DNA of 64,000 nt from Echinicola arenosa (lineage in GTDB: Bacteria > Bacteroidota > Bacteroidia > Cytophagales > Cyclobacteriaceae): assembly GCF_014841125.1 (NCBI RefSeq), contig NZ_JACYTQ010000001.1, positions 1 through 64,000 of the forward strand. The letters are read 5' to 3'. The notes below the pieces were generated by a model. The model searched no databases and was not told the origin of the DNA. It worked only from the letters and a program-made list of their open reading frames with translations. Of this stretch, positions 1-64,000 are shown piece by piece. Position 1 is the stretch's first letter; each line of letters opens with the position of its first letter. A program made the position numbers and the translations under genes.

Positions 1-39
1 AACAAAAAAACCAGAGTCAAACTGACCTTGGGTCAGAAA

Positions 40-73
40 AATAGAGGCCGATTAATGAAAATCGGCCTCTATT
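40..73 (-). terminator. Stem-loop, probable Rho-independent terminator
   Basis: A perfect 13-bp inverted repeat (40-52 and 61-73) encloses an 8-base loop. The A-tract to its left would be a U-tract in a minus-strand transcript. No gene on the minus strand ends directly beside it within this window, so what it terminates is unclear. Confidence 0.5.
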
Positions 74-119
74 GGCTAAAATCGACTGTCAAACTTTTTT
101 AACTCTTGTTTTGAGACAG

Positions 120-275
120 CCTCCACACTAGATTTCATTACGAAAGCCTAAGTCCCGCTTCACCAATTCCCCGTTGTCCCGTCAGTTGAGCTGTCGGACA
201 TCTCCACTTCTCACTTCCAACCTCAACCTTCCAACCTCATCTTGCATCTGTGTTCATCCATTTTATCTGTGGGCA
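120..275. repeat. Dispersed non-coding repeat, copy 1
   Basis: This stretch shares phrases in the same order with 4935-5090: a block containing TTTCATTACGAAAGCCT, a block with GAGCTGT and GGACATCTC, then runs of CTTCCAACCTCA. It holds no supportable gene. It probably belongs to the same family of intergenic repeats that fills 1-2700. Confidence 0.5.
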
Positions 276-306
276 ATTCCCTATTTCGGATTGATCTTGA
301 GCTGAT

Positions 307-535
307 CCCGTTGTCCAGACAGTTGCACTACGCCTAAGCGCACAGGTGCGGGACCACTAGAACTGAGTCTCCTACTCACCATTACACCCTCATTTTTGAA
401 TAAGCATCACCCAAGAATCCATTTCCTCCCCTCTCAGGGGAGGTCAGGTGGGGTCCCGTTGTCCCGCCAGTTGCACTACGCCTAGGCGCACAGGTGCGGG
501 ACCACTAGAACTGAGTCTCCTACTCACCATTTCCC
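307..535. repeat. REP-like repeat, two copies with linker
   Basis: Two copies of a roughly 75-bp unit lie at about 307-383 and 455-530. The unit contains the palindromic core CGCCTAGGCG (CGCCTAAGCG in the first copy), followed by CACAGGTGCGGGACCACTAG and a CT-rich tail. The linker at 382-455 recurs almost unchanged at 2602-2682, so the HEPN gene between them is flanked by direct repeats. The units can fold into hairpins and look like bacterial REP or intergenic mosaic elements. Confidence 0.75.
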
Positions 536-886
536 TATTTTAGAAACATCTCCCTCTATTGTGATGTTCTATTGTCACTTAAATACCTTAACATCACTCT
601 TTAAAATAACATCATACTTATGGCACTCCTGCAGGATGATCCATTACACGTTCCTTTCTGGTTCAAGACTAGAATGTTCCAAAATCTCTATAAATTGTTG
701 CCTTGGAACTTCCCACATATCAAGATCCTTCCGACTTCCACTAAAGTAGTAGCAAAGCTGGGGTAAAGCTACATCAAAGCTGGGGTAAAGTTGGGGTAAA
801 GCTGGGTTAAAGTAGACTTTGGGGCATTTTTCTAAGAATTTGCAACCCAGAAACCAGCTTCTTTATATTTCTTTTTAATATTGTCG
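536..886. other. Gene-free stretch with degenerate tandem repeat
   Basis: I see no supportable gene here. Positions 766-812 carry four or five imperfect copies of an 11-13 base unit resembling AAAGCTGGGGT. A similar array in the opposite orientation lies at about 46990-47050. Confidence 0.5.
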
Positions 887-1080
887 AGTAGGTAAGGGGA
901 ATTTCACCCCAAACCTCTCACAGCACCGTGCGTGATAGTCTCCCATCACACGGCGCTTCCAAAGTCAGGTCTCCTGTTCTTACCGAGGGTTGGGGGTACT
1001 AATTGCCAGTGGGCGAACAGGTTTGGCTTTCCACGGTAGACTGTTTCCAGCCACCTGATTGCCTTTCGTTTCCCAATTCT
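887..1080 (-). mobile_element. Group II intron 3' end remnant (domains V-VI)
   Basis: Read on the minus strand, 922-957 folds as a group II intron domain V. The lower stem begins with the catalytic triad AGC and pairs CCGTG with CACGG. A two-base CG bulge and a GAGA-type loop are in the expected places. Domain VI follows at about 887-921 as a stem ending near TACTCGAC. Just upstream on the same strand, 950-1080 encodes a fragment resembling the C-terminus of an intron reverse transcriptase/maturase, with RGKPNLFAHWQ. The rest of the intron is absent and REP repeats abut it, so this is a degraded relic. Confidence 0.75.
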
Positions 1081-1082
1081 CA

Positions 1083-1228
1083 GTTGTCCCGTCAGTTGTA
1101 CTACGCCTAGGCGCACAGGTGCGGGACCACTAGAATTGAGTCTCCGACTCAACATTTCCTAGTTGCACTACGCCTAGGCGCACAGGTGCGGTCCCGCTTG
1201 AATTGAGCCTCCTACTCACCATTTCACT
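1083..1228. repeat. REP-like repeat, two tandem copies
   Basis: Two further copies of the repeat seen at 307-535 lie head to tail here, both with the intact CGCCTAGGCG core. The second has lost part of the segment after the core. They sit between the group II intron relic and the 3' end of the HEPN gene. Confidence 0.75.
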
Positions 1229-1281
1229 TTATTTGAAAATCACTCACCCCAATTAAGATGATTTATTATCCGGCTAAAAAA

Positions 1282-2295
1282 CTAGTCCTTCAACACCCTT
1301 TCCATTTCATTTTCACATAGATCAATCATTTCCATAACACGACTTCTCACCAAACCCAACTTTTCTTCCATCAAGACAAATCCTTCATCATACCTTGCCT
1401 TACAGTAAGCATCATCCAAGAACTTGATCACAGCATTTTCTTCATCAGAATTTTGTGGAAAAATGCGCTTCAAACCAGGTATAAACTTATAAGCATCATT
1501 CAACAACACCCGTATTTCATGAGATCTCCGCTCTCTATTTTGCCAGGCCAAAATGACACCTCGCAATAATAATTCAGCTGATTGGTGCCAACAAAACAAT
1601 TCCATATTACCATCCCCTGCACCTTTAGCATTTCTTGCCATTTGCTCAAAACTTTTAGCCCTTTGCAGGCTCAGCCTAAACTGCTCCTTGGCCTTTGCTT
1701 TTCTGATCTTGAGCACCGCTGGATCGACCTCCGGAAATGAATGGCTACCTTTATCCTGAAACAGTAAATGAAACTCTTGAAAATACATCAGAAAAAACAA
1801 GTCCCCAGCCTCTTTTGCACTCCAAAGAGCCTTCTTGGTGGTCAAATGAATGCTAAACTCCTGTCTTCCCAATACAAAAAAATCCATACATTCCTTCAAG
1901 TGCTCAAAAGTTCTATAATCAGTACTGGAAAGCACCACATAGATTTCCTGGGTACTCAAAGTTCCTTTACCCCCAGTCCTATCAATAAGATAGATCATTT
2001 CAGGTTGTACTAAGACGCTCAGTGCAGTCACTAAAGCATCAAGGCAATCTTCCTTCTCTCCTATTTTGGATGGAGGCTGCTTTAAACAGATTTGAGAATG
2101 ACTTGAAGGATCCAAGCCACGCAACAAACCGTTTAATTGTTGATAAAAAAACACCCCATCCAACAGGCCACCACCACCCTTCACCTCTTCGGCATACATC
2201 ACCCAACCCTTATACATTTCCCATAAATGCTCTTCAATAAATCCCTTCTCAAATTGGGAATAAAAATCCTTTGGAGATACTACATCAAAATCCAT
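1282..2295 (-). CDS. HEPN domain-containing protein
   Basis: The 337-residue protein ends in a helical region typical of HEPN domains. It has a helix near residues 225-245 with FCWHQSAELLLRG, then RRSHEI, then a late helix with AYCKARYDEG. HEPN domains occur in toxin/antitoxin and defence RNases and in proteins paired with nucleotidyltransferase domains. The first 200 residues are not clearly assignable; a degenerate nucleotidyltransferase-like fold is possible, because large HEPN proteins often carry one. I cannot see a clear R-x4-6-H RNase motif, so catalysis is uncertain. The gene stands alone on the minus strand, bracketed by REP repeats and a truncated MITE-like repeat, which suggests an accessory gene. 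Confidence 0.65.
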   Translation of the reverse strand: MDFDVVSPKDFYSQFEKGFIEEHLWEMYKGWVMYAEEVKGGGGLLDGVFFYQQLNGLLRGLDPSSHSQICLKQPPSKIGEKEDCLDALVTALSVLVQPEMIYLIDRTGGKGTLSTQEIYVVLSSTDYRTFEHLKECMDFFVLGRQEFSIHLTTKKALWSAKEAGDLFFLMYFQEFHLLFQDKGSHSFPEVDPAVLKIRKAKAKEQFRLSLQRAKSFEQMARNAKGAGDGNMELFCWHQSAELLLRGVILAWQNRERRSHEIRVLLNDAYKFIPGLKRIFPQNSDEENAVIKFLDDAYCKARYDEGFVLMEEKLGLVRSRVMEMIDLCENEMERVLKD

Positions 2296-2321
2296 AAGCA
2301 GTTTATTTAAGTTATTATGTA

Positions 2322-2403
2322 TATCCGCAATTTTACCAGTAGAGATTAAAAGCGAGTAGAAACTACCCTTTTGATTAAGGTATCAACTGCTTCGGTCTTC
2401 AGA
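2322..2403. repeat. MITE-like repeat, truncated copy
   Basis: This is the left half of the repeat found complete at 43261-43414, 47431-47588 and 53656-53796. It begins with the terminal sequence TATCCGC and continues through CAACTGCTTCGGTCTTC. The right half is missing and REP repeats take its place from about 2405. Confidence 0.7.
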
Positions 2404-2404
2404 C

Positions 2405-2735
2405 CCCCGTTGTCCCACCAGTTCCACTACGCCTAGGCGCACAGGTGCGATACCACTAGAACCCCCGTTGTCCCGTCAGTTGTACTACGCCTAGGCGCAC
2501 AGGTGCGGGACCACTAGAATTGAGTCTCCGACTCAACATTTCCCAGTTGCACTACGCCCAAGCGCACAGGTGCAGAATCACTAGAACTGAGCTCCGACTC
2601 ACCATTACACCCTCATTTTTGAATAAGCAGCACCCAAGAATCCCTCCCCTCCCAGGGGAGGTCAGGTGGGGTCCCGTTGTCCCGTCAGTTGTACTGCGGG
2701 ACCACTAGAATTGAGTCTCCGACTCAACATTTTTT
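2405..2735. repeat. REP-like repeat cluster, four copies
   Basis: Copies lie at about 2408-2463, 2466-2542, 2543-2605 and 2675-2735. The last lacks the central palindrome. The linker at 2602-2682 duplicates 382-460 and contains a small CCTCCCC/GGGGAGG hairpin. The final copy runs into the 3' end of the gene that stops at 2705. Confidence 0.75.
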
Positions 2736-3331
2736 AGCCTTCTACCAAACCGCAATTCTCCCGCATAAATTACATAACAGGCTTCCAGTAATTTCTTCAA
2801 ATAAAAGTACAATGCATACAATTCCGGATAAGCATCAAACCATCGCTCATATTGCCCTGAAAAAGCATTGTCCTGCATTTCCTTCAGCAAAACCACATAG
2901 TCCAGTGATTCCAACTGTATCAGACAATGTCTAAGGGTCACCAATGGCTTCCTAAATTCCTTGTCCTTTAAATTCTTGGGAATATATTCCCAAGGGGCAA
3001 AATACTCGCTATATTCCTTCCGCCTTGGCATCTCTGAAAGTCGCTTTTCTTCATAGTCAATCATCTCTCTAAAAAGGTCTGGACAATACCGGATCTCATT
3101 TAAGGCTGGGACTTCAGCCCATTGGGTCTGTTTCAATTCCTGAATCAACTGGATCAAATACTCCCTCATGGAAAACAAATACACGGGGCTTTTGCTCACA
3201 ATCGGGAGCGGCTCATAAACCCCTGAATAAAAGAGCCGATCCACTCCGACCAAATAATAATTAACCGCCGCTCGGTCAAAAAGTTGGTAGATCACCTGAT
3301 AAACCGATGTTTTAGAAATTTCACCTTGCAT
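2705..3331 (-). CDS. Hypothetical protein, paralogue of the 3437-4054 product
   Basis: I do not recognise the family of this 208-residue protein. It has no signal peptide or membrane segment and is rich in Tyr, Leu and Glu. Its layout matches its upstream neighbour: a YQVI motif near the start, a DRLF/DRFF segment, then an aromatic-rich helix, and a C-terminal segment with YVIYAGEL resembling FLIFTVEL in the neighbour. I infer a tandem duplication. The last residues, about VESETQF, and the stop codon are encoded by a REP repeat copy, so the original C-terminus may have been replaced. The pair lies opposite a phage-type regulator. Confidence 0.55.
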   Translation of the reverse strand: MQGEISKTSVYQVIYQLFDRAAVNYYLVGVDRLFYSGVYEPLPIVSKSPVYLFSMREYLIQLIQELKQTQWAEVPALNEIRYCPDLFREMIDYEEKRLSEMPRRKEYSEYFAPWEYIPKNLKDKEFRKPLVTLRHCLIQLESLDYVVLLKEMQDNAFSGQYERWFDAYPELYALYFYLKKLLEACYVIYAGELRFGRRLKNVESETQF

Positions 3332-3436
3332 AGTAGAAAATTTAAAGTATCAATATTCTATAGTAGATCCAACAGTTGTAAGGGAAGAACCCTAAAGCCA
3401 TGCTTTAGACTCCCGACAAAACAGTGGAATAATCTT

Positions 3437-4054
3437 TCATAACTGATCAATAACTTCCAGTTCCTTGGAATCCAGCTCGACCGTAAAAATCAGAAAACTC
3501 ACCTCGATCAGTCGATGTAAACATCGGTACATTTCCAGATCATCTTCCTCCATCGGACTGCCTATGTCCTCAACGCCACTTAATGCATTGACCTGCCACT
3601 GGAATAGCCTCTTTTTCCAATGGGCAAAGTCCCTCCAGTCCAAAATATCAAACAGAACAACGTAAGGTTGATGTAATTCTCGGAAAGTTAAATGAACAGG
3701 CGTATGACTGTAAAATGATGGCTCATACTCCGCTTGGCTAAATTTCCTGATGTGAACAACCATCTTTACAATAGCCTGCTCCCTATAAGTCCTTATTCGA
3801 TAAGGATAATTCCCACTTTTCCTAAGGCGAAACAATGCTTCCAACCAGTAGATCAATCCATCATAGGTATAAGTGATATCAAAAGGATAATCTATTACTT
3901 CCTGTGACTTATAGCCAAAAGCACTATGGAAAAACCTATCCAATTTCTGCCGATGAGAAGTCAGTTCCCTGATCGAACAAAAATCCCCAATGACCTGATA
4001 GGGATTGATCAGTTTCCGTCCTAATGTTAACATAGCACGTAATTTTAAACTCAT
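3437..4054 (-). CDS. Hypothetical protein, paralogue of the 2705-3331 product
   Basis: The protein is about 205 residues from the ATG at 4054. The frame stays open to 4141, but the extra 29 residues are Cys-rich and look non-native, so I prefer MSLKLRAML as the start. It shares the YQVI and DRFF motifs and the C-terminal hydrophobic helix with the 2705-3331 product. It has no recognisable catalytic motif or signal peptide. It is divergent from the regulator at 4246, with about 190 bp of AT-rich DNA between. It is probably controlled by that regulator and cotranscribed with the next gene, about 105 bp downstream. Confidence 0.55.
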   Translation of the reverse strand: MSLKLRAMLTLGRKLINPYQVIGDFCSIRELTSHRQKLDRFFHSAFGYKSQEVIDYPFDITYTYDGLIYWLEALFRLRKSGNYPYRIRTYREQAIVKMVVHIRKFSQAEYEPSFYSHTPVHLTFRELHQPYVVLFDILDWRDFAHWKKRLFQWQVNALSGVEDIGSPMEEDDLEMYRCLHRLIEVSFLIFTVELDSKELEVIDQL

Positions 4055-4155
4055 GAAAAACGATAAACAATTACCTTGTTTTGAAAAAGTAAGGCAACAC
4101 CTCCTGCCCCAATACCTTAGACAGTCCCTGAAAAACACCAAACCTTAGCCTATTA

Positions 4156-4203
4156 TAGCATAAATAGCTATATTGCTAATACAATATTTCAAATATATCG
4201 CTA
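4156..4203. promoter_or_regulatory. Candidate operator with repeated TAGC/GCTA motifs
   Basis: The AT-rich divergent promoter region carries TAGC at 4156 and 4165 and GCTA at 4175 and 4200. The first three form a near-palindrome centred on TAGCTA at 4165-4170 with TAGCA/TGCTA arms. This arrangement suits a helix-turn-helix dimer, and the adjacent regulator gene is the obvious candidate. The assignment is inferred from position only. Confidence 0.35.
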
Positions 4204-4245
4204 TTTATCTAAAAAAGAAACTTTTTATCCATATATATCTTTAAA

Positions 4246-4686
4246 ATGTCAGTAATCATAGATAGAATAGGTGAATTCGCTAAATACACCCATAGAAGCA
4301 TACGTCAAATAGAGCTACAAATAGGAGCCGCCAATGGTACCCTTTCCAAAGCCATAGGAAAAGACAAGGATGTCTACACCAAATGGATTTCCTCATTCAT
4401 TATCCATTTTCCGGAAGTAAGCCCCGCATGGCTCCTCACAGGCAAAGGGGAGATGTTATTATCCCAAAATCAACTCCCAATAGACAAACCTACCCACCCC
4501 GTGGATGAACCATTGGAAATCTATCAGTCCAAACTGCTGGAGCAACATCAAGAAGTGATCAACTCCCTAAAGCAAGTCATCGAAGCATTGAGAGGCCAGC
4601 TTGTGGAAAAAGAAAATGTAGTCCAACTCAAAAACCGCATCATTCAGGATTTGGAAGAAGAAGTAAAAAGAATCAAAAGCCAATAA
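4246..4686 (+). CDS. Phage repressor-like HTH regulator with C-terminal coiled coil
   Basis: The N-terminal 70 residues match the small XRE/CI-type helix-turn-helix proteins common next to Bacteroidota mobile genes. The pattern is IDRIGEFAKY, then SIRQIELQIGAANGTLSKAI, then SPAWLLTGKGEML. Residues 90-146 are a heptad-rich coiled coil, probably for dimerisation. No peptidase or ligand domain follows, so it is a short DNA-binding protein of 146 residues. It is transcribed away from the two hypothetical genes at 2705-4054 and is followed by a good terminator. It probably represses the divergent promoter. Confidence 0.7.
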   Translation: MSVIIDRIGEFAKYTHRSIRQIELQIGAANGTLSKAIGKDKDVYTKWISSFIIHFPEVSPAWLLTGKGEMLLSQNQLPIDKPTHPVDEPLEIYQSKLLEQHQEVINSLKQVIEALRGQLVEKENVVQLKNRIIQDLEEEVKRIKSQ

Positions 4687-4765
4687 GCCTGAAAAAAATA
4701 TAGATAAATGCCTACACTCTTTTCCCATCGAAATGTCCCCCATAAATACGAGCCAACCCTGAAGT

Positions 4766-4800
4766 AAAAGGTAGAAACCTACTTACAGGTTTTACCTTTT
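4766..4800 (+). terminator. Rho-independent terminator of the HTH regulator
   Basis: A 14-15 bp stem with one mismatch (4766-4780 and 4787-4800) ends in TTTT and lies 80 bases after the regulator stop codon. Confidence 0.65.
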
Positions 4801-4875
4801 CGGCCTACTACAAACTAACTTGTTGCTTTTTGAGTCTTAAAGCCTGTCCCCCTTACTTTCAGGGACAAAAAATAA

Positions 4876-5090
4876 CATCTCAGCTGGTCTTAATTTGCAA
4901 TCTAAACCCTTAAATAATGGGCATTTGCAATGCCCCACACCAGATTTCATTACGAAAGCCTGAATTCCCCCTTTCCAACCTCGTCATTCCCGCTTCCACC
5001 AATTTCCCATTGTCCAAACAGCTGAGCTGTTGGACATCTCTTTCTCGCCCTTCAAACCTCATCCTTCCAACCTCAAACCTCGGTCTTCCT
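4876..5090. repeat. Dispersed non-coding repeats
   Basis: The first part, CTCAGCTGGTC followed by TTAAATAATGGGCATT, recurs at 6391-6437. The second part, 4935-5090, recurs at 120-275. The right end runs into the 3' end of the minus-strand gene that stops at 5073. No gene is supported between 4687 and 5072. Confidence 0.55.
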
Positions 5091-6236
5091 AAGTTGTGCC
5101 AAATACCCACTGCCTACCATGAAAATCCAAGGCAGTACCGCCACCAAAAAACGGTTTCGCCAATCAATGGTCATCAAAACAGGACTTAGGATACTTACCA
5201 CTAAAAATACACCTACCACTACCTTAATACTCCATCGTAGTTTTTCAGAAAACATGCCTTTAAAAAAACCAATATACATGGGCACTAATATCACGATCAT
5301 AAATAAATTATGCTTCCAGGAATAGTAAGGCCGCAGGTAAAACAAATAATAAAACAGTTTGGCCAACATCAATTTCATGGCATACCAAGGGTTCATTAAG
5401 ATCACTAAAAGCAACTGAACCAAAGGAGGCAAGGAATCATCTGGAATATACAGATTCTCCGGAACATCCAGCTTCAACCATGCTTCATGCTCCTCAAAAG
5501 GCAATACTTCCAAGTTATAAATAATCTCCCCTACCTGATAATCCCGGACAAAAGTAAAAGTGGACAACATAAAATTGGTAAGTACCAAAATGGATACTGC
5601 TCCAAAAGTCACCAAAACAAGTTTCAATGATCTACCTTTCAGTTTTGGCCACAACATCACCACTAAAAATGCAAACACTGCTGCCAATAAGGCTACTCCT
5701 GTGGGCTTGGTAAATACGGCTACACCAATGATCAAAACACCCAAGATCACAAGCCTGGACTCCCTTTTTCCCTCAGACCACAAGAGGATAAAGTGAAATG
5801 CCAGACAGTTGAGTGAAATCAATAATGATTCACAATAAATTTCAAAGTTCCAGTAAGAAATCATAAAAAATGCCACAAAAGCCAAACCTGCCAACAGTCC
5901 TGCTTTACTGTTTCCATGAAGTCTTTTAGCACTGGCATAGACACTTAGTAAGGCCAAATAAGACAAAAGCAACTGCCCCACCACCACCATGGCCAAAGAA
6001 TCATAGATACTGGTCATACTTATGATAAAGATGGGGTAAGCAATGTACCAAAATTCATGGGGCTTAAAGAAAATGCCTCTTTCCTGAATCTCTTGGGCAT
6101 AAATCAGGTACCGATCAGTATCGCTGTCCTCCATCACACCCAATTTGGAATATAAAACCAAATTGACCAATATAAACCCTAAGCTGAGGATCAAAATATA
6201 AACTTGCTGAAGGGAAAATGAAGGAAATAGTTTCAC
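5073..6236 (-). CDS. Multi-pass membrane protein, GT39/ArnT-like
   Basis: This 387-residue protein has about ten hydrophobic segments. The first loop carries an acidic motif, MEDSDTDRY, after transmembrane segment 1, where GT-C fold glycosyltransferases (PMT/ArnT/GT39) place their catalytic acidic residues. GT-C enzymes use polyprenyl-phosphate sugars and act on the outer face of the inner membrane. No donor or acceptor can be named. The frame opens at a GTG at 6236. The family is usually 450-550 residues, so this one is short and may lack a C-terminal domain. A second, longer protein of this kind lies at 49423-51090. Confidence 0.6.
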   Translation of the reverse strand: MKLFPSFSLQQVYILILSLGFILVNLVLYSKLGVMEDSDTDRYLIYAQEIQERGIFFKPHEFWYIAYPIFIISMTSIYDSLAMVVVGQLLLSYLALLSVYASAKRLHGNSKAGLLAGLAFVAFFMISYWNFEIYCESLLISLNCLAFHFILLWSEGKRESRLVILGVLIIGVAVFTKPTGVALLAAVFAFLVVMLWPKLKGRSLKLVLVTFGAVSILVLTNFMLSTFTFVRDYQVGEIIYNLEVLPFEEHEAWLKLDVPENLYIPDDSLPPLVQLLLVILMNPWYAMKLMLAKLFYYLFYLRPYYSWKHNLFMIVILVPMYIGFFKGMFSEKLRWSIKVVVGVFLVVSILSPVLMTIDWRNRFLVAVLPWIFMVGSGYLAQLRKTEV

Positions 6237-7260
6237 AGACTTGATAGAAGAAAACTTAGAATGGCCAATTCAATAACTGTACAATCTTAACTATAAAAAT
6301 CAAATTAACCTTACTCTATGTCCAGGTTGATATCAAATAGCTTAATTAAAATTGGTTTCAAAACTCTTGGGCTACCGTTTACACTAACTCCTCAGCTGGT
6401 CCAGATTCGCCATCTCGCCCCTTAAATAATGGGCATTAATGATACATCCAAAACTAACCACATTTAGGGTCACGCAAAAAATAAAGACAGCAAATGAAAG
6501 ATCAAAAACTTATTATTATGCAAAATAATATACAAATTATTGTGATCTAAATTTCAAATCATTTCATTACTGGAATAGTACCATGAATTCTTAAAAAACA
6601 GCCAAAAGGGAACGTATATACTACTAGACCCCAAGGTATCCCCAAGACTGCTATAACGGAACTACCAAAAACAATGCAATATCAGTCCTCCTACCGCTAT
6701 TATTTCAAACACCACTAACAAGGTTGAAATCAAACCAACCGCCCCAAAATAAATTCAAAATATGCGTACCCGAAAGAGTGTACGTACCTAGGAAAACCCA
6801 AATTGATAAACGGAATCCGGCGATATGGCCCTTAGAGCATTCGGTTTTGGAGCAGTTGCGGAGGGCGTTAGGAAAATGAGTTAGCTCGCGCAGTGGAGGG
6901 GCTAGCGTAAAGAAAACAGTCAATGACTGTTTTTAGCGAGTAGCCAGCTTGCAGGGCAGGCCCACTCTTTACCAGATCGGTTTCTCATGCTAAAGAGCCA
7001 ATCGCAATCATTATCGAGATCTAGATCCACTCATTTTTAGCCTAAAGCTAGAGATCCAAAATCATATTGAGCAAAATATTATATTCCTAATCGAAACAGT
7101 ACTCAGCTCAATTTGAAGGCTATTTGGAGATTGAATCATCCGCCGCGGCGGATGGTGATCATGTCTACCTTCAGGTAGAATCGAAAACAGCAACGAAGCA
7201 ACTGATTTTTAAGTAGTTTCAGGTCTTAATACTTGGCCGCGGCGTAGATAGGCTAGTGCA
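6237..7260. other. Gene-free, highly structured region
   Basis: No supportable gene lies here. It contains a copy of the CTCAGCTGGTC repeat (6391-6437), a 10-bp perfect inverted repeat with one central base (6913-6933) flanked by further partly complementary arms, and an 18-bp perfect palindrome of CG-rich sequence (7137-7154). A small CTACCT/AGGTAG hairpin lies near 7164-7177. The region lies directly upstream of the IS110 element and may be the remains of another mobile element. Confidence 0.45.
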
Positions 7261-7297
7261 TAATACGGGGTTAACCTGTAATCATCACCTACCATGG

Positions 7298-7328
7298 GCA
7301 CCACTAGTCTTTTCTTGTGGTGCTTTTT
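7298..7328 (+). terminator. Rho-independent terminator-like hairpin
   Basis: GCACCAC at 7298-7304 pairs with GTGGTGC at 7317-7323 and is followed by TTTTT. It lies in the far 5' leader of the insertion sequence and may block read-through from outside. Confidence 0.55.
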
Positions 7329-7404
7329 GTTTATTATTAACTTAACCCATTGTTCTAGTAAGTTAAGGTCATTCAACTTTAAACATCATTATTGCGTGGA
7401 GGTC

Positions 7405-7456
7405 GACACAGCTGCGGGCCAGCGGTGGCCTTGCGGGAAGAAGCTTTAGCTGTGTC
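7405..7456 (+). other. Structured hairpin in the IS110 leader
   Basis: GACACAGCT at 7405-7413 pairs perfectly with AGCTGTGTC at 7448-7456. Inside, GGCC-N6-GGCC forms a second stem. It lies upstream of the proposed bridge RNA core and may be an end-recognition structure or an extra RNA domain. Confidence 0.4.
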
Positions 7457-7509
7457 TTGATTTTTCCCTTCCTACCGGCCTTTAGGTTTACAAAGGAGGA
7501 TCAATTTGG

Positions 7510-7705
7510 AAAATTAGACTTGGGTCTTAAAGGTTTATAGGTAACACAGATATTTAATAAATTAAAAAAGAATGGGGTGAACTTTCCTGCCGCATAGGTT
7601 TCCAGACCTAGTGCCTGTATCAGTCCCCATTCTTAATTGAGTTGTCAGTAACCAGTTAGAATTTTAGGCTCCAAGGCCTGCTAAAGGTTTTAGTTTCCGC
7701 AACTC
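7510..7705 (+). ncRNA. Candidate IS110 bridge RNA
   Basis: Three successive hairpins match the known bridge RNA plan of 5' stem-loop, target-binding loop and donor-binding loop. They are a short AGAC/GTCT hairpin at 7516-7527, a 10-bp perfect stem at 7568-7577/7625-7634 with a large internal loop and an inner TAGGT/ACCTA stem, and a GAGTTG/CAACTC stem at 7639-7644/7700-7705 with an inner TTTAG/CTAAA stem. In the second hairpin the 3' loop strand, 7612-7620, is the exact reverse complement of 8763-8771 at the right flank of the element. In the third, the 5' loop strand at 7656-7662 equals the right-end sequence 8758-8764. Both guides end in AT, consistent with an AT core. The left-side guides could not be matched to a left end. 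Confidence 0.6.
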
Positions 7706-7733
7706 TCATTTGTTAAAATACAATATCTAAATT

Positions 7734-8729
7734 ATGAAATTCAAATCATTTATCGGAATCGATGTAAGTAAATCTACCCTTGATGTTTATCTTAAAACCA
7801 ATCAATGCCATGCTATTTTCGAAAATAACGAACAAGGGCACCTGGAGCTGGTGGAATGGGTTATGGAAAATTCAGGATTAGTGCTAGCTAAGGAGCTTCT
7901 TTTTGGTTTTGAATCCACAGGAATCTACTCTTCAGAACTTGCTTTGTTTCTTGAAAAATATTCCCTCCCCTTTTATATCATATCAGGACTGGAATTGAAG
8001 CGGTCTTTGGGAATAAGAAGAGGAAAATCAGACAAGGCGGATTCAAAAGATATAGCCGAATATCTCTACGAAAAGCAGGAGAAACTTGTTCCCACGGTTC
8101 TTCCATCACAGACCATTCAAGATCTAAAGAAGCTATTTAATTACAGAGAGGGGCTTGTAAAAGACAGAGCGGCATATATAACCCGTATCAAAGAATATGA
8201 AACTGTCGTTTCCAAGAACAAATTAAAAGTCTACCAAAAATCCCATACTACAGTGATAGCATGTTTGGACAAGCAGATTGAAACAGTTGAAAGAGAAATA
8301 GACAGGCTTTTGCACAAGGAAGAACTGTTGCTGAATCAATACAACCTGATTAACTCTGTTAAGGGAATAGGGCCGCAAACTGCTGTTGCCCTTATCGTTT
8401 TAACAGAAGGTTTTACCTTATTCAATAGTTGGAGAAAGTTTGCCAGCTATGCAGGAACAGCGCCATTCCCTAACCAGTCCGGCACATTTAGAGGCACAAC
8501 AAGAACAAGCAAATTGGCAAATAAGAGAATAAAAACACTATTGACCCTATGTGCAGGAACAGCTATTCAATATAGTCCAGAAATGAAGATATACTACCAG
8601 AAGAGGGTAAGCGAAGGGAAAAGTAAAATGAGTACGCTTAACGTTATTAGAAATAAACTTCTTTCAAGAGCCTTTGCCGTAGTCAACCGTAATACCAACT
8701 ATGTAGACATCGTAAAATATATCAATTAA
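7734..8729 (+). CDS. IS110-family transposase
   Basis: This 331-residue protein has the two-domain IS110 layout. The N-terminal RuvC-like DEDD domain starts with FIGIDVSKSTLDVYL (first Asp at residue 10), continues with FGFESTGIYS (Glu) and has the paired Asp residues in KSDKADSKDIAEY. A coiled-coil stretch follows at about residues 150-205. The C-terminal Tnp domain has SVKGIGPQTAVALI and FASYAGTAPFPNQSG, the second holding the conserved nucleophilic Ser. IS110 enzymes are RNA-guided recombinases that use both domains. The gene is full length and appears intact, so the element may be active. Confidence 0.93.
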   Translation: MKFKSFIGIDVSKSTLDVYLKTNQCHAIFENNEQGHLELVEWVMENSGLVLAKELLFGFESTGIYSSELALFLEKYSLPFYIISGLELKRSLGIRRGKSDKADSKDIAEYLYEKQEKLVPTVLPSQTIQDLKKLFNYREGLVKDRAAYITRIKEYETVVSKNKLKVYQKSHTTVIACLDKQIETVEREIDRLLHKEELLLNQYNLINSVKGIGPQTAVALIVLTEGFTLFNSWRKFASYAGTAPFPNQSGTFRGTTRTSKLANKRIKTLLTLCAGTAIQYSPEMKIYYQKRVSEGKSKMSTLNVIRNKLLSRAFAVVNRNTNYVDIVKYIN

Positions 8730-8895
8730 AATATTTTAAATTCTTCTTGTTTTAACCTTAGAATACAGGCAGGTTTGCTTCGTTTCTTTTCATCTAAGGA
8801 AAAGAAATGAAGAGTTAAGCCTTGAAAACAGTCTTAATCACTGATAAAAACATATCCATATATTAAACTGTAAAAATAGTTATACCGATATTCTA

Positions 8896-9159
8896 TTATT
8901 TTCCCAATCTTGATTCATGATAGTCCTTTAGGTATACAAGCTGTTGAAAGGGTAAATACTCAATTAATCCATTAAAAGTAAATATGATCTGATCATCTGT
9001 TTCTTTTAGCTCCCACCCTTCTATTAAATCATAAAACATCAAAACAGATTTTTTTTGATAGGTCTTTCCGCCTTTGAATAAAACGTAGGTATCTTGTCCT
9101 TTGACCAAGCCTGTCAACATGATATTAATTACTAAAAGAAAAACATATTTCATCTCCAA
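8896..9159 (-). CDS. Small secreted protein of unknown function
   Basis: The 87-residue product begins with a plausible signal peptide, a hydrophobic stretch YVFLLVINIMLTGLV with cleavage near GQD. The mature part of about 65 residues is acidic to neutral, with a WELKETDDQIIF segment and no cysteines. I do not recognise the family. It stands alone between the right end of the IS110 element and the katG terminator. It is short but has coherent coding character. Confidence 0.5.
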   Translation of the reverse strand: MEMKYVFLLVINIMLTGLVKGQDTYVLFKGGKTYQKKSVLMFYDLIEGWELKETDDQIIFTFNGLIEYLPFQQLVYLKDYHESRLGK

Positions 9160-9190
9160 AAATTAGCTCAAAAATATCTCATAACAAAAA

Positions 9191-9214
9191 AGAGGCAACC
9201 TACCAGTTGCCTCT
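9191..9214 (-). terminator. Rho-independent terminator of katG
   Basis: A perfect 9-bp stem AGAGGCAAC/GTTGCCTCT with a 6-base loop has an A-tract on its left, which gives a U-tract on the minus strand. It lies just beyond the katG stop codon. Confidence 0.8.
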
Positions 9215-9247
9215 TTCCTCTTGGATTACAATACGACCTTAGGACTT

Positions 9248-11569
<2,322 letters not shown>

Positions 11570-11740
11570 TTAAGTTAAAAATTTATCCTCATTTCGGCAA
11601 GGTATCAGTAGCTTTGTAGATAGCTCAAAATAAATCTAATGGGTAATGCTTTCAATTCTTAATGCAAACCAGAATGTAAAACCCATTATAGGCATATCAA
11701 ATAAATAAACAGGTAATACCAAATTCGCAAAGAAGACAAA

Positions 11741-12112
11741 ATGCTTAAAGAAACAGATCAATTCTACGCCCATCAGGAAGAGCCCAACAGGTCCTGTTTA
11801 TTGGCATTGCGTAAGGTTATTCTAAGTCATGACACTGAGGTATCTGAAACCAAAAAATATGGGATGCCTTGCTTTTGCTATAGAAAAAAAATGTTTTGCT
11901 ATCTATGGACAGATAAGAAAACAAATGAACCATATCTCCTGATGGTAGAAGGCAAACACCTTGAGCATCCCAAACTGGAAACAGGGAATAGAAGTAGAAT
12001 GAAAATATTCAGGGTCAAGCCTACTGAAGATTTACCATTGGGTGATATTGTTGAAATTTTAGGTCAAGCCTTGGACCTATATAAAAATGGTGTAATTAAA
12101 ATCAAATCATAA
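11741..12112 (+). CDS. DUF1801 domain-containing protein
   Basis: The 123-residue protein fits the small cytosolic DUF1801/YdhG-like family. It has an N-terminal DQFYAHQEEPNRSCLLALRKVILSH helix, then the KKYGMPCFCYRKKMFCYL strand pair, then KPTEDLPLGDIVEILGQALDLYKNG at the C-terminus. The family has no firmly established biochemical role. It converges on the gene at 12117-12398, with four bases between the stop codons. Confidence 0.75.
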   Translation: MLKETDQFYAHQEEPNRSCLLALRKVILSHDTEVSETKKYGMPCFCYRKKMFCYLWTDKKTNEPYLLMVEGKHLEHPKLETGNRSRMKIFRVKPTEDLPLGDIVEILGQALDLYKNGVIKIKS

Positions 12113-12116
12113 ACTC

Positions 12117-12398
12117 TTAGGTCCTTTTCTTGTCTGCATGCCCAAGGTCTTTTTCTGGCGCAATTACATCGCGGACAAGCTGTTTTAGCTCCGTAATTTC
12201 CGGAAATCGCCCTTTCTCTTTGCGTGACCATATCAATTTTCCATTGGCTCTTATCTCAAAAACTCCTCCCGTCCCGGGCTTAAGTGTCAAAGCAGCCAAT
12301 TCTTGCTCAAAAGTGGTCAGCAATTCCTGCCCCATCCAAGCAGCTCTTAACATCCATCGGCATTGGGTACAATAATGTATTTCGACTTGATTATCCAT
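12117..12398 (-). CDS. SelT/SelW/SelH-family (Rdx) protein, Cys form
   Basis: This 93-residue protein has the Rdx layout: EIHYCTQCRWMLRAAWMGQELLTTF near the N-terminus, then TGGVFEIRANGKLIWSRKEKGRFPE, then a C-terminal helix. The thioredoxin-like CxxC is at Cys10 and Cys13. Family members may carry selenocysteine at the second position, but here it is Cys. The members are thought to be thiol oxidoreductases, with no defined substrate. No partner gene is evident. Confidence 0.85.
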   Translation of the reverse strand: MDNQVEIHYCTQCRWMLRAAWMGQELLTTFEQELAALTLKPGTGGVFEIRANGKLIWSRKEKGRFPEITELKQLVRDVIAPEKDLGHADKKRT

Positions 12399-12632
12399 CT
12401 CTCCCTCTATTTATAAAGGAGCAAGTTAACATTGGATTTTCTATTGCAAAAGGTTTTGCATCAATAAGCCTTCGAGCATTCTAAGCCTCTCCTGCTCATT
12501 ATGCAATCGATTACGATTCAATAGATTATTTAAATAATCATTAAATATTTCATTAATTATTTCGAATAATGAACTTTTCAGACAGTTTACTACTTATCTC
12601 TTTTCACAAACCCTAAACTGAAGAACTTAGAT

Positions 12633-13817
12633 ATGAGAAAGGCGCTACTTGCATTGGCTATTGGTGGTTTTGGTATTGGTACGACAGAATTTGTCATTAT
12701 GGGCATTTTACCTGAGATTGCCGAGGCCTTCCAAATATCCATTCCAAAAGCGGGTCACTTTATCGCTGCCTATGCCTTGGGCGTGGTGGTTGGAGCACCT
12801 ATACTGACCACTATAGGCAACAGGTGGCCGGCAAATAAAGTACTCTTTGCCTTGATGATCTGGTTCACCATCTTCAATACACTTTCGGCATTTTCCAATA
12901 ATTACACTTCTTTTCTGATCATGAGATTTCTGTCCGGGCTACCTCATGGTGCCTTTTTTGGGATAGGAGCTGTGGTAGCCGGAAAACTCTCCAATGAAGG
13001 AAAAGAAGCCCAAGCCATCTCCATTATGTTTGGAGGACTCACGGTTGCCAATGTAGTTGGCGTACCACTGGCTACCTTTCTCGGTAAACACTTTCAGTGG
13101 AACATTACTTTCCTAATCGTCGGCATCATCGGATTACTTACCTTGGCCAGTGTTAAATTATGGATGCCTACCATGGAAAAGTCTTCCTCTGGTAGCATAT
13201 CCCAGGAATTCAGCATTTTTAAGCGGTCAGAACTGTGGTTAAGTATCCTTTTGACCGCTATTGGGACTGGAGGCTTTTTTGCTTGGTACAGTTATATTGC
13301 CCCTCTGATTACCGATGTAGCAGGTCACCCAGAAACAGTGGTTCCTTATGCCATGATACTGGCAGGCCTGGGAATGGTCTTTGGTAATTTTATCGGTGCA
13401 AAACTAGCAGAAAAAATGCTTCCACTCTATGCAGTGATGATCACCTTGGTCATGATGGCCGTAATGCTTGTTGCGAACGCCTATCTGGCCACCGATAAAA
13501 CAGCCGTACTGATCATGACCTTTATCATTGGTACCGTTTCATTTTGTCTGGTTACCCCCATTCAAATTGTGATTATCAAAGCCTCCAAAGGCGCTGAAAC
13601 CTTGGGTTCTTCCCTTAATCAAAGCTCTTTCAATATTGGGAACGCTTTAGGAGCTTACCTGGCAGGTTTACCTATCGCCATGGGCTATGGTTTTACCTCT
13701 GCTGACCTGGTGGGAGCAGGTATTGCTTGTTCTGGTCTTTTTATTGCCATTGCCATCCTGATGGTCAGAAAGAAGAAAGAGAAAAAAAGAGAGCTTATGG
13801 AAGCCAGTTACTCTTAA
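12633..13817 (+). CDS. MFS transporter, DHA1 / AraJ-like
   Basis: The 394-residue protein has 12 predicted transmembrane helices. Its N-terminus, LAIGGFGIGTTEFVIMGILPEIAEAF, is typical of the arabinose-efflux/AraJ branch of drug:proton antiporters. The loop between helices 2 and 3 has NRWPANK, a weak version of the MFS motif A. The tail is basic. It acts in the inner membrane as an exporter, probably of small drugs or sugars; the substrate cannot be read from the sequence. The gene appears monocistronic. Confidence 0.88.
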   Translation: MRKALLALAIGGFGIGTTEFVIMGILPEIAEAFQISIPKAGHFIAAYALGVVVGAPILTTIGNRWPANKVLFALMIWFTIFNTLSAFSNNYTSFLIMRFLSGLPHGAFFGIGAVVAGKLSNEGKEAQAISIMFGGLTVANVVGVPLATFLGKHFQWNITFLIVGIIGLLTLASVKLWMPTMEKSSSGSISQEFSIFKRSELWLSILLTAIGTGGFFAWYSYIAPLITDVAGHPETVVPYAMILAGLGMVFGNFIGAKLAEKMLPLYAVMITLVMMAVMLVANAYLATDKTAVLIMTFIIGTVSFCLVTPIQIVIIKASKGAETLGSSLNQSSFNIGNALGAYLAGLPIAMGYGFTSADLVGAGIACSGLFIAIAILMVRKKKEKKRELMEASYS

Positions 13818-14059
13818 ACAACCTGTCATGCCAGCAAGTTATAGTCATTAACTTAAAAATCAGATACACTATTTATCTTTCCTGATTCAGTGGTTGATGT
13901 TAGAAAACATCATGCCACTGGAAACAAGGTGATCATCTCTTACCCAACAGGCTAACTTGCAACTATCCAATACCTTAAAACCCAAATATAGCATCACCAG
14001 ATGGGGAGAAACAAAAATAATTGGTAGTTTTAAATAAACACCATTTATCAAACACGCCC

Positions 14060-15151
14060 ATGAAATATGCTTTGATCCTCCTTCTTTGCTTTTGGTCAAA
14101 CAGCGCCTTTTCTCAAATTGATACTGCCACCAATGCACAAACAAAAGATATTTTACCCGAGTCAAAAACAGACCTGATATTTAACAAGGTCAACACTTTC
14201 CCCAACAACACCCAATTGGCATTTGCCTTTATTAAAAATGGCCAAACCTACTATTATGGAGTCAAAAGGCTCAATGACAGCATTGTAAGCATCAATAACA
14301 GTGAAAGTATCTTTGAAATCGGCTCAATCACCAAAGTATTTACATCCACCCTCTTGGCCTACCTGGTAGAAGAAAATAAGATTAACCTTAATGACAATAT
14401 CAATGATTTTTTACCCTTTCCCATGAAGGATGACATCAAAATCACTTTTAAGTCACTCGCTAACCACACTTCAGGACTGCCTAGAATCCCCTCCAACCTC
14501 GCCATGGCTAATCCCCAAAACCCTTATAAAGGATATGATGAAGATAAGCTAAAAGCTTATTTCACGGAAGAACTTAGCCTTCTGGACACTAGCGGAATGA
14601 AGTCACAATATTCCAATCTCGGAGTAGGCCTCTTGGGCTATACAATTGCAATAATCGAGGAAGAGGCTTATTCCGAACTACTGCAACAAAGAATTTTCGC
14701 GCCCCTACATATGAGCAGTAGTACTGCCAACAGACAAGAGATAAATAAAGGATTAGTCAAAGGACAGGGCCCCCTGGGACAGGAAACCTCCAATTGGGAC
14801 ATGGAGGTGTTAAGTGGAGCGGGTGGAATTTTATCCAATGTGGAAGACTTATCCAAGTTTGCATTGGCCCAATTTGACAGCAGCCACACTGCTTTGGCCC
14901 TGACTCGCCAAAAGACAGTTCATGTGGTCAATAATGTAGATATAGGTCTAGGATGGGCAATTATCAATAGAGAGCCTAAAAACAAATGGTGTTGGCATAA
15001 TGGCGGCACAGGTGGCTATAGTTCCTCCATGGTGATCGATATCAAAAATCAAAATGCCGTCATTATCCTTTCCAACCTTTCAGCATTTCATCCCAATAAA
15101 GGCAATATAGATCAGCTCAGTTTTGAACTAATGGAAAGTCTAGAAGAATAA
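14060..15151 (+). CDS. Serine hydrolase, class C beta-lactamase / PBP-like
   Basis: The protein is 363 residues from the ATG at 14060, with a signal peptide (ALILLLCFWSNSAFS). The three active-site motifs of the beta-lactamase/transpeptidase-like family are visible: SITK in EIGSITKVFTS, the Tyr-Ser-Asn triad in SQYSNLG, and HNGGTGG in place of KTG. The HxG form is typical of class C-related esterases and D-aminopeptidases. The likely location is the periplasm. Substrate choice between beta-lactams, D-amino peptides and esters cannot be made. It converges with the SusD gene. Confidence 0.85.
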   Translation: MKYALILLLCFWSNSAFSQIDTATNAQTKDILPESKTDLIFNKVNTFPNNTQLAFAFIKNGQTYYYGVKRLNDSIVSINNSESIFEIGSITKVFTSTLLAYLVEENKINLNDNINDFLPFPMKDDIKITFKSLANHTSGLPRIPSNLAMANPQNPYKGYDEDKLKAYFTEELSLLDTSGMKSQYSNLGVGLLGYTIAIIEEEAYSELLQQRIFAPLHMSSSTANRQEINKGLVKGQGPLGQETSNWDMEVLSGAGGILSNVEDLSKFALAQFDSSHTALALTRQKTVHVVNNVDIGLGWAIINREPKNKWCWHNGGTGGYSSSMVIDIKNQNAVIILSNLSAFHPNKGNIDQLSFELMESLEE

Positions 15152-15167
15152 ACAGAAAAAGTAAAAA

Positions 15168-15201
15168 GGCCGCACCAACAGCAAAGCTGAAGCATGCGGC
15201 C
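15168..15201 (-). terminator. Terminator of the SusC/SusD operon
   Basis: GGCCGCA at 15168-15174 pairs with TGCGGCC at 15195-15201. The A-tract at 15163-15167 makes a U-run on the minus strand after the stem. It lies about 35 bases beyond the susD stop. Confidence 0.75.
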
Positions 15202-15237
15202 CTAGGTCCCTTAAACCTATTTTATCAAATCATTGAA

Positions 15238-16821
15238 TTAATTGACATCCCAGAATAATTGGTTCGTCAGCTTATCTTCTCCCTGTACAACAGAATAATT
15301 TTCCATATTATAAGTTTGCTCAGACCCTGGATACATCCAACGAGCTGGGGGTAGACTCTGCTGATTAGAGTTATCAACCCAAAAGTCAAAATCCAACACA
15401 CCTAATCTTCTGATTTCATACCAACTTTCATTAGATTGAATGACGTTAAAATGGAGCCATTTCTGTTCTGCAATTAAAGTTAATTGCTCTTCTGGGCTAG
15501 ATGCAGCGTCCCAAGAAACTTCATCCATAGCCAAATAATTGCTAATGGAAGCATCCGTTGGTACAATAGGCGCATCAGCGTCTGCATTATTACTAATGCT
15601 TCTTAGGTATTGGTAAAAGCCAATAGACTGCCTAATTCCCTCTTCATAATGGGCTTTAGCCATAGCACTTTGGCCTTGGTTTAGATAATATTCTGCTGCA
15701 AGCTGATGTACTTCTGCTGCAGTCATAATCACACCTGGGAAATACTGATTTCTACTTAGTGTGGACCTGTTATAGAAAGAAAGAGTTTGCTCAAGAACCA
15801 AAGCATTTTGATCTGTTGGATTCATTAATGGGTCAAGTCCAAGATACTCCCCGTTCGATTCCAATCCAGGTTCAAACACATATGTCAATCTTGGGTCCTG
15901 ATTATTCACCATATGATCTAAAATCTGTTTTCCTGCTAAGTTACCATCCCAATCTTCCAATCCACTTTGGAAGTCAGTAGCACTCATTAAAGTCCCAAGG
16001 GTATGGATATGGAATAAGATGTTATCATCATTGTTGGTAACAACAGGATAATCAGTCGGATTAGAGAGAATCTCTCCAATTTCAGCAGTAGCCCTTGAAG
16101 CAAATTCACTGCTTCCACTTACCCGTGTCAGCATTCTCAATCGCAAAGAGTTGATATACTTGATCCATAAATCGATACTTCCTCTGTTGATCAAATCTTG
16201 AGTATTAAAATCAGTTTCAACAGCCGCATTGATTTCCAATGTACCCAACTCATCAGCGAAACCAGCCAAATCGTCCAGCATAGTAGTATAGATCTCTTCA
16301 GCGGTATCATAAGCAGGGTAAGACTTCGAATAATCTCCTCCATTTTGGCTTAGCATACCTGCCTCACTCCACGGGATATCACCATACAAATCCACAATTT
16401 GTTGGGTACGGTCATAGAAATAAACCGCAGCTGTAATCATAAATAGGCGGTTATCTGCCTGCTCTTGTGCAGATAGCTCATTGTAAACTTTTTGAAGCTC
16501 TCTATACTGAGCCATAAAGTTATAAAACACATCCCAACGCTCACTTACAGCAGCAGAACCTGGCACATATTGGTTTTCTACATTGACCCAGCCTACCGCT
16601 TGAGTATATCGGTTAGAAGTAATTCTTCTTACTACAAAGTAATCCCTATAACCGGGCAACACATAAAGTCTATTGGAATACATCATCCCAGTAAACTGCT
16701 TACCAACAGAAGTTTCCGCAAGTTTGGAAGGATCTGTGTAGTTATCTTCAAAGTCTGAAATTGTACAGCTAACTAAGCTGCCAACCAGAAGTATATATAT
16801 AAATAGTCTATTGATATTCAT
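15238..16821 (-). CDS. SusD/RagB-family nutrient-binding lipoprotein
   Basis: The product is a 527-residue outer membrane lipoprotein. Its signal peptide ends in a lipobox, VGSLVSC, with Cys19 as the lipidation site. The mature protein matches the SusD-like 2 branch: repeated TPR-like helices such as YFYDRTQQIVDLYGDIPWSEA, a central FQSGLEDWDG segment, and a C-terminal EQKWLHFNVIQSNESWYEIRR block. SusD proteins cap the SusC channel and capture the substrate. The gene lies 34 bases downstream of the SusC gene and is clearly cotranscribed with it. Confidence 0.92.
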   Translation of the reverse strand: MNINRLFIYILLVGSLVSCTISDFEDNYTDPSKLAETSVGKQFTGMMYSNRLYVLPGYRDYFVVRRITSNRYTQAVGWVNVENQYVPGSAAVSERWDVFYNFMAQYRELQKVYNELSAQEQADNRLFMITAAVYFYDRTQQIVDLYGDIPWSEAGMLSQNGGDYSKSYPAYDTAEEIYTTMLDDLAGFADELGTLEINAAVETDFNTQDLINRGSIDLWIKYINSLRLRMLTRVSGSSEFASRATAEIGEILSNPTDYPVVTNNDDNILFHIHTLGTLMSATDFQSGLEDWDGNLAGKQILDHMVNNQDPRLTYVFEPGLESNGEYLGLDPLMNPTDQNALVLEQTLSFYNRSTLSRNQYFPGVIMTAAEVHQLAAEYYLNQGQSAMAKAHYEEGIRQSIGFYQYLRSISNNADADAPIVPTDASISNYLAMDEVSWDAASSPEEQLTLIAEQKWLHFNVIQSNESWYEIRRLGVLDFDFWVDNSNQQSLPPARWMYPGSEQTYNMENYSVVQGEDKLTNQLFWDVN

Positions 16822-16855
16822 GTCTTAATTATATGAATTGTTCTTAAACTAGCTT

Positions 16856-19800
16856 TTAGAATCTGGCTCTTAATATTACACCATAAGTTTTAGTAGCAGG
16901 ATTAGTACCCGCACTGGTCAATGTTTGAGTCCATCTGGATCCACCGGTCAAAACTTCAGGATCTAGATCCTTGATGTTTCTGTAAAGGAAAAACAAGTTC
17001 CTTCCGAATACTGAAATATTAACATCAGAAGCCCCAAATTTGGATGAGATGTGATTAGGAATTGCATAGCTGATGGACAATTCCCGCATTTTGATATAGT
17101 CGTTATCTTTTATATAAAGCTCATACCTAGACTGACTGTATTGAGGCCCTCCCCAGTTATAAGTATTCCAGTAGTAATAAGCTTGTGAAACCACATTGCT
17201 ATTGGCAGAACCGTCAGCGATAACGCCATCCATGAGCATACCATCATGGTAAACAGTCTCTCCATTTGGACCTTGTCCAGTAGAATGGTCTACTTGAACG
17301 CCATTTCCATCTCCATCCAGATAATAGGCCAATCCTCCGCTTGCTTCATCCATATAATTCAAACTTTCTTCCGTCAGACCACGCGAGATCATCCAGTTGA
17401 TCCCTGTTGGCATTACACTACCTCCAATTTGAAAGTCCATCACAGCCGATAAAGAAAAGTTTTTGTACCTAAAGTCATTGATGATACCACCCACTGCATC
17501 CGGCATGGCATTTCCTACTTTGATCCAGTTTTGGTCATCAATTTTGTAAAGACCATTTGGTTGAACAATTTTGTCTCCATTTGCATCAGTTGCAATTGGA
17601 CGAGCATAGAAATCTCCCATTGGCTGACCCACCACTGATCTCAACTGAGCGGCATTACCATCATAATCAGCATGTAGGAGTTCTGTCGCATTATTAGCCA
17701 ATTTCTCTACTTTATTGACGTTTTTGGCAATGTTAATCACTGCATTCCATCCAAAATCTCTACTTTCTACAATTTGTCCGTTCAAGGCAAGTTCCACCCC
17801 CGTATTTCTAAGTGTACCAATATTGGTCAATACCGAAGTAGCACCGGCAGAAGATGGCAAAGTCAATGGCAAAATCTGATCTCTGATTTGTGCATTATAA
17901 TAGGATACATCCAAGCCGAAACGATTGTTGAAAAATCTAGTATCCAAACCAAATTCAAATTCATGCTTTTGCTCAGGTTTGATACCATCATTTCCAAAGC
18001 TTGAAGGAATTACGGTATAAAGTACATTGGAACCATTTGGCTGTTGCTCTCCTAGTGAGTTTTGAGTATATGCAATGTTAGCAGAATACACATCAGGATA
18101 ATTACCTACTATACCCCAAGAACCTCTCAATTTTGAGAAAGTAATGAAATCTGGCAAAGTGACTGCATCAGATATCGCAAAACTGGAGTTAACTGATGGA
18201 TAGAAAAATGTGTTGTTATTAGGGTTCATGGTAGAAATTCTATCTCTACGCAAAGTTCCTTCTAAAAACCACACTCCCTTATAATCCAAATTAACGGTTC
18301 CCATAAAAGCATCAATAACACGATCGGTACGATTAGAACCTGAGTTAGGAATATTGGTAGATGCTACGATATCGAAAAGGTTCTCAGAGCTTAAACCTCC
18401 ATTTGTACTTCTACTTATACTATTATAGCTTTCTTGTCTAGCCGTATAACCTGCCATAGCACTAAACGTCACTTCATCGGTAATTGGCTTACGGTAGTTT
18501 AGCATGACATCTCCATAGAGAATGCTGAACATTTCGGAAGTCATTCCAAAAGACCCTGAAGGGCCAAACGCCAATGGTCTCTCTGTTGAACGAGAATCTT
18601 CTGAATATCTACTGGTAATGTCAGTGGAAACCCGAGCTCTTAAATTCAATCCTTCCGTGATATCTATTGTATTCGTTAAACTACCAATCACACGGTTACT
18701 GGTCTCATCCAAGTAATGCTTATTTACTCTCCAAACATAATCCGCTATATCTGATAAGAACCCATTTCCCGATATGTTCTCATCTGGAGTCAAACTTTGG
18801 TTATTACCAGTTACAAACCGATAACCTCTACTTGTCTGATATTTATCCAAATACCATGCACCATTATCAAAACGGGTCATCATACCTGTAAAGTTATTAA
18901 TCATTCGGTCAATGGAATAAGGACGGTTCTTGGTGTTTTGATTGATATAGTTGATCATCAAATCCGTCTTAACCTTCTTGCTAACCTTGTAAGATGAGTT
19001 AAGGTTAAGGATGTTCTTGCTGTTTTTAGAGTTCAAACTCAATGCCTCATTATCCTGACGAGTAAGTGACAAACGGAAACTTCCTTTGTCGGTAGCATTG
19101 GAAATGGCCACGTTTACTTGAGAACTAATAGGATCATTGAACAATGCAGCATAGTTATCTTCCTGAGCCACGTAAGGTCTTGATATTCCATCCCAGGCCA
19201 ACATCGGCTGTCCATCAAATGCAGGGCCGAAGTTTGTAGTTGTATTGGGAACGGTCCTTACACCATCTTCGGTATAATTAAATCCATCTTCCGATTGACC
19301 TAAATCCTGAATATGGGATGGCATACCTGGCCCTCTTACATTCTGGTATCTTGGCAAGTACGCAATTTGATCGACCGCAAAGTTTGCGTTAAAGTCTACT
19401 CTGATTCCTTTTTCTCCTGCCTTACCTTTTTTGGTAGTGATCAAAACCACACCATTTACCGCCTCTGAACCATACAATGCTGCCGCAGACGCTCCTTTCA
19501 AAATTGAAATATTATCAACATCAGCTGGGTTGATGTCCAAAAGGCCGTTACCTCTTAGACGCTGGTCACCCCAATAGTTGTTGTTGGTCACTTCCTCATT
19601 TCGGATAGGCACACCATCCAAAACGATCAAAGGCTGGTTTTTACCTGTTATGGAGTTTACACCACGTATTTGGATGTTAACGGCCGAAGTCGCACCACCG
19701 GCACCTGTAGCAATTTTTACCCCTGGAGCTTTACCATATAATGCTGTCGCCAAGTTTGGTGTCGCTACTTTCACCAATTCATCAGATTTAATAGTACTGG

Positions 19801-20269
19801 TTGCGTAACCTAGTGCCTTTTCTTGCTTATCCATACCAAAGGCAGTTACCACCACTTCATTAAGGGCAGAGGCTTCCTCTTCCAACACGACCCGGATTTC
19901 TGTTTGGTTTCCAACCTCTACAGTTTTAGTAGTGAAGCCCAAAAAAGAAACCACCAAAGTGGAACCTTCTGGAACATCAATACTAAACTTACCATCCAAG
20001 TCAGTCACAGTACCTCTACTAAGTCCCTGAACAGAAACAGCAGCTCCAGGCAGTGGATCACCGTTACTATCAAGAACGGTTCCGCTTACTTTAATGTCAG
20101 CCTCCCTGATACTGACAATCTCATTAAAAGTCGCAGTATTTTCAACAGTTCCTGCAAACGCAGAACCAGAAAACACGACGCCTACCAGCATACTTTGCGC
20201 TAGCAGAAGTTTGCTTTTCTTTTTGAAAAGCGAAGAGGGATTAGTTTTGTGGGTAATTTGTTTTTTCAT
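16856..20269 (-). CDS. SusC/RagA-family TonB-dependent outer membrane transporter
   Basis: This 1137-residue protein has a signal peptide, then a carboxypeptidase-regulatory-like domain at about residues 58-132 ([20 protein letters not shown] to VVLEEE). The TonB-box region [10 protein letters not shown] and the plug domain with [20 protein letters not shown] and [27 protein letters not shown] follow. The rest is the 22-strand barrel ending in aromatic ILRARF. It takes up an oligomeric nutrient together with the SusD partner using TonB energy. No glycoside hydrolase or peptidase is adjacent, so the substrate is unknown. The divergent LacI-type regulator is the probable controller. Confidence 0.95.
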   Translation of the reverse strand: [1137 protein letters not shown]

Positions 20270-20560
20270 ATTTGCGATTTATAGGTGTTAGAATTTTTCA
20301 ATTTCAGAAGTCAGCAAATCATTAAAAGAAGTGAGTTTGTTCACTATTTATTAGTAGCCACTTCTTACCAAACCCAGAGGGCTTAATCCAGATTCTTGAA
20401 ACCATTCAATATTTCCACTTCCTTAACAATTGCTTAATAAAAAACTACACATCCCATCTGTTAAGAAATAATTATTTAATAAATAAAGAATGACACACTA
20501 ATCTTTTATACATCACCAAAGTAGAAATTAAATTGTATTAATCAAAAAATATTTTGAAAT

Positions 20561-20595
20561 TGTTTCCGCGCACAATCTATTTGTTTGCGGAAACA
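20561..20595. promoter_or_regulatory. Candidate operator between susC and the LacI-type gene
   Basis: TGTTTCCGC at 20561-20569 and its exact reverse complement GCGGAAACA at 20587-20595 are separated by 17 bases. The site lies in the divergent intergenic region, 292 bases from the susC start and 259 from the regulator start. LacI-family dimers bind inverted repeats, so this is a reasonable operator, though the wide spacer is unusual and could mean two half-sites. Confidence 0.45.
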
Positions 20596-20853
20596 CAAAG
20601 CCACCAAACAGAATAATAACGTAGTACAAAAGACCTAATAATTGGTTTTGATTAGAATTATAACAAAGAATGAAGGCATAGCTGATAATTTGAAATAGTA
20701 CCATCCATTTACATTAACAAATCATTAATTCAGTTAATTATTGTAAGTGGTTTTAAAATAGTCCGATTATGTACAGATCAAAAAAACTATTACTTTCGTG
20801 ATTTATTATTTTTTCAAAAAGACCAAAAATCCATTGACCTAACAGACCCTATT

Positions 20854-21927
20854 ATGGAAAAAAATAAAATGATCAGGATAAAAGACATTGCCAAGCTATC
20901 TGGCGTATCCGTTGGCACGGTGGATAGGGTAATTCATAAAAGAGGCAAAGTCTCCGAAGCTGCTAGGCAGAAAGTGGAAAAAGTCCTAAAGGAAATTGAC
21001 TATACACCAAACCTATTGGCCAAGACCCTTGGCTCAAGCAAAGTATACAAAATCGCTTTGCTCGTTCCCAACCCTAAGCAAGATCCTTATTGGAATTTGT
21101 CCCTTCAGGGCCTTGAAGCGTCAAAGGTCGAATGGAGACCCTACCATATGGTATTAGAGCCCCACTTTTTTGAACTCCATGATTTTGGTTCTTTTAAAAG
21201 CGCATCCAAAAAGTTAATGGACAGCAAGCCTGATGCTGTTTTAAGTGCTCCTATTTTCCTCAATGAAGCTTTGGAGTTTTTCAAGGAGCTTGACGAGCTT
21301 AATATTCCCTATGTGCATTTCAATACCATGATTCCTGATGTTTCTCCATTGGCTTTTATTGGGCAGGACCTCTATCAAAGTGGCAGACTTGGGGCCTCAT
21401 TGATTAATCTAGGCACCGACTGCAACAACAATACAGTTTCTATCCTCCACGTAAGTGAGAGTATACAGTTTTCCGTTCACTTTAAAGAAAAGGAAAGAGG
21501 CTTCAGAGATTACTTCAGTTCCCTCAACAATGGCATCGTCACTGTTTCGTCTGTTATCATTGAAGGAGACGACATGAAATCCTTTGAATCCAAACTTATT
21601 GAGGCCATAAAAAAAGATAAAATCAAAGGTTTATTTATCCCCACCTCCTCTGGAGCCAAACTGACTGCGGAGATATTAAGAAAAAACAAGCTTTCAGACA
21701 TGTGCATCGTAGGCTATGATCTCCTGGAAGAAAACGTAGAATTGCTAAAATCAGGAGACATCAATTTCCTGATCAACCAAAACCCAAACAGACAGGTATT
21801 TAGAGGAATCCATCACCTTGCCAATCTCCTGCTCTTCAATAAACAAGCACCTGAAAAAGAGCTTTTTCCACTAGAGGTTATTACAAGGGAAAATGTAGAT
21901 TCCTATATCAAATCAACCATACATTAA
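20854..21927 (+). CDS. LacI-family transcriptional regulator
   Basis: The product has 357 residues. The HTH is at residues 7-28 (IRIKDIAKLSGVSVGTVDRV), followed by the hinge helix region TPNLLAKTLGSS. The periplasmic-binding-protein-like sensor domain runs from KIALLVPNPKQDPYWNLSLQGLEA to the end, resembling the sugar-binding group. It is divergent from the SusC/SusD operon, which it probably represses or activates in response to a sugar. The LacI fold fits a carbohydrate substrate for that transporter. The start is the ATG giving MEKNKMIRIKD. Confidence 0.93.
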   Translation: MEKNKMIRIKDIAKLSGVSVGTVDRVIHKRGKVSEAARQKVEKVLKEIDYTPNLLAKTLGSSKVYKIALLVPNPKQDPYWNLSLQGLEASKVEWRPYHMVLEPHFFELHDFGSFKSASKKLMDSKPDAVLSAPIFLNEALEFFKELDELNIPYVHFNTMIPDVSPLAFIGQDLYQSGRLGASLINLGTDCNNNTVSILHVSESIQFSVHFKEKERGFRDYFSSLNNGIVTVSSVIIEGDDMKSFESKLIEAIKKDKIKGLFIPTSSGAKLTAEILRKNKLSDMCIVGYDLLEENVELLKSGDINFLINQNPNRQVFRGIHHLANLLLFNKQAPEKELFPLEVITRENVDSYIKSTIH

Positions 21928-22105
21928 TTCCAGGTGTAATGCCATTTAGTTTAGGGCTAAAAGAAAAAATATCACACTTAACTGGGTCGAAGGCTATGTC
22001 TAAACCTCGACCCTACTAAGCCTGACACTACCAGAAATTGGCTAAATAAATGGCTTTACTCTCAGATTAACCAATAACCAACATTTCCCCTCAAAAAAAC
22101 AGTTT

Positions 22106-23011
22106 TTACCATGCTTGTTTTTCATTCTTCTTTAATTGGAAAGACCTGGAAATATTAAAACCAAAATGGATATCCCCATCCCAGAAATTCCCGGTAGTTG
22201 ATGGAATAAAGCCCGTTTCCGTCATAGATTGGGCATTGGTCAAATGCAATTGGAAAACGTGGCCTCCTGTTTCAATGTCAAAACCGAGAGCCACCACATT
22301 GTAAAAGCCATCATTCTCATTGGGAGCTACCCTATAATAATACTCCATATTCAGTGAAGTTCTGTTGGTAAGTTTCAGTCGACCACCTAAACCTACCGCA
22401 AAAAGATCGTTTTTATCCATATTGGTAGGCACCAAATTTTGATGGACATAGCTAGGCATAAGCTGTAGGGAAAGCCCTTCTGTGAACTTCCTTGCCAACA
22501 ATAATTGGTGCGCATAAGAAAGCCTTCTTTCAAATGTCATGGGAAGTTCCGGTCGCTTAAAGGTATTGACTGCCATACTGGAATACAATGTCATGGAAAT
22601 AGGTACCTGTTTTGCCCCTGTCTGCTGCTTTAATAAACGGTACTTTGCGAACCCATCATAAACTTTCTGAAAGGAGTTCCTCCCAACCCCAACCGTAAGC
22701 CGATCGGTAAATGCATATTCCAGCCCCAACCTAATATTCGCTTCGTCTAACCCAAAAAAGTTATAGGCACCTGAATTAATTCTACCGAATCTATGAGAGA
22801 TCATAAAGTCCAGGTTTCCTTCTCCCCGCGTTTCAATGGTATGTCCATTAATCAGCCTCGTTCCCTTGAAAGTCCCCATCACCCATTCATCCATGGGCTG
22901 AACTTGACTTTCCAACTGATCCAGTAAGCTATCTTGCGCCTTCAATGGGTTTGCATAATAAGCCATAACCAAGGAAATAATGATCTTAATTGTTCTAAGA
23001 CAATGCTGCAT
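22106..23011 (-). CDS. DUF5777-family outer membrane beta-barrel protein
   Basis: This 301-residue protein has a signal peptide ending near LKAQ and alternating strands throughout, such as LGLEYAFTDRLTVGVGR, ending in HFGFNISRSFQL. It matches the DUF5777 barrel family, whose function is unknown. It is the last gene of a tight group: heme lipoprotein, YceI, then this gene 3 bases after the YceI stop. A paralogue at 51004-51864 shares the FNLF/YNFFGLDEAN and FQKVYD signatures and also follows a YceI gene. Confidence 0.8.
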   Translation of the reverse strand: MQHCLRTIKIIISLVMAYYANPLKAQDSLLDQLESQVQPMDEWVMGTFKGTRLINGHTIETRGEGNLDFMISHRFGRINSGAYNFFGLDEANIRLGLEYAFTDRLTVGVGRNSFQKVYDGFAKYRLLKQQTGAKQVPISMTLYSSMAVNTFKRPELPMTFERRLSYAHQLLLARKFTEGLSLQLMPSYVHQNLVPTNMDKNDLFAVGLGGRLKLTNRTSLNMEYYYRVAPNENDGFYNVVALGFDIETGGHVFQLHLTNAQSMTETGFIPSTTGNFWDGDIHFGFNISRSFQLKKNEKQAW

Positions 23012-23014
23012 TTG

Positions 23015-23551
23015 CTAGTCTTTTTTAAGTTCAAAATGCACTGTCACCTCTACCTCCTCTGCGATTTTCTTGAATAATATTTGTGGAATTTCAATATCAT
23101 GGTCTTCCAGCCTAATCGGAAAGACGGCATCCATAAAAACGATCCCATTTCTTACTTCAAACCGACCACTAATATCCATCGGTTTCTTTACCCCATGGAT
23201 GGTCATATCACCAGATACATCAACATTTTGGCTTCCACTTTTTTCCATATCAAACTTTTTAACCTTTCCCTCAAAAGTAGCCCTGGGAAATTCCTCGGAT
23301 TCCATAAAATTCTCATTAAAATGCTCTTGCATCAAAGATTTGGCGAATTGAAATCCTCTGATTTGGACCACTAAAGCGATATCTCCTGTTGCAGCATTGA
23401 ATACACCAATCGCTTCCTTATTATTGGCCTTAATATCTTCCAATGGAGCGTTAGAGAAAAAGCTGAGCTCACAAACAGCAGTTCGATAGGACTGTCCTAC
23501 TGTCGGTAATGTCATGGTCCAGAGCAACAAAGTCATAATTAAACCTTTCAT
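23015..23551 (-). CDS. YceI-family periplasmic protein
   Basis: The protein is 178 residues from the ATG at 23551. The open frame extends to 23605 but would overlap the preceding gene. A signal peptide (LIMTLLLWTMTLPTVG) is followed by the YceI lipocalin-like barrel: CELSFFSNAPLEDIKA, a central FMESEEFPRATFEGKV, and GDMTIHGVKKPMDISG. YceI proteins bind polyisoprenoids or amphiphiles in the periplasm and are often found beside respiratory proteins. The gene sits between the heme lipoprotein (10-base gap) and the DUF5777 barrel (3-base gap). Confidence 0.9.
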   Translation of the reverse strand: MKGLIMTLLLWTMTLPTVGQSYRTAVCELSFFSNAPLEDIKANNKEAIGVFNAATGDIALVVQIRGFQFAKSLMQEHFNENFMESEEFPRATFEGKVKKFDMEKSGSQNVDVSGDMTIHGVKKPMDISGRFEVRNGIVFMDAVFPIRLEDHDIEIPQILFKKIAEEVEVTVHFELKKD

Positions 23552-23561
23552 AACATTCTGC

Positions 23562-23924
23562 TTAGTTATCTTGAGCACCGGCTGATACCCAACAGAAAAT
23601 ATCATCCTTTTGGGATGTTGTCAAACTCCTTCCTGAGTCAGAAGGTGGCATAAATCCACTTTGTGTATAAGTCCTGATTTGAGTGGCATTATCGATAATA
23701 TTTTGCTTTATGGTAAAGTTCACCCTACCAGTACCCGCAACATGGCATCCAGAAACCGCACAATTGTTTTGGATAATGGTCGATACTTCCCCTGACAAGG
23801 TAGCGGTATTATCTGCACATTTATCTGGGGTGGGGGTTGGGATAATATCTTCTTCATTTTCTCTGCTACAAGCCAACCCCGTAACCAACAGTAGTCCGAT
23901 GACAATACAAAAAAGGTTTTTCAT
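23562..23924 (-). CDS. Lipoprotein with a CX4CH heme-type motif
   Basis: This 120-residue protein has a signal peptide and lipobox (VTGLAC). It carries CAVSGCH, a cysteine pair followed by His with four residues between, in place of the usual CxxCH. A downstream GFMPP supplies a candidate axial Met. A C-terminal segment DDIFCWVSAGAQDN resembles the end of small cytochrome-like domains. It is probably a periplasm-facing c-type heme lipoprotein. Heme attachment through CX4CH is known in some cytochromes but is uncertain here. It starts a three-gene group with YceI and DUF5777. Confidence 0.7.
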   Translation of the reverse strand: MKNLFCIVIGLLLVTGLACSRENEEDIIPTPTPDKCADNTATLSGEVSTIIQNNCAVSGCHVAGTGRVNFTIKQNIIDNATQIRTYTQSGFMPPSDSGRSLTTSQKDDIFCWVSAGAQDN

Positions 23925-23994
23925 AGTTTTATCTAGTTTGGTTTTAAAACATTATCCAAAGGGAGGAGAAGGCATTTCACCTCCTCCAACTTTA

Positions 23995-24501
23995 TTAATA
24001 ACCTGTTCCCCCTCCATCGTCATCAGCTGACCCATCAGCATTACTTCCAATATCACCTTGGGCAACCAGTGTAGAGAGTTCCGACGCACTTTTATGGACA
24101 TTTACATAGCCGTCGAAATTGATTAACTCCTGATAGGTAATAGGAGTACCATCATTCATTTCATCTACAATGGTTTCACTCATTCCGCTTGCACCATCCA
24201 CATCAGTTAGGTCAATAACTATCCCTCCGCCTTCAGCAGCTGAATTAGCATGAATATGGGAAGGGTGCATATCTCCCGCAGCTGTCCCTGTCAAGACGAT
24301 GGAAATCTGTGTGGTGCCATCATCTTGTCTGGTGAAAGTCACCGTACCTGTCACTCCTGATCCTGCCACAGAGTTAAGTGTATAAACCTTTTTCTGACCT
24401 TGTGGACTTGGTTCATCATCTTTATCGTCGCAGGAAACCACAATCACCATAGTGACCATCAGTATCATTGCAACGAAGTATTTTACTTGCTTTTTCATCA
24501 T
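23995..24501 (-). CDS. CHRD domain lipoprotein
   Basis: The 168-residue protein has a signal peptide ending in a lipobox (IVVSC). The CHRD domain spans about residues 40-150: SVAGSGVTGTVTFTRQDDG, then GDMHPSHIHANSAAEGGG, then a C-terminal FDGYVNVHKSASELSTLVAQGDIGSN. CHRD domains are beta-sandwich modules first described in chordin; their bacterial role is unknown. The His-rich HPSHIH could bind a metal. It is 70 bases upstream of the heme lipoprotein on the same strand and may be cotranscribed. Confidence 0.85.
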   Translation of the reverse strand: MMKKQVKYFVAMILMVTMVIVVSCDDKDDEPSPQGQKKVYTLNSVAGSGVTGTVTFTRQDDGTTQISIVLTGTAAGDMHPSHIHANSAAEGGGIVIDLTDVDGASGMSETIVDEMNDGTPITYQELINFDGYVNVHKSASELSTLVAQGDIGSNADGSADDDGGGTGY

Positions 24502-24627
24502 TAATACATCATTTCTTGGTTAGATTTGACACAATAGTTTTCCACTAAACCTTCAGAAGCCATTTTTTTTGGCTGGAAAGTTTACCTTGTACACTTAATT
24601 TTTTTTAGATTGATTAGCCGGCTTTGC

Positions 24628-25875
24628 TTACCAATTGTATTTTAATCCTATCCATACACCGGCACTCTTTAGATTTACTTGACCTTCACCTACTCCGGTC
24701 AAAGGCACTTTAAAATAGGGTTCTACCTGTAGGGATAGTTTTTCTGATAACACCCTTTCATATCCCATACTGATATTGGCTATTTTAAAATAATGCTGGT
24801 TTTGATTTTTGATATCCAAATCCGAGTAAGATGGATACCCACCATTTCCTGCATATTCTAACTCATATTTTTCCCTTAACATCAAATAGGAAGATAATCC
24901 TGAACTGATGTACCAACTATCCAAATCTCCTCTGATAGCATAAAAGCGAACATTTAAAGGAATATCCAACACATAGCAATCCCCTTTTACTCCAGTCGGA
25001 GAACTTCCATATCCAGGTGATAAGTAACCTTCTTTTCCTTCGTAGGTTTTGAAGGCATACAAGCCTCCTATATTAATGCTCCACCTAGGATGGAAGAAAT
25101 ATTCCACATTAATACCCAAACTTGTCCCAACCCCATGAACATCATTTAACTTCAGTGCACTTATATCTGGTGAAAGCACTACAGCAACGCTCCACCTTCG
25201 ATCATTTCTATATACCAATTTATCGTTACTGTGTTCCTTTTGGGCATCCAAAGGGGCTTCAAACTGATTCATTTCAACCAAGGCAACTTCCTTCAACGGC
25301 CCATCTAGCTGTGGCAGGTTTCTATTACATATCTTTATTCCAGACAGGCTTTCCAAGTCATTTTTATTGAAAGCCGTAGAGCCTCCCCAATGTTCTTCCC
25401 TTTCGTTTTGGGGAGAATTATTCTGTTGTTTGCCAGCTATAGACTTGGATGAATTTTCTGTAAACTCATCACTTGTATTACTCTTGGTTTCTTCCAACAA
25501 ATTATTTTCATTTCGTTGCTGAGGGATAGATTCACCATTATTTTCATAAACATTGTTTTCTTCAAATGATAAAGTGCTCCCACTCTTTACGGAACCATTT
25601 TCCTGCACCACTGGATTACTTTCTGTTACTTTACCTGCTTCCTTTGCATTCCAGTCAAACACCACAATACTTCCTAGAAATAATAGAACAATCCCAACAA
25701 GCCAAACCCATGGTTTCTTATACCAATTCACTTTCGTCCCCATTGGGGAGTTAGCTAATTTCTCCTTCATCTTTTCCCAATCCTCTGGCAAAAAGGGAAT
25801 TTCAGGATGAGATGATTTCTCCTTGAAGAAATCATCCAGCTCGCTATCGCTCATATTTCGCCAGTCCTTTTTCAT
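24628..25875 (-). CDS. Anti-sigma-like protein fused to an outer membrane-type barrel
   Basis: The 415-residue protein starts with a short cytosolic region, MSDSELDDFFKEKS, as in Bacteroidota anti-sigma proteins. One membrane helix follows at residues 56-70 (WVWLVGIVLLFLGSIVVF). A Ser/Asn/Glu-rich linker occupies about 80-190. The C-terminal half looks like an outer membrane beta-barrel of the PorT type (GTSLGINVEYFFHPRWSINIGGLYAFK to VWIGLKYNW). The start overlaps the end of the sigma gene by about 30 bases, suggesting translational coupling. An inner-membrane helix on a barrel-like domain is topologically odd, but this architecture recurs in Bacteroidota. Confidence 0.7.
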   Translation of the reverse strand: MKKDWRNMSDSELDDFFKEKSSHPEIPFLPEDWEKMKEKLANSPMGTKVNWYKKPWVWLVGIVLLFLGSIVVFDWNAKEAGKVTESNPVVQENGSVKSGSTLSFEENNVYENNGESIPQQRNENNLLEETKSNTSDEFTENSSKSIAGKQQNNSPQNEREEHWGGSTAFNKNDLESLSGIKICNRNLPQLDGPLKEVALVEMNQFEAPLDAQKEHSNDKLVYRNDRRWSVAVVLSPDISALKLNDVHGVGTSLGINVEYFFHPRWSINIGGLYAFKTYEGKEGYLSPGYGSSPTGVKGDCYVLDIPLNVRFYAIRGDLDSWYISSGLSSYLMLREKYELEYAGNGGYPSYSDLDIKNQNQHYFKIANISMGYERVLSEKLSLQVEPYFKVPLTGVGEGQVNLKSAGVWIGLKYNW

Positions 25876-26407
25876 GATTTCTTCTTAATATTTCCCTCAA
25901 ATTTGCCCGAGCTCTGGATAGGTTTGACTTGGAAGCTCCAACGGTCACCCCCAATTGCGCTGCTATTTCTTCGTGTGTATAACCTTCTATTGCATATAAA
26001 TTAAAAACCGTCCTATAAATTGGTGACAATCCTCTGATCGCCTCAATCATTTCCTCATAGCTCATTTGACTGATCACGCCATGATCTTTACCATTTAAGT
26101 ATTCCGCTTGATCCAAGCTTTCAGTTTGGGCATGTTTTAGCTCATGCTTAAAGTGATTGATCGCTGTATTGATCAATATCCTTCTAAACCAGGTCTTAAA
26201 AGACAAATCAGGATTAAACTGATTAATCTTGGAAAAAACCTTCATAAAGCTATCATTAAGCACCTCCACTGCTTCATCCCTATTGGCAGTATACCGCAAA
26301 CAAACGCTCATACCATAGCTGTAAAACTGCCGGTATAGCAGTTCTTGAGACTTTCTATCATTGCTAGAAAGCCCCTCAATCAGCGCTTTAGTTGGTTCAT
26401 GGTTCAC
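25844..26407 (-). CDS. ECF RNA polymerase sigma factor
   Basis: Sigma-70 region 2 is visible in KSQELLYRQFYSYGMSVCLRY and EVLNDSFMKVFSKI. Region 4 is SPIYRTVFNLYAIEGYTHEEIAAQLGVTVGASKSNLSRAR. The frame is open to 26482 with a TTG, but the first 25 residues are not family-like. I prefer the GTG at 26407, giving about 187 residues. It is paired with the overlapping anti-sigma-type membrane protein, which should hold it inactive until a cell-envelope signal. Confidence 0.88.
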   Translation of the reverse strand: MNHEPTKALIEGLSSNDRKSQELLYRQFYSYGMSVCLRYTANRDEAVEVLNDSFMKVFSKINQFNPDLSFKTWFRRILINTAINHFKHELKHAQTESLDQAEYLNGKDHGVISQMSYEEMIEAIRGLSPIYRTVFNLYAIEGYTHEEIAAQLGVTVGASKSNLSRARANLREILRRNHEKGLAKYER

Positions 26408-26565
26408 GTTGTTGAAAGGGTTGCAAAAGCCAATACAAGAATGTTCTAAAAAGGGTTGCGTTCCTCTGGATTTTTTTCTCAATTAGTCCTGGACTTCTGA
26501 TTTAATTTACAAAAATTATAAAGGACATTAACTGCTTTTCAGAGTTGAACAGCTCCCCTTTCTGG

Positions 26566-27270
26566 TTATTTGCAGATGGTAATTTCTGTAGGGGCTATTG
26601 ATGGGACTAAAGAGCTAAGCTCTGGGCTTAAAAAATGAATCCCCAAACCCAAGCCACGAACAATAAAAAGCAAACCTATGAACACCGCCACATAAGGCAT
26701 CAATTTAAATACGCGCTGCCGAGTGGACAAACTAAATAATTGCCCCCCCAGCATCAAAACAAAGAGTAAAGGAACAGTTCCTGTTCCAAACGCAAACATA
26801 TACAAAGCACCTTCCAAGGGACTTGAAAGCGCAAGAGAAGCTAATAAAGCAATGTATACCATACCACAAGGTAAAAGTCCATTGACCAATCCGGTCATGA
26901 AAAATGCCCAAGTTCCTCCTTTACCTAACCAAAAAGACAGCCCCGACTTGATCCTGCCAACCAATTGGTAAAGACCGCCCTTAACGATGGCTTGTTCGCC
27001 CTTTTTATACATCATGGCGAAAAGAATGATCATCACTCCTAAGGCAATGGACATCCACTGTTGAATTCCTGCAAGCTGAAGCCCCCATCCCATGGTACCA
27101 ATCAATAGTCCCAGTAAACTATAGGTAATGGTTCGTCCAAGATTGTAATAAAGTTTCCTAGGCCAATACCGTTTGGTATCAGCGGCCGCCACTGCCATGG
27201 CTATTGGGCCACACATGCCCAAGCAGTGGAATGATCCAAAAAAACCCAGAAGAAGTGCTGTCCAAATCAT
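26566..27270 (-). CDS. Sulfite exporter TauE/SafE-family membrane protein of the cbb3 operon
   Basis: This 234-residue inner membrane protein has six or more helices and begins ALLLGFFGSFHCLGMCGPIAMA. The conserved GxxHCxGMCGP motif is typical of the SafE/DsbD-like group next to cytochrome oxidase genes. A repeat of the motif (GLVNGLLPCGMVYIAL) lies mid-protein. The Cys and Met residues suggest copper or thiol handling for oxidase assembly, which is an inference from context. It is the last gene of the cco operon and starts immediately after ccoH. Confidence 0.85.
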   Translation of the reverse strand: MIWTALLLGFFGSFHCLGMCGPIAMAVAAADTKRYWPRKLYYNLGRTITYSLLGLLIGTMGWGLQLAGIQQWMSIALGVMIILFAMMYKKGEQAIVKGGLYQLVGRIKSGLSFWLGKGGTWAFFMTGLVNGLLPCGMVYIALLASLALSSPLEGALYMFAFGTGTVPLLFVLMLGGQLFSLSTRQRVFKLMPYVAVFIGLLFIVRGLGLGIHFLSPELSSLVPSIAPTEITICK

Positions 27271-27696
27271 CTAAATATTGATTTTCTTTTCTTCGTAAAA
27301 GGACTTTCCGTTTCTTTCCCAAGCTAATTTCACTTTCCAGTATCCTGGCTTTAGCTGACCTAAAGAAATGGATTTAACCAGATCATCCGCAAAAACCACT
27401 TCTATCTTCTGATCCAATCTAGCGTCTGAAGGTCTAAAAAGCCATAATGTTCCTTTATCACCCTTATCTAAATGAATCATCAATGACTTGCCTCGAGTAT
27501 CAAACTCTAGCGCCTTCTCTTCAAGCTGGGCAGTATTGGAGGCTTTTTCTATCTGTTCCTGATATTTTATTTCTTCTTCATAATAGTGCGCTGTGACCAA
27601 ATGGATGTCATCTTGGTTCATACAAATCCCCACCATGGTAAAAATCACCGCAGCAAAACCTACAAATACTAATACGATTCCTGTTCCCCAATTCAT
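27271..27696 (-). CDS. ccoH: FixH/CcoH-family cbb3 oxidase assembly protein
   Basis: This 141-residue protein has an N-terminal membrane helix (GIVLVFVGFAAVIFTMVGICM). A periplasmic domain follows with HLVTAHYYEEEIKYQEQIEKASN, the FixH signature. FixH/CcoH stabilises newly made cbb3 oxidase, with the copper pump CcoI supplying copper. The gene lies between ccoG (12-base gap) and the SafE-type gene (no gap). Confidence 0.9.
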   Translation of the reverse strand: MNWGTGIVLVFVGFAAVIFTMVGICMNQDDIHLVTAHYYEEEIKYQEQIEKASNTAQLEEKALEFDTRGKSLMIHLDKGDKGTLWLFRPSDARLDQKIEVVFADDLVKSISLGQLKPGYWKVKLAWERNGKSFYEEKKINI

Positions 27697-27708
27697 AGTT
27701 AAATTAAT

Positions 27709-29172
27709 TTAGTCATTTTTCTTCGGTAAAGGCGCCATAAAATTGGTTTCAATCTCATCAATGACTTCACCATTCTGTAACAGTTGCAGTTTCACCTTCT
27801 CATTGATTTGAGCTACCGCTTGCGCATCCATGACAAGAAAAAACCTTCCCTCCAGCTTGGATTGACCTTCCATTTCCCAGTTTCCTTCTCCTGTCGCTTC
27901 AATACTATACCTTTCATCAACAGCTCTCACCTGAACATTTTGCGGACCAAAGGTTTTATTGATGAAAGTAACCTCATATAAATTACTAATCTGCCCATCT
28001 GTTCGCTCCTGATAGGTCATTCCTCTAAATCTGGTAATAGTGGCAGAGAGCGCTGTCCGTGTCACCAAAAGCCCAATAAACGCCCCTATCAATAATAGTA
28101 AGACCAAGGAGTACCCCATTACTCTCGGGGTTAACAGTTTCTGATGTCCTTCTTTAATGCTGTTTTCAGAAGCATATCGAATCAAACCAGTAGGCCTATC
28201 CACCTTCAGCATCACTTCATCACAGGCATCAATGCAGGCGGTACAATTGACACACTCCATCTGTACGCCATTCCTAATATCTATTCCGGTAGGACAAACT
28301 TGTACACATAAAGTACAATCAATACAATCTCCTTTTGGACTTTCTTCCACAGTATGTTTTTTGATCTTTCCTCTCGGTTCTCCCCGCACATAATCATAGG
28401 ATACATTGATGGAGTTGGTGTCTAGTAGGACTCCCTGAAGTCTCCCGTATGGACAAACTACCGTACAAACCTGTTCGCGAAACCAAGTAAAAACAAATAA
28501 GAAAATCCCTGTAAACGCCATCAATCCTACAAAACCAGTAACATTATCAGTAGGAGGACCTGAGATCGTCTGAAAGGTTTTTTCCACTCCTATTAAATAA
28601 GCCATTACCAAATGGGCTATCAATAAAGAAATCAATACGAAAATCACCATTTTGGCTCCTTTCTTTAAAATCTTCTCCCGATTCCATGACATCGCATTGA
28701 GCTTCCTTTGCTGGTTGGCATCTCCTTCAATCCAATATTCAATCTTTCGGAATACCATTTCCATGAATAAAGTCTGTGGACACGCCCAACCACAAAACAC
28801 CCGCCCAAACACCACCGTAAACAGGATGATGAATAAGATGAGGATCAACAGCAAGAACAACAAAATATGTGTATCCTGAGGCCAAAATACTTGACCAAAG
28901 ATCACAAATCTACGCTCAAATATGTTGAGCAGTAAAAAGGTTTTACCTCCTATGGTCAGAAATGGCCCCGCAAACAAAAAACCTAGTAATAACCATGAGA
29001 GATAAGTTCTCCATTTGTAAAAGAATCCTTTTACCTTTTTAGGGTATACCCAGTTCCTTTCTCCATCTGCTTTCACCGTGGAAAGAGAATCTCTAAAAGC
29101 CTCATTATGGCTACTATTTTCTACTTGCTTGCTCATATCCTTGTTAGTTGAGGTTGTCTCATAATTGGTCAT
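27709..29172 (-). CDS. ccoG: CcoG/FixG cytochrome oxidase accessory ferredoxin-like protein
   Basis: The protein is 487 residues from the ATG at 29172; the frame reaches 29217 but without family similarity. Several membrane helices are followed by Cys motifs for two 4Fe-4S clusters (CIDCTLCVQVCPTG and CVNCTACIDACDE). Further conserved cysteines lie in FCGWACPQTLF and CTVVCPYGR. The C-terminal part is an Ig-like periplasmic domain. CcoG is a copper(II) reductase that helps supply Cu(I) to cbb3 oxidase. The upstream gene is ccoP. Confidence 0.95.
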   Translation of the reverse strand: MTNYETTSTNKDMSKQVENSSHNEAFRDSLSTVKADGERNWVYPKKVKGFFYKWRTYLSWLLLGFLFAGPFLTIGGKTFLLLNIFERRFVIFGQVFWPQDTHILLFLLLILILFIILFTVVFGRVFCGWACPQTLFMEMVFRKIEYWIEGDANQQRKLNAMSWNREKILKKGAKMVIFVLISLLIAHLVMAYLIGVEKTFQTISGPPTDNVTGFVGLMAFTGIFLFVFTWFREQVCTVVCPYGRLQGVLLDTNSINVSYDYVRGEPRGKIKKHTVEESPKGDCIDCTLCVQVCPTGIDIRNGVQMECVNCTACIDACDEVMLKVDRPTGLIRYASENSIKEGHQKLLTPRVMGYSLVLLLLIGAFIGLLVTRTALSATITRFRGMTYQERTDGQISNLYEVTFINKTFGPQNVQVRAVDERYSIEATGEGNWEMEGQSKLEGRFFLVMDAQAVAQINEKVKLQLLQNGEVIDEIETNFMAPLPKKND

Positions 29173-29222
29173 TTCGAGGATAGGAAGACGTCTAAATAAC
29201 CTTAGAGGCAACCTCAATTACA

Positions 29223-30158
29223 TTACGAAGCTACTGTTGTACTATCCATTGCTGCACTGTCCTCTCCACTTTCGATGCTTCCTTCTTCTTCAGGGTCATA
29301 TAATTCACCTTGTGGCTCTTTTGGATTGGCGGGTGTTGTTCCTTTAAGCGACAATATAAAATTGGCTACTTGCTGGATCTCCTCAGGGCTTAGCTGATCT
29401 TGCCATGGAATCATTCCTTTCTCAGGTACACCGTATTTGATCACGGTAAAGACATCTTTGATACTTCCGCCATGAATCCAATATTCATCGGTGAAGTTCG
29501 GTCCCACGCCACCACCTCCATCTGCGGCATGACAAGCCACACAGTTGTTTTGAAAGATATTTCCACCCGCTATCAGGACTTGATCAGATTGATCAAATTC
29601 AACATTATTTTCATCGATAGATGCCAAAGCCAAGGCCTTTCGACTTTCAGCTGCAATAGCTTCCGCCTCTAATTCAGCCTTATACTCTTCTGACGGAGTC
29701 TTTCCCCATCCCAGTGTAGAATAATTGACCAAGTAACCAATTGCAAAAATGATGGTACCATAGAAAACATATTTTAACCAGGGAGGCATAAAATTGTCTA
29801 GTTCGACAATGCCATCATAGCTGTGATCCAGCATAATTTCCTCTTCTTCTTCGATGGGCTGATACTTTCCGGAAATATACTTTTCATTAAAACTTTCCCA
29901 CCAAGTAGGTTCATTGGCCAATTCAGGGTTTTCCTTTCTCAGTACCGCCCCCATAAAGGACATGAGGTAAATCATCAAGATCAGTAACAAAACCATGACA
30001 CCCAACACAACCACAATCAGAATTAACAAGGTGATTTGACTGCTATCCATGTTACTCAATGCGGCTATGACACCTTCTCCAGATGCTTTCTGAGCAAATA
30101 CTGAAGAGCTTGCCATTCCCAATAAAGACAGTAATGCTAAAAACTTATTTTTCTTCAT
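29223..30158 (-). CDS. ccoP: cbb3 oxidase subunit III, CcoP (mono-heme)
   Basis: From the ATG at 30158 the protein is 311 residues. It has a hydrophobic N-terminus like a signal peptide, then a helix, then the CcoP N-terminal domain with YDGIVELDNFMPPWLKYVFYGTI. A single c-type domain follows (NNCVACHAADGGGG, heme at about residues 205-210, axial Met in KGMIPWQ). Proteobacterial CcoP has two hemes, so this form has lost or never had one. The acidic C-terminal tail is low-complexity. The start overlaps ccoQ by 14 bases. Confidence 0.93.
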   Translation of the reverse strand: MKKNKFLALLSLLGMASSSVFAQKASGEGVIAALSNMDSSQITLLILIVVVLGVMVLLLILMIYLMSFMGAVLRKENPELANEPTWWESFNEKYISGKYQPIEEEEEIMLDHSYDGIVELDNFMPPWLKYVFYGTIIFAIGYLVNYSTLGWGKTPSEEYKAELEAEAIAAESRKALALASIDENNVEFDQSDQVLIAGGNIFQNNCVACHAADGGGGVGPNFTDEYWIHGGSIKDVFTVIKYGVPEKGMIPWQDQLSPEEIQQVANFILSLKGTTPANPKEPQGELYDPEEEGSIESGEDSAAMDSTTVAS

Positions 30159-30336
30159 GGTCATCTTTTTTTTGGTGGTCACCATCTACTGGTAGTGATT
30201 TCATGTGATCAATGTACTTGGTATCCACCCTGAACACCCACCAGCCCATGCCGACAAAAAAGAGCACGAAGATAATTAGTGAGATGATCGGATAGATTTC
30301 CACGTTTTCGATCGAACTTAATATTTCTTTTTGCAT
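30145..30336 (-). CDS. ccoQ: cbb3 oxidase subunit IV, CcoQ-like
   Basis: This 63-residue protein has one membrane helix (IISLIIFVLFFVGMGWWVF) followed by a charged cytosolic tail. It sits between ccoNO and ccoP, which is the CcoQ position. Its 3' end overlaps the ccoP start, suggesting translational coupling. CcoQ stabilises the oxidase. Confidence 0.85.
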   Translation of the reverse strand: MQKEILSSIENVEIYPIISLIIFVLFFVGMGWWVFRVDTKYIDHMKSLPVDGDHQKKDDHEEK

Positions 30337-30348
30337 GACTTTCAGGTT

Positions 30349-32499
30349 TTATTTGGCTAAACTGTTGTCTGTTGGCGCATCTACCTTTTTAATATCGGTT
30401 CCCAAACGCTGTAAATAAGCAATCAAAGCCACGATCTCTGCATGAGGCAACACTTCAATATTATCTTCTGAAAGCCCTGCTACTATTTCTTCGGCTTGCT
30501 TTTCCAAATCCATCATTGCCTGTCCATCGGCGTAGCCTTCTGGGTATGGTACACCAAGCTTTTGCATGGTCCGAATCTTATCGGGCATATCCTCATGATC
30601 CATGGTGTTGGTAATCATCCATGAATAGGCAGGCATCGTGGATCCCGGAGACATGGTCCTCGGATCCAACATATGGTGATAATGCCAGCTATCCGGATAT
30701 TTACGTCCTACCCTGTGCAAGTCAGGCCCAGTTCTTTTGGAACCCCAAAGAAATGGCCGGTCGTAAACAAATTCACCTGCCTTGGAATATTCCCCATAAC
30801 GCTCCGTCTCTGACCGGAAAGGCCTGATCATTTGGGAGTGACAGCCTACGCATCCATTCGAGATATACAAATCCCTCCCTTGAAGCTCCAGGGGTGTGTA
30901 AGGCTCCACACTGCTGATGGTCGGGACATTGGACTTTACTAGTAAAGTCGGCACAATCTCAATGGCTCCACCAATAAGGATAGCAAGGGTGGCTAGCAAT
31001 GTAAAGAAGATGGGTTTTCTTTCCCATACATGGTGCCAGTACTCTCCTTTTTGGGCGACATGTTTGGTTAAGGCAGGAGCTTCATCAGCTTCTTCTGCGA
31101 CAAAAGTTCCGATTTTAGAGGTTTTGATCAAGTTATAAACCATAAGCAAGGCACCAATTAGATAAAGTACCCCTCCAAATGCCCTGAACATGTACATGGG
31201 AACAATCTCCAAAACAGTCTCCAAGAAGTTTGGATAAGCAAGTCTGCCCATTTCATTAAACTCCTTCCACATCAAACTTTGCGTCAAAGCAGCAACGTAC
31301 ATGGGCAAGGCATAGAAAATAATCCCCAAGGTGCCTAACCAAAAATGGGTATTGGCCAGCTTAGTAGAAAAAAGCTTGGTTTTCCACAACTTAGGCCATA
31401 GCCAGTACAGCATTCCAAATGTCAAGAAACCATTCCAACCCAAGGCACCGATATGTACGTGGGCCACAATCCAATCCGTATAGTGAGCAATGGCATTCAC
31501 TGATTTTAAAGACAGCAATGGCCCTTCAAGTGTGGCCATACCATAAGCGGTTACGGCCACTACCATAAACTTCAATACCGGATCTACCCGCACTTTATCC
31601 CATGCTCCTCTTAATGTCAAAAGTCCATTCACCATACCTCCCCAAGATGGAGCGATCAACATAATTGAAAAAGCAACCCCAAGCACCTGTGCCCAATTGG
31701 GCAACGCTGTGTACAACAAATGGTGCGGTCCAGCCCAGATATAGATAAAAATCAGCGACCAAAAGTGAATAATGGAAAGCTTATAGGAATAAATCGGACG
31801 ATTGGCGGCTTTTGGCAAATAGTAATACATTAAACCTAGATAGGGAGTGGTCAAGAAAAAGGCCACAGCATTATGGCCATACCACCACTGCACCAAAGCA
31901 TCCTGAACCCCAGCATAAGCCGAATAACTTTTAAAGAAGGACACTGGCAATGCCAAAGAATTGAAAATATGCAGCACCGCCACTGTCACAAATGAAGCCA
32001 GATAAAACCAAATGGCTACATACATGTGTCTTTCTCTTCTTTTGAGCAATGTACCGATCATATTGGCTCCGAAAGCTACCCATACGACTGCAATGGCAAT
32101 ATCAATCGGCCATTCCAACTCTGCATATTCCTTGGAGGTGGTCAAACCTAATGGAAGCGTTATGGCTGCTGCCAAAATAATCAATTGCCATCCCCAAAAG
32201 TTGATCCAGCTCAGAGCATCACTCCACATCCGCGCTTTGAGCAGCCTGGGCATGGAATAATAAACTCCTGCGAATATGGCATTGCCCACAAATGCAAATA
32301 TCACTGCATTGGTGTGCAAGGGCCTGATTCTCCCATAAGTGGTGTATGGATTTCCAAGGTTGGCCTCAGGGAGAAAAAGCTGTGTGGCGGCCAAAATACC
32401 CACCAGCATCCCGACTATGCCCCAAATCATGGTGGCAGCTCCAAAGTACTTTACGATTTTATTATCGTAACTGAACTTTTCCAGTAATGCATCTGACAT
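30349..32499 (-). CDS. ccoN: cbb3 oxidase fused subunits I and II (CcoN-CcoO)
   Basis: The protein has 716 residues. About the first 480 form the multi-helix CcoN core with its conserved His residues (PLHTNAVIFAFVGN, WWYGHNAVAFFLTTPYLG, IVAHVHIGALGWNG). A linker and one further helix lead to CcoO, a mono-heme cytochrome with NGCVGCHSQMIRPF at about residues 545-560 and a Met-rich SPGSTMPAY. The enzyme reduces oxygen to water at low oxygen and pumps protons. Fusion of N and O is characteristic of Bacteroidota. Upstream is ccoS and downstream ccoQ. Confidence 0.95.
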   Translation of the reverse strand: MSDALLEKFSYDNKIVKYFGAATMIWGIVGMLVGILAATQLFLPEANLGNPYTTYGRIRPLHTNAVIFAFVGNAIFAGVYYSMPRLLKARMWSDALSWINFWGWQLIILAAAITLPLGLTTSKEYAELEWPIDIAIAVVWVAFGANMIGTLLKRRERHMYVAIWFYLASFVTVAVLHIFNSLALPVSFFKSYSAYAGVQDALVQWWYGHNAVAFFLTTPYLGLMYYYLPKAANRPIYSYKLSIIHFWSLIFIYIWAGPHHLLYTALPNWAQVLGVAFSIMLIAPSWGGMVNGLLTLRGAWDKVRVDPVLKFMVVAVTAYGMATLEGPLLSLKSVNAIAHYTDWIVAHVHIGALGWNGFLTFGMLYWLWPKLWKTKLFSTKLANTHFWLGTLGIIFYALPMYVAALTQSLMWKEFNEMGRLAYPNFLETVLEIVPMYMFRAFGGVLYLIGALLMVYNLIKTSKIGTFVAEEADEAPALTKHVAQKGEYWHHVWERKPIFFTLLATLAILIGGAIEIVPTLLVKSNVPTISSVEPYTPLELQGRDLYISNGCVGCHSQMIRPFRSETERYGEYSKAGEFVYDRPFLWGSKRTGPDLHRVGRKYPDSWHYHHMLDPRTMSPGSTMPAYSWMITNTMDHEDMPDKIRTMQKLGVPYPEGYADGQAMMDLEKQAEEIVAGLSEDNIEVLPHAEIVALIAYLQRLGTDIKKVDAPTDNSLAK

Positions 32500-32501
32500 A
32501 T

Positions 32502-32693
32502 TTATTTGGTTTTAGTTGACGGTTTATCTTTGTTTGATTTATTGTCTTTTGCTTTGTCGAATAAGATCCTCACCGAAGGAGTATAGGTGTCATCATATTG
32601 CCCCTTCCTCATTGCCCGAATAAAAAGGAATAAAAATCCAATGGCGAGGAGCAAGCTTATTCCAATCAAAATAAATATCACTTCCATGTCCAA
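32502..32693 (-). CDS. ccoS: CcoS-family cbb3 oxidase assembly protein
   Basis: The product has 63 residues with one membrane helix (IFILIGISLLLAIGFLFLFI), then the conserved RKGQYDDTYTPSVRILFD, the CcoS signature. It is needed for cofactor insertion into CcoN. The start overlaps the ccoI stop by 16 bases and the next start lies 3 bases downstream of its stop, so all three are coupled. Confidence 0.92.
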   Translation of the reverse strand: MDMEVIFILIGISLLLAIGFLFLFIRAMRKGQYDDTYTPSVRILFDKAKDNKSNKDKPSTKTK

Positions 32694-35110
32694 TTTTTCT
32701 TTAGTCCCCTTTTCATTGCGAAATAATTAACTGCTAAAGTGGTGAAGAGCACCACTGAAATACTACTTAAGGGCATTATGATGGCGCACACAACGGGACT
32801 TATCATCCCCTGCACGGCTAAAGTGACCCCTAAAAGGTTGTAGAAGAAGCTGATCACAAAACTGGAGATGATGACCCTTTTACTATCTTTAGCCAATCCA
32901 ATCATATTGGGTAGGTCACCCAATATTGAAGCGTTCATTATGGCATCACTTGCAGGAGAAAAATGAGTTACCTGATCAGAAACTGCTACTCCAACGAGCC
33001 CTTCTTGAAGTGCACCAGCATCATTGAGCCCATCTCCCACCATTAAAGTTTGCTTGCCCTGATCATTGAGTTTTTTGAGATATTGCAGTTTATCTGTAGG
33101 TCCTTGGTTAAAATTCATGATCACCTCAGCACCCATGGCTTTCACCAAATTGGACCGCTCATGGTCATGATCACCAGATAATAAGTGAATTGACCCATAA
33201 CTTTTAAGGTCATCAATTACTTTAACGACACCTTTCCTCAAACTACTTTGGATATGGAAATAGCCATATACTTCTCCTTCAACTGATAAATAGACCCGAT
33301 TACCATTATCGGCGGTATGCACCTCTCCCAATCCTAGCCACTTAGCAGATCCCATCCGGATGATACCGGAACAATATATGGCCTCTATTCCCCTTCCTGG
33401 GTATTCTTCAAGCCCTTCAACATAAGCGGGCTTAACTTGACCCAGCCATGAATTGATCCGAATGCTCAATGGATGAATTGAATATTGCACCATACCCTTG
33501 ATAGCAGCCTTTAATTCTTCCGTCAGTCCAATCCCCACAAAGCTTACTTTCGCCGTAGCAGGATCCGTTAGGGTTCCAGTCTTGTCGAAAACATAAGTAT
33601 CCACTTTGGCCAGATCTTCCACCACCCGGCTATTTTTCAGGTAGAAGCCCATTCTTCCGAAAACCCTCAAGGTGTTTCCAAGTGTAAAAGGAGTTGAAAG
33701 CGCCAAAGCACATGGGCAAGCCACTATCAGTACACTGGTGAAAGCCCTGACCGCCATTGAAATGTCCCAAAAGCTCCAATAGGCCAGTGTCCCGAAAGCT
33801 GTTAGTAATACCACCAAAGTGAATTTTCCACTCAGTGCATCAGCCAATGAACCTAATCCATATTTCTTTTTTTTCTTAAAACTATCGTGGTTCCATAAAT
33901 TCGTTAAATAGCCTTGAGAGGGAGACTTTTGCACATTTAACAGTATGGGACCCGATTGCTGTCTCCCGCCTGCATAAATCACTTGACCTCTATTTACAGG
34001 TACTGGTATCTCCTCTCCTGTCACAAAGCTATAGTCGATTTGTGCTTCACCATCTATGAGTAGACTATCTGCAGGAATCAATTCTCCTTTCCTGACTTTT
34101 ATGGTGTCTCCGACTTCTAATTTCGGCAAGGAAACCACCTCTTCTATCTGACCTGAAATCCGGGTAATGGCCAAAGGGAAGTATGCCTTGTAATCACGAT
34201 CAAATGAAAGTGTTTCAAAGGTCTTTTGTTGATAATACTTTCCTAACAGAAGGAAAAAAAGTAAGCCACCTAGTGAATCAAAATACCCAGAACCCGCTGT
34301 AAATAAAACTTCAAACAAGCTGTAAAGAAATAAAGCCACGATTCCTATGACAATAGGAACATCCATGTTGACACGACCATTTTTCAGGGAAAACCAAGCT
34401 GATCGATAATAGTCTGAAGCGGCGTAAAACACCACTGGTAAAGCCAAAAATAAGTTCAAATAATTGAAGAGGCCTCTAAAATTCTCTTCCAATAAGCTTA
34501 CCTCACTGAAATATTCAGGAAGACTAAAAAACATCATGTTCCCAAAGCAAAAACCGGCAATAGCCAATTGATAGACCAGTCTTTTGTCAATGCTGCTTTT
34601 TGATTTATCCGCTTCTAGATTAGAAAGGTTGATTGCAGGTTCATAACCAATTTTAGTCAATAGCCTGACCACTTCCGACAAACTAAGCTGCTGATGATGA
34701 AATTTGATATTGGCCTCTTTCTTTATGAAGTCTACTCTTCCTGAAACTATATTCTCATTCAGTTGGTGTAGGTTTTCCAATAGCCAGATGCAAGAAGCAC
34801 AATGGATGGCAGGAACAGAAAAAGTAATGTGGGTTTCTATATCATTTTGAAAATCTACCAATTGCTGGATCACCTCAGGCTCTTGGAGGTAATCAAAGCG
34901 GTTAGTGGCCTGATCGCCAATGGGTGCTTTTGTGCCGGGATTTTCGCCATAAGCATAATAACTAGAGAGACCATTTTCTTGAAGCACCTCATATACCAAT
35001 TTGCATCCGTGGCAACAAAATTCTCGTTGATCAAAGATAAGCGCATCTTCTTGGCATTTTTCACCACAATGAAAACACAACACGATATGCTCATCTTTTA
35101 TATCTTCCAT
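32678..35110 (-). CDS. ccoI: CcoI/FixI copper-transporting P-type ATPase
   Basis: This 810-residue P1B ATPase starts with a Cys-rich element (CFHCGEKC, FCCHGCKL). An HMA domain with CASC follows at about residue 105. The membrane helices include the ion-binding CPC in ACPCALALSTPF. The phosphorylation motif is DKTGT and the hinge is GDGLNDAGAL. The Cys-rich start and the operon context mark the CcoI/FixI branch, which delivers copper to cbb3 oxidase. It is the first gene of the cco operon here; the gene at 35191 lies 80 bases upstream on the same strand. Confidence 0.95.
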   Translation of the reverse strand: MEDIKDEHIVLCFHCGEKCQEDALIFDQREFCCHGCKLVYEVLQENGLSSYYAYGENPGTKAPIGDQATNRFDYLQEPEVIQQLVDFQNDIETHITFSVPAIHCASCIWLLENLHQLNENIVSGRVDFIKKEANIKFHHQQLSLSEVVRLLTKIGYEPAINLSNLEADKSKSSIDKRLVYQLAIAGFCFGNMMFFSLPEYFSEVSLLEENFRGLFNYLNLFLALPVVFYAASDYYRSAWFSLKNGRVNMDVPIVIGIVALFLYSLFEVLFTAGSGYFDSLGGLLFFLLLGKYYQQKTFETLSFDRDYKAYFPLAITRISGQIEEVVSLPKLEVGDTIKVRKGELIPADSLLIDGEAQIDYSFVTGEEIPVPVNRGQVIYAGGRQQSGPILLNVQKSPSQGYLTNLWNHDSFKKKKKYGLGSLADALSGKFTLVVLLTAFGTLAYWSFWDISMAVRAFTSVLIVACPCALALSTPFTLGNTLRVFGRMGFYLKNSRVVEDLAKVDTYVFDKTGTLTDPATAKVSFVGIGLTEELKAAIKGMVQYSIHPLSIRINSWLGQVKPAYVEGLEEYPGRGIEAIYCSGIIRMGSAKWLGLGEVHTADNGNRVYLSVEGEVYGYFHIQSSLRKGVVKVIDDLKSYGSIHLLSGDHDHERSNLVKAMGAEVIMNFNQGPTDKLQYLKKLNDQGKQTLMVGDGLNDAGALQEGLVGVAVSDQVTHFSPASDAIMNASILGDLPNMIGLAKDSKRVIISSFVISFFYNLLGVTLAVQGMISPVVCAIIMPLSSISVVLFTTLAVNYFAMKRGLKKNWTWK

Positions 35111-35190
35111 ATTTGTTAGTGGTTATATTACAATTTAACTATAAATTACCCTATTAATCAAGATATCACAGTTAAAACAGGTCATTTATA

Positions 35191-35814
35191 CTAGGCTAAA
35201 TAAAAGGACAGGTTATCATGCCAAACATCACCTTTATAAAAATGAAAAAGTACTTTTGCCAAATCTGCCTGATAGTCCTTGGTCGTCACCAGTAAAGAAC
35301 AATCCCTTTTAGTAGCATAAGACCAGAAATCCCCAATTTTTGTGAAATTGAATTTGATAAAACTGGTTTCCTTGGTATGGTCACTGATAAGCTGAATCAG
35401 AGCTTGTTCTTCTGCTATTTTCGACTTAGGTATAAAACTAGGTGAGATGATTGTGGCTTGGCTCTCCACTACTTGAACCTCAAACATCATTAAGAAATCC
35501 CTAATAATTTTTGCAGATGAAGGAGTACCATCATAATGAAAGAGTACCTTTCTAAAGGATATATTTTTATCATACAAGAACAAGGGAATTCCACAAGGAC
35601 GCTTTTCCAAGACCTGTGGATAATCCGCTTCATGTAACCAATCCAACACTTTTGGGAGATTGGCGAGAATCATTTTTATTTCCTGGTCCGTTTCTATAGC
35701 ATTGGCTGTGCTTTGGGCTATTGTTCCAAAAAAACCAGCGGGGATACGGCTATCGAAAACCGGCATCAGAATATCTGATGGAATTTCAATATGGCTTAGA
35801 TCATTGCTGTACAT
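35191..35814 (-). CDS. Hypothetical cytosolic protein, possibly Usp-like
   Basis: The 207-residue protein has a middle segment (KVLFHYDGTPSSAKIIRDFLMMF) that resembles the first strand and helix of universal stress proteins. A later SLLVTTKD resembles the SLLV strand of that fold. No intact ATP-binding GxxGS loop is visible. It lies between the Fnr-type regulator and the cbb3 operon on the same strand and carries its own copy of the shared palindrome upstream. It is probably induced under low oxygen or redox stress. The family is uncertain. Confidence 0.5.
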   Translation of the reverse strand: MYSNDLSHIEIPSDILMPVFDSRIPAGFFGTIAQSTANAIETDQEIKMILANLPKVLDWLHEADYPQVLEKRPCGIPLFLYDKNISFRKVLFHYDGTPSSAKIIRDFLMMFEVQVVESQATIISPSFIPKSKIAEEQALIQLISDHTKETSFIKFNFTKIGDFWSYATKRDCSLLVTTKDYQADLAKVLFHFYKGDVWHDNLSFYLA

Positions 35815-35886
35815 AAATTACCCGTTGATGATTTACACAAAGCTACTTTTAAACCTTGTACGAAGGCATGACATTTAAAAACCCAG

Positions 35887-35906
35887 AACCTGACTTTTGT
35901 CAGGTT
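35887..35906. promoter_or_regulatory. Candidate Fnr-type operator upstream of the Usp-like gene
   Basis: AACCTGAC-TTTT-GTCAGGTT is a perfect palindrome with TGAC-N4-GTCA at its core (35891-35902). It lies about 77 bases upstream of the start at 35814. A lone half-site ATGACATTT lies at 35868-35876. A terminator role was considered, but no gene ends here on either strand. Confidence 0.55.
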
Positions 35907-35973
35907 TTGATACTACCATTTCAAATACGCAAAAAAGGTTTTGTACAAACTCAAAAAAATCAATCATAAAAAA

Positions 35974-35996
35974 AGTCCGAACCATAGATTCGAACT
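35974..35996 (-). terminator. Probable terminator of the Crp/Fnr gene
   Basis: AGTCCGAA at 35974-35981 and TTCGAACT at 35989-35996 pair with one mismatch. An A-tract on the left gives a U-tract on the minus strand. It lies 34 bases beyond the regulator stop codon. Confidence 0.6.
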
Positions 35997-36029
35997 CTTC
36001 CCTTCTTAAGTTGTTGGCTACTAAACTTA

Positions 36030-36740
36030 TCAGTTATTGTAAAAGTCTGAAAGCCTTGCTAGGCCCTTTTGATCTAGGACTATGATTCTTTTTCCATCAA
36101 ATTTTATCAAGTTGTCCTTCTTAAATTCAGACAACAACCTGATCACCGTCTCTGTAGCTGTACCCACCAGACCAGCTATCTCCTCTCGTGTGAGTACAAG
36201 GTCAATTTTTTGGCTCTCACCTCCATCCACTCCATATGACTCACTTAGCTTGATCAAAGTAAAAGCCAATCGCTCCCGGATGGTTTTTTGGGTAGCATCG
36301 GTAAGTTGATTTTCCATCATCCCCAAAGTTTGGCAAACTGATTTGGTCAACCTACGGTGGAAATTATTGTCTTTGGACAATATATCCAAAAACGTCTCTT
36401 TGGGAATAAAGCATATTTTCGCATCCTCCACAATGGTAGCAGAGCTGGTATAGGTTTCCTCTCCCAAAAGAGAAGTATAACCAAGAAAATCACCTTTCTG
36501 GGCCAACCTTATGATTTGCTCTTTACCATTGGAAGCTGTTTTATAAGTCTTAACAATCCCTGAACTAATACAAAATACACCTAAAGGCTTGGTACCTTCA
36601 TAGAAAAGAATTTGTCCCTTTTTATGGGAAATCAGGTTCTTACTGTCAGACAGGTTACATAAATGCTCCTCGGACAAACCAGAAAACATGGAAAATTTCC
36701 GGCTTAAACATAGTTCACAAGGGGTATTTTTTTCTGTCAT
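36030..36740 (-). CDS. Crp/Fnr-family transcriptional regulator
   Basis: The product has 236 residues. The cyclic-nucleotide-binding-like sensor domain covers about residues 17-140 (KKGQILFYEGTKPLGVFCISSG, then QKGDFLGYTSLLG). The winged-helix DNA-binding domain has LTREEIAGLVGTATETVIRLLSEFK. Cysteines at 8, 11, 28 and 57 do not match the Fnr spacing, so an iron-sulfur role is possible but unproven. It sits beside the cbb3 operon, which in Bacteroidota is usually Fnr-controlled. A palindrome 58 bases upstream of the start suggests autoregulation. Confidence 0.9.
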   Translation of the reverse strand: MTEKNTPCELCLSRKFSMFSGLSEEHLCNLSDSKNLISHKKGQILFYEGTKPLGVFCISSGIVKTYKTASNGKEQIIRLAQKGDFLGYTSLLGEETYTSSATIVEDAKICFIPKETFLDILSKDNNFHRRLTKSVCQTLGMMENQLTDATQKTIRERLAFTLIKLSESYGVDGGESQKIDLVLTREEIAGLVGTATETVIRLLSEFKKDNLIKFDGKRIIVLDQKGLARLSDFYNN

Positions 36741-36797
36741 GTTGGTTTATAAAAATTGTGTTCATTGCAAAGTAAAGATTAAACCTATAAAAAAAAC

Positions 36798-36811
36798 ATG
36801 ACATTTGTCAT
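36798..36811. promoter_or_regulatory. Candidate autoregulatory Fnr-type operator
   Basis: ATGACA-TT-TGTCAT is a perfect palindrome 58 bases upstream of the regulator start. It shares the TGAC/GTCA arms and spacing with the sites at 35887-35906 and 39448-39461. Confidence 0.6.
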
Positions 36812-36831
36812 ACTAATCTCATTTGAAGAGA

Positions 36832-37407
36832 TTAATCAGCAACACTAATCAGTATAGAGAACTCGACTTCCAGCTCGTTTTTTACCCGGATCGTTCCTAA
36901 AAATTTCTTTGGTGGATCTATACCAAAGTCAGAAAAAAGGAATTTCTTAATCCCTACAAGTTTTCTTACACCATTTCCCACTTCCTCTAGCTCACAGGTT
37001 AAGTCTACTCTTTTTGAGACATTGGCAAGTGTCACTATCCCCTCACCAGATAAAAGGTTGCTTTGACTTTCTGATTTCTTCATTTTTACAAACTCCATTT
37101 CAATCAATGGAAATTCATTAGCCTTGATGGTTTCCTTAAAATCTTTGGTCATCATCTTATTAAAACAGTCAAAACCTTCTGCAGGAACTTTAATTGCTCC
37201 ATCCCAATAGTTTGTCCCATCAACTGTTGTTTCTCTTAATTTATCCTTTCCTTTATACTCTTTGGACAAACAATTAAAACTATTGACATTGGTATTTCCT
37301 TTGATCTCCAAGGTGCTTTCCCCTAAAACATCCCAAATGACTACTTTTTCTTCCCCTGAAGTCAAAAGCTGTAAAATGGTCAAAATCACTATATAAAAAG
37401 TCATCAT
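36832..37407 (-). CDS. YceI-family periplasmic protein
   Basis: This 191-residue protein has an N-terminal hydrophobic stretch (FYIVILTILQLLTS) as a signal, then a divergent YceI barrel. Motifs include STLEIKGNTNVNSFNCLSKEY, a central IEMEFVKMKK, and GEGIVTLANVSKRVDLTCEL. It is the most downstream member of a group with the porin at 37484 and another YceI at 38767. A terminator-like stem at 37442-37474 separates it from the porin, so it may have its own promoter or depend on read-through. Confidence 0.8.
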   Translation of the reverse strand: MMTFYIVILTILQLLTSGEEKVVIWDVLGESTLEIKGNTNVNSFNCLSKEYKGKDKLRETTVDGTNYWDGAIKVPAEGFDCFNKMMTKDFKETIKANEFPLIEMEFVKMKKSESQSNLLSGEGIVTLANVSKRVDLTCELEEVGNGVRKLVGIKKFLFSDFGIDPPKKFLGTIRVKNELEVEFSILISVAD

Positions 37408-37441
37408 AAAACCAATCTATTTTTATCGTTGCATATAAGTC

Positions 37442-37474
37442 AAGGAATAAGGGATTGTTTATCCCTTATTCCTT
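37442..37474. terminator. Stem-loop between porin and YceI genes
   Basis: A perfect 14-bp stem, AAGGAATAAGGGAT with its complement, and a 5-base loop lie 10 bases beyond the porin stop. The U-tract is weak on the minus strand, so it may be a partial terminator or attenuator that lowers expression of the next gene. Confidence 0.55.
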
Positions 37475-37483
37475 TTATTCATA

Positions 37484-38749
37484 CTAGAAACTTATTGCTG
37501 CTTCAATATTAAGGCCACTAAATTCCCCACCGTTGTATTTACTCTCAGTTGGATAACCGTCATAGTTTTGTTTCACATATTCAATCTTAGCTACAATATT
37601 TTTGGTCATAAACCAACCTCCTCCAATGTTAAAACGATCAATGGTCAAGGTAGCGGCATCCTCAGTTTGCTCACCTTTGACTTGGTTATACCTCCCTCCT
37701 AGATAAAAACGCTCATCCTCACCAAATCGATACAACAGTTCTGCAGCCAATTGGGTAAACTGGCCATTGCCTTGGTCTTCGCCATTCATAGCCACTTCAT
37801 AGATTCCAAAGAATTCTAAACCTTTGTATTTCAAGAATGGGTTGAATTGCAGAGCAGTCAACTCTGTGAACCTAGGATTAAACCTTCCTTCAAAATCAGA
37901 GCCATCACCATCCAAAGTCTGCATCACATTATAGTATCTTCCTCCCGCTCTATCACCTCCATAAATATAGGATCCAGTGGATGTTCCATGATTAATATAC
38001 CAAGATCCTGTCAACCTCAACCTGAAATCCTCGCTTACATAATCGTCGTATCCCAATTTCCCATAAAAAGACAGCTTGTTATCTGTATTGTCATTGACCA
38101 CTACAGATTGATTAAGCTTACCATTTGAAATGGCAACGAGTGCCAGTAGACCATTATTTTGCACAAAAACCTCGGCAAAAGCTTCTGTACTAAAGGCATC
38201 CATGATATAGTTTCCTACAAATGGGTTAAAGATCGCCCTTGCATTATCAGTCCTGCGGAAATGGGCATCGCCATAATTGATTTCATCCATACCCACCTTG
38301 ATAGTAGTAAACTGCATGATACCTTCCAGAAAACCATCCGATACAAAATCCAATTTATCCATTTGAAGGTAGCCCCCTTTCACCCAAGCTTCTTGATGGT
38401 GTTTGGCAGAAAGATAGGTTCTAAGGTGCATTCTCAGCCCATTTTCCAATTGGACATCCAAGTTGAGATTGGCAGTGGGAAGATTAAGGTTGGAGCCTAA
38501 TTCTACCAAATTGTCCAAACTGTTTTCTTGGTTCAAGCCTTGAAACTGGAGGGCAAAGTCCCCTCCTACTTTTACCTGAAGACCATCAAAAACATAATCA
38601 GTACTTTTGGTGGTTTCAAATACATTCAACCCGAGCGAGTTATCTGGTCTATAATACATCAGATCCCTTTGCGCCCATGATGCGTTTACAATGAAAAACA
38701 TCATCAGAAAAAGGACGGTATAAGTAATACTTCTATTAAACTTTTTCAT
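37484..38749 (-). CDS. Porin-like outer membrane protein
   Basis: The 421-residue protein has a signal peptide ending in VNASWAQ. Long alternating beta strands cover the rest, such as FLGGRYNQVKGEQTEDAATLTIDRFNIGGGWF cut into short strands, with an EYVKQNYDGYPTESKY loop before the C-terminal strand LNIEAAISF ending in Phe. It looks like a 16- to 18-strand Gram-negative porin (OprO/OprP-like or DUF-type). The transported solute is unknown. It is cotranscribed with the upstream YceI gene, 17 bases away. Confidence 0.75.
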   Translation of the reverse strand: MKKFNRSITYTVLFLMMFFIVNASWAQRDLMYYRPDNSLGLNVFETTKSTDYVFDGLQVKVGGDFALQFQGLNQENSLDNLVELGSNLNLPTANLNLDVQLENGLRMHLRTYLSAKHHQEAWVKGGYLQMDKLDFVSDGFLEGIMQFTTIKVGMDEINYGDAHFRRTDNARAIFNPFVGNYIMDAFSTEAFAEVFVQNNGLLALVAISNGKLNQSVVVNDNTDNKLSFYGKLGYDDYVSEDFRLRLTGSWYINHGTSTGSYIYGGDRAGGRYYNVMQTLDGDGSDFEGRFNPRFTELTALQFNPFLKYKGLEFFGIYEVAMNGEDQGNGQFTQLAAELLYRFGEDERFYLGGRYNQVKGEQTEDAATLTIDRFNIGGGWFMTKNIVAKIEYVKQNYDGYPTESKYNGGEFSGLNIEAAISF

Positions 38750-38766
38750 GACTTTAATTTTTGAGA

Positions 38767-39339
38767 TTAGTTGGCAGATTTAAATTGAGTATTGAAGGCG
38801 ATTTTAAGCTCATTTCCTGTTTTGATCGTATTGAACATAGCTGTCGGAGGATCTACATTGAAGATGGTAAAAGTAATGGGAACCTCACCTTCGAAAGTCA
38901 CTGTTCCCCCGCTCACTTTATACCCGACATCCATACTGACTGATTTACTATTTCCAGAAATGGTCAACTTACCAGTAGCATTGATCTTATCACTGGTAAT
39001 TTCATTTACTTTTTCCAGTTCAAAATAGATATTGGGATTCTTTTTGGTATCCATGGCTTCATAGGCTTTCTTGTCCATAGCAGACTTGCCACTTTTCAAT
39101 TCACTCACAGGTAGGGTGATTTTCAAAGATTTTATTTCTTCTATGACTGCACCATTTAGCTTTGCACTCATGGTTCCTGTAGCTCCCTTTTCAGAAACCA
39201 TATCCCAATCATGCAGTGTGGAAGTACCAGAAACCTTGAATTCTTGCTTGTCTGATAATGTAAAACTTTTCTGGGCATTCACGTGAAAAACGATCCAAAC
39301 CAAGAGCAGAGATAATAGAGCGTGTTTAAGAGAGTTCAT
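38767..39339 (-). CDS. YceI-family periplasmic protein
   Basis: This 190-residue protein has a signal peptide ending near FHVNAQ. The YceI barrel follows: FKVSGTSTLHDWDMVSEKG, MDKKAYEAMDTKKNPNIYFEL, and GKLTISGNSKSVSMDVGY. The STLHDW motif is typical of this family. It opens the yceI-porin group, and a palindrome of the shared Fnr type lies about 109 bases upstream. That suggests oxygen- or redox-dependent control of polyisoprenoid or amphiphile handling at the outer membrane. Confidence 0.92.
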   Translation of the reverse strand: MNSLKHALLSLLLVWIVFHVNAQKSFTLSDKQEFKVSGTSTLHDWDMVSEKGATGTMSAKLNGAVIEEIKSLKITLPVSELKSGKSAMDKKAYEAMDTKKNPNIYFELEKVNEITSDKINATGKLTISGNSKSVSMDVGYKVSGGTVTFEGEVPITFTIFNVDPPTAMFNTIKTGNELKIAFNTQFKSAN

Positions 39340-39447
39340 AAATTTTCAATTTAGTTGGTAAGTATTTAAAAACGCCTTGTGCTTTTTGTTTCTATCAAAA
39401 TTATACTGAAACCTGTAGGATTAACATGAGCAAAAAAGCCTCAAAAC

Positions 39448-39461
39448 ATGACTTTTATCAT
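39448..39461. promoter_or_regulatory. Candidate Fnr-type operator upstream of the yceI-porin group
   Basis: ATGAC-TTTT-ATCAT resembles the sites at 36798-36811 and 35891-35902, with one arm changed from GTCA to ATCA. It is 109 bases upstream of the start at 39339. Confidence 0.5.
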
Positions 39462-39712
39462 CTTTTTAATTTAAAAATAAACTAAAAATAAGTCAATATA
39501 AACTATCTATAAATCTATTTATTTTATCAACAAACAGATTTATTTAAAAAAATACCCAACCAAACATAACTAACTCCAGATAACAATTAGAAATAACACT
39601 TAAAACTACATATATTCATTTCAACGTTTAACTGATACATTTACGTCTTTAAGGAAGATATACCTTAAATTTAAAGTAGAATTCTTTATTTTGAATTAGA
39701 TAAAACTTAAAA

Positions 39713-40549
39713 ATGGAAATTTACAGACCATTACTTTTTACCTATGCCTATAATATTCTTGGATCTGTTGAAGAAGCTGAAGACTTGGTTCAAGATGTAT
39801 TTTTTAAGTATTTGAAATTAGATCAAAGCACCATCAAAAATGAAAAATCTTACCTAAGTAGAATGGTCATCAACGGTGCCATAAACCTTAAAAAATCCTC
39901 AAAATCTCAAAAGGAGAGCTATCCTGGGCTTTGGCTACCAGAGCCTATAGATACAGAGAACTCAGAATATGAAAAAAAAGAAATCCTAACCTATTCATTG
40001 ATGATATTGATGGAAAAGTTAGACCCCAAACAACGAGCTGTTTTTGTATTAAGAGAAGCTTTTGATTATAGCCATGAAGAGATCAGTTCAACTCTCGAAA
40101 TTAGCCAAGAACTTTCTAGACAGCTATTAAGTAGGGCCAAAAAAAACTTGAAAAATGAAACTAATCAAAAAGAGCTAGCTAATAATTCTTTGATTGTTCA
40201 AAACTATATTGATGCTATCCATGAGGGTAATATTGGCAGTTTAGAAAAGCTATTGAAAGAAGATATTCTTGTCAGTTCTGATGGTGGTGGCAAAGCTTCT
40301 GCAAGTAGAAAAACCATCATTGGCCTCACTGATTCCATCGCCATGTTTATGGGCTTATATAAAAAATTCTATAAAGAAGCGCACCTCGAGTTTCGACAGG
40401 TCAATCACCAACCTGCCATTTTCTACTATTCACCCGATGGCTCCTTAAACAATTGCCAGGTGTTCGCAGTAGATAAGGGACAAATCAGCCACGTCTACTT
40501 TATCCGTAATCCTGATAAACTGAAAAATTTAGAGAAAAAGCCTCATTAA
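39713..40549 (+). CDS. ECF41-type RNA polymerase sigma factor
   Basis: The 278-residue protein combines sigma regions 2 and 4 (LLFTYAYNILGSVEEAEDLVQDVF; LDPKQRAVFVLREAFDYSHEEISSTLEIS) with a SnoaL/NTF2-like C-terminal domain. Two hallmarks of ECF41 are present: WLPEP at residues 74-78 in the linker between regions 2 and 4, and DGGGK at residues 190-194. In this group the fused C-terminal domain replaces a separate anti-sigma factor. Known ECF41 genes sit beside a carboxymuconolactone decarboxylase, oxidoreductase or epimerase gene, as here. A stop codon directly upstream in frame fixes the ATG, so region 2 begins close to the N-terminus. Confidence 0.93.
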   Translation: MEIYRPLLFTYAYNILGSVEEAEDLVQDVFFKYLKLDQSTIKNEKSYLSRMVINGAINLKKSSKSQKESYPGLWLPEPIDTENSEYEKKEILTYSLMILMEKLDPKQRAVFVLREAFDYSHEEISSTLEISQELSRQLLSRAKKNLKNETNQKELANNSLIVQNYIDAIHEGNIGSLEKLLKEDILVSSDGGGKASASRKTIIGLTDSIAMFMGLYKKFYKEAHLEFRQVNHQPAIFYYSPDGSLNNCQVFAVDKGQISHVYFIRNPDKLKNLEKKPH

Positions 40550-40551
40550 CT

Positions 40552-40578
40552 TGTCACATATAAGTATCATAATTTGTC
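40552..40578 (+). promoter_or_regulatory. Candidate ECF41 promoter
   Basis: TGTCACA at 40552-40558 is followed after 16 bases by TGTC at 40575-40578. The published ECF41 promoter is TGTCACA-N16-CGTC, so only one base differs. It starts three bases after the sigma gene stop and lies 29 bases before the ATG of the AhpD-like gene, as expected for its target. Confidence 0.7.
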
Positions 40579-40606
40579 ATTAGAGCAAATCAAAAATTTC
40601 AAAACA

Positions 40607-41074
40607 ATGAAAGAAAGAATTGCTTATCAAAACTTACCCAAGGGGCTGTACAATGCGATGATGTCACCCCAAAACTATGTGGACCAGTGTGGGATCGACT
40701 TGGGATTATTGGAGTTAATCAGAATGAGAGTATCCCAAATTAATAGCTGTGCTTATTGTATGGATATGCACTTTAAGGAGGGAATTGAAGCTGGAGAATC
40801 CGCTTTGAGGCTATTTTCTGTATCAGCCTGGAGGGAAACACCTTACTATTCACCTCAAGAAGAAGCTGTGCTGGAGTTTACTGAAAAGCTAACTAGAATG
40901 GCTGAGGAAGAACATAGCCATGATATCCATGAAAAGCTAGATCAATATTTCTCCAAAGAAGAAATTGCTAACCTGACATTAGCCATTATCCAAATCAATT
41001 CGTGGAATCGTTTGGTAAGGTCTTTCGGCTTTATTCCTGGTCAATATAAAGTTCAAAGTAAGACTAATGTTTAA
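40607..41074 (+). CDS. Carboxymuconolactone decarboxylase / AhpD-family protein
   Basis: From the ATG at 40607 the protein is 155 residues of alpha-helical AhpD fold. The peroxidatic CxxC with its partner His is in INSCAYCMDMHFKEG (Cys48, Cys51, His55). Family members are alkylhydroperoxidase-like thiol enzymes. The upstream candidate ECF41 promoter marks it as the dedicated target of the adjacent sigma factor, which probably responds to an oxidative or membrane signal. Confidence 0.92.
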   Translation: MKERIAYQNLPKGLYNAMMSPQNYVDQCGIDLGLLELIRMRVSQINSCAYCMDMHFKEGIEAGESALRLFSVSAWRETPYYSPQEEAVLEFTEKLTRMAEEEHSHDIHEKLDQYFSKEEIANLTLAIIQINSWNRLVRSFGFIPGQYKVQSKTNV

Positions 41075-41122
41075 TGAATTTGTTGGCCTTTCAATTTTGA
41101 TTGAAAGGCCAACAAATTCATT
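41073..41122. terminator. Bidirectional terminator
   Basis: A perfect 22-bp stem (41073-41094 and 41101-41122) has a 6-base loop. It spans the stop codon of the AhpD-like gene and ends 2 bases before the stop of the convergent beta-lactamase-like gene. Confidence 0.8.
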
Positions 41123-41124
41123 CC

Positions 41125-42060
41125 TCAATAACTCAAACCTTCTTGAAAGTCTCCAATACCTTGAGCTGGCCTCCATTCATACTTTGGCTCAAAATACTCC
41201 CAAAGAAGGGCAGATACTTTTCGCGCTAAAACCCAGGACTCATTGTCCGGTTTCCAACTCTTATCCTCATTATTCTTGGTAGCTATATAAAAAACATAGT
41301 CTCCATGAGGAGCATTAACCATCACCAATTCAGAACGAGAAGCATTCACCATTCCCTGCTTAGAGGCTGTTTGTATATAGGGAGGAATTTGGGAAAGCGC
41401 ATAATCATCATAATAAATATTGGTCATGAGGCGATACATTCTTTCAGAAGCTGCCCTATTGACTATTTCACCCTTCCTGATCATCTTGAGAAGGGTAGCC
41501 ATTTCTTTTGGTGTGGTTTGCCCCCATCCATACTGCCTCCAGTTCTCTTCTCTGCCCTCGGTTCTGGAATTCACCCGGGTAAACTCAAAACCGTATGATG
41601 ACAAAATTGGATTGATGGTTTCCCCACTTCCTGCCAAAGCTTGGTTCCAAAGCGAGGTAGTATTATCACTGTAGCTGATCATTAATGCCAAGAGTGTGCT
41701 CAGATCAGTAACTGTACTATCCTTAAAAAACTGCATCAACCCTGATCCCCCGTATTGAATAGAATCATGGTATACCATTGGCTGATGATACTCGAGTTCC
41801 CCATCTGCTATCTTCTGAAATACCCCAACTAAAATGGGAATCTTCACTATACTGGCTGTAGGAAAAATGGTATCAGCGTTAATCGCAGCATATTTTCCTG
41901 AGGGGAGGTGCTCCACATATATTCCGGCAGTACCATGAAATTGGCTAATCAGGGGCTTAAGTTTTTCTTGAAGCTTTTTATCAAGCTTTAAATTTTGGGC
42001 CTTCACCAAAGTTAAACCCATTGCTACCATTAAAATGGTAAGAATTGATATTTTTTTCAT
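41125..42060 (-). CDS. Serine hydrolase, class A beta-lactamase-like
   Basis: This 311-residue protein has a signal peptide ending LVKAQ. The nucleophile motif SIVK is at residues 70-73 and the SDN motif at 131-133. The third motif is KQG at 234-236 where class A beta-lactamases have KTG. The omega-loop acid may be one of the Glu residues in RTEGREENW (about 168-172). The fold is thus beta-lactamase/PBP-like, but the KTG change makes ordinary beta-lactamase activity less certain. It may act on cell-wall peptides. It converges with the AhpD-like gene. Confidence 0.88.
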   Translation of the reverse strand: MKKISILTILMVAMGLTLVKAQNLKLDKKLQEKLKPLISQFHGTAGIYVEHLPSGKYAAINADTIFPTASIVKIPILVGVFQKIADGELEYHQPMVYHDSIQYGGSGLMQFFKDSTVTDLSTLLALMISYSDNTTSLWNQALAGSGETINPILSSYGFEFTRVNSRTEGREENWRQYGWGQTTPKEMATLLKMIRKGEIVNRAASERMYRLMTNIYYDDYALSQIPPYIQTASKQGMVNASRSELVMVNAPHGDYVFYIATKNNEDKSWKPDNESWVLARKVSALLWEYFEPKYEWRPAQGIGDFQEGLSY

Positions 42061-42170
42061 CGAAACAAAACAATAAAGGATTAACCCTTAAAACCAATTA
42101 ATTTTCATCTACAATAAACGAATTAAAAGCCATCTTTGAATCCCCATTTTCAGTGAAAAGCACAAAAAAA

Positions 42171-42194
42171 GCTGCAATCCTCAGTGACTGCAGC
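42171..42194 (-). terminator. Terminator of the M48 protease gene
   Basis: GCTGCA at 42171-42176 pairs with TGCAGC at 42189-42194, and the A-tract on the left gives a minus-strand U-tract. It lies 29 bases past the stop codon. Confidence 0.6.
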
Positions 42195-42222
42195 CTTTAT
42201 CTATTTAGTTTTATCCTAAAAA

Positions 42223-43017
42223 TTATTTCTTGTAATATTTCAGTGCTTCCGGCATTTGTGACTTAAGTTCATCTATCCTTCTATCAGGACCGGGGTGAGT
42301 GGACAAGAACTCAGGTGGAGCTGCCCCCCCTGAACTTGCTTCCATTCTTTCCCAAAACTCAGGTGCTACTCGGGGATCATATCCTGCTATCGCCATAAAA
42401 ATCAGTCCCAATTGGTCAGCTTCCAACTCTTGGTCTCTAGAGAATTTAAGCATTCCTACTTGGCTTCCCATACCAACAGCTTGCATAAAAATCGTTTCTG
42501 TCAGTGTAGGGTTTTGACCAAGTGCCGCCTGTACTCCACCTAAAAGACCATTCGCTACCAATCCTTGGGACATTCTCTCTCTGGCATGGCTGGCAATGGC
42601 GTGAGCCACCTCATGCCCCATTACCACTGCAATGCCTTCATCATTTTGGCAAACTGGAAGAATTCCAGTATAAAAAGCCACTTTTCCTCCTGGCATACAC
42701 CAAGCATTTACCTGATCGTCTTGAATCAGGTTAAATTCCCATTGAAACCCTTCTAATATATCTCCATAGCCATTATCATTCAGGTAAGTTTCAACTGCAG
42801 CGGCTACTCTTTTCCCAACCCTCACCACACTCTCACCATCAGCGGTATTGGTAACCACTTTACTTTCTGACTTTACTTCATTGTACTGTTGAAAGGCCAT
42901 AGGAAGCACTTCTGAGTTATCCACCAAACTTAATTGCTTCCTGCCACTCAAAGGAACAGTTGCACAGCTGTACAAAACCAAAGCTGTTAATAATAAAACT
43001 GATATTCGTTTCAACAT
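42223..43017 (-). CDS. M48-family metallopeptidase lipoprotein
   Basis: From the ATG at 43017 the protein is 264 residues; the frame opens 17 codons upstream. A lipobox (ALVLYSC) marks a lipoprotein. The zinc motif is HEVAH in VVMGHEVAHAIASH, with the third ligand Glu in ELEADQLGLIF. It resembles LoiP/BepA-type outer membrane quality-control proteases. The C-terminal STHPGPDRRIDEL is typical of the subfamily. It is monocistronic, with a terminator at 42171-42194. Confidence 0.93.
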   Translation of the reverse strand: MLKRISVLLLTALVLYSCATVPLSGRKQLSLVDNSEVLPMAFQQYNEVKSESKVVTNTADGESVVRVGKRVAAAVETYLNDNGYGDILEGFQWEFNLIQDDQVNAWCMPGGKVAFYTGILPVCQNDEGIAVVMGHEVAHAIASHARERMSQGLVANGLLGGVQAALGQNPTLTETIFMQAVGMGSQVGMLKFSRDQELEADQLGLIFMAIAGYDPRVAPEFWERMEASSGGAAPPEFLSTHPGPDRRIDELKSQMPEALKYYKK

Positions 43018-43260
43018 ATCTTTTAATAATTGATTAATAGGTTTAAACCAAAAAAGGTGCCAGACCAAAATAAACCTTAAGAGCTCAAATTCAGACCAAG
43101 GCTGTTTTTAATGCAAATTAGGAGAACATTTTTTGATAGTACAGTACTAGTACCAAAAAAGTAATGTTCATTATTTTTTCAAATAGGTTAAACCACAGAA
43201 AACCAACAAATAAACCCAAAAATTTTATTCATAAATCGCATTTAAATATTATTCAATATA

Positions 43261-43414
43261 TATCCGCAATTTTACCAGAAAAGAATAAAGGCGAGTAGAA
43301 ACTGCCCTTTAAATTAAAGTATCAACTGCTTCAGACTTAAGGTCTACCTGGCCGTTAGGCAGGCTTCCGACCACTTGAGCATAGGATGTATGGTTGCTGG
43401 CATCATAGCGGATA
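43261..43414. repeat. MITE-like repeat, complete copy
   Basis: A 154-bp unit starts TATCCGC and ends GCGGATA as a terminal inverted repeat. Its inner sequence (CAACTGCTTC, then GGCAGGCTTCCGACCACTT) is shared with the copies at 47431-47588 and 53656-53796. No coding capacity is seen. It lies between the M48 and NYN genes. Confidence 0.7.
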
Positions 43415-43463
43415 ATCAGATTATTCAATTTCAAGCCTTTAAATTTAATACACTTGAAAAAAA

Positions 43464-44204
43464 TTATTTTTTATTCCTTACATAGATCAATTTATGTCTT
43501 CCTCTCTGACTTTCTCGCTGTTCGATTTCAAATTTATTTATTGAACCAATCATTGGAGTCAGCTTCTGAAAGCCATAGTTTCTGGAATCAAAGTTTGGCT
43601 GCTTCTTTTGCAACAGGTTCCCTACGTCTCCCAAAAATGCCCAGCCATCATCATCTTCACAATCTGAAATGGTATTGGCGATTAATCGAATTACTTTATT
43701 AGTGATTTTATCGACATCAGAACTACCCTTGGTGTCCTTCCCTACATCCACTTTATCCTCTTTGCTTTCCTGCTTTAAAATCTCCAAATAGATAAACTTA
43801 TCACATGCAGCAATAAAAGGAGTGGGTGTTTTCTTCTCTCCAATACCTATAACCTTCATGCTTGCTTCCCGAAGTCTTGTCGCCAGCTTAGTGAAATCAC
43901 TGTCGCTTGACACCAAGCAAAACCCATTTACTTTTTCAGAATATAGGATATCCATTGCGTCAATAATCATTGCGGAATCTGTCGCATTTTTCCCAGAGGT
44001 ATAGCTGTATTGTTGCATGGGTGTAATGGCATTTTCCAAAAGCACTGCTTTCCATTTTGCCAACTGAGGTTGGGTCCAGTCACCATAAATTCGCTTTACG
44101 GTTGGATTTCCATATTTAGCGATTTCCTCCATCATTTCCTGCACATAATTAGAAGGGATGTTGTCCGCATCTATTAATACGGCAAGTTTTAGTTCGTTTT
44201 CCAT
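43464..44204 (-). CDS. NYN domain protein with C-terminal OST-HTH/LOTUS-like domain
   Basis: This 246-residue protein starts with the NYN/PIN-like LabA fold: LKLAVLIDADNIPSNYVQEM, then a central DSAMIIDAMDILYS, and FCLVSSDSDFTKLATRLREA. The Asp residues in DADN, DAMD and SSDSD form the metal-binding site. About residues 165-246 look like an OST-HTH RNA-binding winged helix (KVIRLIANTISDCEDDDGWAFLGDVG). NYN-OST-HTH proteins are putative RNases; the RNA target is unknown. Confidence 0.85.
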   Translation of the reverse strand: MENELKLAVLIDADNIPSNYVQEMMEEIAKYGNPTVKRIYGDWTQPQLAKWKAVLLENAITPMQQYSYTSGKNATDSAMIIDAMDILYSEKVNGFCLVSSDSDFTKLATRLREASMKVIGIGEKKTPTPFIAACDKFIYLEILKQESKEDKVDVGKDTKGSSDVDKITNKVIRLIANTISDCEDDDGWAFLGDVGNLLQKKQPNFDSRNYGFQKLTPMIGSINKFEIEQRESQRGRHKLIYVRNKK

Positions 44205-44348
44205 TATTGGATTATCAAATTTTTAAAAGTGTCACTTAAAGTTACCGAAATAAATTGGCTAAGGCATTAAATGGCAATTTTATGATTTACCATTGCTTGA
44301 CATCCACCAACTTTTGTATTTTAGAATCTCATAACAGCCTGATATCAA

Positions 44349-45269
44349 ATGCCCGATAATGCTTTAAAGTTTAAATTAACCAGATTGGCACCAACACCAA
44401 GCGGCTATTTACATTTGGGAAATGCATTGTCGTTTGCCATTACCGTTTCATTAGCCAAACACTTTGAAGCCAAGATCATGCTAAGAATCGATGACCTCGA
44501 TCAAGACAGAGTAAGAAAAGCCTACGTGGAGGATATTTTCGACACACTAAACTATCTGGAAATACCTTGGGACCAAGGCCCAAAAAACTACCAGGCCTAT
44601 AAAAACTTTTATTCTCAAACCCATCGATTGAATTTTTATGAAGAGGTCTTACAACACCTTATAGGAACCCATCAATTATTTGCCTGTGATTGTAGCAGAA
44701 AGGATATTTTGGAAAAAACAGATGAGGGAAGTTACCCCGGCACTTGCATAACTAAAGGATTAAATCTCTTTCATGATCAAGTAAACTGGCGCTTGATTAC
44801 CGATCAAAAAGCTATCAAAATGAGAAGTCTTTTTGAACCTAAAATAAAGACAAGGCTTCCAGAAAAACAGCAAAATTTTATAGTAAGGAAAAAAGACCTG
44901 ATGCCGGCCTATCAATTAGCTTCATTGGTGGATGACATCTACTATGGTGTGGACCTGATAGTAAGAGGACAAGACCTCTATGATTCCACATTAATGCAGC
45001 TGCATTTGGCCAAAAAAATCCAAAAGAACAAGTTCACTAAAACTGTCTTTTACCACCACGAGTTGGTTAGGGATAAAAAAATGCAAAAACTATCAAAGTC
45101 CGAAGGAGCTAAATCTATTCAAGCATTGAGAAAGGCTGGAGCCCGCAAAGAAGATATCTACCAGATGCTTGGTGAAATCCTACAGTTTAATAATACTGTC
45201 CATGACTTAAGCACCTTCCAAGATGCATTTTTAAAAAAAGCCGGGATAAACCCGGCTATTCAAAATTAA
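44349..45269 (+). CDS. gluQ: Glutamyl-Q tRNA(Asp) synthetase-like protein
   Basis: The 306-residue protein has the class I synthetase HIGH-like motif in RLAPTPSGYLHLGNA and KMSKS-like KLSKSEGA. A zinc site is suggested by FACDCSRKD and YPGTC. It lacks a C-terminal anticodon-binding domain, which is how GluQ differs from GltX. GluQ charges glutamate onto queuosine at position 34 of tRNA(Asp). Its stop overlaps the convergent S10 peptidase stop by 4 bases and its last codons contain that gene's terminator. Confidence 0.92.
   Translation: MPDNALKFKLTRLAPTPSGYLHLGNALSFAITVSLAKHFEAKIMLRIDDLDQDRVRKAYVEDIFDTLNYLEIPWDQGPKNYQAYKNFYSQTHRLNFYEEVLQHLIGTHQLFACDCSRKDILEKTDEGSYPGTCITKGLNLFHDQVNWRLITDQKAIKMRSLFEPKIKTRLPEKQQNFIVRKKDLMPAYQLASLVDDIYYGVDLIVRGQDLYDSTLMQLHLAKKIQKNKFTKTVFYHHELVRDKKMQKLSKSEGAKSIQALRKAGARKEDIYQMLGEILQFNNTVHDLSTFQDAFLKKAGINPAIQN
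45239..45257 (-). terminator. Terminator of the S10 peptidase gene, inside gluQ
   Basis: AGCCGGG-ATAAA-CCCGGCT is a perfect 7-bp stem. The A-tract to its left gives a strong U-tract on the minus strand. It lies within the last codons of the convergent gluQ gene. Confidence 0.75.
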
Positions 45270-46741
45270 TATTTCGCAGGAGCTCCCTTTTCAGGTAAAG
45301 CTTTTTGGATAAAGTCCCTAATGTCATCATTAGCTGTTTCCAAGTCCTCAGACCTCAAGTACATCATGTGTCCACTTCGGTATCCTTTCCATTCCAACCT
45401 ATCTTTTAACTTTCCGCTTGGATCCATTTGCCACATGGAATACTTGGCATTAAAGTAATCTGTACCTCCATCATAATATCCCGATTGGATCATGACATGT
45501 AAGTAAGGATTTTGAGCTACAGCAGAACGTAAATTCTCACCTGTCCTATCTCCTGACCTGTCCCAGGGGTGAACTGGGCCAAAAAGGTAATAATTTAAGT
45601 CAGTCTTAAAATTCAGGCCATTGATCATATAATCATTGAATGCAGGAGCAAATGCATGGTTCCAAGCCGTCAAAGCGGGGTCATGGTCATATCGTGTTCC
45701 GGCATCTTGCCTATCAATCCCTCTATATCGACTATCCAAGCGACCTATGGTCAAGCCCTTATCCCTTAACAACTCTTTCCAGAAGTAGCTTGTAGGAACA
45801 GCTAAATTATGTTCTAAAATCACTCGTTCATCCAAGCCTGAGTAAAGAGACATTCTCTTGGCTAGAGACTCTTTTCTTTCCTCTTCCAAAAAACCTCCTT
45901 TAACCATAGCAGGAATCAATTCACTAACGGTAAACTCTTCCACTTCAGGCAATATTTCCTCTAAATCCTTACTTTGTAGACTTGGATCCAGCACGCCATG
46001 ATACCAAGCCGTTGCAGCATAATAAGGGAGGTAGTTTGCTGCAGCGATTGGCCCCTCCCGATCGATCCCCAAATCTGTGGGAGAAACCAAAACTACCCCA
46101 TTAAAATACATCCACTCATTGCCCTGCAACCTATTGACCAAACCTGATACACGGGTAGTGCCATAACTTTCTCCAATTAGGAACTTTGGTGAAGCCCACC
46201 TGTTTTGGCGGTTAACAAATGTCCTAACCCATTCTGCCAAATAATCAATATCGGCATTTACTCCAAAAAACATGGATCGCTTTGCTTCCTTGTCAGTTAT
46301 CCTGGAATAACCTGTATTCACCGGATCCACATAAACAATATCTGCTACATCCAAGATTGAATGCGGATTATCTTTCACCCCATAAGGTTGGACAGGATTA
46401 CCTTCATCATCGATATTCAACAATACTGGCCCAGTATAGGCAATATGCATCCAAATCGAAGCCGATCCTGGGCCACCATTGAATGAAATTACCAAAGGCC
46501 TATTGGCTTTATCAGAAATATCATTACGCTCATAATAAGTGTAGAAAAGGTAAGCCACTTCTTTACCATCATTATCCCAAACTGGTTGCGTCCCAACTGT
46601 GGCAGAATAGGGTACGACCTTTCCTTTTATGGTAACCTGATGCTTGGAGGTAGCAGAAGAGTCAGAGTTTAGCTTTTCCTGCGCCATAAGGGACAATGAA
46701 ATCCCTAAAAATGTTAATACTGAAAGTATCGATCTTTTCAT
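45266..46741 (-). CDS. S10-family serine carboxypeptidase
   Basis: This 491-residue protein has a signal peptide ending LMAQ. The fold is alpha/beta hydrolase of the S10 family: NGGPGSASIW forms the oxyanion region, the catalytic Ser lies in IGESYGTTR, the Asp in QSGYYDGGTDYF and the His in YRSGHMMYL. S10 enzymes remove C-terminal residues at acid pH; this one is probably periplasmic or outer-membrane associated. It is monocistronic. Confidence 0.93.
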   Translation of the reverse strand: MKRSILSVLTFLGISLSLMAQEKLNSDSSATSKHQVTIKGKVVPYSATVGTQPVWDNDGKEVAYLFYTYYERNDISDKANRPLVISFNGGPGSASIWMHIAYTGPVLLNIDDEGNPVQPYGVKDNPHSILDVADIVYVDPVNTGYSRITDKEAKRSMFFGVNADIDYLAEWVRTFVNRQNRWASPKFLIGESYGTTRVSGLVNRLQGNEWMYFNGVVLVSPTDLGIDREGPIAAANYLPYYAATAWYHGVLDPSLQSKDLEEILPEVEEFTVSELIPAMVKGGFLEEERKESLAKRMSLYSGLDERVILEHNLAVPTSYFWKELLRDKGLTIGRLDSRYRGIDRQDAGTRYDHDPALTAWNHAFAPAFNDYMINGLNFKTDLNYYLFGPVHPWDRSGDRTGENLRSAVAQNPYLHVMIQSGYYDGGTDYFNAKYSMWQMDPSGKLKDRLEWKGYRSGHMMYLRSEDLETANDDIRDFIQKALPEKGAPAKY

Positions 46742-47430
46742 AAAATCTAAATTAAGTGAGGGCTGAATATAAAAATTTATCTGTATATCCGCTATTTCAC
46801 CAGGACATTTAACCCTTCAAAACATTCTCTCAAGGACAGCTCAGATCTCACAGAAATGATTGTCTAAACCTTTCTACTGCCCCTGCTAGGTCCATGGAAT
46901 CTCCGTTGCGGGACGGACAGGCAGTGGGAGTCAGGTTACTGGTGTGAAATTGGTCCATATTAATGAATGTAACATTTTTAACATTGACTCTTTAACCCAT
47001 ATTTAACCCCTAGTTAAGCCGTGTTTATCCCGTGTTTTAGCCGTGTTTCTCTTATCAGTGATTCAGGCTTGTCTACACCTTAAGTACTGGAAAAACTTGG
47101 GTACATCCCTTTCAATGTTTTGGTTATAAGAACCTTGGGAATCCTTCTGTCCCTCATCGCGATAAGCCAATATTTTTCCAACTATTAAGGAGCTGAATGG
47201 CTGATTTGATTTTTCGAATTGTTGGGGGATCAGATAGCTCGGATAAGATTTTCTTTCTTGCCACATATTTCGACCAACACAAAGGTTGCTATCCTACTTT
47301 GGTCAAATTGTAGCATCGGGCTTTAATAAATGCATACTGAAGAAAAGCTATATTGTAAATGCTTGAGTTGATCCATTTAATAGTTTAAACAAATGATTTA
47401 TGTGCAAGGAAACATTTTTAATAATAGGTA
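46742..47430. other. Gene-free stretch with repeat fragments
   Basis: I see no convincing gene. At 46786-46803 there is a fragment of the left end of the MITE-like repeat. At about 46990-47050 there is a degenerate array of a 13-14 base unit (CTTTAACCC, then CCGTGTTT), related in style to 763-812 but on the opposite strand. Small frames here have no family similarity that I can see. Confidence 0.45.
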
Positions 47431-47588
47431 CATCCGCAACTGTACCAGAAAAGATTAAAAGCGTATGGAAACGATCGTTTTGTTTGATTGAGGTATCCAC
47501 TGCTTCAGGCTTCAGTTCTATCTGGCAGTTAGACAGGCTTCCGACCACTTAAGCAAAGAATGTATGGTTACTGGCGTCATGGCGGATA
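47431..47588. repeat. MITE-like repeat, complete copy
   Basis: This 158-bp copy has a left end with one change (CATCCGC) and a right end GCGGATA. The interior carries the shared CTGCTTCAGGCTTC and GACAGGCTTCCGACCACTT segments. Confidence 0.7.
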
Positions 47589-47760
47589 TTCAGAAAAATT
47601 TATTAGACTACATTTAGCAAGATTCATAATGGTGGTCAAAAAGTGATTTTAAGGGAACGATATTATCAGTTGTACCCTCAAATAATGGTGTACTTATGGC
47701 ACTTTTATTGCAAATGGATGTACTGAATAAAATACATCCTAATTATCAATGTTTTGACCA

Positions 47761-48342
47761 ATGAAAATATTTTTAAAGAAATGTCCAATTGCTAGTTTTC
47801 TGCTGGTATCAATAGTGGCTTTCGTATCCTGTATGGAAGAAACCCCAATGAAAGAAGAAGTAATTAATGTTCAACATTACCCTATAGTCAAAAACAATGA
47901 TGTTGACAATCCTACGTTATGGTTAAGGGTTCAGTTTAGCCACCAAAAAGGGACAGATGAGTGGTCTGAAATAGCTATCCATGATATTGAGGGCTTTAAC
48001 TATGAAATTGGTAATAATTATGAATTAAGCATACGAAAAGAAGAGGCATATCACAGTGCCTCGGATATGTATTATGTAAAATACACTTTACTTTCAGAAA
48101 TTTCAAAAGAGCCAGTTAGCTCAAACACAACATTTGAAATACCCCTTAAATCGAGTGCATACAATCCTACCAATCTTGTTTATGGAAGTGTGGAACTTGG
48201 CTACAAATTGCTTGGGGAAATCCCCATCATTTGTACTTCTCTTTGTAATGATTTGGAATCAAATCTAGCCACAAACGCAGAAGTGGCAGGAGTCTTCAAG
48301 CACGAGGGAGATGGATACATAAAATTAATTCAACTAAAGTAG
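47761..48342 (+). CDS. DUF4377-like lipoprotein
   Basis: The 193-residue protein has a signal peptide with lipobox (IVAFVSC). A mature domain of about 70 residues holds EWSEIAIHDIEGFNYEIGNNYELSIRKEE and DMYYVKYTLLSEIS, which resembles the DUF4377 pattern of small surface or META-like domains. The C-terminal part has IPIICTSLCNDL with a Cys pair. No function is known. It ends just before the convergent WYL regulator gene. Confidence 0.65.
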   Translation: MKIFLKKCPIASFLLVSIVAFVSCMEETPMKEEVINVQHYPIVKNNDVDNPTLWLRVQFSHQKGTDEWSEIAIHDIEGFNYEIGNNYELSIRKEEAYHSASDMYYVKYTLLSEISKEPVSSNTTFEIPLKSSAYNPTNLVYGSVELGYKLLGEIPIICTSLCNDLESNLATNAEVAGVFKHEGDGYIKLIQLK

Positions 48343-48353
48343 GCTACCACAAG

Positions 48354-49292
48354 TTATACTTTATTATGTTGAAAGGCTGAGAAAATTTTTTCAGCCTTTT
48401 TTATTTGTTCTTCCAAATAAGCCTTCAATTCCTCCCCTTCTTCCAGTTCTACCTCTCCAGGCAATCCCAAAATAAACCTACCGACGCCAGGTAACTCAGG
48501 TATCTCAGACTCAAAATAATATCGCCCGCCTTTGACATAAGTGAAAGGCTTGGCATCAGGATGCTCTTCCATTAGTAACTGATAGGCTTTTTTTGACAAT
48601 TTAAGCTTTACTTTAAATTGATCTTTTCCTGTAAAACCAAAAAGTCCCTGCTCCAAAACTTCGTGCAATGGCTCATACTCTTGCTTCTTAGTACTCACAT
48701 GAACTGCTCCAATCCGTTCCAGTTTAAAAAGCTTCATCTCTTTACTAGCCACTTCTAAAGCATACACAGATTCAAAATTATTATTGAATGCCACCGGCTC
48801 AATCAACCTATCAGAAATAGAATCACTGCTCAATGAATAATAATCTTTGAGTGTTACTTGCAACTTATTTTTAATGGCATCACTAATTTCATCCACAAAC
48901 ATTCCTAAGTGCGCATTAAAAAGTTGAGAGACGCTTTGCTGAAAATCCGATCTTATATGAACCTTCTGAAGTATAGAATCCTTCAACAGGTTTTTCTTCA
49001 CTCCTTTATTCATCAAATCAATGATGTAGGAAGTTTCATCTTCGGTGAAAGTTCCATAAAATGAATCCTTATGATGATCTATTCGGTCTTCAATTTTAAA
49101 CTTCCCATATTGTTTTTTTACCTGAAACCCCAGTTCTTTCAAAAGATTAAAATACCTGTATATCGTACGTCTATCAGTCCCTAAAGACTCCGCTAACCGT
49201 CCTACTGGTTTACCAACATTAGAACGGAGCAAATTAATTAATTTAAAGACCCTCAGTATTTTTTGTTGCTCTACACTTTTAGTTTTAGCCAT
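48354..49292 (-). CDS. HTH-11/WYL-domain transcriptional regulator
   Basis: This 312-residue protein has an N-terminal winged helix (LRVFKLINLLRSNVGKPVGRL, then GTDRRTIYRYFNLLKELGF). A central linker leads to a WYL-type domain (LIEPVAFNNNFESVYALEV). A C-terminal WCX-like part follows, with FKVKLKLSKKAYQLLMEE and EIPELPGVGRFILGL. WYL regulators sense nucleotide ligands or DNA damage products. The neighbours give no clear target. Confidence 0.88.
   Translation of the reverse strand: MAKTKSVEQQKILRVFKLINLLRSNVGKPVGRLAESLGTDRRTIYRYFNLLKELGFQVKKQYGKFKIEDRIDHHKDSFYGTFTEDETSYIIDLMNKGVKKNLLKDSILQKVHIRSDFQQSVSQLFNAHLGMFVDEISDAIKNKLQVTLKDYYSLSSDSISDRLIEPVAFNNNFESVYALEVASKEMKLFKLERIGAVHVSTKKQEYEPLHEVLEQGLFGFTGKDQFKVKLKLSKKAYQLLMEEHPDAKPFTYVKGGRYYFESEIPELPGVGRFILGLPGEVELEEGEELKAYLEEQIKKAEKIFSAFQHNKV
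48372..48399 (+). terminator. Terminator of the DUF4377-like gene, inside the WYL gene
   Basis: AAAGGCTGA at 48372-48380 pairs with TCAGCCTTT at 48391-48399 and is followed by T residues. It lies inside the last codons of the convergent WYL gene. Confidence 0.75.
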
Positions 49293-49422
49293 GACCCATT
49301 AAATTTCAGAATGCAATTTAAGTTTTAGTAAATAAAAGTGCAGTTTAGTGACACGAATTGTCAATTTTTAATTATTACGTGCACTGGCAAAGTATTGTTT
49401 TGCCAGCCTATTTGAAGTCTAT

Positions 49423-51090
49423 ATGCCTAATCAACTCAATCAAAACCAGCAATATTTAACATTAGGAGCTGGGGGTTTCTTTCTGGTAGTCTATTGGATA
49501 TTTGGCTATGATGGGATTACTTTCAGTGATGACGTCTCTTACCTTGAACTTGGCCAAAGGTTTTGGATGGGGGAAGAGGTGCTGACCAATGACCATTTTA
49601 CTAGTCGGTGGGGAGCTTATATATTTTCTGGCTTGATCACCTTTCTCTTTGGCTACAACGATCATCTGGCATCACTTTCATCTTTGATTTACTATTTAGG
49701 GGCAATGCTAATGATTTGGAAAACCCTTCCCAACCCAACCTCCAGAGGGTTCTTTGTGCTTTTTTTTGCCAGCAATGTCTATTTACTCCACTTTTTGACC
49801 AAAGTTTATCCGGATGCTGCGTTAGTATTTTGGACGGCCTTAATTCTGTTTGCTGCATTCTATCGTCATCAAAAACCCTTATGGTCCGCTCTCCTTATGT
49901 CCGCAGCTTTCTTTGTTGGTTTCTGCACAAAAGAAACCATCGTATTTCTGGCTCCACTTCCTTTAATGCTATGGTGGTTGGATTTCCGAAATAAAGCACA
50001 AAGGCTGTTTTATGTTTATTTTTTTAGTTCTTTGGTAATCTTAGCTATTGGATACCTTACTTATTTTTCTTTAAAATTTGAAGATCCATTGTTTCGCTTT
50101 AAAAGTATTCAAGACGGTCATTATATCTCTCCATATACTTATTTTGACAAAGACTGGAAAGTTATGCTTCAGCGCATCACCTACTCCCCTGTTTTTACAT
50201 TTGTCGAAAGAGCCTATTGGCTTTGGTTTATTTTAGCAGTTCCTGGGATTTTTAGGGCTTTTAAAAACAAAAGAGATTTATCGTTGATCTTTGCCTTTAG
50301 CTCAATTTGCCTGATCTTGGGCTTTTGGTTTATGAGTACTAGTTTTTCCTATTACAACCCTATTTACCTGAATCCCAGACACCTCATTATTCTATTAGTC
50401 CCATTTTCAGTAAACATTGCTTTGGAAAGTAAAAGATGGATGGACAATTTTTTTTGGAACCGCTTCTGCTCACTTTGGATAGCATTTGGTGGTTTCATAG
50501 CCCTTGGAGCGCTAGATTGGAAATTGGGAACATACTATATTCTTTTTGCAGGTGCATTGCTGTTATGTCCCAAACCAATCAAAACAGTATCATTAGTCAT
50601 TCTACTGATTTTGCCCACTTTTATTTCTGTTGGATATCAAAAGCATTTGAAAAACTACCCACATTTGAAAGAGGAATTTACAAAAGCAATGGAAAAAAGC
50701 CGCTCTTCTTTCCCTTTAGTTACACACGACTTTCTGTTGAAGAGCAGAGGAGTAATTACAGGAAACTATAACAAAGCCCCTCATGCACTTGCTTTGGACG
50801 GCTTAAAAGAAAAAGTCCGTCTTGATCAGCAACCAGAAGAATTTCAAGTGTTTATTTACAAATACTACAAACATGCTTACCCAGAAGAAGTGGGTTTTGT
50901 AAATGAGGTCAACCGTATTACGGAAAACAACCACTATGTCCCTGTGAATATTTTCGAAGACAAATGGATAAAAATCACCCACTTCAAGAGAGTTTCTCCT
51001 TTGTCACCTTTTTCCAACAGCGAATATTCGATTAACATTGAACCCTACTCGGAACTGTTCTCCTGGAGTTCCATTGACACCGGCCAATAA
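49423..51090 (+). CDS. Glycosyltransferase 39-like multi-pass membrane protein
   Basis: The protein has 555 residues and about a dozen hydrophobic segments. The first periplasmic loop has FSDDVSYLELGQRFW, matching the acidic motif expected in GT-C enzymes (PMT/ArnT-type). It resembles the shorter protein at 5073-6236. The probable role is transfer of a sugar from a polyprenyl carrier to an outer-surface acceptor; donor and acceptor are unknown. The last roughly 28 residues are encoded on the strand opposite the end of a DUF5777 gene, so they are doubtful. Confidence 0.72.
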   Translation: MPNQLNQNQQYLTLGAGGFFLVVYWIFGYDGITFSDDVSYLELGQRFWMGEEVLTNDHFTSRWGAYIFSGLITFLFGYNDHLASLSSLIYYLGAMLMIWKTLPNPTSRGFFVLFFASNVYLLHFLTKVYPDAALVFWTALILFAAFYRHQKPLWSALLMSAAFFVGFCTKETIVFLAPLPLMLWWLDFRNKAQRLFYVYFFSSLVILAIGYLTYFSLKFEDPLFRFKSIQDGHYISPYTYFDKDWKVMLQRITYSPVFTFVERAYWLWFILAVPGIFRAFKNKRDLSLIFAFSSICLILGFWFMSTSFSYYNPIYLNPRHLIILLVPFSVNIALESKRWMDNFFWNRFCSLWIAFGGFIALGALDWKLGTYYILFAGALLLCPKPIKTVSLVILLILPTFISVGYQKHLKNYPHLKEEFTKAMEKSRSSFPLVTHDFLLKSRGVITGNYNKAPHALALDGLKEKVRLDQQPEEFQVFIYKYYKHAYPEEVGFVNEVNRITENNHYVPVNIFEDKWIKITHFKRVSPLSPFSNSEYSINIEPYSELFSWSSIDTGQ

Positions 51091-51864
51091 ATATTGCTCA
51101 TTTAAAGCCTGACTGGTCACAAAATACATCTGAAACACATGCCCTCCTGCTTCCACATCAATCCCTAGTCCTAGGTTGTTTTTCAAATCATTATTGAGGT
51201 TCGGGATATATTGAAATGTCAAGGAGGATTTTCCCGTAATTTTATACTTTGCACTCATCCCCAACGCCAGATACAAATTCTCATTCTCTTCTATTCTGAA
51301 TACAGAAAGTGGGTTGGAAAAATAAGCTAACATTGGACTTAACTGTACACTGATTTTATCGTTAAACTTTCTCGCTAACATTACCTGAGCAGCATAACTT
51401 AACCGATCTGAAAAGCTAACTTCTGGTTCAGTCACATAGGAATAATCTACTGAGTTTATCCCGGCTCCTCCCATTAAGCTGACAGAAAAAGGTATTGAAT
51501 TGTTATAAGTCTGCTGAAATAAATGGTATCTACCATACAGGTCATAAACCTTGTCCAAACTTGACCTGGACATACCCAATGAGAACCTATCAGAAACCCC
51601 ATACTCAAAACTAAATTGGATGTTCGCCCCATTATCCAAGCCAAAAAGATTTTGAATCCCTCCATCCAAAGTTCCAAAAGTATGCATGATGGCAAAATGA
51701 AGGCTCTTCTTTTCCAAAGGTTCCACCGTAAGTAAATTAATATGTCTAGGAGCATGAAAAATCAAATCAACTTTCCTGTTTTCTTCTGCAGGCTTTCGCT
51801 CCAACTGCGCTAAAACACAGTTTGAGAGAAAAAACAAAACCAATAAAAAAACGATATTCTTCAT
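51004..51864 (-). CDS. DUF5777-family outer membrane beta-barrel protein
   Basis: This 286-residue protein has a signal peptide ending CVLAQ and beta strands throughout. It shares with the 22106-23011 product the signatures IQNLFGLDNGANIQFSFEY, SLDKVYDLYGRY and RVGFNVNRIFAV at the end. The family is DUF5777, of unknown function. It is the third gene of a Rieske-YceI-DUF5777 group, starting 2 bases after the YceI stop. The 3' end overlaps the convergent glycosyltransferase gene by 87 bases. Confidence 0.82.
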   Translation of the reverse strand: MKNIVFLLVLFFLSNCVLAQLERKPAEENRKVDLIFHAPRHINLLTVEPLEKKSLHFAIMHTFGTLDGGIQNLFGLDNGANIQFSFEYGVSDRFSLGMSRSSLDKVYDLYGRYHLFQQTYNNSIPFSVSLMGGAGINSVDYSYVTEPEVSFSDRLSYAAQVMLARKFNDKISVQLSPMLAYFSNPLSVFRIEENENLYLALGMSAKYKITGKSSLTFQYIPNLNNDLKNNLGLGIDVEAGGHVFQMYFVTSQALNEQYLLAGVNGTPGEQFRVGFNVNRIFAVGKR

Positions 51865-51866
51865 AG

Positions 51867-52427
51867 TTATGGTGATTTAAGGTTAGCTTTTACAGTAATC
51901 GTTTGTTCTTCAGAAAGCTCATAAAACATGATTTTGGGAATAGCAATACCATGATCACCTAATAAGACTTTAAACTGGGCTGACAATTCCAGTACTTCTC
52001 CATCAGTTGACTGTTTCAAGGTGCCTTTGATTTTCATGTCTTGGCTTACCCCATGAATCTTAAACTCTCCATCCACCATGACTTCTTTGCCATTTTTGAA
52101 TTGTTCCTTCAGCGCTTCATCCATATCCACTACCTTACCGGTAAATTCTGCATATGGAAACTCAGTTGTTTCAAGGTAATTTTCTCTCATATGCCTATCT
52201 CTTAGGCCTATCCCTGTTTGTAAAGTATTGAGATCAATGTAAAAATCCACCAGATTTTTATCTAAATCAATCAGTCCATTCAACTGATCAGATTTCCCTT
52301 TAAATTCGTTCAGAGCAGCATTTGAAAGAAATTCCACATGACCAGACGTCGTTTGATAAGCTTGACTAAAAGCATGTTGGGTATTCCCCAAGTAAATGAT
52401 ATAAAATATGATGAAGAGCTTCCTCAT
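51867..52427 (-). CDS. YceI-family periplasmic protein
   Basis: The 186-residue protein has a signal peptide ending HAFSQ, then the YceI barrel with GHVEFLSNAALNEFKGKSDQL, LRDRHMRENYLETTEFPYAEF and GEFKIHGVSQDMKIKG. The IHGVSQ and RDRHM motifs are typical of the core YceI group. Its ATG shares one base with the Rieske gene stop, so the two are tightly coupled. It corresponds to 23015-23551 in the parallel cluster. Confidence 0.92.
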   Translation of the reverse strand: MRKLFIIFYIIYLGNTQHAFSQAYQTTSGHVEFLSNAALNEFKGKSDQLNGLIDLDKNLVDFYIDLNTLQTGIGLRDRHMRENYLETTEFPYAEFTGKVVDMDEALKEQFKNGKEVMVDGEFKIHGVSQDMKIKGTLKQSTDGEVLELSAQFKVLLGDHGIAIPKIMFYELSEEQTITVKANLKSP

Positions 52428-52930
52428 TATCTTTTGGTTATGGTCAAAATATCATCTTGTACCGAAGTAGTATAAGATTTCAATGGGGTCGATGCAGGGC
52501 CATTTTCTACAGATCCTGACACATTAAACCTTGAACCATGGCAACCACAGATAAATTGGTTACTTTGAAAAGACCAATTGGTATCGCAATTTTGATGGGT
52601 ACAAATAGATGTCAAGGCGTTAAAATCATTATTACCTGTATTGACCACCAATACTTTTGCGGAAGCTATCAGCAACCAGCCACCAGAGGTTTTAAGCCCA
52701 ACTTGCTTATTTAGATCCACGCTTACCAAATTTCCATTAACTGAAATACCATCGTTGTTGCCATTGCTAGGGTTGGAAGGAATGGAGGGCTCCATATCTT
52801 CAGAGCTGCCGCAAGCTGTAAAAAATGATACTCCAAACATGGACATTACCGATAGTGATCCTGCTTTGGCTAAAAACTCCCTCCTATCTTGTGAGAGTGT
52901 TCCTGAGTTTGGGTTATTTTGCTTTTTCAT
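52427..52930 (-). CDS. Rieske 2Fe-2S protein, Tat-exported lipoprotein
   Basis: From the ATG at 52930 the protein is 167 residues. A twin-arginine signal (DRREFLAKAG) is followed by a lipobox-like FFTACG. The Rieske cluster ligands are in ICTHQNC and ICGCHGSRF, with Cys-His in each. It is a soluble-domain Rieske protein, not a bc1 subunit, because no cytochrome b gene is adjacent. It heads the Rieske-YceI-DUF5777 group, so it probably passes electrons to a periplasmic or outer-membrane partner. Confidence 0.92.
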   Translation of the reverse strand: MKKQNNPNSGTLSQDRREFLAKAGSLSVMSMFGVSFFTACGSSEDMEPSIPSNPSNGNNDGISVNGNLVSVDLNKQVGLKTSGGWLLIASAKVLVVNTGNNDFNALTSICTHQNCDTNWSFQSNQFICGCHGSRFNVSGSVENGPASTPLKSYTTSVQDDILTITKR

Positions 52931-53092
52931 ATCGAGATATACGCACATTGGCTACCTCGCAGATTTCCGGAATAATATTTTGTTAATCACACCATTCTTT
53001 ACTAATTAACATTATTGACACTTACCAAACTGAAAATAAGTCAGTTAGAAATAGTAAATTGAGAATTCATTTTTCACTAACTACTCGGGAAC

Positions 53093-53608
53093 ATGACTTT
53101 AAAAGAAGCCATTACGCTAATAGAGTCAGCAAATATTCAGGATCATAATGGGCAAAAATGGATGGATCTGGGCTGTGGTTCAGGAGTTTTCAGTAGGGCG
53201 CTAGGAAATATACTGCCTCCAAATAGCACCATCTATGCAATTGACAAAACTTACCAAGAAGTAGAAGAATGGATCAATACTAAATTTGAAATTCAATTTT
53301 TACAGTTGGACTTTATACATCATGACCTACCTGCAGTCCAACTCGACGGAATTATTATGGCTAATAGCCTGCATTATGTAAAGGATCCTGGCACCTTTTT
53401 AAAGTCTATTAAAAAAAGGCTTGAATCCACTTCAAGTATTATAATTATCGAATACAACACAGATAAACCCAATCCTTGGATTCCATACCCTCTAAACTAT
53501 CTCCGACTCAGTGATGTCATATTTGCAGCAGGTTTTTCAAAAATTAGATTATTGAACAAAACAAAGTCAATCTATGGTGGGGAAATATATTCTGCTCAAA
53601 TCATTTAA
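53093..53608 (+). CDS. Class I SAM-dependent methyltransferase
   Basis: The 171-residue protein has motif I MDLGCGSGVFSRALG for SAM binding, an acidic end of strand 2 (YAIDKT), and motif IV-like DGIIMANSLHYVKD. It is a short Methyltransf_11/25 type without a substrate-specific extension. The substrate cannot be predicted. It stands alone, with gene-free DNA downstream. Confidence 0.85.
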   Translation: MTLKEAITLIESANIQDHNGQKWMDLGCGSGVFSRALGNILPPNSTIYAIDKTYQEVEEWINTKFEIQFLQLDFIHHDLPAVQLDGIIMANSLHYVKDPGTFLKSIKKRLESTSSIIIIEYNTDKPNPWIPYPLNYLRLSDVIFAAGFSKIRLLNKTKSIYGGEIYSAQII

Positions 53609-53655
53609 TATCAATCGAAGTAGGAAACTTCTATTATTATATTTGAAAAAATGTA

Positions 53656-53796
53656 TATCCGCAATTGCACCAGTAAAGGTTAAAAGCGAGTCGAAATGTT
53701 TGTTTTAATTAAAATATCAACTGCTTCGGTCTTCAGGCTTCAAACTTCTGACCACTTTAAGCAAAGGATTTAAGGTTACTGGCATCATTGCGGATA
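53656..53796. repeat. MITE-like repeat, complete copy
   Basis: A 141-bp copy has terminal TATCCGC and GCGGATA. Outside these, the ends stay complementary for several more bases (CAATT/CATTG). The central part is shorter than in the copies at 43261 and 47431. Confidence 0.7.
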
Positions 53797-54436
53797 ATCA
53801 GATTGAAAAATAGAAATGTATAACCTGATCAAAATTTTGAATTTAGGTTAAAAAGCAAAAGCTATGAAACAAAGTCCCATAGCTTTAATCAATTAACAAT
53901 AAACCCATAAGTAAGTCTTAAAGGGTGAGTGCCCAACAATTTATCAAACAAAACAGGACTTCAACTACTAAATCAAACCTCTTTGCTTAAACAAAAATGT
54001 AAGACAGATTTGCCAATCTCAACACCCTAACATTCAACAAACTTACCTTACAAAGGTAAAACTTTTTTTATCGCCATAAATACATTAATAAAATATTTTA
54101 TAATTAAATATATAGTTATAGTATATTTTATAAAAAGTATATTTAATATCTATACATCCAATATTACACCAAATAATAATTTGACTCAAAAAACAAAAAC
54201 CAAGCTCACCTGCATCTGATTCAGACAAGCTTGGTTCCACAGACCTTAACTAAAAAAGCAATCAAGCAAATAGAAATTATCCCTGATCACATTCAAAATC
54301 AATGTTCACTATCGACCAGTTGTTGTTCGTTTTTATCAATGTAACAATAGAAAATCTTGTTTAAAACGCTTCCAAGGCCATTGGCATATTTTTGGTACAA
54401 GAAGATGGAAATCTATTTTACCATTAATTTTCATCA
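53797..54436. other. Gene-free stretch with two stem-loops
   Basis: No gene is supported. AAAGCTATG/CATAGCTTT pairs at 53858-53866 and 53878-53886, and AACCAAGCT/AGCTTGGTT pairs at 54198-54206 and 54228-54236. Both are terminator-like, which hints that short transcripts or small unannotated genes start nearby. The stretch 54050-54180 is very AT-rich. Confidence 0.4.
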
Positions 54437-54631
54437 ATGAAACTATTCATAAGCCTCGTTCTTTGGACCATTCTTTTTGTACTTTGTTGGCCACTTGCCT
54501 TGCTTTTACTTTTGCTATATCCCCTAATATGGTTGTTGGTATTACCATTTAGAATTCTAGGGTTCGGAGTGACACTCACCTTATCGATGATCACTGCGCT
54601 GTTTATGCTCCCTTTCAATGCTTTCAAATAG
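54437..54631 (+). CDS. Small hydrophobic membrane protein
   Basis: This 64-residue protein is almost entirely hydrophobic, with two probable membrane helices (LVLWTILFVLCWPLALLLLLLYPL cut near Trp-Pro, and GVTLTLSMITALFML). Similar tiny membrane proteins are common in Bacteroidota and have no known role. A minus-strand frame covers the same bases but has no family features. Confidence is limited by the size. Confidence 0.5.
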   Translation: MKLFISLVLWTILFVLCWPLALLLLLLYPLIWLLVLPFRILGFGVTLTLSMITALFMLPFNAFK

Positions 54632-54784
54632 TAGAACACCATTTGAGGCTTGACAACTAAATGGCCTAAAAACAACTTTCCTCTTAGGACAAACAACCCA
54701 TCACTAATAAAAGACACAAGTAACCTTGTGTCTCCCAAAGCCGTAAAAGCAATTCCCTAACAAATATTTTCCATAATCGTGAAA

Positions 54785-55579
54785 TCAGATAATTGAATTT
54801 ACAACACCTCCATCTACTCTAAGCGCGGCTCCATTAGTGGCTGAAGAAAGTGGACTAGCAACATATGCAACCATATTCGCTACCTCTCGGGACTCTGCAA
54901 AGCGCTGGATCAACGAAGTAGGGCGTCGTTTTTCAAAAAACTCCTTCAATACCTCATTTTCCGAAATTCCCTTTTCATTTGCTGTAGCTGAAATATCAGC
55001 TTTGTTGGCCCTGCTCCACGTCGGGCCAGGTAATACTGAATTCACTGTAACACCAGTCCCTTTGCTCAATCTCGCTAGCCCCCTTGAGATGGCCAATTGC
55101 GCGGTCTTGCTCATCCCATAATGCACCATTTCTGTCGGAATATTGATAGCAGATTCACTGGAGATAAAAATAATCCTACCCCAATTTTGCTCAAGCATTT
55201 TAGGAAAATAATACCTAGATAACCTTACTCCACTCATCACATTGATGTCAAACATTTCTTGCCATTCTTCGTCTGAAATCTCTCCAAAGTCAACCTGATT
55301 AAAAATCCCTACATTATTAATCAAGATATCTACATCTGAAGCTTTCTCTAACAAAGCATTTACCTCTGCTACCTTTGAAAAATCGGCCACAATTCCAGAC
55401 ACATTTTTATTTCCAGTTTTTAGCTGAATTTCCTCTACTTTTTTATTTACATCCACTTCTTTCCTACCGTTTAAAATGACTTGTGCGCCTTCTTCTGCCA
55501 ATAAAAGTGCAATTTCAAAACCAATACCGGCAGTAGATCCAGTGACTAATGCTCTTTTTCCTTTAAGCTGTAAATCCAT
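54785..55579 (-). CDS. Short-chain dehydrogenase/reductase
   Basis: The 264-residue protein has the SDR cofactor motif TGSTAGIG at residues 13-20, NNVG at about 88-91 for the fold core, the catalytic Ser in FISSESA, and YxxxK in HYGMSKTAQ. Arg and Lys after the second strand (NGRKEVD) suggest NADP preference. The substrate is unknown. It lies 3 bases downstream of the DoxX gene and is cotranscribed; the divergent AraC regulator probably controls both. Confidence 0.93.
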   Translation of the reverse strand: MDLQLKGKRALVTGSTAGIGFEIALLLAEEGAQVILNGRKEVDVNKKVEEIQLKTGNKNVSGIVADFSKVAEVNALLEKASDVDILINNVGIFNQVDFGEISDEEWQEMFDINVMSGVRLSRYYFPKMLEQNWGRIIFISSESAINIPTEMVHYGMSKTAQLAISRGLARLSKGTGVTVNSVLPGPTWSRANKADISATANEKGISENEVLKEFFEKRRPTSLIQRFAESREVANMVAYVASPLSSATNGAALRVDGGVVNSII

Positions 55580-55582
55580 TTC

Positions 55583-55993
55583 TTAGTGTTTATTAATTGA
55601 AAATATATTTGAATTATAATCATGAAACAGGTATAAACCTGTAAGATATAGTCCATAGAAAAGTTGGATACTTACGCCATCCCAGTTCTCCAGTAAACTT
55701 GACCCGAAAATCAACAGACAGACAAGCAATACCCCAAAAGCGCTGGTAAATCTTACCCATAGACCGAGCAAAATGGTCAAACCTAGTAGGAGTTCCACAA
55801 AGGGTAAGACACTCGCAAAAGCCCTTACCAAGAAATCAGGAAGCCAAGTCATGTCAAAAGCTTGGGCCATACCTTCAGCAAAAGCGGTAAGCTTGGGCAA
55901 CCTGACTATTCCATGTCCCAAAAAACTAAAGCCAATCGGCAACCTTGCCAAGGTAAAGGCCATTTCTCGTCTGTGTATTATTTCTTTAACCAT
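55583..55993 (-). CDS. DoxX-family membrane protein
   Basis: This 136-residue protein has four membrane helices. The DoxX signature starts RLPIGFSFLGHGIVRLPKLTAFAEGMAQ, then continues as LPFVELLLGLTILLGLWVRFTSAFGVLLV. DoxX proteins are linked to thiol-redox or quinone functions, without a fixed biochemical role. It is the first gene of a two-gene unit with the SDR, transcribed away from the AraC gene. Confidence 0.88.
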   Translation of the reverse strand: MVKEIIHRREMAFTLARLPIGFSFLGHGIVRLPKLTAFAEGMAQAFDMTWLPDFLVRAFASVLPFVELLLGLTILLGLWVRFTSAFGVLLVCLLIFGSSLLENWDGVSIQLFYGLYLTGLYLFHDYNSNIFSINKH

Positions 55994-56061
55994 ACCTATT
56001 CAACGAATACACTATTTGATCATATGTGTATATTTCAATGTTAATTAGGTAAATTTCTATT

Positions 56062-56892
56062 ATGAAAAGGTACAAGCAATTTGATGACTTGATTATTGAT
56101 GATTTTGAGCTCAGTTCTTGGAATCATCCGCTTCATAACCACAATCACTATGAAATCATTTTTATCGCCCATGGAATTGGTTTACATATTCTGAATGGGC
56201 AAAAAATAGCATATAGCCAAGGAGATTTATTTCTTTTGGGACCTTCAGATAAACATGAGTTTATGATTGATGAAAAGACTAGATTTATTTATTTCAAATT
56301 CACTAAAAGGTACATTAACGACCCAAGTCCACTGACTATTCCTGCAACTTGGAAATCGCTTTCTGAAACCTTAATCAAACACCCTGCAAGAAAAAGAGGA
56401 AGCCTGATCAAACTTGACACAGACAAAAAACAAACTTCGAGATTAATGGAGTTAATAATTGTAGAATCTTTGAAGCCCAACAGTGGCCAGGTGATTTATC
56501 AATTGTTTATTGCACTCGCATTGATCATTAAGAGAAACCTTAAAGAGGATTTTTATAGCTCCACATCTAAACCTATCACAGAAGAAATTTTAGAATATAT
56601 AGATCAAAATATTCGGGATCCCGATAAACTTACCATCCAACATTTGTCAACTTGTTTTCATCTTTCTCCCAACTACCTAGGCATTTGGTTTAAAAAACAA
56701 GTCGGAAGTTCACTCAGAGAATATATTGGAGAATTTAGACTTAAACTTATTTTACGATTACTTGAAAAACAACAGCTAAGCAACAAACAGATCGCTGCTG
56801 AATTCGGGTTTGTGGATGAAAGCCATCTTTACAAATTTGTAAAGACAAAAACCGGAAAAAACTTAAAGGAGGCTGCAAATCCTTCCAAATAA
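56062..56892 (+). CDS. AraC-family transcriptional regulator
   Basis: The product has 276 residues. The N-terminal cupin-like sensor has HPLHNHNHYEIIFIAHGIGLHIL. The C-terminal AraC domain has two HTHs, with LTIQHLSTCFHLSPNYLGIWFKKQVGSS and SNKQIAAEFGFVDESHLYKFVKTKTGK. The divergent DoxX-SDR unit, 68 bases away, is the likely target. A terminator follows immediately. Confidence 0.92.
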   Translation: MKRYKQFDDLIIDDFELSSWNHPLHNHNHYEIIFIAHGIGLHILNGQKIAYSQGDLFLLGPSDKHEFMIDEKTRFIYFKFTKRYINDPSPLTIPATWKSLSETLIKHPARKRGSLIKLDTDKKQTSRLMELIIVESLKPNSGQVIYQLFIALALIIKRNLKEDFYSSTSKPITEEILEYIDQNIRDPDKLTIQHLSTCFHLSPNYLGIWFKKQVGSSLREYIGEFRLKLILRLLEKQQLSNKQIAAEFGFVDESHLYKFVKTKTGKNLKEAANPSK

Positions 56893-56893
56893 A

Positions 56894-56917
56894 AAAGGCC
56901 TGATTTTTCAGGCCTTT
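56894..56917. terminator. Bidirectional terminator
   Basis: AAAGGCCTGA at 56894-56903 pairs with TCAGGCCTTT at 56908-56917 across a short T loop. It lies between the convergent AraC and Gfo/Idh/MocA genes, with A residues on the left and T residues on the right. Confidence 0.85.
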
Positions 56918-56928
56918 CAAACTAGTTA

Positions 56929-58413
56929 TTAAACTTTATAATATTCTTCCCAACCTTTTCTAGGTGGCTCACCAACGAGCAAGTCATTGGCCAGCGAATT
57001 ATTGGTGATCACTTTTTTGTCCCTGTCAAATTTCAGTTTGGTATTTAACCTTTGTGCTAAAGTACCCAAAGTAAATACCTGACTCAATGGTCCTGCAATC
57101 TCAAAAGGAGACCTGGTTTTCTCTTCTCCCTTGCATGCTAAAAGGAAATTGGCAAAATGGTTTGAAGTACTTTCCGGTACCTCAGGAAGCTTGCCTTCCA
57201 TTTCCTTGGCTTTTTCAGACGGGATGATGGAAAGTGTACTACCATGAGACCCACCCTTAAACGTCAAATCCTTTCCATAAATAATCTTTCCAGGGTTAAG
57301 CTTAGATGGTTGAATCTTACCATTACTAGCTGCAGGAATATCCGCATCCAACTCTGAAGTACCATAACCTGCAGGCACCTCAGGAACATTATCGAGACCA
57401 TCATACCATGTTACAGTAAGTTTCGGCATTTTTCCTCTTTTAGGAAACTTAAATGCCAAAGTGGTGGCTTGGGGATAAAATAAAGGATTGTGGCCTTCGA
57501 TTTTTACAGGGTCAACCTCATATGGTAATCCTAAGTCTAAGAATTGGTGGAAGCTATCCATTATATGCGCTCCCCAGTCTCCCAAAGCGCCCATACCAAA
57601 GTCATACCAACACCTCCACTGCCCATTGATAAAGTCCTTGTTATAATTATGTTCTTGAGCAGTTGTTAACCAAGTATCCCAATCCAATGTTTCTGGAATA
57701 GCCTCAGCAGGCGGAAAGCTTGTAATAGAAGTATCCCAACCGTGCCACCTTCTTCGACCGTTCATATGGCATGTAATCTTTTTTACATCCTTGATGATTC
57801 CAGCATCTATCCAAGCTTTGAATTGGAAATAATTGGCTTCAGAATGTCCTTGATTTCCCATTTGGGTCACTACTTTGTACTTATCTGCAGCCTTCATCAA
57901 TAGCTCAATTTCATTGAAGGTCCTTGCCAACGGTTTTTCCACATACACTCCTTTTCCAGCTGCCATGGCTTCCATGGTAATAGGAAAATGTGAAAAATCA
58001 GGCGTACCTACAGTTACAGCATCAAATTCATTTCCTACCTTATCGAAAAGCTCTCTGAAGTCCTGAAAATGTTTTGCCTTTGGAAATTTATCAATTGTTT
58101 TTACCGTATGAGGTGCTCCCATATCTACATCACACAAGGCGACAATATTGGCAAGTCCTGTATTATCAATAGCGTCAATTACTTGCCCTCCTCGGTTACC
58201 AATTCCGATACACGCTAAATTTACCCGATCACTAGGAGCCACAGATGCTTTACGGATCAATTCTCCTGTTTTACTTCGGATTTCAGGTTTTGCAAATAGC
58301 ACATGACTAGGAACAATTGTCACTGCTCCAAACCCTAGTACACTTTTTTTCAAAAAATCCCTTCTCTCTTTCTTAACCGATCCCCCTTGTGTTTTTTGGT
58401 TTTTCTTCTTCAT
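56929..58413 (-). CDS. Gfo/Idh/MocA-family oxidoreductase, Tat-exported
   Basis: This 494-residue protein has a twin-arginine signal (RRDFLKKSVLGFGAVTIVPS). The Rossmann domain has ACIGIGNRGGQVIDAI. The family EKP motif is in VYVEKPLARTF, followed by the NQGHSEANYFQF substrate loop and C-terminal GFO_IDH_MocA-like domains with WYDFGMGALGDWGAHIMD. Secreted members of this family in Bacteroidota act on sugars or inositols. It is monocistronic. Confidence 0.93.
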   Translation of the reverse strand: MKKKNQKTQGGSVKKERRDFLKKSVLGFGAVTIVPSHVLFAKPEIRSKTGELIRKASVAPSDRVNLACIGIGNRGGQVIDAIDNTGLANIVALCDVDMGAPHTVKTIDKFPKAKHFQDFRELFDKVGNEFDAVTVGTPDFSHFPITMEAMAAGKGVYVEKPLARTFNEIELLMKAADKYKVVTQMGNQGHSEANYFQFKAWIDAGIIKDVKKITCHMNGRRRWHGWDTSITSFPPAEAIPETLDWDTWLTTAQEHNYNKDFINGQWRCWYDFGMGALGDWGAHIMDSFHQFLDLGLPYEVDPVKIEGHNPLFYPQATTLAFKFPKRGKMPKLTVTWYDGLDNVPEVPAGYGTSELDADIPAASNGKIQPSKLNPGKIIYGKDLTFKGGSHGSTLSIIPSEKAKEMEGKLPEVPESTSNHFANFLLACKGEEKTRSPFEIAGPLSQVFTLGTLAQRLNTKLKFDRDKKVITNNSLANDLLVGEPPRKGWEEYYKV

Positions 58414-58601
58414 AGTGGTTTTTATAGTTATTTATAGGTCTATGAAAAAAGTACCCTTCTGTCTCAAGGCCCTTTTTAATAGTAAAATTAAAAGTAAGCA
58501 TTCTTTTCAAAAATCAAATGCCATTTCTCTCGAATGGGCCAAATAACCTATAAACGGGATTTCTTAAATTCACGTCAAACTATCAAATCTGACTCTACTT
58601 A

Positions 58602-58886
58602 CTATACATAAAGCACATCCTTAATAATATCTTCCTTGCTGAACACTGATTTTGCAAAAGGGCATAAAGGGATTACCTTTATTTTATCTTCCCTTGCGTA
58701 GTCTACCAAATTCATTAACATCAGCTTTCCAACTCCCATCCCTTTAAAATCAGGATTCACCTCTGTATGGTCAATGATAAGCTTTTCCTTTCCTGCAAAA
58801 GTATAAGTCATTCTGCCCGCCTCTTCGCCATCTTCATCAGCCATAAAAAATCCTCCTTTTTCTTCTTTGATATTCCGAACAATCAT
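58602..58886 (-). CDS. GNAT-type N-acetyltransferase, YjdJ-like
   Basis: This 94-residue protein resembles the small Gtn_acetyltransf_2/YjdJ family. It has GRMTYTFAGKEKLIIDHTEVNPDFKGMGVGKLMLMNLVDYARE with the acetyl-CoA loop GMGVGK, then PLCPFAKSVF. The acceptor is unknown. It lies downstream of the pentose phosphate genes but about 140 bases away, so it is probably independent. Confidence 0.85.
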   Translation of the reverse strand: MIVRNIKEEKGGFFMADEDGEEAGRMTYTFAGKEKLIIDHTEVNPDFKGMGVGKLMLMNLVDYAREDKIKVIPLCPFAKSVFSKEDIIKDVLYV

Positions 58887-59023
58887 ATTCTTAAAATTTT
58901 GGTTACAACACTATGGGGTAAAAATTTAAATGACTATAAATTCCACTTATAAAAATTAACAATAAAAAAGGAGGCTTCCGCCCCCTTCTCTCAAATTTTA
59001 TAATTAAATAACATTGTAACAAG

Positions 59024-59749
59024 TTATTTTACCTTAAGCTTACTTGCCGCAGCTTCATCAGCCAACCACAACAATTCGCCTTCTTTTGGGTGAATCAACT
59101 GGGAAGGGTATAAATCAGCATTGCTTTCCCCTTCTAACACTTCATAAAGTGCATTCGCTTTATTTTCTCCAAAAACAAAGAAAACTATTTTCTTGGCTTT
59201 GTTGATCAAGGGAGCTGTCAAGGTAATCCTATATATATCCTTTGACTCCAAGAAATATCCTTTGACCCAATCTTCTTTTTCTTCCAGAACGTCTGTACCT
59301 GGAAACAAGGAAGCTGTGTGACCATCATCACCCATTCCTAGAAGGATCAGATCAAATATTCCTTCCTCACCCAATTCTTTTTTAATATATTGAGTATATT
59401 CAGCTGCCCGTGCCTCAGGAGTGATGCCTGCAGCCCACATAGGGTAAATATTTTCTTCAGGCACTGGCACATGGTTCAGTAATGTCTGATAGGCCATTCC
59501 CGCATTACTTTGTTCATCCTCCAACGGCACCCATCGCTCATCTCCCCAAAAAACATATACCTTGCTCCAGTCAACCTGATCTTTATACTTTGGTTCAGCC
59601 AACAACCCATACAGTTTTACAGGGGAACTCCCTCCTGTTAAGGCCACCGTAAATTTGCCTTTTTCTTGAATAGCAGCCTTTGCTAATTCTACAAAAAGAT
59701 CAGCAGCTACTTTCCCCAGTTCGGCAGGGTCTTTATGAATATTAATCAT
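59024..59749 (-). CDS. pgl: 6-phosphogluconolactonase
   Basis: This 241-residue protein hydrolyses 6-phosphogluconolactone, step two of the oxidative pentose phosphate pathway. It has the NagB-like motifs ALTGGSSPVKLYGLL and FWGDERWVPL, the lactone-binding GMGDDGHTASLFPG, and a C-terminal LLWLADEAAASKL. It is the last gene of the rpiB-gnd-zwf-pgl unit, 7 bases after zwf. A weak terminator-like stem lies at 58968-58987. Confidence 0.95.
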   Translation of the reverse strand: MINIHKDPAELGKVAADLFVELAKAAIQEKGKFTVALTGGSSPVKLYGLLAEPKYKDQVDWSKVYVFWGDERWVPLEDEQSNAGMAYQTLLNHVPVPEENIYPMWAAGITPEARAAEYTQYIKKELGEEGIFDLILLGMGDDGHTASLFPGTDVLEEKEDWVKGYFLESKDIYRITLTAPLINKAKKIVFFVFGENKANALYEVLEGESNADLYPSQLIHPKEGELLWLADEAAASKLKVK

Positions 59750-59756
59750 CTTTCTT

Positions 59757-61262
59757 TTAATCTTTTTGAAGGTTCAAGGCCCATACATGGCCGTCTTTAG
59801 CTATCAGTGCTTCAGCATTTTCCGGCCCCCATGCGCCTGCTGCATAGTTAGGAAAGTCCAATGAAGGTCTTTTTTCCCAAACTTCCAGAATTGAACTAAT
59901 TACATCCCAGGCCTCTTCCACCTGATCAGACCTCATAAACAAGGTTGGGTCGCCACGCATTGCGTCCAACAATAAGGTCTCATATGCCTCGGGCGTCTGC
60001 GTGCTACACGCATCATAATCATATATCATGTCCGCCTGGTTCAAGTTCATCTCCAAGCCATGACGCTTCACTGTAAATCTCAGCCTAATATCCATTTGTG
60101 GTTGGATATTGATCGTTAACCTATTGGGCATTACGCTATCTGCCTGCTCTCTTGAGAAAGTGGAGTGTGGTACAGGTCTAAACTGAATCGTAATAGAAGA
60201 AGTCTTAACAGGCATGCGCTTTCCAGTGCGTAAATAAAATGGCACACCTTGCCATCTCCAATTATCAAGATATAGCTTAATGGCTGCATAAGTTTCCGTA
60301 CCTGATTCCTTCTCTACCCCATTTTCTTCCCTGTACCCAGGAACCTTCTTTCCTTCAACCCAGCCAGGACCGTACTGACCCCGTACAGCAAATTTATGGA
60401 CATCTTCGTGCTTGATCCTCCTCACAGCTCTAAGGACATCTGCTTTTCTATTTCTAATCTCTTCTGCATCGAATGAAATGGGCGCTTCCATGGCCACCAT
60501 GCAAAGAATCTGCAGCAAGTGATTTTGGATCATATCCCTTAATGCACCTGATCCCTCATAATAACCTCCACGATCCTCTACCCCTACCTGCTCAGCCACA
60601 GTAATCTGCACATAATCAATGTAATTACGATTCCAAAGAGGTTCGAAAAGGGCATTGGCAAAACGGAAAGCCAAGATATTCTGAACAGTTTCCTTACCCA
60701 AATAATGGTCAATTCTGTATATCTGTTCTTCTTTAAATGTCCTTCTCAACATGTCATTGAGCTCGATGGCGGTAGCCTTGTTGGTACCAAAAGGTTTTTC
60801 AATAATAATCCTGTCCAACACATCATCACTGGCCAAACCTGACTCGCTCAAGTTCATAGTTACCGTTTCTATAAATCGAGGTGCAACTGATAGGTAAAAA
60901 AGCCTGTTTGCCCTAACTCCCCACTCCTCATCTATCTTATCCATCTTTTCGGCCAACTCTTTATAAGATTTGGCATCATTGATATTGGACTGAAAATAAC
61001 TGATGGATGGGTTGAATTTCTCCCACTTCTCCTGTACAGGTTTTCCGTTTCTGGAGAACTCAGTTAGACCATCGAAAAGTCTTTTCTTATAGGAATCATT
61101 ATCCAGTTCAGTTCTTCCCAAACCTATGATTGCAAATTTGCTAGGCATCCATCCATCCAGAAACAGGTTATAAAATGCTGGCACTAATTTGCGTTTGGCC
61201 AAGTCTCCTGTTCCTCCGAAAATGACAATGATGGTCGGATCCGCCTTTTTGGTTGTTTTCAT
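59757..61262 (-). CDS. zwf: Glucose-6-phosphate 1-dehydrogenase
   Basis: The protein has 501 residues. The NAD(P)-binding site is in [14 protein letters not shown]. The substrate and catalytic motif is [13 protein letters not shown], and the second conserved Lys is in [10 protein letters not shown]. The reaction is glucose-6-phosphate to 6-phosphogluconolactone with NADP reduction. It lies between gnd (30-base gap) and pgl (7-base gap). Confidence 0.97.
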
Positions 61263-61292
61263 TCTTTTATTGTTTAAAATCTTCCCCGCCTT

Positions 61293-62693
61293 CTATTCCC
61301 ATTGGGCGTGAAAAACTCCTTCTTTATCTATTCTTTCAAACTGGTGTGCACCAAAGAAATCCCTTTGGGCTTGGATGACATTGGTGGACAATGTCTCACT
61401 TCTATAAGCATCAAAATATCCCAAAGCAGCCATATAAGCAGGAGCTGGTATTCCTTTATCTACAGCTATCTTTACCACCTCCCTGATATCAGATTGTGTA
61501 TTGACTAAACTCTCCCCGATTTTCTCATCCAGCAGCAAGTTAGGCAATTCAGGATTCTTGAGGTAAGCTTGACGAAAATCTTCCAAACATAAAGCCCTGA
61601 TGATACATCCACCTCTCCATATCTTGGCTACTTCCTCCAGATTCAAACCATATCCATACTCCTTTGAGGCCACAGTCAATTGTGCCATTCCTTGGGCATA
61701 GGTATTGATCATTGCAAAGTAGAAAGCATTTTTCAAAACATCAGAACTTGTTTCTACAGTATCTTTTTCACCTTTCCAAATAAGGCTTTTAGATGCTTCA
61801 ATTCTTTCCTCCTTGTACTTGGAAATATCACGCATCAATACGGCCACATCAATCACAGGAACAGGTGCCTGTAAGTCCATGGCATTCTGGGAAGTCCATT
61901 TACCAGTTCCTTTTGAACGGGCGCGATCCGAGATCAATGTCACCAGCTGTTTTCCCGTTTCCTCATCTTTTTTCGCTAAAAGCTTCGCTGTGATTTCTAT
62001 CAAAAATGAATGAAGTTCACTGTTATTCCATGCTTCAAAAGTCTCCTGGATCTGGCCATCACCATATCCTAATCCTCGCTTCATTAGGTCATATGTCTCC
62101 GCAATTAGCTGCATAATGCCGTATTCGATTCCATTATGAACCATCTTCACATAGTTTCCGGCTGAACCTTTTCCCAAATAAGTCACACATGGTTCTCCAT
62201 CTACTTTTGCAGCGATCGCCTCAAAAACGGGCCTTAACCTTTCATAAGCTTGTGCATCACCTCCGGGCATCATACTAGGACCAAACCTTGCTCCTTTTTC
62301 TCCTCCAGAAATTCCCATTCCGAAAAAGTGAATATGCTGTTCGGCCAACTCACTGAACCTTCTGTCAGTATCTGGGAAATAAGAATTACCTCCATCAACT
62401 ACAATATCTCCACTATCCAAAAAAGGCAACAATGATGCTATTGCCGCATCCACTGGCCTTCCTGCAGGAACCAAAAGCATAATGGCCTTTGGATTCCTTA
62501 ATGATTTCACAAAAGCTTCCGCTGAAGTAAAGCCTTTTATCTTATGCCCTTCCGCTGCTTCTTTTTCTAAACTATTGGCTTTTTCTTCATCCAAATCCAA
62601 TCCAGCAACTGCAAATCCATGGTCAGCCATGTTCAGCAGTAAATTTCTTCCCATCACCCCTAGGCCAACAATGCCAAAGTCATATTGTTCCAT
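61293..62693 (-). CDS. gnd: 6-phosphogluconate dehydrogenase, decarboxylating
   Basis: I place the start at the ATG giving MEQYDFGIVGLG, about 466 residues; the frame continues 5 codons further to a TTG. Motifs: GLGVMGRNLLLNMADHGF for NADP, GGEKGARFGPSMMPGG for substrate, and KMVHNGIEYGIMQLIAE. It converts 6-phosphogluconate to ribulose-5-phosphate and CO2. It lies downstream of rpiB and upstream of zwf. Confidence 0.96.
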   Translation of the reverse strand: MEQYDFGIVGLGVMGRNLLLNMADHGFAVAGLDLDEEKANSLEKEAAEGHKIKGFTSAEAFVKSLRNPKAIMLLVPAGRPVDAAIASLLPFLDSGDIVVDGGNSYFPDTDRRFSELAEQHIHFFGMGISGGEKGARFGPSMMPGGDAQAYERLRPVFEAIAAKVDGEPCVTYLGKGSAGNYVKMVHNGIEYGIMQLIAETYDLMKRGLGYGDGQIQETFEAWNNSELHSFLIEITAKLLAKKDEETGKQLVTLISDRARSKGTGKWTSQNAMDLQAPVPVIDVAVLMRDISKYKEERIEASKSLIWKGEKDTVETSSDVLKNAFYFAMINTYAQGMAQLTVASKEYGYGLNLEEVAKIWRGGCIIRALCLEDFRQAYLKNPELPNLLLDEKIGESLVNTQSDIREVVKIAVDKGIPAPAYMAALGYFDAYRSETLSTNVIQAQRDFFGAHQFERIDKEGVFHAQWE

Positions 62694-62729
62694 TATATCA
62701 AATTTCAATTTTTGGTCTTTTGTCTGCCC

Positions 62730-63185
62730 TTATTTATTGAATTCTTTTTCCAAGGCAATTACTTTTCCTAATCTTCTCTGAAATCTCTCCAAAGGCTGGT
62801 AGCTTGCAGCTAAAAAAGTGGCTACCAATTCACGCATGAGAGCTAAACCAATGACCCTTCCTCCCAAACAAAGTAAATTCATATCATCGTGTTCCACACC
62901 TTGGTGAGCAGAATACGGTTCTGTAACCAGCGCTGCCCTTACTCCGGGAACCTTATTGGCGGCTACTGATACTCCCACTCCACTTCCACAAATGGCGATA
63001 CCTCTTTGAATTTCTCCCTTCGAAATGGCTACCGCCAATGGCTTGATAATATCAGGGTAATCATCTGCAGCATCAAAGTTAAATGCCCCAAAATCCTTTA
63101 CTGAATAGCCATTGTCTTTTAACCATTCCAATATCTCTTGTTTTTGTTCAAAGCCTGCATGATCAGCAGCAATACCTATTTCCAT
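62730..63185 (-). CDS. rpiB: Ribose-5-phosphate isomerase B
   Basis: This 151-residue protein has RpiB motifs: GIAADHAGFEQKQEI at the start, AICGSGVGVSVAANKVPGVRAAL with the catalytic Cys, and SAHQGVEHDDMNLLCLGGRVIG. It interconverts ribose-5-phosphate and ribulose-5-phosphate, directly after the gnd step. It is the first gene of the unit, followed by gnd after 36 bases. Confidence 0.96.
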   Translation of the reverse strand: MEIGIAADHAGFEQKQEILEWLKDNGYSVKDFGAFNFDAADDYPDIIKPLAVAISKGEIQRGIAICGSGVGVSVAANKVPGVRAALVTEPYSAHQGVEHDDMNLLCLGGRVIGLALMRELVATFLAASYQPLERFQRRLGKVIALEKEFNK

Positions 63186-63511
63186 TTTTTAGGTCGTTTG
63201 TTTTGTGCTTATCTAAACATTCAAAAAGCACCTATTAATTCCTCTTTGATTTAGAAAGCCCAAAAATAGGATTTTTTGATTTAAACCAAGCCTAATACTG
63301 ACTTCAATTCAATCAAATAACCATAGTTTTATTCTATTAAGCCTATTGAGCCCATGGAGAATATTGGCAAAACTAAAAAATACAAAAGCAATCTCCGAAA
63401 CTCAATGAAGATTTGGTTGGTTTCAACATGCATTAAATACCCAATAATTATTCCTTTATTAGTGACTTAAAAGGGTGATATAAATTTAGTAGAACTATTT
63501 AAACCTAAGAC

Positions 63512-64000
63512 GTGAACCATCCATTTTATCAAAAACCTATCAAGGAGCAAAAGAGATTTATCATCTTAGCCGGAATGATCATTTTTTCAGTTTTTGGTCT
63601 GATAATAAGCCTAGCAGTTCTTACTAAATTCTATTGGTTAAGTTTGATTGCTGCTTTTTGGCTAATTATCTCGGCTCCTTTTGTTGATACTCCAACTGGT
63701 AAAAAGAGTGGAAAACTACATTATTATTCTCCTCTCTTTATTTCGGAAAAACTATCTAATAACAAAGTCATATTTCATGGAGGAACTTTATTTGACTATT
63801 ATTTTGTACTTGATTTTTCGCAGAGTGGACGTAGAAGAACCCATTTTATAATTCACAACTACCTTGAAGGTATTCTGGCCTTTATTGAAAAGCACGAAAG
63901 TGATTTTGCTGACGACACGGTCCTAGAAGGAACTAGCTATATTCTTCATGCCAAAACTGCCCAAAAACTGGGTTTTTCTCCTGCTCAAACCGATGGAATT
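63512..64000 (+). CDS. Membrane protein, partial at the window edge
   Basis: The frame opens at a GTG at 63512 and stays open to the window end, giving 163 codons. Residues 18-40 and 42-58 are two hydrophobic helices (FIILAGMIIFSVFGLIISLAV; WLSLIAAFWLIISAPFV). The following part is soluble, with SGKLHYYSPLFISEK and HFIIHNYLEGILAFIEKHE. I do not recognise the family. It may continue far to the right. Confidence 0.65.
   Translation, partial: MNHPFYQKPIKEQKRFIILAGMIIFSVFGLIISLAVLTKFYWLSLIAAFWLIISAPFVDTPTGKKSGKLHYYSPLFISEKLSNNKVIFHGGTLFDYYFVLDFSQSGRRRTHFIIHNYLEGILAFIEKHESDFADDTVLEGTSYILHAKTAQKLGFSPAQTDGI

What the first reader, a model, noticed from the sequence alone, without database searches (positions are those of the whole stretch)
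7510..8771. IS110 leader folds as a bridge RNA, and its loops match the element's own right junction
The leader forms three hairpins in the order known for IS110 bridge RNAs. In the target-type loop, 7612-7620 is the exact reverse complement of 8763-8771. In the donor-type loop, 7656-7662 equals 8758-8764, and a longer stretch AACC-AGTTAGAAT aligns with 8754-8764 with one 2-base gap. These two matches meet exactly at AT 8763-8764, which predicts an AT core and the right boundary. This coincidence is unlikely by chance and gives a testable guide set. I could not place the left end.
Basis: partly seen in the sequence, partly recalled or inferred. Interest (0 to 1): 0.78.

Follow-up and report, generated by a model that had tools for sequence, protein, structure and literature searches.

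The report
IS110 element with bridge RNA
This is a jumping gene of the IS110 family that carries its own guide RNA; comparison with relatives shows that the RNA's two loops match the insertion site and the element's own ends, so it is a new but ordinary member of the known bridge-RNA kind.

Summary
Comparative evidence settles the case. About 25 related IS110s in Bacteroidota share a leader RNA whose stems covary (13 of 21 pairs with compensatory changes, 0/500 shuffles as high). Left and right target guides follow each element's own flanks (0 of 100,000 permutations reach either score). Six copies of one element, and exact empty sites in Algoriphagus algorifonticola, fix the ends. In the window the left core is GC 7478-7479, the element runs 7480-8764, and the right core is AC 8765-8766. 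The target is a small extragenic palindrome. Joining right and left ends creates TTG-N20-TAnnTT(TG), a Bacteroidota-type promoter, in 21 of 21 elements (one with N19), as IS621 does with a sigma-70 promoter. Verdict: a well-supported new member of a known kind; transcription and activity are untested.

The parts
7480..8766 (+). IS110-group insertion sequence, element proper 7480-8764 plus donor core AC 8765-8766
   Evidence: Relatives share sequence only between CTTTAG and TTAGAATAC; six copies at six sites in G265 break at the same bases; exact empty sites in A. algorifonticola
7478..7479 (+). left core GC, carried by the target
   Evidence: Register that restores palindromic targets in relatives and agrees with empty sites
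7469..7477 (+). left target half TTCCTACCG
   Evidence: Matches LTG at 8 of 9 positions; the mismatch gives a G-T wobble
8765..8766 (+). right core AC, carried by the donor
   Evidence: Constant at all six sites in G265 and in near relatives
8767..8771 (+). right target half AGGCA
   Evidence: Exact complement of RTG
8755..8764 (+). left donor ACCTTAGAAT, ending in the handshake pair AT 8763-8764
   Evidence: Conserved right end; TTAGAAT repeated in LDG; handshake role by comparison with IS621
7480..7484 (+). right donor CTTTA
   Evidence: Complement of RDG; conserved in relatives
7564..7712 (+). bridge RNA core: target loop followed by donor loop
   Evidence: Covariance model 145 bits, E 4e-32, though the window is one of the model's own sequences; covariation on 22 sequences
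7568..7634 (+). target-binding loop; outer stem 7568-7577 with 7625-7634, inner helix 7581-7583 with 7622-7624
   Evidence: 8 of 10 outer pairs with compensatory changes
7584..7592 (+). left target guide TTCCTGCCG
   Evidence: Permutation test of LTG against left flanks
7612..7620 (+). right target guide TGCCT, core complement GT, handshake guide AT
   Evidence: Permutation test of RTG against right flanks; IS621 scheme
7639..7705 (+). donor-binding loop; stem 7639-7644 with 7700-7705, inner hairpin 7666-7679
   Evidence: Inner hairpin covaries in 3 of 4 pairs; outer stem from the single-sequence fold and near relatives
7654..7662 (+). left donor guide AGTTAGAAT
   Evidence: TTAGAAT equals 8758-8764; conserved in relatives
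7682..7688 (+). right donor guide TAAAG plus core complement GT
   Evidence: Complement of CTTTA at 7480-7484 and of core AC (read from the sequence)
7734..8729 (+). IS110 recombinase, 331 aa, DEDD plus serine
   Evidence: PF01548, PF02371, NF033542, IS621 and ISCro4 chains; D10, E60, D100, D103, S249
8746..8749 (+). CTTG, putative -33 box, used only when the right end is joined to the left end
   Evidence: TTG-N20-TAnnTT in 21 of 21 junctions, N19 in one
7483..7490 (+). TAGGTTTA, putative -7 box (consensus TAnnTTTG)
   Evidence: consensus from PMC7366714

Best explanation
The window holds a complete, single-copy IS110-group insertion sequence (7480-8766) whose 254-nt left end encodes a bridge RNA. 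The recombinase excises the element as a circle; the joined ends form a Bacteroidota-type promoter that transcribes the RNA. [quoted passage not shown] Top strands are cut after the core (target GC, donor AC) and exchanged, so that donor AT-AC pairs with the handshake guide AT and the core complement GT; bottom strands are then resolved. Shown here: ends, guide-to-flank matching, RNA covariation, catalytic residues, promoter motif. Inferred from IS621: circle, transcription, protein binding, order of strand cuts.
For: Guides track own flanks, LTG 144 against 84.5 expected and RTG 79 against 34.6, 0 of 100,000 permutations each. Stem covariation 0/500 shuffles as high. Six copies with one guide at six sites whose flanks fit that guide, CCCTTTC-AGGG. 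Exact empty sites. RNA directly upstream of an IS110 gene in 23 of 25 examined hits. Homology to IS621 and conserved catalytic residues. Junction promoter motif in 21 of 21.
Against: No transcript or activity data. The window's own empty site is not in its genome; its target is reconstructed. LDG lacks the core, and the donor-loop handshake does not pair with the window's target. The -7 box is one base off consensus. The 5' stem-loop of IS621 was not found.
Confidence: 0.93

Rival explanations
1. One reading: the core is AT at 8763-8764 and the element ends there.
For: The two string matches meet at AT.
Against: Relatives and the six G265 copies keep AC after AT before diverging. Empty sites lack AT and contain GC at that point. 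No AT stands at the left junction. The AT fits the IS621 handshake position.
Confidence: 0.03
2. The RNA and matches are real, but this copy is a dead or rarely moving relic.
For: Single copy in the genome; -7 box one base off; one mismatch in LTG.
Against: Intact 331-aa frame with all catalytic residues, intact stems and RTG; TAGGTTTA also stands in L057.
Confidence: 0.25
3. The leader hairpins are only a cis-acting mRNA or transcription-control structure, and the guide matches are by-products.
For: The stems lie directly upstream of the start codon.
Against: It does not explain why both variable loops follow two separate flanks in each relative, nor the strand rules identical to IS621.
Confidence: 0.02

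Closest known systems
IS621 / ISCro4 bridge-RNA recombinases (IS110 group)
   Same: RuvC-like DEDD plus Tnp serine enzyme; RNA in the left end; target loop before donor loop; LTG/RTG strand scheme; handshake AT; palindromic extragenic target; promoter formed at the circle junction (PMC11208158, PMC11208160)
   Different: Core is NC (target GC, donor AC) instead of CT; promoter is of the Bacteroidota type; protein only distantly similar (E 2e-14); no 5' stem-loop established
seekRNA elements of the IS1111 and IS110 families (ISEc11, ISEc21, ISKpn4, ISPa11)
   Same: Noncoding-region RNA selects the target; REP and attC sites known as targets; natural reprogramming between relatives known (PMC11187229)
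   Different: IS1111 members have the RNA in the right end, the reverse guide order and sub-terminal inverted repeats
TIGR-Tas
   Same: Weak profile similarity of the protein (NF052498, below cut-off)
   Different: No guide array here; an insertion sequence, not a nuclease system

Membership tests
IS110 family, IS110 group | DEDD RuvC-like domain and Tnp domain with catalytic serine | tested here: met
   PF01548, PF02371, NF033542 over cut-off; D10, E60, D100, D103 invariant in 21 and S249 in 20 relatives
IS110 family, IS110 group | Left noncoding end longer than right and carrying the RNA | tested here: met
   254 nt against 37 nt by the fixed ends; RNA at 7564-7712
IS110 family, IS110 group | Insertion at a specific short sequence around a short core, as a circle intermediate | tested here: inconclusive
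   Site specificity and core shown from flanks and empty sites; the circle was not observed
Bridge RNA | Two loops with covarying stems | tested here: met
   Target-loop stem and both inner hairpins covary; the donor-loop outer stem rests on the fold and near relatives
Bridge RNA | LTG matches left target, RTG complements right target | tested here: met
   0 of 100,000 permutations each
Bridge RNA | Donor guides match the element's own ends | tested here: met
   LDG TTAGAAT equals 8758-8764; RDG TAAAG complements CTTTA; both conserved, so covariation could not be tested
Bridge RNA | RNA is transcribed, binds the recombinase and directs recombination | not testable with these tools
   needs RNA sequencing and assays
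IS1111 group | RNA in a long right noncoding end, reverse guide order | tested here: not met
   Right end is 37 nt; RNA lies in the left end with LTG before RTG

The most novel reading that the evidence does not exclude
In this Bacteroidota clade the crossover overlap is effectively one base: target and donor cores differ at the first position, yet each junction keeps the top-strand version (target's base on the left, donor's A on the right). That would mean that strand cuts or mismatch resolution differ from the two-base overlap of IS621.
Probability: 0.2. Interest if true: 0.45.

Novelty: new member of a known kind. Interest (0 to 1): 0.35.

Why it matters
It gives a well-delimited bridge-RNA family from Bacteroidota with both ends, all four guides, empty sites in a close relative, and natural retargeting between close relatives. 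Its NC core widens the core choice known from IS621, and the junction promoter is phylum-specific. That makes it a candidate tool for Bacteroidota and a natural data set for guide rules. Rfam 15 has no model that finds it.

Tried and rejected
A left end at 7467, suggested by three paralogous repeats, was rejected: those repeats lack the palindrome that was the true target, and relatives diverge at CTTTAG. A GG core (7477-7478 / 8768-8769) was considered and rejected: only the GC/AC register restores perfect palindromes in L050, L057, L058 and L059 and agrees with the empty sites. The reconstructed target of the window (TCCTNCCGGCAGGCAGG, one mismatch) was not found elsewhere in its genome. Solo bridge RNAs were sought: two candidates (L121, L133) proved to be remnants with the first codons of a recombinase. 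A first promoter scan missed sites through a regular-expression fault and was redone. A first pair count failed on string length and was redone. No structure prediction was run, since sequence similarity to solved IS621 was enough.

Full report
Observation. The leader folds well (-42.1 kcal/mol, z -3.5). The chance argument is weaker than stated: shuffled leaders give a 9-nt reverse-complement match to the right-end region in 13% and both matches in 11% of trials. The case must rest on relatives.

The gene and its relatives. The open frame 7734-8729 (331 aa) carries PF01548 and PF02371, scores over the cut-off for NF033542 'IS110 family RNA-guided transposase', and aligns with ISCro4 (E 7.5e-16) and IS621 (E 1.9e-14) chains in the PDB. 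By that alignment the catalytic residues are D10, E60, D100, D103 and S249; the four acids are invariant in 21 family members and the serine is present in 20. The genome holds one copy. Relatives occur in Algoriphagus, Cyclobacterium and other Bacteroidota.

Ends. Aligned relatives share sequence from CTTTAG[GA]TTT on the left to TTAGAATAC on the right, and little beyond. In genome G265 six copies lie at six different sites and break at the same bases. In A. algorifonticola the occupied sites read CCCAGCCACGGC|CTTTAGG ... AGAATAC|TGGCAGGCGAAGC, and two unoccupied copies of the same repeat read CCCAGCCACGGCTGGCAGGCGAAGC exactly; seven more have A in place of the T. The right guide of that element calls for T there. 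All four distinct right junctions seen in A. algorifonticola have T, against two of nine empty sites; Fisher's test worked out by hand gives about 0.02, post hoc. In the window this puts the left core at GC 7478-7479, the element at 7480-8764 and the right core at AC 8765-8766. The reconstructed target is the imperfect palindrome CCTTCCTACCG-GC-AGGCAGG. In relatives it is CCTCCGCCGCGGCGGAGG, TCCGCCACGGCGGA or CCAGCCACGGCTGG (flanks; joining is inference). The palindrome sat inside a dispersed repeat: three paralogs in the genome run straight from 7466 to 8774 without it.

Guides. The left target guide 7584-7592 TTCCTGCCG matches the left flank TTCCTACCG; the right target guide 7612-7616 pairs with AGGCA. 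Over 18 elements the left guides match their own left flanks at 144 of 198 positions, against 84.5 expected and at most 120 in 100,000 permutations. Over 19 elements the right guides match their own right flanks at 79 of 95 positions, against 34.6 expected and at most 60. Close relatives carry different guides and sit in correspondingly different palindromes, which is natural retargeting.

The meaning of AT. In IS621 the two bases after the core complement in the target loop are handshake guides that pair with donor positions 6-7 after strand exchange; in wild-type IS621 they are A81/U82 and the donor has dA6 and dT7 (PMC11208158). Here the right guide reads TGCCT-GT-AT and the right junction AT-AC-AGGCA. 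This explains why it crosses the element boundary and why AT was taken for the core.

RNA structure. On 22 aligned leaders 96.5% of cells pair; 13 of 21 pairs and 58 cells have double compensatory changes, with none of 500 shuffles as high, and slid structures fall to 28-55% paired. The covariance model finds this RNA in 45 of 295 genomes of the family and 15 of 395 sampled from the phylum. Of 25 hits examined, 23 precede an IS110 recombinase gene and two precede truncated remnants. Rfam 15 gives no match.

Promoter. Joining right end to left end gives TTG-N20-TAnnTT in 21 of 21 elements (N19 in one), with the full TAnnTTTG in 14; several of the 21 are near-identical copies. The Bacteroides consensus is TTTG near -33 and TAnnTTTG at -7 (PMC7366714). 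IS621 does the same with a sigma-70-like promoter (PMC11208158). The window's own box is TAGGTTTA, one base off.

Unexplained detail. At the first core position the left junction keeps the target's base and the right junction the donor's A. In the near clade the two differ in 15 of 17 elements counted by eye, and the A. algorifonticola empty sites show G where the right junction has A. Top-strand cutting after the core predicts this for the top strands, but a two-base overlap would leave mismatches that could be resolved either way. This is the only point that might be new in mechanism.

Conclusion.

Noticed in passing
window 883-958, - strand: Rfam group II intron domain (RF00029, 65 bits, E 1e-10).
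   Followed up: no
window 7342-7466 and 8774-8858; L002, L003, L004, L008-L016: Dispersed intergenic repeat with stem GACACAGCT..AGCTGTGTC; three copies in the genome are near-identical without the IS, L008 has a different small hairpin at the insertion point, and a diverged group lies in one orientation on contig C14 within about 36 kb.
   Followed up: partly
L156-L158 (G091) and L159-L164 (G107): In two distant clades of this IS the flanks resemble integron attC sites (CTAACG .. ACTGTTAGC; GCTAAC .. GTTAGC), so some bridge RNAs of this family may aim at attC.
   Followed up: partly
L069-L098 (Algoriphagus ornithinivorans and A. algorifonticola): About 40 or more copies per genome of a 150-190 nt intergenic repeat that serves as the landing site of this IS (the search stops at 40 scored candidates).
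   Followed up: partly
L121 1501-1644; L133 1501-1655: Bridge-RNA remnants followed by only the first codons of a recombinase; in L121 a repeat containing CAGGTCCTCCGGTCCTGTGCC lies on both sides of the RNA.
   Followed up: partly
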